NCBI GenBank assembly: GCA_003023695.1
Contig: PXYW01000032.1
Coordinates: 1 to 32,677 of the forward strand
Origin: Sulfobacillus benefaciens
GTDB lineage: Bacteria > Bacillota > Sulfobacillia > Sulfobacillales > Sulfobacillaceae
Direction of reading: 5' to 3'
Length of the DNA stretch: 32,677 bases
Shown here: one piece after another, positions 1 to 32,677 of the stretch
Layout of the letters: each line of letters starts with the position of its first letter
How positions within the stretch are numbered: the first letter of the stretch is position 1
Notes under the pieces: model-generated
Seen by the model: the letters and a program-made list of their open reading frames with translations, nothing else
Databases searched by the model: none
Told to the model about the DNA's origin: nothing
Translations under genes and position numbers: made by a program

Positions 1-1058
1 TTATCCTGGGGCAAAGGTTCTCCGGTTAGCATGGATTCATCGGCCGTCCCTTGCCCAGCAACCACTTTTCCATCGACCGGAAAGCGCTCGCCGGCCAAGA
101 CCTGCAAAATGTCTCCCGGGTGAATCGCATCAACAGCGACATTTTCCCAGTCTCCTTGGGCCGTTTTCCGGCGGGTTTCTTGTGGGCGCAGTGCTAACAA
201 TTCTTCAATGGCTTGACTGGTGCGTCCTTTAGCTACGGCTTCCAGATACTTTCCGACCAGGACAAGGGTGATGACAGTGGCCGAGGAGTCGAAATATAAG
301 GGACCATGAACGGCTAAATCGTACATGGACAATCCCCACGCAGCGAGTGTACCCGTCGCGACCAAAACATCCATGTTGGCATTTTTGTGCCGCAAGTTCA
401 TCCACGCCCGGTGAATGAAGCCCCATCCGGGTCCCCATTCGACGACGGTTGCAAATAGCGAGAGCATAATGCCATTGTCGAGCCACGAAGGTCCGACATG
501 AAACAGCATATGCACCATATCCACCCATATCGGAATGGAGAACACAATCGACCAGGTTAAACGGCGCCTGGCGACTTGCATTTCATGTGAGCGGGGATTA
601 GGTTCATCTGTGGTTTGTTGTTTTGGAGCAAAGCCCACAGCCTGTAGAGTATCTGTGGCTTGCCGAGCATCGGCTACGCTGCGAATAAGGTCAAGGGAGA
701 GCACACCGGTTACGGCATTAACTTGAACATTTTCTACCCCTGTAACGGACTCTGCCGCTTCGATCGCGCGTTGGCGCAACGGTTCTTCATCCATACCTGA
801 TAATATCCACGACACATGATCTTTACGCACGCTGTAACCTAATTCAGTGATGGTTTCGACGAGTCGTGGCATGGTCACAAGACTGGGATCAAAGGTGATG
901 TTGGCACGTTCCATTGCTAAATTCACATGGGCATCAACCCCGTCTAACTGGTGCAACGCTTTTTCGATACTGTGAACACAGGTCGCGCAGGTCATGCCGC
1001 CAATATCTAAATTGAGGGACTGTGCAGACGGTTCTGGATCAATCCGATGGGTGGCCAT
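1..1058 (-). CDS. copA: Copper-translocating P1B-type ATPase CopA, N-terminal part (cut by window edge)
   Basis: Pumps Cu(I) out of the cytoplasm at the expense of ATP. The minus-strand reading frame opens at the ATG at 1058-1056 behind AGAAGGCGAGA and stays open to the left edge, giving about 352 residues. A first heavy-metal-associated domain carries MTCATC (Cys24 and Cys27). A second HMA-like repeat follows (around [10 protein letters not shown]) but has no CxxC, so it probably no longer binds metal. Membrane helices follow, then the family stretch [20 protein letters not shown] and the actuator-domain motif TGEP. The CPC membrane motif and the DKTGT phosphorylation site lie beyond the edge. 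The start overlaps the end of csoR by 20 nt, so the two genes are surely co-transcribed. Copper specificity is inferred from the CsoR partner and the HMA type. Confidence 0.93.
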
Positions 1059-1446
1059 TACTCTCGCCTTCTTTTATCAATGTTTGCACCGTGTCGGGCG
1101 TTTCTCCCTTATGACAATGACATAACGGGTGTTCAATTAGTGGCGCCAGTGCATTATCTGGTTCAAGGGCTTGTCCTGCAGTGAAGGGCATGTATTTCAG
1201 CGCCCCGATGAGTTCATCAACTATAGGTGTGCCCATGCCTTCACGCATCGCATCGGCCACGCAGGTCAAGAGGTGATTGCGCAATAAAATTCGTTGAACT
1301 TGTTCCAGACTCGCCTGAACTGCAGAAACTTGTTTCATGATGTTCACACAGTAAAGATCGTGGTCCACCATGCGGCGAATGCTTTCCAAGTGTCCCGCGG
1401 CAACTTTCAATCGTAAAGCCGCATCCGTTTTCAAATCCGCATCCAT
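1039..1446 (-). CDS. csoR: CsoR-family copper-sensing transcriptional repressor
   Basis: All-helical DNA-binding repressor that releases its operator when Cu(I) binds. The 135-residue product shows the CsoR ligand set: Cys33, then His58 and Cys62 in HxxxC spacing. It starts at the ATG at 1446-1444 behind AGGGGA. It is longer than the usual CsoR (about 90-120 residues) because of a C-terminal tail containing HPLCHCHKG, which could be an extra metal site; that is inference. It overlaps copA by 20 nt, the standard arrangement of a copper-responsive csoR-copA operon. Confidence 0.9.
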
Positions 1447-2483
1447 AATTTTCCCCTAACCCCACCACGAGAGGGAGGATACGTGGACCCGGACTTTAAA
1501 TCGCTCCAACCTGACCGTGAGACGTTTTGGCCTTACCTAGGGAGATGGCTTAACTCTTAGGATGTGGCGGTCTGACAGTGTTGGAATGCGTACGGACTGT
1601 GAGACCCGCTAAACCCCATGGCCCGCAACTCGACACCGGGGTCATCTCATGACGTAGGCGTTGTTCGGCCCAAACACGATGATCATAAGCGGGACGGCGA
1701 CCCATTAAAGACCAGGGACCGTCTTTGGCTTTATTGTCGTACCCGGAGGTTCTTTAACCACCGTGGTCGTCTGCTTGTATTGATGCCTTGTCAGGATCGT
1801 GCGTTGTCCCAACCTAAATAAAATCCCCATCTTTTCCGAAAATCTGGGTAAACGGTCTTTTGAGTCACAAGGTTACGGGTTTTTCTTTACGGTTTCAGTG
1901 GGGTCACACCACAGAATGCCGCTAGGTTCCCGGTTCCATTTGCCCACTGCTTGGATATTGTTCTCTCCGCCTCGTCTTCCAAGGTCACCATGGCGTTTAA
2001 TTTTGGTACGAGGGTTTAAATACGCTACTGCTCGTAAGCGGCGCGGGGCTGCTTTTTCAGTTTAGTTGATCGCCGTCTGACTCATTTTCCCTGGACCCCG
2101 GTGTTCCGGAAATAAAGCACATATGCCGTGAAACGGGGCGTTGTCCTGAAATTCTTGGCGATATTGCTTCAACTGGCTCACGACCTTCGGCAACAAATAC
2201 CATGTGCGGATTTTGCGCCCAATCCACCACATGCCTCAAACAACCACCCCGGGACATCCCGTGACCCCTTGCCGACCATTCAAGGTTTTCACCGGTTGCA
2301 AGGCATTCCAAACTTCCAAACAAGCACTGATTACCCGACCGGGAATCCGGTGAGGGATTAGCTGACGCCCGCCCGAATCCATTGACGTTCGACCGTATAA
2401 CTAGTATAAAGCAGATGGTATGCCTGATTTTCGATTATCTACCAGGGGCTGTTTCCTATTTTGATCGTATTGGAGTGAAACCC
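1447..2483. other. Gene-poor stretch, probably decayed sequence
   Basis: About 1 kb without a convincing gene. The first 50 bases hold the csoR upstream region, with C- and G-rich runs (CCCCTAACCCC, GAGAGGGAGG) that could contain a CsoR operator. On the minus strand at about 2078-2230 a coherent reading of about 50 residues (ending GKMSQTAIN) looks like the tail of a broken gene, but upstream it is interrupted by stops and I do not recognise the family. The small plus-strand ORFs at 1618-2065 have no recognisable motif. Confidence 0.4.
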
Positions 2484-3155
2484 GTGAATCTCTCCGTTAG
2501 TGGAGCCTTTTCTGCCATACCGGAACATGATGTAGAACGGTTGCGGTTGGGTTGGAGCGTCAGATCATTTCGAAAGGGAGAATTTATTTACCGTGGAGGC
2601 AATGTGGTCCGAGAGGTATTGGTCGTCGTAACGGGACAGGTCATGATTTATCGCTTAACGGCTGAAGGAAAATTGTGCACGATCCGAACACTTGGGGCAG
2701 AAGACTTTATTGGCGAGGAGGATTTGCTGGAGGGAGGTGTGACGGAAAGTTATGGGAAAAGCGTAACGCAGTCACGTTGTCTAGCGGTCCCCCAAAGCGA
2801 CTACGAGTACTTACTTTCGCACTATCCAACCTTTGCAAGGACCCGTTTGCATGTGATGAGTACACGTCTAAAAACAGCAGAAAGGATGATGCAAGAAATC
2901 GCGTATAGTACCGTAAAGCAGAGAATTCTGTTGATTTTGACGAAAATAGGGAGTGAAATTGGACAAATCCATGGGGATGAGCTGGAATTTACATTGAATT
3001 GGAGCCATCATGAATTAGCGTCGATGATTGGGTCGACACGCGAAACGGTCACCACCACCCTTGCCCTATTACAAAAGGAAGGGCTAATAACGATCACGGG
3101 AAAAAGGATGACGATCACACCACAGGCATCTTTAGATGGGGCACATATGCAGTAA
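2484..3155 (+). CDS. Crp/Fnr-family transcriptional regulator
   Basis: Cyclic-nucleotide-binding-domain regulator. The GTG at 2484 is preferred over an upstream ATG at 2382 because GGAG lies 8 nt before it and the resulting 223 residues match normal Crp/Fnr length. An N-terminal beta-roll (FRKGEFIYRGG to EDFIGEEDLLEGG) is followed by the long dimer helix and a C-terminal winged helix-turn-helix (SHHELASMIGSTRETVTTTL). There is no N-terminal cysteine cluster of the FNR iron-sulfur type, so an oxygen-sensing cluster is unlikely; the effector is unknown. It stands alone between two gene-poor stretches, so its target cannot be read from context. Confidence 0.9.
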   Translation: MNLSVSGAFSAIPEHDVERLRLGWSVRSFRKGEFIYRGGNVVREVLVVVTGQVMIYRLTAEGKLCTIRTLGAEDFIGEEDLLEGGVTESYGKSVTQSRCLAVPQSDYEYLLSHYPTFARTRLHVMSTRLKTAERMMQEIAYSTVKQRILLILTKIGSEIGQIHGDELEFTLNWSHHELASMIGSTRETVTTTLALLQKEGLITITGKRMTITPQASLDGAHMQ

Positions 3156-4506
3156 GTGGGGCGAGACGTTTGATACAGATATGCCCTAGATGCGTTGATG
3201 GGATACTTCTGGACAATAGCTGCAGAGGCTGCCATGTTATCTAAAATCACCCCTAAAATACCGTAAAATACGTTTTGCCGTGCGTTATCATGCGGTACGC
3301 CAAGTGGCGAGCGCGGTGCCCATCCACTAGTAGGCTCCGCACTCTGATCGTAGTCCTCTTGGGTCGACACGCCACAATGCGATCACAGCCGGTCGGATTT
3401 GGACTAGGATAGGGTCGTTGCCCAGGTGTCGATACCCCATTCAATTTAGTTCGGATAACCCTTTCGCAAAGTTTACTATTAAACCCTCAAGCCGTCGTTC
3501 CAAAAAGCCGTCATCATCCGATGGTGGGAGAACTGGGGCTTTGCCCCGGGTGAGAATTCGATGAGCCCCCCACATCCGGTGGCTCGGGGTCGGTGGATTC
3601 CCCCGACAATGCGACCCTTTGCCAGTGGGAGCTACAGCGTCATCGTCCGACCCACCCGAGTGGGTTGACAACATAAGCCGTTGCCTTCCATCTCTGCCGA
3701 ATTTGGATCGTTATTCGCGTGACATGACGTGCACCCGAGCCAGATCGGCCTACAGACTGATTGTCAATGGAAAAACAGATCCTTTTATGGGTGGCCGCAG
3801 GATCCGCAGTTCGGGCACGGATGGGAGATATTCGCGCTGTGATTGTTCGGAGGCAGGTGACACCCTCAATACGGGCCGTGTGCGAAATATGACTAAAAAG
3901 TAAGGAAGCTTACTGCATCAGTCGTTATCGTTAGATACATTAGGACTAACAGCCTGGTTCTATGATGCTATGACAGGGATTTTGAGGCGATGATGAGAAA
4001 ATGTGGGCAGTCGCTCCCCATCCAAGACGGTATAGTAGCAGAAGACCCGCTGTGAGCGGGAATTGCCCCATTTCTACGGCTGAACCAGAATGTCTCGTGG
4101 AAACGAATGATGGCACAATTAGGGCTTTGTGGGGTCAAAGAAGACAAAGTTGGCTTCGATATGGTATGTAAACCTTAGGTGGTCGACTATTCGACAGAGG
4201 ATGACCAGGTTGAACCGATGCGGACTCTAGTGTTGACCGGTCTCGGTGCGAAATCGATTGGGCACACGGATCCTATAGACCACCACTATGTCAGAGCGTA
4301 ACCAGGATGAGGCCCGTTCATAGCTCCACCGCGAACCCATGCGTGGTACCGCCTTGACGCACAATGACTGGATGAGAGGCAGAATCCCCACTCACCCGTT
4401 TAACTCTTTGTCTTGTGTGAAAAATCGGGACAGTATTGCGCAGCATTATATGCACAGTGTTGTGTCTTCTAGGGTCGAGATCCGCAAAGGAGGTCAGGGG
4501 GATCGG
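3156..4506. other. Gene-poor stretch with hairpin cluster
   Basis: About 1.35 kb with only short ORFs that I cannot support. All long frames are broken by stops. A run of hairpins is visible: GGGGC/GCCCC with a TTT loop (3535-3547), GAGCC/GGCTC (3563-3585) and TCGGGG/CCCCGA (3584-3606). The last two share two bases and so may be alternative pairings. It may be a decayed element or contain an untranslated RNA. The extended frame opening at 4339 upstream of the TauE gene is probably not translated. Confidence 0.4.
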
Positions 4507-5301
4507 GTGCTTTTGAAACCCCCACAGCGTATGGATGTTTTAGCCTACTTCTTAATAGGAATCATCACCGGGGCGTTAACCGGTTTTTCGGGGGCAAGTG
4601 CGGTAGTGGTGGTCGTGCCGGCTTTAACCTTGGCACTTCATATACCGTTCCGCACGGCAGTCGGTACGAGCCTTGCCGTCGATGTGGTGACGTCATTCAT
4701 TGTGGCGTGGAGTTACGCTCAGCAACATCATGTGGCGCTTAAACAAGGAGCGCTCCTCATGCTGGGGGCCATGACCGGTGCCCAAACCGGAGTGGTCTTA
4801 TCTCACCACGTGCCCACCGCCTGGCTAACTGTGGCATTCGGGGTCTTTATGATAACAATGTCCTGGAATTTTCTGTCTCATGCGTGGCGCAATGTGCCCT
4901 TGGTGACGCCTCCTCCGCCTGGGCAGAGCCACACACCGCCGTCCTGGCCGATGGTGGCCGGGGTCGGATTACTGGGATTTCTCATTGGCAACATCTCAGG
5001 CCTCATCGGGGCTTCTGGGGGCATTTTGTTTTTAGTGGCGTTGCTCTATGGGCTGCGCTATACCCTGCGCACTGCGATTGGGACCGGGACGGCCGCGATG
5101 GCCCTATCCGCGCTGAGTGGGGCCGTGGGTTATGGGTGGCACCACGAGCTGGATGGAATCGGATTCGTCCTCATTGGAGCGACGGCGATGATGACGGGGT
5201 ATGTCGTCGCCCACTATGCCCAGGCGATTCGCGAACGATACCAAGTAGGGGGCACGGGCCTGTTGCTCCTGGCGGTCGGACTTTCCATGCTGGTTCATTG
5301 A
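4507..5301 (+). CDS. TauE/SafE-family membrane permease (sulfite/organosulfonate exporter type)
   Basis: Polytopic inner-membrane transporter of the TauE/SafE (DUF81) family, whose characterised members export sulfite, sulfoacetate or related anions. It has about eight hydrophobic helices in two halves. Each half begins with the family glycine-rich signature: GALTGFSGASAVVVV near the N-terminus and GNISGLIGASGGILFLVALL in the middle. The GTG at 4507 (264 aa) or the ATG at 4531 (256 aa) is preferred over the far-upstream ATG at 4339, because AAAGGAGG lies at 4486-4493 and the extra N-terminus looks non-coding. It precedes, on the same strand, an MFS transporter and two thiol-redox genes, which fits sulfur-compound handling; the actual substrate is unknown. 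Confidence 0.85.
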   Translation: MLLKPPQRMDVLAYFLIGIITGALTGFSGASAVVVVVPALTLALHIPFRTAVGTSLAVDVVTSFIVAWSYAQQHHVALKQGALLMLGAMTGAQTGVVLSHHVPTAWLTVAFGVFMITMSWNFLSHAWRNVPLVTPPPPGQSHTPPSWPMVAGVGLLGFLIGNISGLIGASGGILFLVALLYGLRYTLRTAIGTGTAAMALSALSGAVGYGWHHELDGIGFVLIGATAMMTGYVVAHYAQAIRERYQVGGTGLLLLAVGLSMLVH

Positions 5302-5468
5302 TCTGGATGCGATGGGGCACGCGATGACCGCAAGAAACGTCGATGTGTAACCATGTTCTCGGCATCAGTGCCGATTGCGGGTAAGGCAAAGGCCGTGAAC
5401 GGCGTGTCAGGGTGAGTGCTCGACGGATCACGTCAGGAGCCTTCAGCCATTTTTTGTTGGCGAAGTAC

Positions 5469-5493
5469 TAATACTATAGATCGTATAGTATTA
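5469..5493. promoter_or_regulatory. Perfect 10-bp-arm palindrome, likely repressor operator
   Basis: Arms TAATACTATA (5469-5478) and TATAGTATTA (5484-5493) are exact reverse complements separated by GATCG. The site is in the A+T-rich leader about 60 nt upstream of the MFS start, where a dimeric regulator (MarR, ArsR, TetR or similar) would be expected to bind. The regulator is not encoded next to it. Confidence 0.6.
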
Positions 5494-5551
5494 TGGAATT
5501 TAGTTATCACACATTAGGCCGCAACCACGGCTTGAGGAGGGAGCAAAGAAA

Positions 5552-6823
5552 ATGGTCCACACCAAACGGGACACCCTGCGAGAAGATCGAGAAACGGGGG
5601 ATCGACGGCCCACCTCTCGGTGGACGGCTCTACTGTGGATTACCTGCGCCGAATTGTTGGCGATGAGTGTGTGGTTTAGTGCCTCCGCCGTCACGGGAGC
5701 CTTAACCCGACAATGGCATCTATCCGGCATCGCAGTGACCTGGCTCACGGCGTCCGTCCAGTTGGGATTTGTGGCCGGGGCTTTAATCAGCGCTACGCTC
5801 GGACTAGCGGACCGTTTTCGCCCCCGGATGCTGATGGGATGGGGGGCTTTGGGAGCCGCCCTCACGACGGCGGCCCTGCTCCTGTTTCCCCGCGGCGGGT
5901 GGGGACCTTTTGCTTTACGCGCCCTGACGGGGGCGTTTCTCGCGGTCGTGTACCCCGTGGCGGTGCAGTGGGTGGCGCGCTGGTTTCCTCGCCAACGCGG
6001 CCTGGCGGTGGGGATCCTGATTGGCGGATTGACGATGGGATCCGCCTTGCCGCATCTGTTGGCCGGCATGCCGTTGCTGCAACACTGGCAGGGCGTCTTA
6101 GCGGGGAGTGCAGCCTTGGCCGTGGTCTCCTGGGGGATGGTATTGTGGGGGGTGCCGGAACATCCGGGGCCCTTTCATCCGCCCGCCTTTCGATGGGACC
6201 GGGTGGGAGCGGTGTTGCGCGACCAACCCGTTATGTGGGCGAACCTGGGGTACTGGGGCCACATGTGGGAACTGTATGCCATGTGGACCTGGCTGCCCAC
6301 GTTTTTGGGGGCGAGTTGGGCATTTCGGTGGAGTGGCACGGCGCTCATCCGCGTGACGGGGGGCGTGAGTTTTGCCGCCATTGGCCTGGCGGGACTGGCC
6401 GGTGCCCTGGCGGGAGGATGGGCCGCTGATCGGTGGGGCCGGACGCGGGCGACCATCGGTGCTATGGGCGTCAGTGGCGCCATGGCGCTGCTCATTGGGG
6501 TGACGTTTCAGCACGCGCCATGGCTAACGATCCTCGTTGCCCTGATGTGGGGATTCAGTGTGATTGCCGATTCGGCGCAATTTTCGGCCGCCGTCACGGA
6601 ACTGGCCCCCACGGCGCTGCAAGGCAGTGCGCTGACCTTGCAAATGGCGGTCGGCTTTTTAATCACGATTGGATCCATTGATCTGGTGGGATGGCTTGAG
6701 CCGCGCATCGGATGGTCTCACGTGCTGATGGTGTTGGCGGTGGGGCCGGCCGTCGGCATTTGGGCGATGGCGCGTTTGCGCCATCGCCCAGAGTCCCTGC
6801 AACTCGCACACGGCCGCCGTTGA
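5552..6823 (+). CDS. Major facilitator superfamily transporter
   Basis: Secondary transporter of 423 residues with about 12 membrane helices. The first helix region reads AELLAMSVWFSASAV. The cytoplasmic loop 2-3 carries a variant of the MFS A-motif (ADRFRPRMLMGWG), and the second half repeats it as AGGWAADRWGRTRATIGAMG. A strong ribosome site (GAGGAGGGAGC) precedes the ATG. It lies 60 nt after a perfect palindrome and 90 nt before the CoA-disulfide-reductase-like gene, so it is probably the first gene of a regulated operon with the two UGA-containing redox genes. The substrate cannot be deduced from sequence. Confidence 0.87.
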   Translation: MVHTKRDTLREDRETGDRRPTSRWTALLWITCAELLAMSVWFSASAVTGALTRQWHLSGIAVTWLTASVQLGFVAGALISATLGLADRFRPRMLMGWGALGAALTTAALLLFPRGGWGPFALRALTGAFLAVVYPVAVQWVARWFPRQRGLAVGILIGGLTMGSALPHLLAGMPLLQHWQGVLAGSAALAVVSWGMVLWGVPEHPGPFHPPAFRWDRVGAVLRDQPVMWANLGYWGHMWELYAMWTWLPTFLGASWAFRWSGTALIRVTGGVSFAAIGLAGLAGALAGGWAADRWGRTRATIGAMGVSGAMALLIGVTFQHAPWLTILVALMWGFSVIADSAQFSAAVTELAPTALQGSALTLQMAVGFLITIGSIDLVGWLEPRIGWSHVLMVLAVGPAVGIWAMARLRHRPESLQLAHGRR

Positions 6824-6913
6824 AGGCTCGTGGCGTACTGCGCGCATTGTCGCATTCTGATCGCTAGTTCCGAAAAATCTTGACCAATCTTAATTCCCTT
6901 GAGGAGGGATTTT

Positions 6914-8260
6914 ATGTCCAAACGCATTGTGGTCATCGGTGGCGATGGGGCCGGGATGAGTGCGGCGTCTCAAGCCAAACGGCGCGACCCATCCCTCGAC
7001 ATTATCGCGTTTGAAAAAGGTGCGATCGTATCCTATTCGGCGTGAAGCGTTCCCTATTATGTCGGCAGGTTGGTCGACAACACCGAAGAACTGATTGCGC
7101 GCACACCCGAGGAGTTTCAAAGCCGCTTAGGGATTGCGGTCCGGACCCATCATGAAGTGGTCCAGATCGATCGTTCTCGACAGCGGGTGGCGGTGCAAGG
7201 GAATGGGGGCACCAGGTGGGAAAGTTACGATGAGCTGGTCATTGCGACCGGGTCTGTGCCCCTCGTGCCCGCATGGCCTGGGGTAGATTCGGACGGAATT
7301 TTTACGGTCAAAACGCTAGCGGATGGTCGCGCCATTCGCGACTACATCGAGCAGCAGCATCCCCGCCACGCCGTGGTGGTAGGCGCAGGCTATATCGGGT
7401 TAGAAATGGCGGAAAACCTCCGCCACTGGGGAATAGAGACCACCCTTCTAGAGCAAAATGGCCAGGTGATGCCCACCATGGACGCCGATATGGCGGAATT
7501 CGTCTGCGATGCCCTCGAAGGATTAGGGGTGCGGGTTCACCTTCAGGAAGAGGTGGTGGGCTTTGACGTGTACCGAGGGCGCGTCCAGGCGGTTCAGACG
7601 CGGCATGGCTCGGTGCCCGGAGACCTGGTCGTTTTGGGCCTGGGCGTTCGCCCACAAACTACACTGGCTCAAGAAGCCGGCATTCCTCTCGGCGTCAAAA
7701 ACGCGATTAGAGTGACCCCGTATCTTATGACGGAGGTACCGCACGTGTGGGCCGTGGGCGATGCGACACAAACCCTTCATCAAGTGACCGGATTGCCCAG
7801 TTACGTCGCCCTGGCCACGGTCGCCAATAAACAAGGGCGCATTGCCGGCATGAACCTCAGTGGCGCCTCGATCGCCTTTCCGGGGGTTTTGGGGACGGCC
7901 ATTACTCGGGTCGGCTCCACCGAGGTGGCGCGTACCGGACTCACATGGGCCGAGGCCTCGGCGGCCGGGATCCAGGCCATAGAAACTCGGATCCAAGCCG
8001 AAACGAAACTGGGATATTTTGAGGATGTGTCCCCGATGACCGTCAAGATCGTGGCCGAGATTGCCAGCGGCCGGATACTCGGAGGACAAATTGTGGGCGG
8101 CAGCGGTAGCGGAAAGCGGATTGATACCATTGCCACCGCCGTCAGCGCCAAAATGACGGCGACCCAAGTGGTCGACCTCGATCTCGCCTACGCACCGCCG
8201 TTTTCCGACGTCTGGGATCCGGTGCAAATTGCGGCAAGAACTCTGGTCTCCAAGATCTAG
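6914..8260 (+). CDS. Selenocysteine-containing CoA-disulfide reductase/NADH oxidase-like flavoprotein (UGA at codon 44)
   Basis: FAD- and NAD(P)H-dependent pyridine-nucleotide-disulfide oxidoreductase, 448 residues counting UGA as Sec. The ATG at 6914 follows GAGGAGGGA. The N-terminus has the FAD motif VVIGGDGAGMSAA. Codon 44 is UGA (7043-7045) in the context SYSA-UGA-SVPYYVG; CoA-disulfide reductases have the single catalytic Cys at this point (S. aureus CoADR: SFANCALPY, Cys43). NAD(P)-binding VVVGAGYIGLEMAENL is near residue 154, FAD-binding VWAVGDATQ follows, and the dimerisation domain ends YAPPFSDVWDP. There is no other stop or frameshift. A SECIS-like hairpin follows the UGA. A usual annotation would start at TTG 7070 and lose the FAD site and active residue. 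The alternative is a nonsense mutation or read error, but the neighbour has the same feature. The substrate may be CoA disulfide, persulfide or another low-molecular-weight disulfide. Confidence 0.85.
7060..7079 (+). promoter_or_regulatory. Candidate bacterial SECIS element of the CoADR-like gene
   Basis: Stem TGTCGGC (7060-7066) pairs with GTCGACA (7073-7079) over 7 bp including one G-U, capped by the hexaloop AGGTTG (7067-7072). The loop begins 21 nt after the UGA at 7043-7045 and has G in its second position. Bacterial SECIS elements are known to lie just downstream of the UGA, with a small apical loop about 16-37 nt away and G at loop position 1 or 2; the E. coli fdhF loop is AGGUCU. The fold was found by eye. 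Confidence 0.65.
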
Positions 8261-8294
8261 GTCCAGAGCTGTTGTCTTAAACAAGCCCGAAGCT

Positions 8295-8335
8295 GGGCAG
8301 AATCTGCCCGCACCGAAGCTAAGCCATTGCCTTGG
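8295..8335 (+). other. Structured intercistronic segment between the two UGA genes
   Basis: The 135-nt spacer contains a perfect hairpin GGGCAG/CTGCCC with loop AAT (8295-8309). It is followed directly by GCACC with GGTGC about 20 nt later, and CGAAGCT is repeated on each side of the first hairpin. It has no U-run, so it is more likely an mRNA stability or attenuation element than a terminator. Confidence 0.35.
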
Positions 8336-8395
8336 TGCGGCAGAGCGCCGGCCATTTGGGCAAACCGCTCCCGGAGCGAGAAAGAAGGAGAACCA

Positions 8396-9181
8396 ATGGA
8401 TAAAACTCCCCAGCTTCCCATTACCCCCATGGCACTGGATCTGTGGTATGAGGGACCGAGTTTTGTGGTCGCGGACAAACCGCCAGGGATGGCGGTTCAT
8501 CCCGACCGACCCGACGGGGAGGACACCTTGGTCAACGGATTGCTACAATCGAACCGTTGGCTGGCAGAAATGGAAACGAGCCATACTCCCGGTGTGATTC
8601 ACCGACTCATGGCACAAGACCGCGGGTTAGTCTTAGTCGCCAAGTCCGAGGACATGGCCGAGGCGCTACGCGGACTGTACCGCGAGCAAGCCATTACGTT
8701 TTCCTATCGTGTGCGGGTGTCTAAAGAGGTCAGGCCTGTAGCAACGGCACTGGTGACCGTCTTTGACCATCAAGTCTATGACGATCTTGCGGTGTGGGAT
8801 ATCGACAGCCCGCTCGGCGATACCGAGCAATTGCGGAATGAGTGGTTTGGGGAGGTCAACCCAGACGCGTATTTCGTGGCCTACCGGATGGACATTCCGG
8901 CGCCGCGCACGCACATTCAGGTGGGATTGGGCGAGCGTCTTGGGCTTCCCGCCATCGACCTCTACACCGTCCCGACGTGAAGCGTGTGCAATGGGACGAA
9001 GGCGTTGCTTTCGTCAAATGGTTTTGCCTATCGCGACCACACCCTAGACAACGACGTTACCATCGAGGAAATGCGTCGGCTGCGCGGGCACGAGCGGGGC
9101 ATTCCCGTGATTCTGATGAACGGTGTAGTCTCCGTGGGATTTGATCGACATCGATTAAAACACTCTCTGGGCCTGTATTAA
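8396..9181 (+). CDS. RluA-like domain fused to a selenocysteine glutaredoxin-like domain (UGA at codon 195, UxxC)
   Basis: Read through its single in-frame UGA (8978-8980), this is a 261-residue protein starting at the ATG at 8396 behind AGAAGGAGA. Residues about 15-190 resemble RluA/RluD pseudouridine synthases: VVADKPPGMAVHP, then VIHRLMAQDRGLVLVAK, then RTHIQVGL. The catalytic Asp of HRLDxxTSG is Met here, so synthase activity is unlikely. Residues about 188-261 are glutaredoxin-like: IDLYTVPT-U-SVC, NGTKALLSSNGFAYRDH, the cis-Pro loop GIPVILMNG, and VGFDRHRLKHSL. The UGA takes the place of the first Cys of CxxC, giving Sec195-Ser-Val-Cys198. A hairpin fitting SECIS follows. Ordinary calling would give two ORFs, 8396-8980 and 8984-9181. 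It is probably an operon partner of the CoADR-like gene, perhaps passing electrons to or from it; that is inference. Confidence 0.85.
8995..9015 (+). promoter_or_regulatory. Candidate bacterial SECIS element of the RluA-Grx fusion
   Basis: Stem GACGAAGGC (8995-9003) pairs with GCTTTCGTC (9007-9015) over 9 bp including one G-U, closed by the triloop GTT (9004-9006). The loop starts 23 nt after the UGA at 8978-8980 with G first and U second. Spacing and loop G fit the bacterial SECIS pattern and parallel the hairpin in the preceding gene. The fold was found by eye. Confidence 0.62.
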
Positions 9182-9635
9182 GCCTAGAGCACTATTCTTT
9201 AGCGCTTAGACATGCCACGCGTGAGCGCTACCGTATGGACGGCTTCGCCAAGACGCTTGGCGTTGCCATTGCGTGTGGCGTGTGCGATGCTTCTGAATGC
9301 GGTCTTTTAGCACGGGGACCAGATCGCAACTCTAGCCGTCGGAGGTGCCCAAAGGCTTAGCCACGCCTCCGCCGAGCGTCCGTTCGGTGACTTTGGCGGA
9401 AGACAGATGCCGCAAGTCCTTCGCGTTGACTGTTTTTGCGGGTAGGGTGACCTGCGGATCGTTCGCCGGAACTGCCAGCCACCAGCTGGTCTAACCCCCT
9501 AATTCTAGACAGATCGTTGATCGCTGGACCCGGAGCCTCTCGGGGCATGATATTGCGAGGCAAGGCCAAAAGGTTACAGGCCAAGCGTTCCAGCCTATCA
9601 TGCCCCGTTCTCCGCCTCCAGCGAGACCCTAGCTC
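9182..9635. other. Stretch without a supported gene
   Basis: About 450 bp between the fusion gene and a decayed transposase. A short plus-strand frame (about 9196-9360) reads ALRHATRERYRMDGFAKTLG and then loses coherence. It has no start or recognisable family and may be a relic. No terminator with a U-run was seen after 9181. Confidence 0.35.
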
Positions 9636-10512
9636 AGACCCGTCGTGGCTTCGTATTGTCCATGGGTGATAAGGGGCTTAATAGCAGCAGTCGGGTCGCT
9701 TCCCCATCCTTCCACAAATTCCGGATGTCGATGATGGGTTTAATCCAATAATCATCCCATAGGTTTTCGATCAATGCCGTGGCATCGTAGCCCCGATCGG
9801 CGCTCAACACACGGGCCGATTGCCACGCTAACGGATGTTTTTCGTGCAGTTGCCGCAGTAAGGTCGGCGCTTCCGTAATGTCGGCCGTGGAGGCCTTCGT
9901 GACCGTCCAAGCCACCGGCAACTCGTAGGTGGCATCGACGAGGAGATGGATCTTAATATCCAAACCAGGCGACGACCTTTTCCCACGCTTTTCCTTTCCT
10001 GCCAACGCCGCGGTAGGTCTTCTTGCCCCAGTCGGCGTCCGTGTCGCGACGCCCGTCTGGCGTCGTTTCGGCGGATCCGTGTTTCGCAAACGATGCCATC
10101 GCTTTACTATCAATCGCCAAGCGCTCGCCAAAGACGGGCAAGCACTGGGAGAGGGCCTCGATGATCTGATGAATCATCGCCTCGAGCACGTCTTGGTGTC
10201 GGAGCAGCTGCTGCAAAAAGCGGGTAAACGCCCAGGCGGAGGGTGCCCGTCCCCCCAACCCGACCAGCTCGCGCAACTGCCCGTTCCGGTGAAGTTCCCA
10301 CCGGAGACTCCCGATGGACCACCTTGGCGAGTATGGCGTTCCACATCGCGTGCACGGGATAATCATTGCGCCTGCGTCCGCGGGGGAGTGTCTAAAATCC
10401 GCATCAACGGTGCATCGGGAATGGTGTCGAGTACCCACTGGAGGCGCTCCAAATCGCCCAGCGGTTGAACCGCTTCCCAGGAAAACAACTGCATCTGTGG
10501 TATAATCGCCAT
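9636..10512 (-). pseudogene. Decayed DDE transposase (IS4/IS1182-like group)
   Basis: Minus-strand transposase broken by several frameshifts. The N-terminus begins at the ATG at 10512 (MAIIPQMQLFSWEAVQPLGD). Continuing pieces lie in other frames: NGQLRELVGLGGRAPSAWAF, then ERLAIDSKAMASFAKHG carrying the first catalytic-type Asp (IDSKA), then GRRDTDADWGKKTYRG, HLLVDATYELPVAWTVTKAS and VLSADRGYDA (second Asp). The frame ends after IDIRNLWKDGEATRL with an unrelated tail, so the C-terminus with the catalytic Glu region is missing or rewritten. It is not expected to be functional. It marks this side of the operon as a site of past insertion. Confidence 0.85.
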
Positions 10513-11039
10513 GCGGGCACGCTCCTTCAAAATTGATGGGGTTATTACCTCAATTTTACCAGAGCAGGCCCACGTTTTGGTGTTTTTATGCCATTTTCTC
10601 CCGATCCATCCCGCGGGGGTCAAATGCGACCATCGCAGCCAAACAGCCCCTCGCACGGCGCAGGATTCCGTGCAAAATTGGGGTAAAGTTTTTTCAGCCC
10701 ACGCTTCAATCCCAATCACCATGCGATCTCTAGCACAACGCAAAAAGCTCTTTGGGGATATATATTCCTGGCCAGGAGTCACACCGGGTGGATGGTGGTC
10801 TACCAGGGGTCTTCGCGAGGTAAACCCGCCACCGGAGGGAACCTGCTGTCGAGACCCTTGCCTCGGAATCGGGGGAACCCTTTCTCCCGTCAGCCTTTAA
10901 GATATTACCTAGTTATTCGCAACCCAGGATGATAGTATCAGGGAAATCAAGATTTTCTGTCGAAGAGATGGTGTGTAGCCCATTCTCTGAACAAGGAGGG
11001 CCCTCATGATCCAATTGAAGTCCCACCCTAAACGGCGGA
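10513..11039. other. Stretch without a supported gene between two element relics
   Basis: About 530 bp. The first 80 bases are the leader of the decayed transposase and may include its terminal sequence. The rest has only short unsupported ORFs. I see no clear inverted repeats that would define the element ends. Confidence 0.35.
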
Positions 11040-11147
11040 GTTTTACGGCGCATCCGAATAAATGAGCCGTTGACACCCAACCCAGCGGAGCAAGATCTGT
11101 TCCGGTGCAGGACTGGGATATAGGCGAAATTTGTACCCATTAAGCAT
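11040..11147 (-). pseudogene. TnpB (IS200/IS605-type OrfB) N-terminal remnant
   Basis: From the ATG at 11147 the minus strand reads MLNGYKFRLYPSPAPEQILL and then RWVGCQRLIYSDA before breaking off. MLNGYxFRLYPSPAQxxxL is the N-terminal signature shared with two other TnpB copies in this window (14068 and 19023). Only about 35 residues remain. The leader and left-end hairpin of the element are still present upstream, to 11304. Confidence 0.75.
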
Positions 11148-11260
11148 CGCGGAACTCTCCTATGAACAGATGTTCTAATGTCAGTATAGCATACAAATTC
11201 GCTTTCTCGTGTAACGCACACCGAAATCGACAGACACCTCTTGCGCCCTATCGAGCGTAC

Positions 11261-11304
11261 CCACTTAACCCCCTCCCAACTTCGCCTGGGAAGGGGTTAA
11301 GTGG
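11261..11304. repeat. Long subterminal hairpin of the TnpB-type element
   Basis: CCACTTAACCCC (11261-11272) pairs with GGGGTTAAGTGG (11293-11304), with an inner CCCA/TGGG pair and an ACTTCGCC loop. A related but degraded hairpin lies at the same relative place upstream of the TnpB remnant at 19023 (about 19140-19180). Subterminal palindromes of this kind are the sites TnpA binds in IS200/IS605 elements. Confidence 0.6.
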
Positions 11305-11394
11305 AAAATTGTGTTCAAAAAACATAGCGTCACGAGATATTGACAGGTAACGCATAGAGTAATAGTTTGTATATACTAAAGGTTGGTGTTGACC

Positions 11395-11862
11395 ATGGAT
11401 TCGCTTAGTGCAAAAGATGCAACGGATAAGCTCGTGTCTATTCAACATCTTTTTCGGATTATGATGGAACGTAGACCACGCGGCCCCGAACGCCGACTCA
11501 CACGTCTCCAACGTTTCTTCCTGGTCACCATTGCGCGTCAAGGTCCGCTCACCATGTCAGACCTGGCGCATCTCTTGGATGTAGGGCAAACCACGATCAG
11601 CCAATTTGTGGGAACCTTAGAATCCCAGGGATGGATTACTCGCACCTTTGATCCTTTGGATCGCCGACGCCATTTGGTAGCCATTACGGAGGCAGGCCAG
11701 CAACTGGTCCACAACATTAAAAGGCATCAGCATCGCTATGTCGAACGCATTTTAGAACAACTGAGCGCACAAGAACGGGCTCAGTTAGTAGGCATTGCTG
11801 AACATGTCGCGGCCATTTTGGCTGATGCACCGGAATTTCTGAAGGAGGACTCAGGACAATGA
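11395..11862 (+). CDS. MarR-family transcriptional regulator
   Basis: Winged-helix repressor of 155 residues. The ATG at 11395 is preferred over the TTG at 11383; AAAGG at 11378-11382 is a modest ribosome site. The DNA-binding part reads LTRLQRFFLVTIARQGPLTM followed by SDLAHLLDVGQTTISQFVGT, and the wing contains FDPLDRRRHLVAITEAG. Its stop overlaps the next start (ATGA), so it is the first gene of an operon with the ABC exporter and probably autoregulates it in response to an exported compound. The A+T-rich leader at 11362-11380 (TAGT...ACTA) could hold its operator. Confidence 0.92.
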   Translation: MDSLSAKDATDKLVSIQHLFRIMMERRPRGPERRLTRLQRFFLVTIARQGPLTMSDLAHLLDVGQTTISQFVGTLESQGWITRTFDPLDRRRHLVAITEAGQQLVHNIKRHQHRYVERILEQLSAQERAQLVGIAEHVAAILADAPEFLKEDSGQ

Positions 11863-12602
11863 ATGGTGATGTCGGTATTCCCCTGATCCAAACGCACCAA
11901 CTACAACGCAATTATGGGCGAGGTGATGCTACAGTAGCAGGATTGGCCGGAATCGACCTGGCAATTCACCGCGGTGAAATGGTCGCATTGATGGGGCCCT
12001 CTGGGAGCGGCAAGTCCACGCTGATGCAGATCCTCGGATTATTAGACCGACCCACTTCCGGCAATTATCGGTTGTCGGGATCCGATATCAGTACCCTGAG
12101 TGGATCCCAGCAAGCCGAATTGCGTGGGCGTCGGATCGGGTTTGTTTTTCAAGGCATCCATTTGCTGCCACGTCTCAGCGCCATCCAAAACGTGGAGTTG
12201 CCCATGGTTTATGCACGTTTTTCTGCCTCCGAACGGAAGGCACTGGCCAGACAAAGCCTCGCCCGAGTCGGGCTGAGCCATTTGGCCAATCGTCGCCCCA
12301 CCCAGCTGTCAGGAGGACAAGCGCAACGCATTGCGATTGCGCGTGCGGTGGCCCCAGGACCCGACTTGCTTTTGGCAGACGAACCAACCGGTGCCTTAGA
12401 CCGAGCTTCTGGGCGCGCAGTACTCGCCTTGTTTCAGCACTTGAATGCCGACTTAGGACTGACCATTGTGCTGGTTACCCATGATTCCTTTGTCGGGCGT
12501 CACGCCCAACGCATCGTCGAACTGGAAGACGGCAGAATTGTCGCAGACCACCTGGTAGAAGACAGAATACCACCTGAACAGCTCATGGAGGTCGATGTAT
12601 GA
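11859..12602 (+). CDS. MacB/LolD-type ABC transporter ATP-binding protein
   Basis: Cytoplasmic ATPase of 247 residues that drives the FtsX-like permease encoded next. Walker [11 protein letters not shown]-loop [13 protein letters not shown], signature [14 protein letters not shown], Walker [13 protein letters not shown] and switch His LVTHD are all present, so it should be active. It overlaps marR and the permease gene by 4 nt on each side (ATGA), indicating coupled translation of the three genes. MacB-type systems of Gram-positives export peptides or antibiotics; the substrate here is unknown. Confidence 0.93.
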
Positions 12603-13804
12603 ACGCGTTCACGATCGCCCTAGATTCTATCTGGGCTCATAGACTGCGCAGCGCGCTGACCGCTTTAGGAATTGTGATCGGTGTGTTTGCGGTGGTGACC
12701 CTGACTTCTTTAGGCAGTGGCGTGAAATCTTATGTAACCGGACAGTTTTCATCGTTCGGTGCCACGCTCATCACGATTTCGCCGTCTTTACCCAGTGCAC
12801 ATGACAAAATCGCTCATCATCCCTTTGGAGGTGGCCCCAAACAGAACTTTGGCAATATTCCCAGCACCTTAACGCTCGGCGACGCCACTGCGATTAACGC
12901 ATTGCACTCCCCTGCCATTGCTCATGTCGCTCCGGTGGTGCTCTTGCCAATAACGGTCTCGACCAGCAGCGTCGGGTCCTCTGGCATCTCTGCCACCGGA
13001 ACCACCGATCAATATTTTAGTGCAGAGCAACTCACCTTTTTGCACGGCACCTTTGACGACCACGGAGTCGTGTTAGGCGCATCAGCCGCACACACCTTAT
13101 TCCCCCGGGTCAAAAATCCCATCGGTCAAACCCTTTATCTTGGGCGATCCGCGCTAACCGTAACCGGGGTCTTGAGTTCTGCATCAGGACTTTTAAGCAA
13201 AGCCGCCAATGCCTCGGTCTTTGTTCCTATTACTACCGGACTACAGATCGCGCACTTGCACACCATCTCCGAGATTATTGTGCAAGCGTCTGGCAACAGC
13301 CAAGTCAACACGGCAGACAACGCCCTCACCACAGTCTTAAGTCGACGGCATCCTTCAGGAGACTTTTCTGTCACCAAAGATACTCAAATATTAACCACCA
13401 TCAACAACACGCTCGCGACTATCACCACGTTCTTAAGCGGTCTCGCGGCCATTTCCTTGTTGGTTGGCGGCATCGGCATTATGAACATTATGCTCGTCAC
13501 AGTCACGGAACGTTTTCGTGAGATCGGGATTAGAAAAGCCCTGGGTGCACGCGATAGCGATATACTCCTTCAATTTTTAACCGAATCGGTCTTGCTATCT
13601 CTCCTGGGTGGAACCATCGGCATCGTTTTATCGGCCATCGCAAGCGGAGTGATTGGTCAATTGGCGGGGTTCTCAGCAGGGCTGACGATTACTGCGGTGG
13701 CGCTAGCCGTTGGGTTTTCCCTGTTCGTTGGCATGGTGTTTGGCGTAATACCGGCTCTACGTGCCGCGCGACTGATGCCTGCCGAAGCCTTGCGTACCGA
13801 ATAG
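12599..13804 (+). CDS. MacB-like ABC transporter permease (FtsX family)
   Basis: Membrane subunit of 401 residues. The N-terminal amphipathic segment and helix 1 (ALTALGIVIGVFAVVTLTSL) carry the MacB signature. An extracytoplasmic MacB_PCD domain of about 210 residues follows, and then three C-terminal helices of the FtsX domain (SLLVGGIGIMNIMLVTVTER, followed by FREIGIRKALGARDSDIL, a family hallmark). It is complete. It forms the marR-ABC-permease operon; a 7-bp inverted repeat GTATACG/CGTATAC lies about 50 nt after the stop. Confidence 0.92.
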   Translation: MNAFTIALDSIWAHRLRSALTALGIVIGVFAVVTLTSLGSGVKSYVTGQFSSFGATLITISPSLPSAHDKIAHHPFGGGPKQNFGNIPSTLTLGDATAINALHSPAIAHVAPVVLLPITVSTSSVGSSGISATGTTDQYFSAEQLTFLHGTFDDHGVVLGASAAHTLFPRVKNPIGQTLYLGRSALTVTGVLSSASGLLSKAANASVFVPITTGLQIAHLHTISEIIVQASGNSQVNTADNALTTVLSRRHPSGDFSVTKDTQILTTINNTLATITTFLSGLAAISLLVGGIGIMNIMLVTVTERFREIGIRKALGARDSDILLQFLTESVLLSLLGGTIGIVLSAIASGVIGQLAGFSAGLTITAVALAVGFSLFVGMVFGVIPALRAARLMPAEALRTE

Positions 13805-14067
13805 CCTCTGTCTGCCGCGATCCAAGAGATGGCCCTCGTCCCTTCTAAGTATACGATCTATTTTTCTGTGGAATTCCGTATACACGGCCTCCGGGAAGGG
13901 TATTACATGCAAGATGACTGCTAATGTCCCGCGAAGGGGGTACATTGGCGAACGAAACCACAGGGGGCGGTGGCCGTTTGGCCGCTTAATTTTGCGTATT
14001 GCTGGGCTTTGTCGTGAGGAAATGGGTAAACTGAAAAGAAACGGTTGTTCGCTGCAGGGGATGCGCC
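13805..14067. other. Intergenic stretch before tnpB relic
   Basis: About 260 bp. It contains the inverted repeat GTATACG (13849-13855) and CGTATAC (13877-13883), and then the leader of the decayed tnpB. No gene is supported. Confidence 0.35.
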
Positions 14068-15603
14068 TTGCTGAACGGCTATCGGTTTCGCCTGTATCCG
14101 AGTCCCGCGCAGGCCCAGATCTTGGCTGTCAGCGCCTCATCTGTAATGCCAAAGTGCAAGAAGACCGCTACTACCGTCGCTTTCAGCGGCACATGGTCGG
14201 CACCGTCGGGATGGAGGTCGCGGTCGATCAACAGTATCGTCGCTTCATTACCGAACGCACCGCGTTTTTGCGGCAGGTGCCCTCACAGATTTTGTGCGAT
14301 GGGGCCGTGAAGTTTCGCCAGGCCTATCAGCGGTTTTTTAAAAAACTCGGGGGACGCCCGAAACTCAAAAAGAAATCGGGACGGCAGGCGGTCTGGCTGA
14401 CCCAGGAACTGTTTCAGTTTCTTCCGGTGACGGACGCCGTCACCGGGTATCACCTGCCGGTCGGGACCGCAACCTGTCCCGTTGGGAAGATCCCGTATAC
14501 CGCGCATCGCCCGCGGTACCCTCCTCGATTCATATTATCGTAAAAGGCGGCCACTGAGCGCATCGCCGAAGACTTGCGGCATCTGTCTGTCTCAACTCGC
14601 CAAGCGCACGCTGGGTGGGGATCAGGGCGTGGTCAAGCCGTTTGTTGGCGCTAATGCTATTTGTCATCATTTCGGCTCACTCGGGTGTCACCCGATTCGC
14701 GGCACCGGAGCACGAACAAATCAGGGGACAATAGCCCGATGGGCTGAAGAAATTCGCGTTTGACGGACGGCCAAAACACACGGCCAACGCCAAACGCGAA
14801 TGACAAGGGTAAGACGGCATCGGGTGCCGACCCTCTTCCTCAAACCACCAATAGCGATGGCAACATCATTAGTCAAACCGATGACAAAAAGAATTAGCCA
14901 AAACAGCCCGTTGATGACTTCCGACGGCCAATCCTTTGATCTCCTCCCCGTGCAGACAAAACGGATCCAGAAGACGCACCGCCAACGCCAGCGGCGATCT
15001 GGGCCAGAGATACCTGGCCGTGACTACATTCAGAGGGTGCGTTCAAGCCTTCAGTCGAAAGACGCTCCCAATGCCAAACGGCGGTGACGCCAATTGACGG
15101 TTCGAGAGAGACAGTTTAAGGTAGACGTGAACCGCCACATTGCCAAAGCTTGTGGGACATGGCTACCTGATCGGCATGGGGGATTTACCCATATCCGGGA
15201 GCGAACCCGCCAAAGGTGCTAAGAATCGCCGCAAGCAATGCCAGTAGGCCTTTGCCGAACTGGGTTCGTTTGTCTCTTACAAGGCCTGGCTTGCCTGGGG
15301 CTTTGCGATCAAGATCGATGCCGACGACACGTCTAAAGGCTGCCCGAGCTGCGGCCACATGCCAGATCAGAACCAAACCCCGGTAAGGGGCGAATCTTCT
15401 GGCAAAAGATTGGGGCTACCCTCCATGCCGATCTGGTGGGTGATCGTAATATCACCATGAGAACGCTTCTTATCCGGCAGGACTAGATGACCATGGGGCT
15501 CTTGTCAGCAACCTCCGATGGGTCGGACATCGAAGCCAAATCGAGAAGGCTGAACCGCTTTCGCGAATGGCGATGGAATGCAGCCCCAAGCAGCGTCCTT
15601 TAG
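14068..15603 (+). pseudogene. Decayed tnpB (IS605 OrfB family RNA-guided nuclease)
   Basis: Plus-strand TnpB pieces spread over three frames. The N-terminus at 14068 reads LNGYRFRLYPSPAQAQIL. In another frame follows FLRQVPSQILCDGAVKFRQA and YQRFFKKLGGRPKLKKKSG. The RuvC I region appears as GDQGVVKPFVGAN near 14620, then FDLLPVQTKRIQKTHRQRQR (14940), AFAELGSFVSYKAWLAWG (15247), the zinc-finger half CPSCGHMPDQNQ (15341) and HADLVGDRNITMRTLLIRQD (15430). Frameshifts and stops make it non-functional. It shares its N-terminal signature with the relics at 11147 and 19023. Confidence 0.85.
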
Positions 15604-15637
15604 AGCGAGGTAGTTGACGTGTGAATAAAGGAGGAAA

Positions 15638-16126
15638 ATGACTTTGCAATGTCTGGATTGCTACTACCCTACTGATGAGCAAGCAACCTTTTGCTCCCGT
15701 TGTGGATCAAGACTCCGTGGCGTTCGCTTTCGCGGTCTTGCAAAGCCCGTGCGCGTGGTTTGCCCGCTCATGGCGGCATTGGTAACCATCGAACCCTGGA
15801 TTTTAGTCGGTTTGGGCAACCAAAGAACCCCATGGACGCTCTATCATGTGAGTGGTCTATCATGGGGATGGCTGTTCTTAGTGGTATCGGTGGGGCTTTT
15901 AAGCGGATATGATCTCCGGGGCTCCATCACCTGGTGGATTCGCCGAACATGGCAGTTTTTAGCTATCGCCACGTTTTCAACGAGTATCGCGGTTTTTGCA
16001 GCGATCCACATGGCCCACGCCGTATCGCATATCTTGCAAGCCCCGAGCCCGGTTCATCTGGCATATGGATTTTGGATATTTGTGATTGTGTCTGCCATAT
16101 GGGCCATGGTAGCCTTTATACAATAG
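15638..16126 (+). CDS. Zinc-ribbon membrane protein of unknown function
   Basis: 162 residues, ATG at 15638 behind AAAGGAGG. The N-terminus has a small zinc ribbon: CLDC at residues 5-8 and CSRC at 19-22, 10 residues apart. About four hydrophobic helices follow (ALVTIEPWILVGLG, WGWLFLVVSVGLLSG, FLAIATFSTSIAVFAAIHMA, YGFWIFVIVSAIWAMVAFI). Zinc-ribbon membrane proteins are common in Firmicutes without a defined role. It stands alone between a tnpB relic and a convergent gene. Confidence 0.8.
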   Translation: MTLQCLDCYYPTDEQATFCSRCGSRLRGVRFRGLAKPVRVVCPLMAALVTIEPWILVGLGNQRTPWTLYHVSGLSWGWLFLVVSVGLLSGYDLRGSITWWIRRTWQFLAIATFSTSIAVFAAIHMAHAVSHILQAPSPVHLAYGFWIFVIVSAIWAMVAFIQ

Positions 16127-16387
16127 TGTGCTCCACAAGCGAGTGCGTCTTTTTTCACACGAGAATTGTCCTAAAGACAACGTCACATACCACTACGCCT
16201 TCCAGGTAATAAATTCCCCTATGAGGAGAGAGGAAAGAAGCCTAATGCCGAATCTTGTAGACCTTCCCCGTGTACGTTGACCATAAGTTTATGTGGAGAA
16301 GGCATACTTGTTCAACGACTAGCCATGTTATCCAATCTGCGCACCTGTCATTTCTTCCCTGGATTAAGCACAAACGCGTCCGACTTG

Positions 16388-17536
16388 CTAGCGACCCATG
16401 GTCGGAAGATGCCCACGAACGCGGCGGTCCCGAGTGCTGTGAACCCAGGCGACGAGACCGAGCAATCCGGGCATCCCAGCCATGGCGGCCCATCCCGCAG
16501 GAATCAACACGTGGTGCGCCAACCAGCCATTGATCGTGGCATTGGGAATGAGCAACACACCGCCCACAATGCTGGTCCCAAGGAACAGCGAGGCGTAAGG
16601 CAGGGTCCGCGTATCCGCGTTTAGCCCAAACACCGGAGCTGCTGATCGAAGACCGTGCACACGTACACTGGTAAATCCCGCCACGGCGATGGTCCACAGC
16701 ATCAGCGCTACTAATCCGATTTTGTCCACCCAAAATCCTGACACCGACATGATGCGCAAAAGACTCACAACCGGCCATCGCATCTGCGACACATAGACCG
16801 GTCCAAACGTCGCTAACAGTACGGCATACAGCCCCATCAACCACCCGAGGACACCCACAAACGCCCCATAGGTAACCCATTCCGCACGGCGACGTTGCAC
16901 GGGATCAATCTCCGGATACAGGGTCACCAGTAATGGGATACCGAAAAAGAGGATCGTCATCTGTTCTGCGGCGTGCGCCACGGAGAGCCACGACCGGGGA
17001 ATGGTCGGCATCAAGAGCACGGGATGGCGCACCGAAAGACTGGCAAACCCTGCCGTAAGGATCACTAGCCCGATCACCGGAAAGATTCCGCCTTGCAACG
17101 TCCGCGCTAAGCTTGCCGTCCCGGACCATCCCATATACACAGCAGTCCCCACAAGGGCTCCCACAATCACGCCACGGGGGGTCTGAGGCAAAAAGTATGT
17201 CTGGATAATGAAGCTAAATTCCGCGACCCCAACAGTCGTCACAGCCCAGTGATAGAGCCACACCAGCCCACTGAGCGCCAAACCACAGGAGCGTCCCAGC
17301 AGGCGTGGACTCAACGCCCACAGGGACATCGTGGGAAACCGACGCTGCACTTGCACGGTAGCCCATAGCATGCCCCCAAAGATCACGCCATCCACGGCCA
17401 CGGCCCAGAGACCCGCCCGTCCAGCAGTCTCGGCAACTTCTCGAGGAAAGGCAAAGAGTCCGCTGACAAAATAGCCAGCCGTTACGAACAAGGCCCATTG
17501 CGATGCGGATAACGGAGTGCAGTGCCGTCGGCGCAT
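16388..17536 (-). CDS. GerAB/ArcD/ProY-family spore germination permease
   Basis: Integral membrane protein of 382 residues with about 10 helices, in the amino acid-polyamine-organocation superfamily. The N-terminus reads ASQWALFVTAGYFVSGLFAF and then PREVAETAGRAGLWAV, a hallmark of the GerAB branch, whose members form the nutrient-sensing channel of the spore germinant receptor. The start at 17536 follows AAAGGGGGA. No gerAA or gerAC partner is adjacent, so it is an orphan B subunit or has become a transporter. It suggests that the host forms spores. Confidence 0.82.
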   Translation of the reverse strand: MRRRHCTPLSASQWALFVTAGYFVSGLFAFPREVAETAGRAGLWAVAVDGVIFGGMLWATVQVQRRFPTMSLWALSPRLLGRSCGLALSGLVWLYHWAVTTVGVAEFSFIIQTYFLPQTPRGVIVGALVGTAVYMGWSGTASLARTLQGGIFPVIGLVILTAGFASLSVRHPVLLMPTIPRSWLSVAHAAEQMTILFFGIPLLVTLYPEIDPVQRRRAEWVTYGAFVGVLGWLMGLYAVLLATFGPVYVSQMRWPVVSLLRIMSVSGFWVDKIGLVALMLWTIAVAGFTSVRVHGLRSAAPVFGLNADTRTLPYASLFLGTSIVGGVLLIPNATINGWLAHHVLIPAGWAAMAGMPGLLGLVAWVHSTRDRRVRGHLPTMGR

Positions 17537-17844
17537 CGGTCGTAATCCCCCTTTGATCCTTTTCCTCCATTGTGCCCTGGGACGGCGTAGTTATCCCAAC
17601 CTTGTGGTGCGCCTTTGTCTGACGACAACAATGGGTACGCTTGAATTTCCCCGGTCTGAAGGCCGTAGATTCTGGGGGAACCACCGTGGCTGCGTCGACG
17701 GATTATAAAAGACCCCCCTAAAGTTCCCGCTACCTCCGCTGGCCCATACTCGTGCAACAAGTATCAAATCCAGTCATGGAAGCGTCGGGGTCTTGAGGGA
17801 AATGGGCGAATAGATCGCGATGATCCCCGTAGCATGGCCATTTT
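17537..17844. other. Intergenic stretch
   Basis: About 300 bp between the downstream end of the GT51 gene and the start of the GerAB-like gene, both on the minus strand. It should hold the promoter of the latter. No gene or clear terminator was recognised. Confidence 0.35.
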
Positions 17845-18606
17845 TTAGCGTAGAGACTGGTGGACAGCGTTCGCAAAATGCAATGGAGCCTCAAAAATCT
17901 GATGTGCTTGCTGTAAGGAAATTTGCCCGTCCTGAACCATGCTGTCGAGCACTTGTCTCTGCCGATCTTTGGCTAAATGATAATGTACCAAAGGATCGTA
18001 AAGAGAGGGGGCCTGAGGAAGACCAGCCAAGAGCGACGCTTCTGGCAGTGTAAGTTGTCGAGGAGGCACACCAAAATATTGGATCGATGCTTGGCCAATC
18101 CCATAGGCATGATCGCCCAAATACACCTCGTTCACATACATGGTAAGCAATTGGGTTTTGGTATAAAGAATGGTCGCCATGACGGACAAAAGGATACCAC
18201 TTACTTTACGCGTGATCGTTTTTGCAGTCGACAAGAGAAGATCTCGAATCAATTGCTGGGTGAGTGTACTTCCGCCTTGAGTAAATTGACCCGTATGGAG
18301 ATCGACCCAAGCGGCTCGGGCCATTCCTTGGAAAGAAATCCCCCAATTGCGGTAAAAACTGCGATCTTCAGTCGCGATGAGGGCACGAATAAAGTTGGGG
18401 GATACCTGATCCAGCGGGGTCCACGGCGCATGGTGCTGCACGTCGATTTCCCGAGCGAGGGTGGGCAGTTGTTGCAAAGCCTGCCAATTGGCGGTATAAA
18501 AAATCCCCAATCCCAGGGTGACGAGACCGAATCCAACCATCAGACCGTGCCACTTTCTCCCGCAGTGTTGTACGGTATGAGAACTTGTTCGCATCATCGG
18601 CATCAT
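17845..18606 (-). CDS. Monofunctional peptidoglycan glycosyltransferase (GT51)
   Basis: Polymerises lipid II into glycan strands at the outer face of the membrane. 253 residues, one N-terminal membrane anchor (MVGFGLVTLGLGIFYTANW) and one GT51 domain. The domain shows ATEDRSFYRNWG with catalytic Glu80, GGSTLTQQLIRDLLLS, MYVNEVYLGDHAYGIGQAS with the second Glu, and LPEASLLAGLPQAPS. There is no transpeptidase domain, so it is a stand-alone transglycosylase, or a class A PBP reduced to its first domain. The start at 18606 follows GGGAGGGA. Confidence 0.92.
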   Translation of the reverse strand: MMPMMRTSSHTVQHCGRKWHGLMVGFGLVTLGLGIFYTANWQALQQLPTLAREIDVQHHAPWTPLDQVSPNFIRALIATEDRSFYRNWGISFQGMARAAWVDLHTGQFTQGGSTLTQQLIRDLLLSTAKTITRKVSGILLSVMATILYTKTQLLTMYVNEVYLGDHAYGIGQASIQYFGVPPRQLTLPEASLLAGLPQAPSLYDPLVHYHLAKDRQRQVLDSMVQDGQISLQQAHQIFEAPLHFANAVHQSLR

Positions 18607-18684
18607 TGTCCCTCCCGTCCTTTAAGGAACCTCTGGTCTTAGCGATTACTGTAATCGTTGATGTTAAAATTGTGATGAGAAATC

Positions 18685-19023
18685 TCATGCTGTGTATTCA
18701 GGCGATCTCCCCGGCGAACCACAGCATCTTCCAACAGCAGAGAAGTCCCAAATGACCATCCACAGTCGGCTTCGACAATGGAGTCCTGCGTTGGGTTGCC
18801 CGTTAGCATCCTGCTTGGCCTGTGGTCGCTGGGTCGTGTGAGGAATCCGCAGCGCCTGGAACACATAGAAATCATAGGCATTATGGACGATCAGGACATG
18901 ACTGGTTTGATGGGCATAGTCTACTTTCGCGTTGTAGATAACCCGTTGATACCCGATCCACTGGAGCAAGATCTGCGCCTGTGCGGGACTCGAATATAGG
19001 CGAAACGGATACCCATTCAGCAT
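18685..19023 (-). pseudogene. Internally deleted TnpB relic
   Basis: The minus-strand ORF from the ATG at 19023 begins MLNGYPFRLYSSPAQAQIL and then VIYNAKV, and jumps directly to the late-middle of TnpB (DYAHQTSHVLIVHNAYDFYV, then FQALRIPHTTQRPQAKQDAN). About 170-180 residues in between are missing while the frame is kept. The tail after MVIWDF is unrelated. The leader and a weak left-end hairpin remain up to about 19180. It is a deletion derivative, not a working nuclease. Confidence 0.75.
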
Positions 19024-19275
19024 GGCGAAATGCTCCTACGAACACACGTTCTATTTCCAGCATACCATACTGCCCATCTTTTTAGGACAGGGGATACAGC
19101 AATCGAAAGAACACCCTTGGCGCCTTATCGGGCGCTCCCGCTTGACCCCCTCCCAGCTTCGCGTGGGAAGAGGAATGCGGGGGCCTTATGTTCAGAAAAA
19201 ATTCAGGTTGGGTGTTGGGATGTGCATTACAATAAAATAGGAGAGTCATTCATAGGGAGGACTGACGGGCATATT

Positions 19276-20643
19276 ATGAAAACACTCCCAAGACATTGGA
19301 CGAAAGTAGGCGTAGCGATTCTGGTCGCCGGAGGATTGTTGAGTGGATGTGGAGTCAAGAGCCCCCCTGCGACCACCGCTTCATCGAAAATTCATGTCGA
19401 AAAGGCTTCCCCAGCACCGCTCGGCCCCTCCCCGAAAAATTGGTCGACAGATCATCGTACCGTAAGCAACCTTGCACAATTTGTTAAACTCTCGGCGGGC
19501 ACTGGCCCATCCTATGTGGTGTCTTTTCCGTATAAATTGGCGAGCGATACGCCGGTTGTCCAGGGCGTGTTGTATCTGACCTCAGGCAACGTGTCGGGAT
19601 CAAGCCATCCCTCCGCTGGCACAGTATGGGCCGTGAATCCACAATCCGGGCAGGTGATATGGCGCAGGACATTGCCCAACACCGCCTTTGCGGAGCCGAT
19701 TATCAGTCATGGTCGTGTCTATGTAGGCGTCGGAAACATTACATTTCCCCGCCCTCCGGGGAGCCCCAACGAGACACGGGGAACCGGAGTTAGCGGCGTA
19801 TGGGTATTTTCTGCGCACTCTGGACGCCCCTTATGGCATTTCACGACGACAGGATCGGACCAACCTCCCGTCACCGTAGCGCGGGGTATCGTTTATTTGG
19901 CCAGCGGCAACCGGATACTCTATGCGTTAAATGCGCGAACTGGGTCTCTGCAATGGTCCCTGGGACTGAATTGTTACGTCAGTCGCTCGGGGCCTCGCGT
20001 GGTGGGTCACATGTTATACGTCGGGGGTGCAAGCCCATCCACGGTGGTAGCCGTCAATCTTCTCACACATCAGGTGGTATGGCGGACCGTATTGCCCGAT
20101 ACTCAAGCTGGCGTTGATGATACGCCGTTAGCATACTCCCACGGGATGCTAATCACCGCAGGGATTGCCGTGCCGCACGACGTGACGCTATCGCCGGCGA
20201 ATCCCCATCATTTAGCCCAGTTATACGGAATTGCCGCGAAAACGGGACAGTTGGTATGGACGGATACCGTGGCCGAAGGCTCCATGCCCAATCTCAAGGC
20301 AAGCGGCACGCCCGTCATCCGTGGAGGCATCGTCTATGCAGGCAATGCAATCAACGGCACGGTGACCGCCGCCTCACTTCGGACAGGTCGGGTGCTGTGG
20401 ACCTTCAATGCGCAGTCACCGGTGAAAAAGCCGCCCGTGGTGTCGACTCATGCGCTCTATTTGGTGAACTTACAGGGAACGCTCTTCAAAATCTCCCGTG
20501 CGGGACACCTGTTGGGCCAACGCAGCGTTGGAGAGGCGACGAATGTACGGGGGCCCGTGCTCATTAACCATACATTGTTCGTGGTGTTAAATACCGCAAG
20601 GCAGGGGTATTTGTGGGCCGAACCGACGCGTCGATTGTCCTAA
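19276..20643 (+). CDS. PQQ-like beta-propeller lipoprotein
   Basis: Secreted lipoprotein of 455 residues. The ATG at 19276 is chosen because it opens a lipoprotein signal peptide: positive start (MKTLPRHWTK), hydrophobic stretch and lipobox LLSGC (Cys near residue 24). A GGAGG lies 15 nt upstream, rather far. The mature part is a Trp-rich propeller with repeats of the type ALNARTGSLQWSL, AVNPQSGQVIWRR, AVNLLTHQVVWRT, GIAAKTGQLVWTD and ASLRTGRVLWTF. Such PQQ/BamB-like repeats serve in scaffolding or, in enzymes, bind PQQ. No quinoprotein catalytic residues were identified, so a binding or structural role at the cell surface is more likely. Confidence 0.87.
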   Translation: MKTLPRHWTKVGVAILVAGGLLSGCGVKSPPATTASSKIHVEKASPAPLGPSPKNWSTDHRTVSNLAQFVKLSAGTGPSYVVSFPYKLASDTPVVQGVLYLTSGNVSGSSHPSAGTVWAVNPQSGQVIWRRTLPNTAFAEPIISHGRVYVGVGNITFPRPPGSPNETRGTGVSGVWVFSAHSGRPLWHFTTTGSDQPPVTVARGIVYLASGNRILYALNARTGSLQWSLGLNCYVSRSGPRVVGHMLYVGGASPSTVVAVNLLTHQVVWRTVLPDTQAGVDDTPLAYSHGMLITAGIAVPHDVTLSPANPHHLAQLYGIAAKTGQLVWTDTVAEGSMPNLKASGTPVIRGGIVYAGNAINGTVTAASLRTGRVLWTFNAQSPVKKPPVVSTHALYLVNLQGTLFKISRAGHLLGQRSVGEATNVRGPVLINHTLFVVLNTARQGYLWAEPTRRLS

Positions 20644-20828
20644 ACTGACAAAGCTGTTGCCAAAATGTTGGATCTCAGGCATGCTATGCAGAGAAACCGA
20701 ACGCAGTCTCTATTGGCATGTCGTAATGGTAATCTAGATGGGCAGAGCAATTCACGAAAGCCAAGCCTTGTCGTGACTAGTAATGACGTTGAGCCATGCG
20801 TGTGCTAAATAGTCAAAGGATGGTCGTC

Positions 20829-20972
20829 ATGGTTCGCACCACATTAACCGCCACATTGCATATTCGTGCCGTTCGCATGGCTTTTCAAGCTTTGACACGG
20901 AATCCGGTAGTCGAATTAATCGCCGTGGCTTTGGTGGGGTTGATCTTGTGGATTGGGCGACGACTCTCTTAG
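20829..20972 (+). CDS. Small single-span membrane protein (47 aa)
   Basis: The ATG at 20829 lies 8 nt after AAAGGA. The peptide has a basic N-terminal half (MVRTTLTATLHIRAVRMAFQ) and one hydrophobic helix near the C-terminus (LIAVALVGLILWIG) followed by RRLS. No family is recognised. Good ribosome site, positive-inside charge pattern and an isolated position support a real gene, but its shortness limits certainty. Confidence 0.5.
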   Translation: MVRTTLTATLHIRAVRMAFQALTRNPVVELIAVALVGLILWIGRRLS

Positions 20973-21572
20973 AGTGGGGGCCGGGATCCAGAGCCCCAAC
21001 GCGGTTCAAATTTTTATCCCAAACTCAAACTGTTAAAAGAATTTTAATATGCCGTGTTCCATAAGTCCGTTGACAATAATCACCTGTTTGCATCGCAAAT
21101 GGCCAGCGAAATGTCGCGCACTCACTGAGGTTTTTTAGCACAGGTCCCAATGGTTGTCGGTACGTCCGAGGAAACCACCAATCAAGCCAATAAACCATCC
21201 TAGATACCATCACAAGTACGGATCGCCAATTGGGCCATGTGGCCCAATCAGAAACGTCGTGTGTTCCAATAGTTGCGCCGTCGTGGACAAAAATATTAGT
21301 CCCGCTATCTTTTTCAAAAACAGTGACCCTAAACGCCCACGCATCGTTATGGATGTACAACAACATCGCTTCTTAAGAGTATTGACATGCCAATCTTATG
21401 GTGTTTTTAGTTTCACTCGGCTTGGCTAACGATATGAAATGTAGGATCCATCGCTGAATTGTTGAGCGAAAACCGATGGGTACACGGATCCTGAAGATCT
21501 TTCGGTGAAAACATTTTTAGGCGACTCGCGTAAGAATCCGAAGATGCCATGACAAGGAGGCGTTCTTGTATC
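20973..21572. other. Stretch without a supported gene upstream of mreB
   Basis: About 600 bp. A 113-codon minus-strand ORF (21025-21366) has no ribosome site and no recognisable motif. The region should contain the mreB promoter. I found no clear structured element. Confidence 0.35.
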
Positions 21573-22601
21573 ATGATTCACCAGTCTACACGGTCCCCCC
21601 AGGAAATGGGCATTGATTTAGGCACAACCAATACAGTGGTGTTTGTTAACGGACAAGGGATAGTGTTGCAAGAACCGTCTGTGGTTGCGCTGGATCAGGA
21701 GACCGGGAAAATCCTTAGTGCCGGCCAGGAAGCCAAACGGATGATGGGACGAACCCCTGACAACATTCGGGTTGTGCGCCCTGTAAAGGGCGGGGCGATT
21801 ACCGATTTTGATCCCGCCCAAGCGATGTTGCAGTATTTCCTTAGAAAAGTGCGAGATGTCCATCGCTTGCGCCATCCTCGCGTGGTTATCGGGATACCAT
21901 CACGGGCTACCGATGTGGAGGTCCAAGCTGTCAAGAATGCGGTCAAATACGGGAGCGCACGGGAATACCTTGTTGTCGAAAACACGATGGCGGCCGCTAT
22001 AGGATCAGGGTTGCCCGTTAACGCACCTGTAGGGAGCATGATTGTGGATATTGGGGGAGGGACCAGTGAGATGGCGGTTATTTCGTTCGAGGGGATTGTT
22101 GCTTCGCAATCCATTCGGGTCGCGGGCGATGAGATGAATGACGCCATTATCAATCATATTAAAAAAACTTATCGGATGATGATTGGGGAATCCACTGCAG
22201 AGGAAATCAAGCGAACCATTGGATCCGCTGATCCTCCCGATCACGAGGAGACAGTGGATGTGCGGGGCTGTGACGCCATCACAGGGTTACCCAAGATATC
22301 CACCGTACGTTCCACAGAAATTCATCGCGCCTTATGGAAAAGCGTGCATGCCATAGTGGACTCCATTCAGACGACATTGGAAAAATCCCCCCCGGAATTA
22401 GTCGCCGACATTATGGATCGTGGCATTGTGCTCACGGGAGGCGGTTCCTTGTTGCGTCATTTTGATCGCGTGGTGAGTGGGGAAATCGGGATGCCTGTCC
22501 AGTACACGGAGGACCCTTTGCTTACGGTTGCCCGGGGAACCAGTGCGGTGTTGGCCCATCACCATTATTTAAATGCACTCCGGGTCCATCATCATTTCTG
22601 A
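21573..22601 (+). CDS. mreB: Rod-shape-determining protein MreB/Mbl
   Basis: Actin-like ATPase that forms membrane-associated filaments guiding lateral wall synthesis. 342 residues from the ATG at 21573, behind AAGGAGG. Actin-fold motifs are all present: phosphate 1 GIDLGTTNTVVFV, the MreB stretch RVVRPVKGGAITDFD, ENTMAAAIGSGLPV, phosphate 2 VDIGGGTSEMAVIS, the RVAGDEMNDAIINHIKK helix, and adenosine-binding LTGGGSLL. No mreC or mreD follows, which is typical of the extra Mbl/MreBH paralogues of Firmicutes, so Mbl is as likely as MreB. Confidence 0.92.
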   Translation: MIHQSTRSPQEMGIDLGTTNTVVFVNGQGIVLQEPSVVALDQETGKILSAGQEAKRMMGRTPDNIRVVRPVKGGAITDFDPAQAMLQYFLRKVRDVHRLRHPRVVIGIPSRATDVEVQAVKNAVKYGSAREYLVVENTMAAAIGSGLPVNAPVGSMIVDIGGGTSEMAVISFEGIVASQSIRVAGDEMNDAIINHIKKTYRMMIGESTAEEIKRTIGSADPPDHEETVDVRGCDAITGLPKISTVRSTEIHRALWKSVHAIVDSIQTTLEKSPPELVADIMDRGIVLTGGGSLLRHFDRVVSGEIGMPVQYTEDPLLTVARGTSAVLAHHHYLNALRVHHHF

Positions 22602-22615
22602 AAGAAATCCCTCAG

Positions 22616-22638
22616 GCAGACTGATCGCACAAGTCTGC
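22616..22638 (+). terminator. Hairpin after mreB, possible terminator
   Basis: GCAGACT (22616-22622) and AGTCTGC (22632-22638) form a perfect 7-bp stem with a 9-nt loop, starting 15 nt after the mreB stop. No U-run follows, so intrinsic termination is uncertain. Confidence 0.35.
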
Positions 22639-23068
22639 TTCGACAGCGGCCCTGGGGTTGGGATGGTCATTTTTCCTCAGGATACCGCGTGTCCTGCTGG
22701 CAACGGCGTTATGGGATCCTGCGGCGATGGGTGAGATTCATAGGCGCCGTTCCGGTCGGGAATTGCCCCCATCGTAGAACCCGCCGTCCCGCCGAAAGGA
22801 TGCTTCCGCCGAATCCCTAGAACCTGGGGCCATTCTCAGGAATTTCCCGGGGCAGACCGCGCTAGGACGCCCCAGATGGGCGCCAAACCCAAGCATTAAA
22901 CAATGCCTGGTCTGGTGCAAACGTGGCAGTCCACGCCATCTTCTCCCGCATCGCTAATCTTATCCGCATTCGTGCGCTCCGCCCATTTCGGCGGAGTTCT
23001 TCTTGCACGGATTGTGGAAGATTCGCGGGTTCTTTCGATGAACCGACCACTTTCACATTTTCAGAGCG
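22639..23068. other. Untranslated stretch upstream of kdp
   Basis: About 430 bp without a supported gene. It is G+C-rich with several short inverted segments. I looked for the c-di-AMP (ydaO) riboswitch often linked to potassium uptake in Firmicutes; only a short CCGAATCC-like match is visible at about 22809 and the rest of the motif is absent. The position upstream of the start site also argues against a leader riboswitch. Confidence 0.35.
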
Positions 23069-23136
23069 TTTACGAATTTTTTACGGCCTCTTTACGATCT
23101 TTTTACTGTATTTGGATCCTTGAAGGATTCTATACT
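23069..23136 (+). promoter_or_regulatory. kdp promoter with four 11-bp-spaced TTTAC repeats
   Basis: TTTACG occurs at 23069, 23080 and 23091 and TTTACT at 23102, exactly 11 bp apart. A -10-like TATACT lies at 23131-23136, and the position of the -35 box (about 23108, GTATTT) is poor. Direct repeats of one helical turn abutting a weak -35 are the known pattern for activation by OmpR/PhoB-family response regulators. KdpE belongs to this family; PhoP is the other candidate. Confidence 0.7.
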
Positions 23137-23172
23137 AAGGCCGACAGAATTCGGGGAGGGAGGCGAATCCAC

Positions 23173-23256
23173 ATGCCACGCATAGAACTCGTTGGCCTGA
23201 CACTGTTGGCGTTTGCCCTTCTTGCCTGGATCGTCAATTTTTTCAATCGCCATTGA
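23173..23256 (+). CDS. 27-residue membrane peptide upstream of kdpF
   Basis: The peptide reads MPRIELVGLTLLAFALLAWI and ends VNFFNRH, a single hydrophobic helix. It is the first ORF after the kdp promoter. GGGAGGGAGGCG precedes it. It is the same length as KdpF (third ORF below) and may be a KdpF-like accessory or a leader peptide. No family is recognised. Confidence 0.55.
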   Translation: MPRIELVGLTLLAFALLAWIVNFFNRH

Positions 23257-23314
23257 CTACGGGAGACTAGAAACATCCCCGGCCCGGATCATTCACAACA
23301 GGAGGGGAAAGCAG

Positions 23315-23398
23315 ATGTTGACAGTCGGTCTGGGATTGCTGATGGTGGCCTTGTTTCTGGGAACCATTGGGTTATTGCAAGTCTTGCGCACACTTTAG
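23315..23398 (+). CDS. Second 27-residue membrane peptide of the kdp leader
   Basis: One hydrophobic helix (MLTVGLGLLMVALFLGTIGL, ending LQVLRTL). A strong ribosome site AGGAGGGG lies just before the ATG. It has exactly the length of its two neighbours, but its sequence is not clearly repeated from them. Probably translated; role unknown, possibly a small pump subunit like KdpF. Confidence 0.6.
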   Translation: MLTVGLGLLMVALFLGTIGLLQVLRTL

Positions 23399-23419
23399 CA
23401 AGGGGGCGCGTCGCGAACT

Positions 23420-23503
23420 ATGGGAAACTGGGCATTATTGGGATTGTCGATCGCCGTGATGGGATATCTTCTTTATGTGATCGTCCATCCGGAAAAGTTT
23501 TAA
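23420..23503 (+). CDS. kdpF: KdpF, small subunit of the potassium-transporting ATPase
   Basis: 27 residues forming one membrane helix (GLSIAVMGYLLYVIV) and ending HPEKF, which matches the KdpF pattern (YLLYVLLRPERF-type ends). KdpF stabilises the KdpABC complex in the membrane. It ends 21 nt before the kdpA start, the usual order kdpFABC. Confidence 0.82.
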   Translation: MGNWALLGLSIAVMGYLLYVIVHPEKF

Positions 23504-23524
23504 CGGTAAAGGAGGATTCATCCG

Positions 23525-25222
23525 GTGACTGTCAGTACCGTCGCCACGTGGGTAGTCGTCATCGGCGGCTTGCTGCTGTTGTGTAAGCCCGTGGGCATTT
23601 ATCTGTATCGCGTCTTTACGTTTCAACCAACACTGTTGGACCGCCCGATGAAGCCACTGGAAAATGGCATCTTCCGTGTCCTTCATGTCACGCGGGACAG
23701 CAATATGAGTGCTGTGGAATATGGCGTGGCGTTTGTGCTCACCAACCTGGTCTGGGGGATCATGGCCTATACCCTGTTGCGGATTCAGGGGATTTTGCCG
23801 TTCAATCCCGAGCACTTTGGCAATCTCAATGCCGGGTTGTCGTTTAACACGGCGGCCAGTTTTGTGACCAACACCAATTGGCAAGCCTATAGCGGGGAAA
23901 ACACCATGTCGTATTTCTCCCAGTTTGCGGTCTTGCAGTTTTTACAATTCGTGACTCCGGCAAGCGGCGCAGCCGCCGGATTGGCCTTTGTCCGCGGACT
24001 CTCCGGACGCCAGTTGGGCAACTTTTTCGTCGACTTGACTCTGGTGTTAACCCGTGTCTTGTTACCGTTGGCTGTGCTGTTCGGTTTAGCTTTTGTCGCG
24101 TTAGGAGTCCCGGATACGTTAGCCCCCTATTTGCATGTGCATACCCTGGCGGGACAGTCCCAGGTCATCCCCCGTGGCCCCATCGCGGGTTGGGAAGCCA
24201 TTGAGCATTTGGGCCAAAACGGCGGAGGATTCACCGGAGCCAATAGCGCGAATCCCTTAGAAAACCCATCGGCCCTGACTAACATCCTGCAAAGTCTCGC
24301 CATGGGATTGGTCCCCGTCGCGTTTTTTTACATGTTCGGCCTTTTTACCGGCAAAAAGCGCTTGGCGTGGACCCTGATTGCGGTCGCCGGCACCTTGTTT
24401 CTAACGATGTTGGCTATGATCTATTTCCCAGAATCCGCGGGCAATCCCATTGTGAACGCGTTAGGACTTTCCGGACACGCCAATATGGTTGGCAAAGAAC
24501 TGCGCTTTGGCATGGGCGGCACCTCCATCTTCGAGACGAGCACTATGGCGTTTACCACCGGTTCGGTGGCCAGTGCCCAGGACAGTTTCTTGCCGATTTC
24601 GAGCCTGGCCTTTTTCCTCGGGATGTTTCTCAACATGGTGTTCGGCGGCAAAGGTGTCGGCCTCTTAAACATGCTGATGTTTGTGATTTTAACGATTTTC
24701 TTGATGGGTCTGATGGTCGGGAGGACCCCAGAGTTCTTGGGGAAAAAAATCGAGGCCAAGGAAGTATCATTGACCTCCGTAGCCTTTTTACTGCACCCGC
24801 TGTTGATCTTGGTGGGTTCCGCCCTCGCGGTGGCGACCCCAGCAGGATTGGCCGGCGTATTTAATCCCGGCCCGCATGGACTCAGCGAAATTCTCTATGG
24901 ATTCACATCGGGCGCCGCGAATAACGGATCAGCAATGGGAGGACTGGGAGCTTCCCTGCCGTTTTACGAACTGGCGATAGGGATCGTGATGATTATTGGG
25001 CGGTACGCGTCGGTGGTGGCCATGTTACTGGTGGGCGAGTCCCTGCTGCACAAGAAGGCGGTGCCGCAAACGTCCGGCACGATGCGCACCGACACGCCAC
25101 TGTTCTGGGGTGTCCTTTTGGGCTCCATTGTCATTTTAAACGCCTTGACATTCTTCCCCGTCATGGCTCTGGGACCTCTCGCAGAGCATTATCTGCTGGT
25201 GGCCCACCATGTCTTCGGGTAA
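23525..25222 (+). CDS. kdpA: Potassium-transporting ATPase subunit KdpA
   Basis: Channel-like, K+-selective membrane subunit of the high-affinity Kdp pump. 565 residues from the GTG at 23525, with AAAGGAGG 9 nt upstream. It has about ten helices and the four pore-loop regions typical of the SKT superfamily: SFNTAASFVTNTNWQAYSGE, QNGGGFTGANSANPLENPSA, GMGGTSIFETSTMAFTTGSV and YGFTSGAANNGSAMGGLGAS. Full length and intact. Confidence 0.97.
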   Translation: MTVSTVATWVVVIGGLLLLCKPVGIYLYRVFTFQPTLLDRPMKPLENGIFRVLHVTRDSNMSAVEYGVAFVLTNLVWGIMAYTLLRIQGILPFNPEHFGNLNAGLSFNTAASFVTNTNWQAYSGENTMSYFSQFAVLQFLQFVTPASGAAAGLAFVRGLSGRQLGNFFVDLTLVLTRVLLPLAVLFGLAFVALGVPDTLAPYLHVHTLAGQSQVIPRGPIAGWEAIEHLGQNGGGFTGANSANPLENPSALTNILQSLAMGLVPVAFFYMFGLFTGKKRLAWTLIAVAGTLFLTMLAMIYFPESAGNPIVNALGLSGHANMVGKELRFGMGGTSIFETSTMAFTTGSVASAQDSFLPISSLAFFLGMFLNMVFGGKGVGLLNMLMFVILTIFLMGLMVGRTPEFLGKKIEAKEVSLTSVAFLLHPLLILVGSALAVATPAGLAGVFNPGPHGLSEILYGFTSGAANNGSAMGGLGASLPFYELAIGIVMIIGRYASVVAMLLVGESLLHKKAVPQTSGTMRTDTPLFWGVLLGSIVILNALTFFPVMALGPLAEHYLLVAHHVFG

Positions 25223-25252
25223 CGAGAGGAAACGATGAGGAGGGATTCAGCC

Positions 25253-27277
25253 ATGGCCTCCGCGGCCAGTAAACGACCCTGGTCAGACACCAGTTCTCGC
25301 CTCAAAGAATTGGTGAGGGACACCTTTGTCAAATTAGATCCACGGACCATGCTGCACAACCCAGTAATGTTTGTGGTCGAAGTCGGGACTGTCGTCACCT
25401 TGTGGCTCACTCTCAGTGCCCACCGCAGTGCGTCCCGCGACTATGACGCCTTGGTCACCATCATCTTGTTTATGACCGTAGTGTTTGCAAACTTTGCCGA
25501 AGCCTATGCGGAATCTCGCGGGCGGGCTCAAGCCGAGTTCCTCCGTCGCAGTCGGGCGAGCGCCCGCGCACGACTTCTTAAATCTGACGGTTCCTGGGAC
25601 TGGGTGGATGGATCCGCATTGCGGCACGGGATGCGGATTCGCATCGAAGCCGGTGATACGGTTGCGGGCGATGGAGTGGTTTTGGAAGGTGTCGGGGCCA
25701 TGGATGAATCCGCGATTACCGGAGAGTCCGCGTCGGTGATTAAGGCACCGGGGGACAGCGTGACGGGAGGAACTGTGCTCTTGTCGGACTCCCTGCTGGT
25801 TGAGATTACCACGGATCCGGGAAACACTTTTCTCGATCGGATGATTGCTTTGGTCGAAGGGGCGGCGCGGCAAAAAACTCCAAACGAGATCGCCCTATCC
25901 GCGTTACTCGGCGTCTTGACACTTATTTTCCTGCTGGTTGTGGTGACATTGGGACCCATCGCACGCTATTATGGCCCGCATGCCGTGGACACAGCCACCC
26001 TGGTGGCGCTGTTGGTCTGCCTCATTCCCACCACGATTGGCGCTTTGTTGTCAGCCATCGGCATAGCGGGAATGAACCGGGTAGCCAAAATTAACGTGGT
26101 AGCCAAAAGCGGGCGGGCCGTGGAGGCGTCGGGCGATATCGACACCTTGATTTTAGATAAGACTGGGACCATTACCATTGGCAATCGCATGGCAACGGAA
26201 TTTATGCCGGTGCCGGGGGTCACGGTGGAAGCCTTGGCTGAAGCCTCCTGGATAGCGTCCTTGGCTGACACCACGCCGGAAGGGAGATCCGTGGTGGAAT
26301 TAGCCGAGTCGGTACTCCATTGGTCTGGTCGGCCGGCTCCCGCAGGGGAACCGGTACCCTTTTCGGCTCAAACCCGCATGAGCGGCATCGACTTAGACGA
26401 TGGACGACATATTCGCAAGGGAGCGGTCAGTGCTATCGTGCAACTCGTGGAGTCGCCGCCGGCGGATCTCGAGATCGCGGCGGAACGGGTGGCTCGGGAC
26501 GGCGGGACACCACTGGCAGTGGCGGTAGATAATCAGGCGTTAGGCATTATCCGCCTGAAGGATATTGTTAAAACCGGCCTAAAAGAGCGATTTGCCGAAT
26601 TTCGCGCCATGGGCATTCGCACGGTCATGGCGACGGGCGATAACCGGATTACCGCCCAAGTCATTGCGGCCGAAGCCGGGGTCGACGATGTCCTCGCGGA
26701 GGTGAATCCCGAAGGCAAACTCGCCCTGATCCAACAAGAACAAGCCGCCGGCAAGCTTGTGGCGATGACCGGCGATGGAACCAACGATGCTCCGGCGCTG
26801 GCCCAAGCCGACGTGGGGCTCGCGATGAATATCGGCACGATGGCAGCGAAGGAAGCGGGCAATATGGTCGACTTGGATTCCAATCCGACCAAGCTGCTGG
26901 ATGTCATCGAGGTTGGCAAACAGCTGTTAATTACGCGGGGGGCTTTGACCACATTTTCCATCGCCAATGACGTCGCCAAATACTTCGCCATTGTCCCCGC
27001 CATGTTTTCGGCCGTTCCCATTTTGCATGGACTGTCGGCGCTCAATATCATGGGGTTAAAGACACCCCACGGCGCGATTTTGTCCGCCCTGATCTTTAAT
27101 GCCCTGATTATTCCGGCCCTCATTCCGTTTGCGGTCAAAGGCGTACGGTATCGACCGCAATCGGCCGATCGGCTGCTGTTCCGCAATATCATCAATTGGG
27201 GAGTGGTCGGGGTGATTGTGCCATTTATCGGGATTTGGGGGATTGATCGCGTGCTGGGATTGTTTGGACTCGCGTAG
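25253..27277 (+). CDS. kdpB: Potassium-transporting ATPase subunit KdpB
   Basis: Catalytic P-type ATPase subunit, 674 residues. The ATG at 25253 is preferred to the one at 25235 because GAGGAGGG lies between them at the right distance. It has the actuator motif TGES (about residue 155), phosphorylation site D302KTGT, the nucleotide-binding domain, and the hinge [16 protein letters not shown] near residue 506. It hydrolyses ATP to drive K+ uptake through KdpA. 30 nt separate it from kdpA and 16 nt from kdpC. Confidence 0.97.
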
Positions 27278-27293
27278 CGAAGGAGGAACCTAC

Positions 27294-27911
27294 ATGTTAT
27301 TGACGCTGAAACGGGCCGTGATCGTGACCGTGCTGCTTTGGATCATGCTGGCCTTAGGATTCACGTTTGTCCTCGTCGGATTGGGACAGGTGTTCTTTCC
27401 CTACCAAGCCAATGGAAGCGTGGTCACCGTACAAGGGCGGCCCATTGCGGCCCGCCATGTGGGCCAGTATTTTGGCAATCGCTTGCAATATTTTTGGGGG
27501 CGGCCATCCGCCACGGTGTCGTTAACCACGGGTAAGCCACAGCCGTACAATGCCTTAAATTCGGCCCCGAGCAACGAGGGTCCCACCAATGCGGTCCTCC
27601 TCCACGATATCCAACGCCGCATTGCTCGCTACCTCCACACCACACCGGGGCTGACCGTCGGTCAAATTCCGGTCAGCTTAGTGGAGAGTTCAGGATCGGG
27701 CCTCGATCCCGATATTACGGTGCAGAGCGCGCTCATTCAAGTGCCGCGCGTCGCCAAGTATACCGGGTTGCGTCCAGCCCGGTTACGCCAATTGGTGAGG
27801 TCTCAGGTGTTACCCCCGGATCTCGGCGTGTTCGGTCCGTCGCGGATCAATGTCGTGCTGCTCAATGTGGCCCTGTACCAGTTGCTGCATCCACAGTCTG
27901 CAGCACAATAG
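27294..27911 (+). CDS. kdpC: Potassium-transporting ATPase subunit KdpC
   Basis: Single-span accessory subunit, 205 residues, starting at the ATG at 27294 behind AAGGAGG. One N-terminal helix (VTVLLWIMLALGFTFVLVGL) is followed by an extracytoplasmic domain with the family stretches YFGNRLQYFWGRPSATVS, ALNSAPSNEGPTN, VESSGSGLDPDI and QVPRVAKYTGL. The upstream in-frame ATG at 27216 would overlap kdpB and is rejected. Completes kdpFABC. Confidence 0.96.
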   Translation: MLLTLKRAVIVTVLLWIMLALGFTFVLVGLGQVFFPYQANGSVVTVQGRPIAARHVGQYFGNRLQYFWGRPSATVSLTTGKPQPYNALNSAPSNEGPTNAVLLHDIQRRIARYLHTTPGLTVGQIPVSLVESSGSGLDPDITVQSALIQVPRVAKYTGLRPARLRQLVRSQVLPPDLGVFGPSRINVVLLNVALYQLLHPQSAAQ

Positions 27912-27923
27912 GGGAGGTGTGGG

Positions 27924-28433
27924 ATGCAGCGAATATTACTCGCGTTAGATTCCCGAGGTCATGCGGACGCAGCGGCGGGTGTGGTGCGTGGCTGGTTGGC
28001 GCACGATCTGCGGGTCCGGGTCGTGATGCTTTATGTGACCGAAATGGTGCGGGGGCGATTTCCGGGACCCCGCCTGCCGATGAGTTATGAGCGCGAGGTG
28101 GCGCAAGCCATTGAGGAGCGGATGATGACCGACGTGTTTCGCCCCTATTCCTCGCGGGTTCAATTTATCCATCGGAACGGATTTTCGGTCAGTCAGGTGA
28201 TTTGTGCGACGGCGCAAGAACTGCGTTGCGAGATGATCGTCCTCGGCGGATCACCGCCCCGAGGGCTGTGGCGGTGGTTCGGCTATGACATCCCGAAGGA
28301 CGTGCTGCAACGGGCGTCCGTCTCCGTGGCGGTCATTCGGCCCTCGGAATCCAAAACACTGGTGGTAAAACACTTTCGCACCGCTAAGACGAATACCGGA
28401 TCTGTGAGAGATGAGCAATGTCCGGATGGCTAA
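27924..28433 (+). CDS. Universal stress protein UspA family, kdp-linked
   Basis: Small nucleotide-binding-fold protein, 169 residues, only 12 nt after kdpC with GGGGAGG before the ATG. It begins MQRILLALDSRGHADAAAG and has the C-terminal nucleotide loop region IVLGGSPPRGLWRWFGYDIP followed by VLQRASVSVAVIRP. The loop is a variant of the G-2X-G-9X-G(S/T) motif, so ATP binding is uncertain. A Usp domain is part of the sensor kinase KdpD; here kdpD and kdpE are absent and a free Usp sits in their place, suggesting a regulatory link to the pump. The last 20 residues look poorly conserved. Confidence 0.88.
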   Translation: MQRILLALDSRGHADAAAGVVRGWLAHDLRVRVVMLYVTEMVRGRFPGPRLPMSYEREVAQAIEERMMTDVFRPYSSRVQFIHRNGFSVSQVICATAQELRCEMIVLGGSPPRGLWRWFGYDIPKDVLQRASVSVAVIRPSESKTLVVKHFRTAKTNTGSVRDEQCPDG

Positions 28434-28529
28434 AAATATGGTGTCGGGTTGTAGATTCGACGGCCTTACATTCAAACCCACGCCCTGACGCAGCGTGAGG
28501 GAACAGAAGAACGAAAGGAGCGTCTCCTA

Positions 28530-28992
28530 TGCAAACCCTGTTACGAACAAACCTAACGGATGGGGCAGGGGGGATCCTGGGCGCTGCATCACGAAGGGGA
28601 TGGCAATGGTGGTGATGACGGCCTATTTGGCTCCCATCGTCGGTCACGAATGGGCCCACCCAGTGCTGTCCCCCACACCGGGATGGTTTTATGGAATAAT
28701 GGCCGTGGTGGGGGCGGGACTCTGTGTGCTGTGGGGCAGGGTGTGGCAAGCGCACAGAGACCGAACCTATCGACATGAGACGCAGCAGAAACGATATGCC
28801 GGATCACACCGGCATACCCCGCGATCCCATCAGGCCTCGCCGACACTGCCCTGGCCCCACTCGCGGATTCATAGAATCCGGGCTCGATGGCGGACACCGC
28901 GCCGAGGGCGGGAAAAGCGGGCGCCCCTCGTGCAATTTTCACACACGATCTATCCCCCGAGACCCCCTCGGGCTTTCCCGCACCGACGGTAA
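28530..28992 (+). CDS. Possible small membrane protein, reading frame uncertain
   Basis: A strong ribosome site (AAAGGAG) precedes the ATG at 28530, but that frame stops after 28 codons (28616). An overlapping frame from the ATG at 28600 has two short hydrophobic segments (MTAYLAPIVGHEWAHPVL, WFYGIMAVVGAGLCVLWG) and then a long Arg/Pro/His-rich tail that looks like non-coding translation. Either the two are translationally coupled or one frameshift broke a single gene of about 80-90 residues. No family recognised. Confidence 0.35.
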
Positions 28993-29084
28993 TGCCGCCT
29001 GAGGCATGGACAACGCGGAGCGCCTAGCCCCCGCGCATCGTCAGCAGAGAACGGGCCCCCTGACCCAGAAAAGGAGACGCGAAC

Positions 29085-30853
29085 ATGGGAATTGTCCTGG
29101 GGATTTTTGGCGTCGCCATGGTCTTATTGGCGTCCAATCGTGTGCGCATTGATGTGATCGGACTGGGCATCCTCCTGGCGTTAGGTCTGACGCGCACCGT
29201 GCCGGAAGCGACATTATTTGGCGGATTTGCCTCGCAACCCGTGTTGGTCATCGCCGGCATGCTGGCTATGGGTGAGGGATTGGTGCGATCAGGGCTGACC
29301 ACACGCATGGCGCGTTGGATTCATCAATGGGGCGGTACATCCGAGTCCCGCTTAGGGGCCACCTTGATGATCCTGGCGGGACTGCCCTCGGCCTTTATCA
29401 GTGATGTCGGACTCGTCGGGCTGTTCATTCCCGTCGTCAAAGCCATTCATCAACGGAGCCACGTACCAGTACGGTGCTCTTGCCGTTGGCGGTGGCTGCA
29501 GCATTAGGAGGCTTATTGACGATGGTCGGCAGCGCCGGCAATATTGTGGGCAATCAGGCGCTTAGGCAAGCGGGGGATCCCGTATTAGGAATTTTTGCGA
29601 TTACGCCGCTCGCCCTCATTCTGTTAGTCATCGGCGTGATTTTTATGGTGGTGGTGGGGCGGCGGCTGATCCGCCCGGGATCCGCACCGTTAGAATCCGA
29701 TGATAGTGTTTTGCATGCCTACGTGTCGGAGGTGCGGGTGTTGCCCCACTCGGGACTCGTCGGACAGCCCCTGCACCATAGTGGCGTGTTTTCGGACGCC
29801 GGGTTGACGGTAGCCCAAATTTATCGAAACACAGGGGCAGTGCCGGCGACCGGGGACACCGTCCTGGCCGCGAACGACGTCCTGGTGATCGTGGGGTCCG
29901 TGCAAAGCATTCTGGATAGCGGGAATCCCCATCTAGGCCTGCAACTGCTTGGCGATACGGACGATGGGCCGCACTTGCGCGCTTCGGGTGGGCTGACCGT
30001 AATGGAATTGTTGATTGGTCATCGATCCCGATGGGCGGGGCGATCCCTCGTGGATCTGGATGTGCGTCGTCGCTGGGGGATTGGGGTGCTCGGCCTCTAT
30101 CGCCAAGGACAATTGGTGCATCAACATGTGGCGCGCGTCGTGCTGCGCGTCGGGGATATCCTGTTGGTCGAAGGGAGTGCGGCCCAAATGGCCATGCTGC
30201 CACACGAACCCGGCCTGATTGTGTTAAACGCTCCCCCCGTCACCCCCCTGGCACGTCCTTACCAGGTATGGGCCGCCCCCCTCGTATTACTGACCAGTTT
30301 GCTACTCGCCGCCTTCGGCGTGTTGGGCCTGCGCCTTGCGATTGCCGGAGGGATTTTAGCCTTAACCGCCCTCAAAGTGCTTCCGTTGTCCGAGGCCTAT
30401 CGGGCGATTGAATGGCGGATTCTGGTGTTTGTGGCCGGGATGCTTCCCTTGGGGCAAGCCTTAATCCATACGGGGGTCACGCAAGAGATGGTAAACTGGC
30501 TCAGTGGGGTGGCCCAAGTCCTGCATAGCGGCTCGGGATTGTTAGCCTTGCTGTTTATTCTGGCCGCACTGCTCACCCAAGTGTTGTCCAATATCGCCAC
30601 CGTGGTCGTCTTGGCGCCGGTGGCCATTGGGGTGGCACACCATCTGCACTGGGCTGTGGATCCCTTCGTCTTGGCGGTGATTATTGCCGTGTCGGCGGTT
30701 CCCCTCACCCCCCTGGCAAACAAAGTGGATTTGCTCGTAATGGGGCCGGGAGGATATACTTACGGGGATTTTTTGCGCGTCGGCTGGATTCTCAGCCTGG
30801 TCATGTTGATCGTGACGATAGGGATGGTGCCGGTGTTTTTCCCACTCCATTAG
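29085..30853 (+). CDS. SLC13/DASS-type anion permease with two RCK_C domains, interrupted by a frameshift
   Basis: Divalent-anion:Na+ symporter-like membrane protein. The ATG at 29085 follows AAAGGAG. The first frame runs to 29507 and encodes helices with FGGFASQPVLVIAGMLAMGE and LPSAFISDVGLVGLFIPVVK. Just after RSHVP (about 29470) the homologous reading passes to another frame (STVLLPLAVAAALGGLLTMV, then GSAGNIVGNQAL) and continues to 30853. Two TrkA-C-like cytoplasmic repeats lie in the middle (about 29700-30210), followed by helices with LSNIATVVVLAPVAIGVAHH and VSAVPLTPLANKVDLLVMGP. A one-base loss (or two-base gain) explains the break; there is no slippery run, so sequencing error or a recent mutation is likely. 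Family members move sulfate, dicarboxylates and similar anions. Confidence 0.85.
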
Positions 30854-31135
30854 GATCAGGACGATTCTCTGAAGGCACCCCATGGTTGATGCATTCATGG
30901 TTCCGGGGATGTTAGGGGCCATTAGTCGTTAATTTAAGGAACCAATGGCCCTTGCGTTGATTTTGACCCACCGCGTATGATAAATGCCAATGATTTTAGG
31001 GTGACGCATGATTGGCGTTCCTTCCTTGCGTGTTCAGGTGAACATCCGACCGCGAGGATCTTACACAGGAACGCCCGCGTTGTAGTATCGACCGCACGAC
31101 ACCGACGATCTCGGATCGAAGAAAGAAGGCATGCC

Positions 31136-32020
31136 ATGACCGATTCTCCGCATATAGCATATATCCCACGACCACTGAAGATTTTAGGCATTCTTACCGT
31201 TGTTGGCGTGTTTGCCGTCAATGCGATGGGATTTGTGGATCACGACACCCATTCGGGTCAGGGCTGTGGCGCACAGTGGCCGTTATGCCAGGGGACGGTA
31301 ATTCCTCCGTTCACGCACGAAGCGGTCGTCATCGAATGGACCCACCGGGTCTTGTCGTTGGGGTTTTTTCTTGTCTTAACCGCATTTCTCCTAGGGCTAC
31401 GGAAACATTATCAGGGGCAGCCCACGGTGATGCGCCCCGTAGTGACAGTGATTGTGTTATTAGTCGCGGAAACCACGTTATGTACGCTCAGTGTGCTATG
31501 GACGTTGCCCACCGCCCTCTTGGGACTCCTGGCTGTGGGCGGTCTGGTGGTGCAAACATTGTTAGCGCGGCTCACACTGGGGTTGGGGAACCCGGGATCT
31601 CAGGATCAAATGCCCAGTATCTGGTCTCGCACAGCGCTAGGGATGCTCTTATTATATCTCTATGCGGGGGCATGTGCGTCTTATCAGACACTGCCCATTG
31701 AGTGGCTGACAACAGGAGTGCATATTCTGGGGATTTTTATGGCGATCACAGGAGCGGTGTGGATCGCGGGAGCGCGAAGTGCCGGGGAACGCCGCACGGC
31801 GTGGATGTTCGCTATTCCCGCCCTGCTCGGGGCAGCCCTCGTCCACTTGAATCGACTGACCGTTCTTGGAGATCTGGGCGTCGTGCTGTGGCTGTCCTGG
31901 TTATTGGCGGCAGCCCTCAAAGGTTGCCTTCCCCCTCTGGTGAACCGTGCTAGCCGCCCCGCCCTCCGCATCCCCACGGGAGCCTCGCGAACTACTGCTC
32001 CATTGTCAAAAACGCGCTGA
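31136..32020 (+). CDS. ctaA: Heme A synthase (CtaA/COX15 family)
   Basis: Membrane enzyme oxidising heme O to heme A for aa3-type oxidases. 294 residues from the ATG at 31136, with AGAAAGAAGG 6-7 nt upstream; the longer frame from 30977 is probably leader. About eight helices. The first outer loop carries GQGCGAQWPLCQGTVIPP with the paired cysteines seen in Bacillus-type CtaA, followed by IEWTHRVLS with a heme-ligand-type His. The second half has VHILGIFMAITGAVW and LVHLNRLTVLGDLG, where the usual second-half His motifs stand. It stands alone, without ctaB or oxidase genes beside it. Confidence 0.88.
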   Translation: MTDSPHIAYIPRPLKILGILTVVGVFAVNAMGFVDHDTHSGQGCGAQWPLCQGTVIPPFTHEAVVIEWTHRVLSLGFFLVLTAFLLGLRKHYQGQPTVMRPVVTVIVLLVAETTLCTLSVLWTLPTALLGLLAVGGLVVQTLLARLTLGLGNPGSQDQMPSIWSRTALGMLLLYLYAGACASYQTLPIEWLTTGVHILGIFMAITGAVWIAGARSAGERRTAWMFAIPALLGAALVHLNRLTVLGDLGVVLWLSWLLAAALKGCLPPLVNRASRPALRIPTGASRTTAPLSKTR

Positions 32021-32473
32021 CGCAATGCGTTAGGTTCGTTGAGTGCTTGAGAGAGAATCGGGGCGTTTGGATCGGCAGGCTAGTTTTCCGTCCGGTTTTC
32101 CGGGTCTATAGCTCATTGTGATGGCTTTCTACAGCGCGACCCATGCCAAAATGAATTAGCGCAACATCATCAATCTATTGTAAAGCAGCAAGAACACTAG
32201 CTACTCGAGAACGGATTGGGGTTTGCCCTCATCGAGAGAGCACACCCCAGCGGCTTTCATCCCCAGAGGTAAACCAAGGGGTTTTTCGCCGCTCTTTTAT
32301 AAAGAGTCTCCCTGAACACCTCAATTGATTCACCACGTCGCTATCAGTCATCCATGCCTGCGCCCAAGGGTGGCTCACGTCATCGTCAGTGGATCGGATC
32401 GTGATTTATACTGCTGAGATACTCGATACCCCTCAATGACGTGGGGCATTGTTGGACAGCGAAGTAGGAATAT
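32021..32473. other. Intergenic stretch between convergent genes
   Basis: About 450 bp between the ends of ctaA (plus) and the PBP gene (minus). It contains the short palindrome CTCTTTTATAAAGAG at about 32294-32308 and T-rich runs that may serve termination. No gene is supported. Confidence 0.35.
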
Positions 32474-32677
32474 TTACGGGTGTTTCGCCGCCGGCGGTAC
32501 ATAGCCAAAAGGCCACTTCCAGTTGAGACCGAACGTGCTGTCGAACAACGGCCCCGCTTTAGGATCTTGAATCTTGAAATACTGGTCATAAATCGCCCGT
32601 GCCACAAATCCTGAGTCGGCGCCCCAATTCCCTTCCCGAATGTAGACGAGAATTAATATCGACGGATGCGGCATCGG
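32474..32677 (-). CDS. Penicillin-binding protein transpeptidase, C-terminal end (cut by window edge)
   Basis: The minus-strand frame enters from the right edge and stops at 32474-32476. The 67 residues include ILILVYIREGNWGADSGFVA and then RAIYDQYFKI, which match the end of class B PBP transpeptidase domains (PBP2/SpoVD type), where a Gly-rich turn is followed by the last helix. The tail is WKWPFGYVPPAAKHP. The active-site SxxK, SxN and KTG motifs lie outside the window. It would crosslink peptidoglycan at the outer membrane face. Confidence 0.75.
   Translation of the reverse strand, partial: PMPHPSILILVYIREGNWGADSGFVARAIYDQYFKIQDPKAGPLFDSTFGLNWKWPFGYVPPAAKHP

Follow-up and report, generated by a model that had tools for sequence, protein, structure and literature searches.

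A probable selenoprotein joining a degenerate pseudouridine-synthase-like domain to a UxxC glutaredoxin in Sulfobacillus benefaciens and its relatives

Introduction

The window analysed here, the whole stretch of 32,677 nucleotides of Sulfobacillus benefaciens DNA, contains a frame that begins like an RluA-type pseudouridine synthase, meets a UGA and continues as a glutaredoxin. Is this codon the end of a short protein, or is it read as selenocysteine (Sec) within a single fusion, and what would such a fusion do? Selenoproteins have been proposed in the genus: every Sulfobacillus genome examined is described as having putative formate dehydrogenases that contain Sec (accessible part of PMC4378227), and a Sec peroxiredoxin is named in a Sulfobacillus proteome (accessible part of PMC7409299). 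Sec glutaredoxins and Sec domain fusions are already known, as the portions available of PMC13188914 and PMC2398784 show. We suggest that the fusion is a real and conserved selenoprotein architecture, predicted from sequence and its comparison, for which no filing was found.

The fusion gene and its relatives

The gene (8396..9181, + strand) runs from the ATG at 8396, preceded by a ribosome-binding-like AAGGAG (8385..8390, +), through 261 codons to a TAA stop (9179-9181). As an earlier note on this DNA had claimed, it is one frame with a single in-frame TGA, at codon 195 (8978..8980, +). Pfam recognises PF00849 (PseudoU_synth_2, RNA pseudouridylate synthase) at residues 23-110, with 37.2 bits (cut-off 26.8), and PF00462 (Glutaredoxin) at residues 189-244, with 32.3 bits (cut-off 22.9). 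Considering also alignments, a structure model and structure matches, we place a degenerate pseudouridine-synthase (RluA/RluD) domain at about residues 1-180 (8396..8935, +); Pfam, NCBIfam and the structure model together place a glutaredoxin-like domain with a U/CxxC motif at residues 186-261 (8951..9178, +). In the model, strand 1 of the glutaredoxin spans residues 187-191, 5' of the UGA, and a helix spans 196-207, with U/CxxC between them. When relatives are aligned, the UGA falls on the first Cys of their CSxC, confirming its proposed identity as the first Cys of CxxC, and a glutaredoxin made without read-through would indeed lack both strand 1 and its nucleophile. The segment 3' of the UGA has dN/dS of about 0.17 against locus L027 and about 0.16 against L028, and thus evolves under constraint at the protein level.

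Among the 62 relatives returned by the protein search are CxxC fusions of full length and shorter database proteins (mostly 170-220 residues) whose sequence stops right before codon 195. The entry for the Bacillus pinisoli fusion, for example, has 173 aa and is named pseudouridine synthase. Such entries are what an ordinary stop would produce. DNA was read from 46 sources (21 named loci, 23 order-wide loci, L091 and the window), of which 28 are distinct loci. Codon 195 is TGA in 22 of the 28 and TGC in 6, and the glutaredoxin stays in frame in all 28, so we take the short database entries to be fusions cut at the UGA. The six TGC relatives, at 54-77% identity, are continuous fusions. The homologues are thus single-frame fusions with TGC or TGA, rather than two genes separated by a conserved stop. 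A read error is improbable, since genomes that were assembled separately show the same TGA.

Within the order of the window, a full-length fusion was found in 23 of 42 genomes, at 26 loci, with one TGA in 20 loci (18 genomes) and none in the other 6. The genome of the window itself carries a second UGA copy in a different gene setting (L091:7913-8701, corresponding to G000 C104:57912-58700). Among Bacillaceae isolates, Terrihalobacillus insolitus and B. pinisoli have the TGA form and Alkalihalobacillus deserti the Cys form. The genomes of the first two, from the cultured strains T. insolitus 3ASR75-11 and B. pinisoli GXH0341, also contain selB. A broken fusion copy, outside the 28 loci, lies beside pieces of a CoA-disulfide reductase (CoADR) gene in genome G030. 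A database protein of 330 aa (P0051) passes from the C-terminal half of a CoADR into the RluA-like part with no stop, which could be a natural triple fusion or a lost stop.

The SECIS-like hairpin

A SECIS-like hairpin follows the UGA of the fusion (8995..9015, +), with its stem at 8995-9003/9007-9015 and its loop at 9004-9006. The 9-bp stem with loop GUU noted earlier is present, but its distance has to be corrected, since it is the loop that lies 23 nt after the UGA and the stem begins 14 nt after it. Both stem and loop agree with the bacterial SECIS as characterised in the accessible part of PMC1088965, a stem-loop just 3' of the UGA whose small apical loop includes a G. Only 1 of 1000 synonymous recodings of the window segment gave a hairpin of equal strength. 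By plain folding energy, the 45-nt segment has a z of -1.85, and 11 of 200 dinucleotide shuffles fold equally well. The hairpin also scores as terminator-like, owing to a T-rich stretch 3' of the stem.

With 1000 synonymous recodings for each locus, an exceptional hairpin at the same distance was found in 21 of the 22 UGA forms and in none of the 6 Cys forms. The exception, L078, has a weaker stem that is shifted by one base and contains one mismatch. In L040 a perfect 7-bp stem lies one base out of the codon step, an argument for conservation of the RNA rather than of the peptide. The 20 UGA forms in register all keep the inner 7 pairs, with standard pairs in 140 of 140 cells, and two stem pairs have changed on both sides. 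The covariation score and the percentage paired of these 20 sequences were reached by 0 of 500 shuffles. Pairs changed on both sides (195/500 shuffles reach the observed value) and further pair types (494/500) do not exceed shuffles in the same 20 forms; these two measures are unremarkable because the stem is so conserved. Pairing falls from 87.8% in UGA forms to 59.3% in Cys forms, and the covariation score of the 6 Cys forms, 0.193, was reached by 89 of 500 shuffles.

Selenium machinery

The earlier note had made the Sec reading depend on the selenium genes, and selA, selB and selD are all in the genome, scoring 551, 358 and 355 bits, respectively, over their cut-offs. A UGA is also found at the active-site position of a stand-alone glutaredoxin of the same genome, and of its SelD at what we take to be the active-site position. 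In the window, 6 of the 18 genes judged clear end in TGA.

Searches of this assembly, one of which scored 150 of the 362 first-look candidates, gave no tRNA-Sec above the cut-off, and the single selC match from a pattern search was judged to be due to chance. A congener (G004) has a tRNA-SeC with anticodon TCA at L090:6095-6190. Its left flank matches contig C4 of the window genome up to the contig end, about 190 bp short of the tRNA gene, while the right flank is matched weakly close to the end of contig C48, by 72 nt at 82% and by 60 residues of an ORF at 55%. From this comparison with one congener, firm on the left side and not on the right, we infer that selC of the window genome lies in an assembly gap. 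The ORF at this end of C48 (L102), which faces the expected site of selC, reads, by eye, like a small helix-turn-helix mobile-element protein, and selC may be an integration site.

Order-wide, selB is found in 38 of 42 genomes. The four genomes without it, one of them 63% complete, are also without the fusion; all 23 fusion genomes have selB, and 15 genomes have selB with no fusion. Strong tRNA-Sec matches (at least 59.9 bits) occur in 19 of the 23 fusion genomes, a count that leaves out a match of 52.6 bits in G022. No tRNA-Sec over the cut-off was found in the window genome (G000), in G003 (UGA fusion) and in G010 (Cys fusion).

The RluA-like domain

The designation "RluA-like" holds for the fold and not beyond it. 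The N-terminal part has a pseudouridine-synthase fold, aligning with that of RluD over 177 residues, and the solved RluA-RNA complex 2i82 is among the structure matches. Beyond residue 150 or so, the profile alignment between the fusion and the RluD of the same genome appears unreliable. In the column of the RluA/RluD catalytic Asp, the window has Met72 (8609..8611, +; HRLM for HRLD). Asp occurs there in 1 of 55 aligned rows, most having Arg or Ala, and, by eye, in 2 of 7 Bacillaceae proteins (P0067 and P0069, the latter being L046), the others having E, E, H, N and S. Since the Asp column is not conserved, we argue that catalysis has been lost. In the same 55 rows Lys28, His69 and Tyr104 hardly vary, and a new Asp75 does not vary at all. 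The domain scores 45 bits with TIGR00005, below the cut-off of 192.7, and a separate RluD with HRLD is encoded in the same genome.

Gene neighbourhood

A gene for a CoADR-like flavoprotein of 448 aa (6914..8260, +) lies 135 bp upstream of the fusion and has one in-frame UGA at codon 44 (7043..7045, +). It is recognised by Pyr_redox_2, and by TIGR03385 over residues 4-441, covering the full profile, with 427 bits, below the cut-off of 578.8; a plain ORF list shows just a 396-aa protein that starts at 7070. Codon 44 corresponds to the redox Cys of relatives, the catalytic position. Counting the window, 12 loci were read at this codon, and 9 have TGA and 3 TGC; the order-wide search gave 11 CoADR rows with exactly one TGA. 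A second SECIS-like hairpin, with a 7-bp stem and the 6-nt loop AGGUUG, follows this UGA (7060..7079, +). Its GUCGGC...GUCGAC form occurs at the site in 9 of 9 UGA forms (window included) and 0 of 3 Cys forms. It is weaker than that of the fusion: in 4 of the 9 UGA forms it is stronger than in 95% of synonymous recodings (the window stands at 5.2%), and the window segment is unremarkable by folding energy (z 0.00). Two of the three Cys forms have another, stronger stem nearer to codon 44. From these comparisons, the neighbour is likely a second selenoprotein. The two UGA codons of the window lie within the same 10-mer, CGTGAAGCGT (7041-7050 and 8976-8985), which occurs nowhere else in the window.

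The CoADR gene adjoins the fusion in 7 of the 28 loci, and the Sec/Cys state matches in all 7 pairs: both have UGA in 3, which form one clade, and both have Cys in 4, including L029, where CoADR is in pieces. No CoADR neighbour was found in the other 21 loci, within flanks of up to 8.6 kb, several of them shorter, and apart from CoADR the same flanks revealed no general same-strand operon partner across the 28 loci. Cytochrome-oxidase genes are convergent downstream of the fusion in 9 loci and a CtaA-like gene is upstream in 5 (13 of 28 loci together), family assignments that were checked in L033 and L041 only. These genes are on the other strand and are taken as shared gene order, not function. 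The second copy of the window genome (L091) likewise has an upstream CtaA-like gene, encoded on the opposite strand. A small same-strand ORF (105-134 aa) lies right 3' of the fusion in 7 of 28 loci (e.g., L033:8883-9200); that of L033, the sole one tested, has no Pfam match. In B. pinisoli (L047:7677-8789), the UGA fusion comes directly after a thioredoxin-family gene. Downstream of the fusion in the window, pieces resembling a broken transposase, judged from translation only, are found on the minus strand (9634-10438).

Sec/Cys evolution

On the tree of the 28 fusions, calculated with the trait codon masked, the Sec/Cys distribution needs 3 changes. The best tree of 68 rows needs 9 switches (8-9 over bootstraps), 4 of them forced by well-supported branches. 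This larger tree used only the part before codon 195 and had 80 rows before duplicate removal; the state of 21 protein rows was inferred from truncation at codon 195 rather than read from DNA, two truncated rows with a different end were skipped, and P0003, P0048, P0051 and P0059-P0063 are not included. The clade of the window consists of three UGA members among Cys relatives; the three UGA/UGA loci represent one clade and not three independent events. Sec in the window's clade may have been retained or gained anew: the AU test does not reject a tree in which the five Cys rows closest to this clade group together (p 0.24), but rejects one that unites all six Cys rows (p 5e-5).

Discussion

Codon 195 is very likely read as Sec, since relatives have either UGA, nearly always with a matching hairpin, or a Cys codon without it. 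The earlier proposal of one 261-residue selenoprotein gains support from this alternation, from the hairpin linked to UGA and from the presence of selA, selB and selD. We consider it probable that the product is a redox enzyme composed of an Asp-less pseudouridine-synthase-like scaffold and a UxxC glutaredoxin. SelB and Sec-tRNA would insert Sec at codon 195 on meeting the hairpin at 8995-9015, and Sec195 with Cys198 would then act on a partner bound by the RluA-like part, reducing a disulfide or mixed disulfide on it. This RluA-like part is predicted to be a binding scaffold and no longer a pseudouridine synthase. In this lineage, electrons may pass from NAD(P)H to the neighbouring, likely Sec-containing CoADR homologue, or come from the CoA thiol pool that CoADR keeps reduced. 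The route through CoADR is weakened by the 21 of 28 loci in which this neighbour was not found.

Those 21 loci would also suit a scaffold that is an RNA-binding module, with Sec195 acting on RNA or on proteins bound to it rather than on the CoA thiol pool. Folds of the RluA family are known to bind rRNA and tRNA, the fold is kept here, and an RNA complex is among its structure matches; however, the invariant NRWLAxME stretch resembles no RNA motif that we know of. In a fuller version, the dead pseudouridine-synthase cleft would grip rRNA or tRNA and present Sec195 to an oxidised or thio- or seleno-modified base or to an RNA-bound protein, being fed in this lineage by the second selenoprotein of the gene pair. 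If true, an RNA-modifying scaffold would here carry a repair arm based on selenium. We regard the RNA-binding module as unlikely, though worth keeping in mind, and hold the fuller version to be equally doubtful.

It is clearly less plausible that the RluA-like part has remained an active RNA enzyme for which the glutaredoxin serves only as a redox tuner. The 177-residue alignment with RluD and the conservation of Lys28, His69, Tyr104 and the new Asp75 would fit such an enzyme, but they are opposed by a catalytic column with Asp in a single one of 55 rows, by the genome's separate RluD and by the low TIGR00005 score.

Two further explanations deny Sec itself, and to both we give hardly any credence. 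If the UGA were an ordinary stop, with a short RluA-like protein before it and a decayed or separately started glutaredoxin after it, the short database entries, such as that of B. pinisoli, would be accounted for, but not the six continuous TGC fusions, the low dN/dS 3' of the UGA, a separate glutaredoxin product devoid of strand 1 and nucleophile, or a hairpin limited to UGA forms. Read-through with no Sec, be it through an altered genetic code or a suppressor tRNA, or a TGC misread as TGA, could draw on the TGC of 6 loci and on the tRNA-Sec not found in this assembly, and is contradicted by the TGA stops of the window, the same TGA in many separately assembled genomes, the selA, selB and selD genes and the hairpin kept only in UGA forms. 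Ordinary stop, changed code and sequencing error were accordingly rejected on the relatives' codons, the hairpin, dN/dS and the TGA stops.

Returning to the Sec fusion, several known systems resemble it in part. The UXX-star and Sec glutaredoxins (NF041212, NF041211, NF041114; PF00462) share the small thioredoxin fold with Sec at the first active-site position; the window fusion differs by its RluA-like carrier and UxxC motif and scores below every listed cut-off of the UXX-star models, its glutaredoxin part alone reaching 44.1 bits with NF041212 (curated 66). The HUGP/GUXX-star fusion selenoprotein (NF045501) likewise has a Sec glutaredoxin-like domain behind an N-terminal domain, and is listed with 2, apparently its Sec count, in the available portion of PMC13188914, unlike the single UGA of the window fusion, which scores 26-30 bits against a cut-off of 325 in its glutaredoxin part only. 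From RluA/RluD synthases (PF00849, TIGR00005) the fusion differs by the lost catalytic Asp and by invariant NRWLAxME and DxG instead. None of the NCBIfam models (June 2026) listed for the fusion reaches its cut-off.

Sec-form CoADR (TIGR03385) is already listed as a predicted selenoprotein in the same portion of PMC13188914. The window neighbour is like it in having UGA at the redox Cys position, and differs in its 427 bits against 578.8 and in adjoining a second UGA gene. The thioredoxin-fold Sec fusions of the Global Ocean Sampling data are a precedent for Sec domains on other domains, such as a peroxiredoxin with a PP2C-type phosphatase homologue (accessible text of PMC2398784); the word pseudouridine is absent from the main text of that paper, as far as this text goes. 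In a limited literature search, no RluA-like/glutaredoxin Sec fusion was found in titles or abstract starts, which does not establish its absence from print. The new features are the carrier, a degenerate pseudouridine-synthase domain, and the matched pairing of two Sec genes, fusion and CoADR.

The fusion adds a selenoprotein family that is present in 23 of 42 genomes of the order (18 with the UGA form) and in two Bacillaceae isolates, a family whose database entries stop at the UGA and, if they carry a name, are called pseudouridine synthase or hypothetical protein. With 9 Sec/Cys switches, it would be a good test bed for the gain and loss of Sec as an RNA hairpin comes and goes, and it probably links the redox chemistry of selenium with an RNA-modifying fold that has degenerated.
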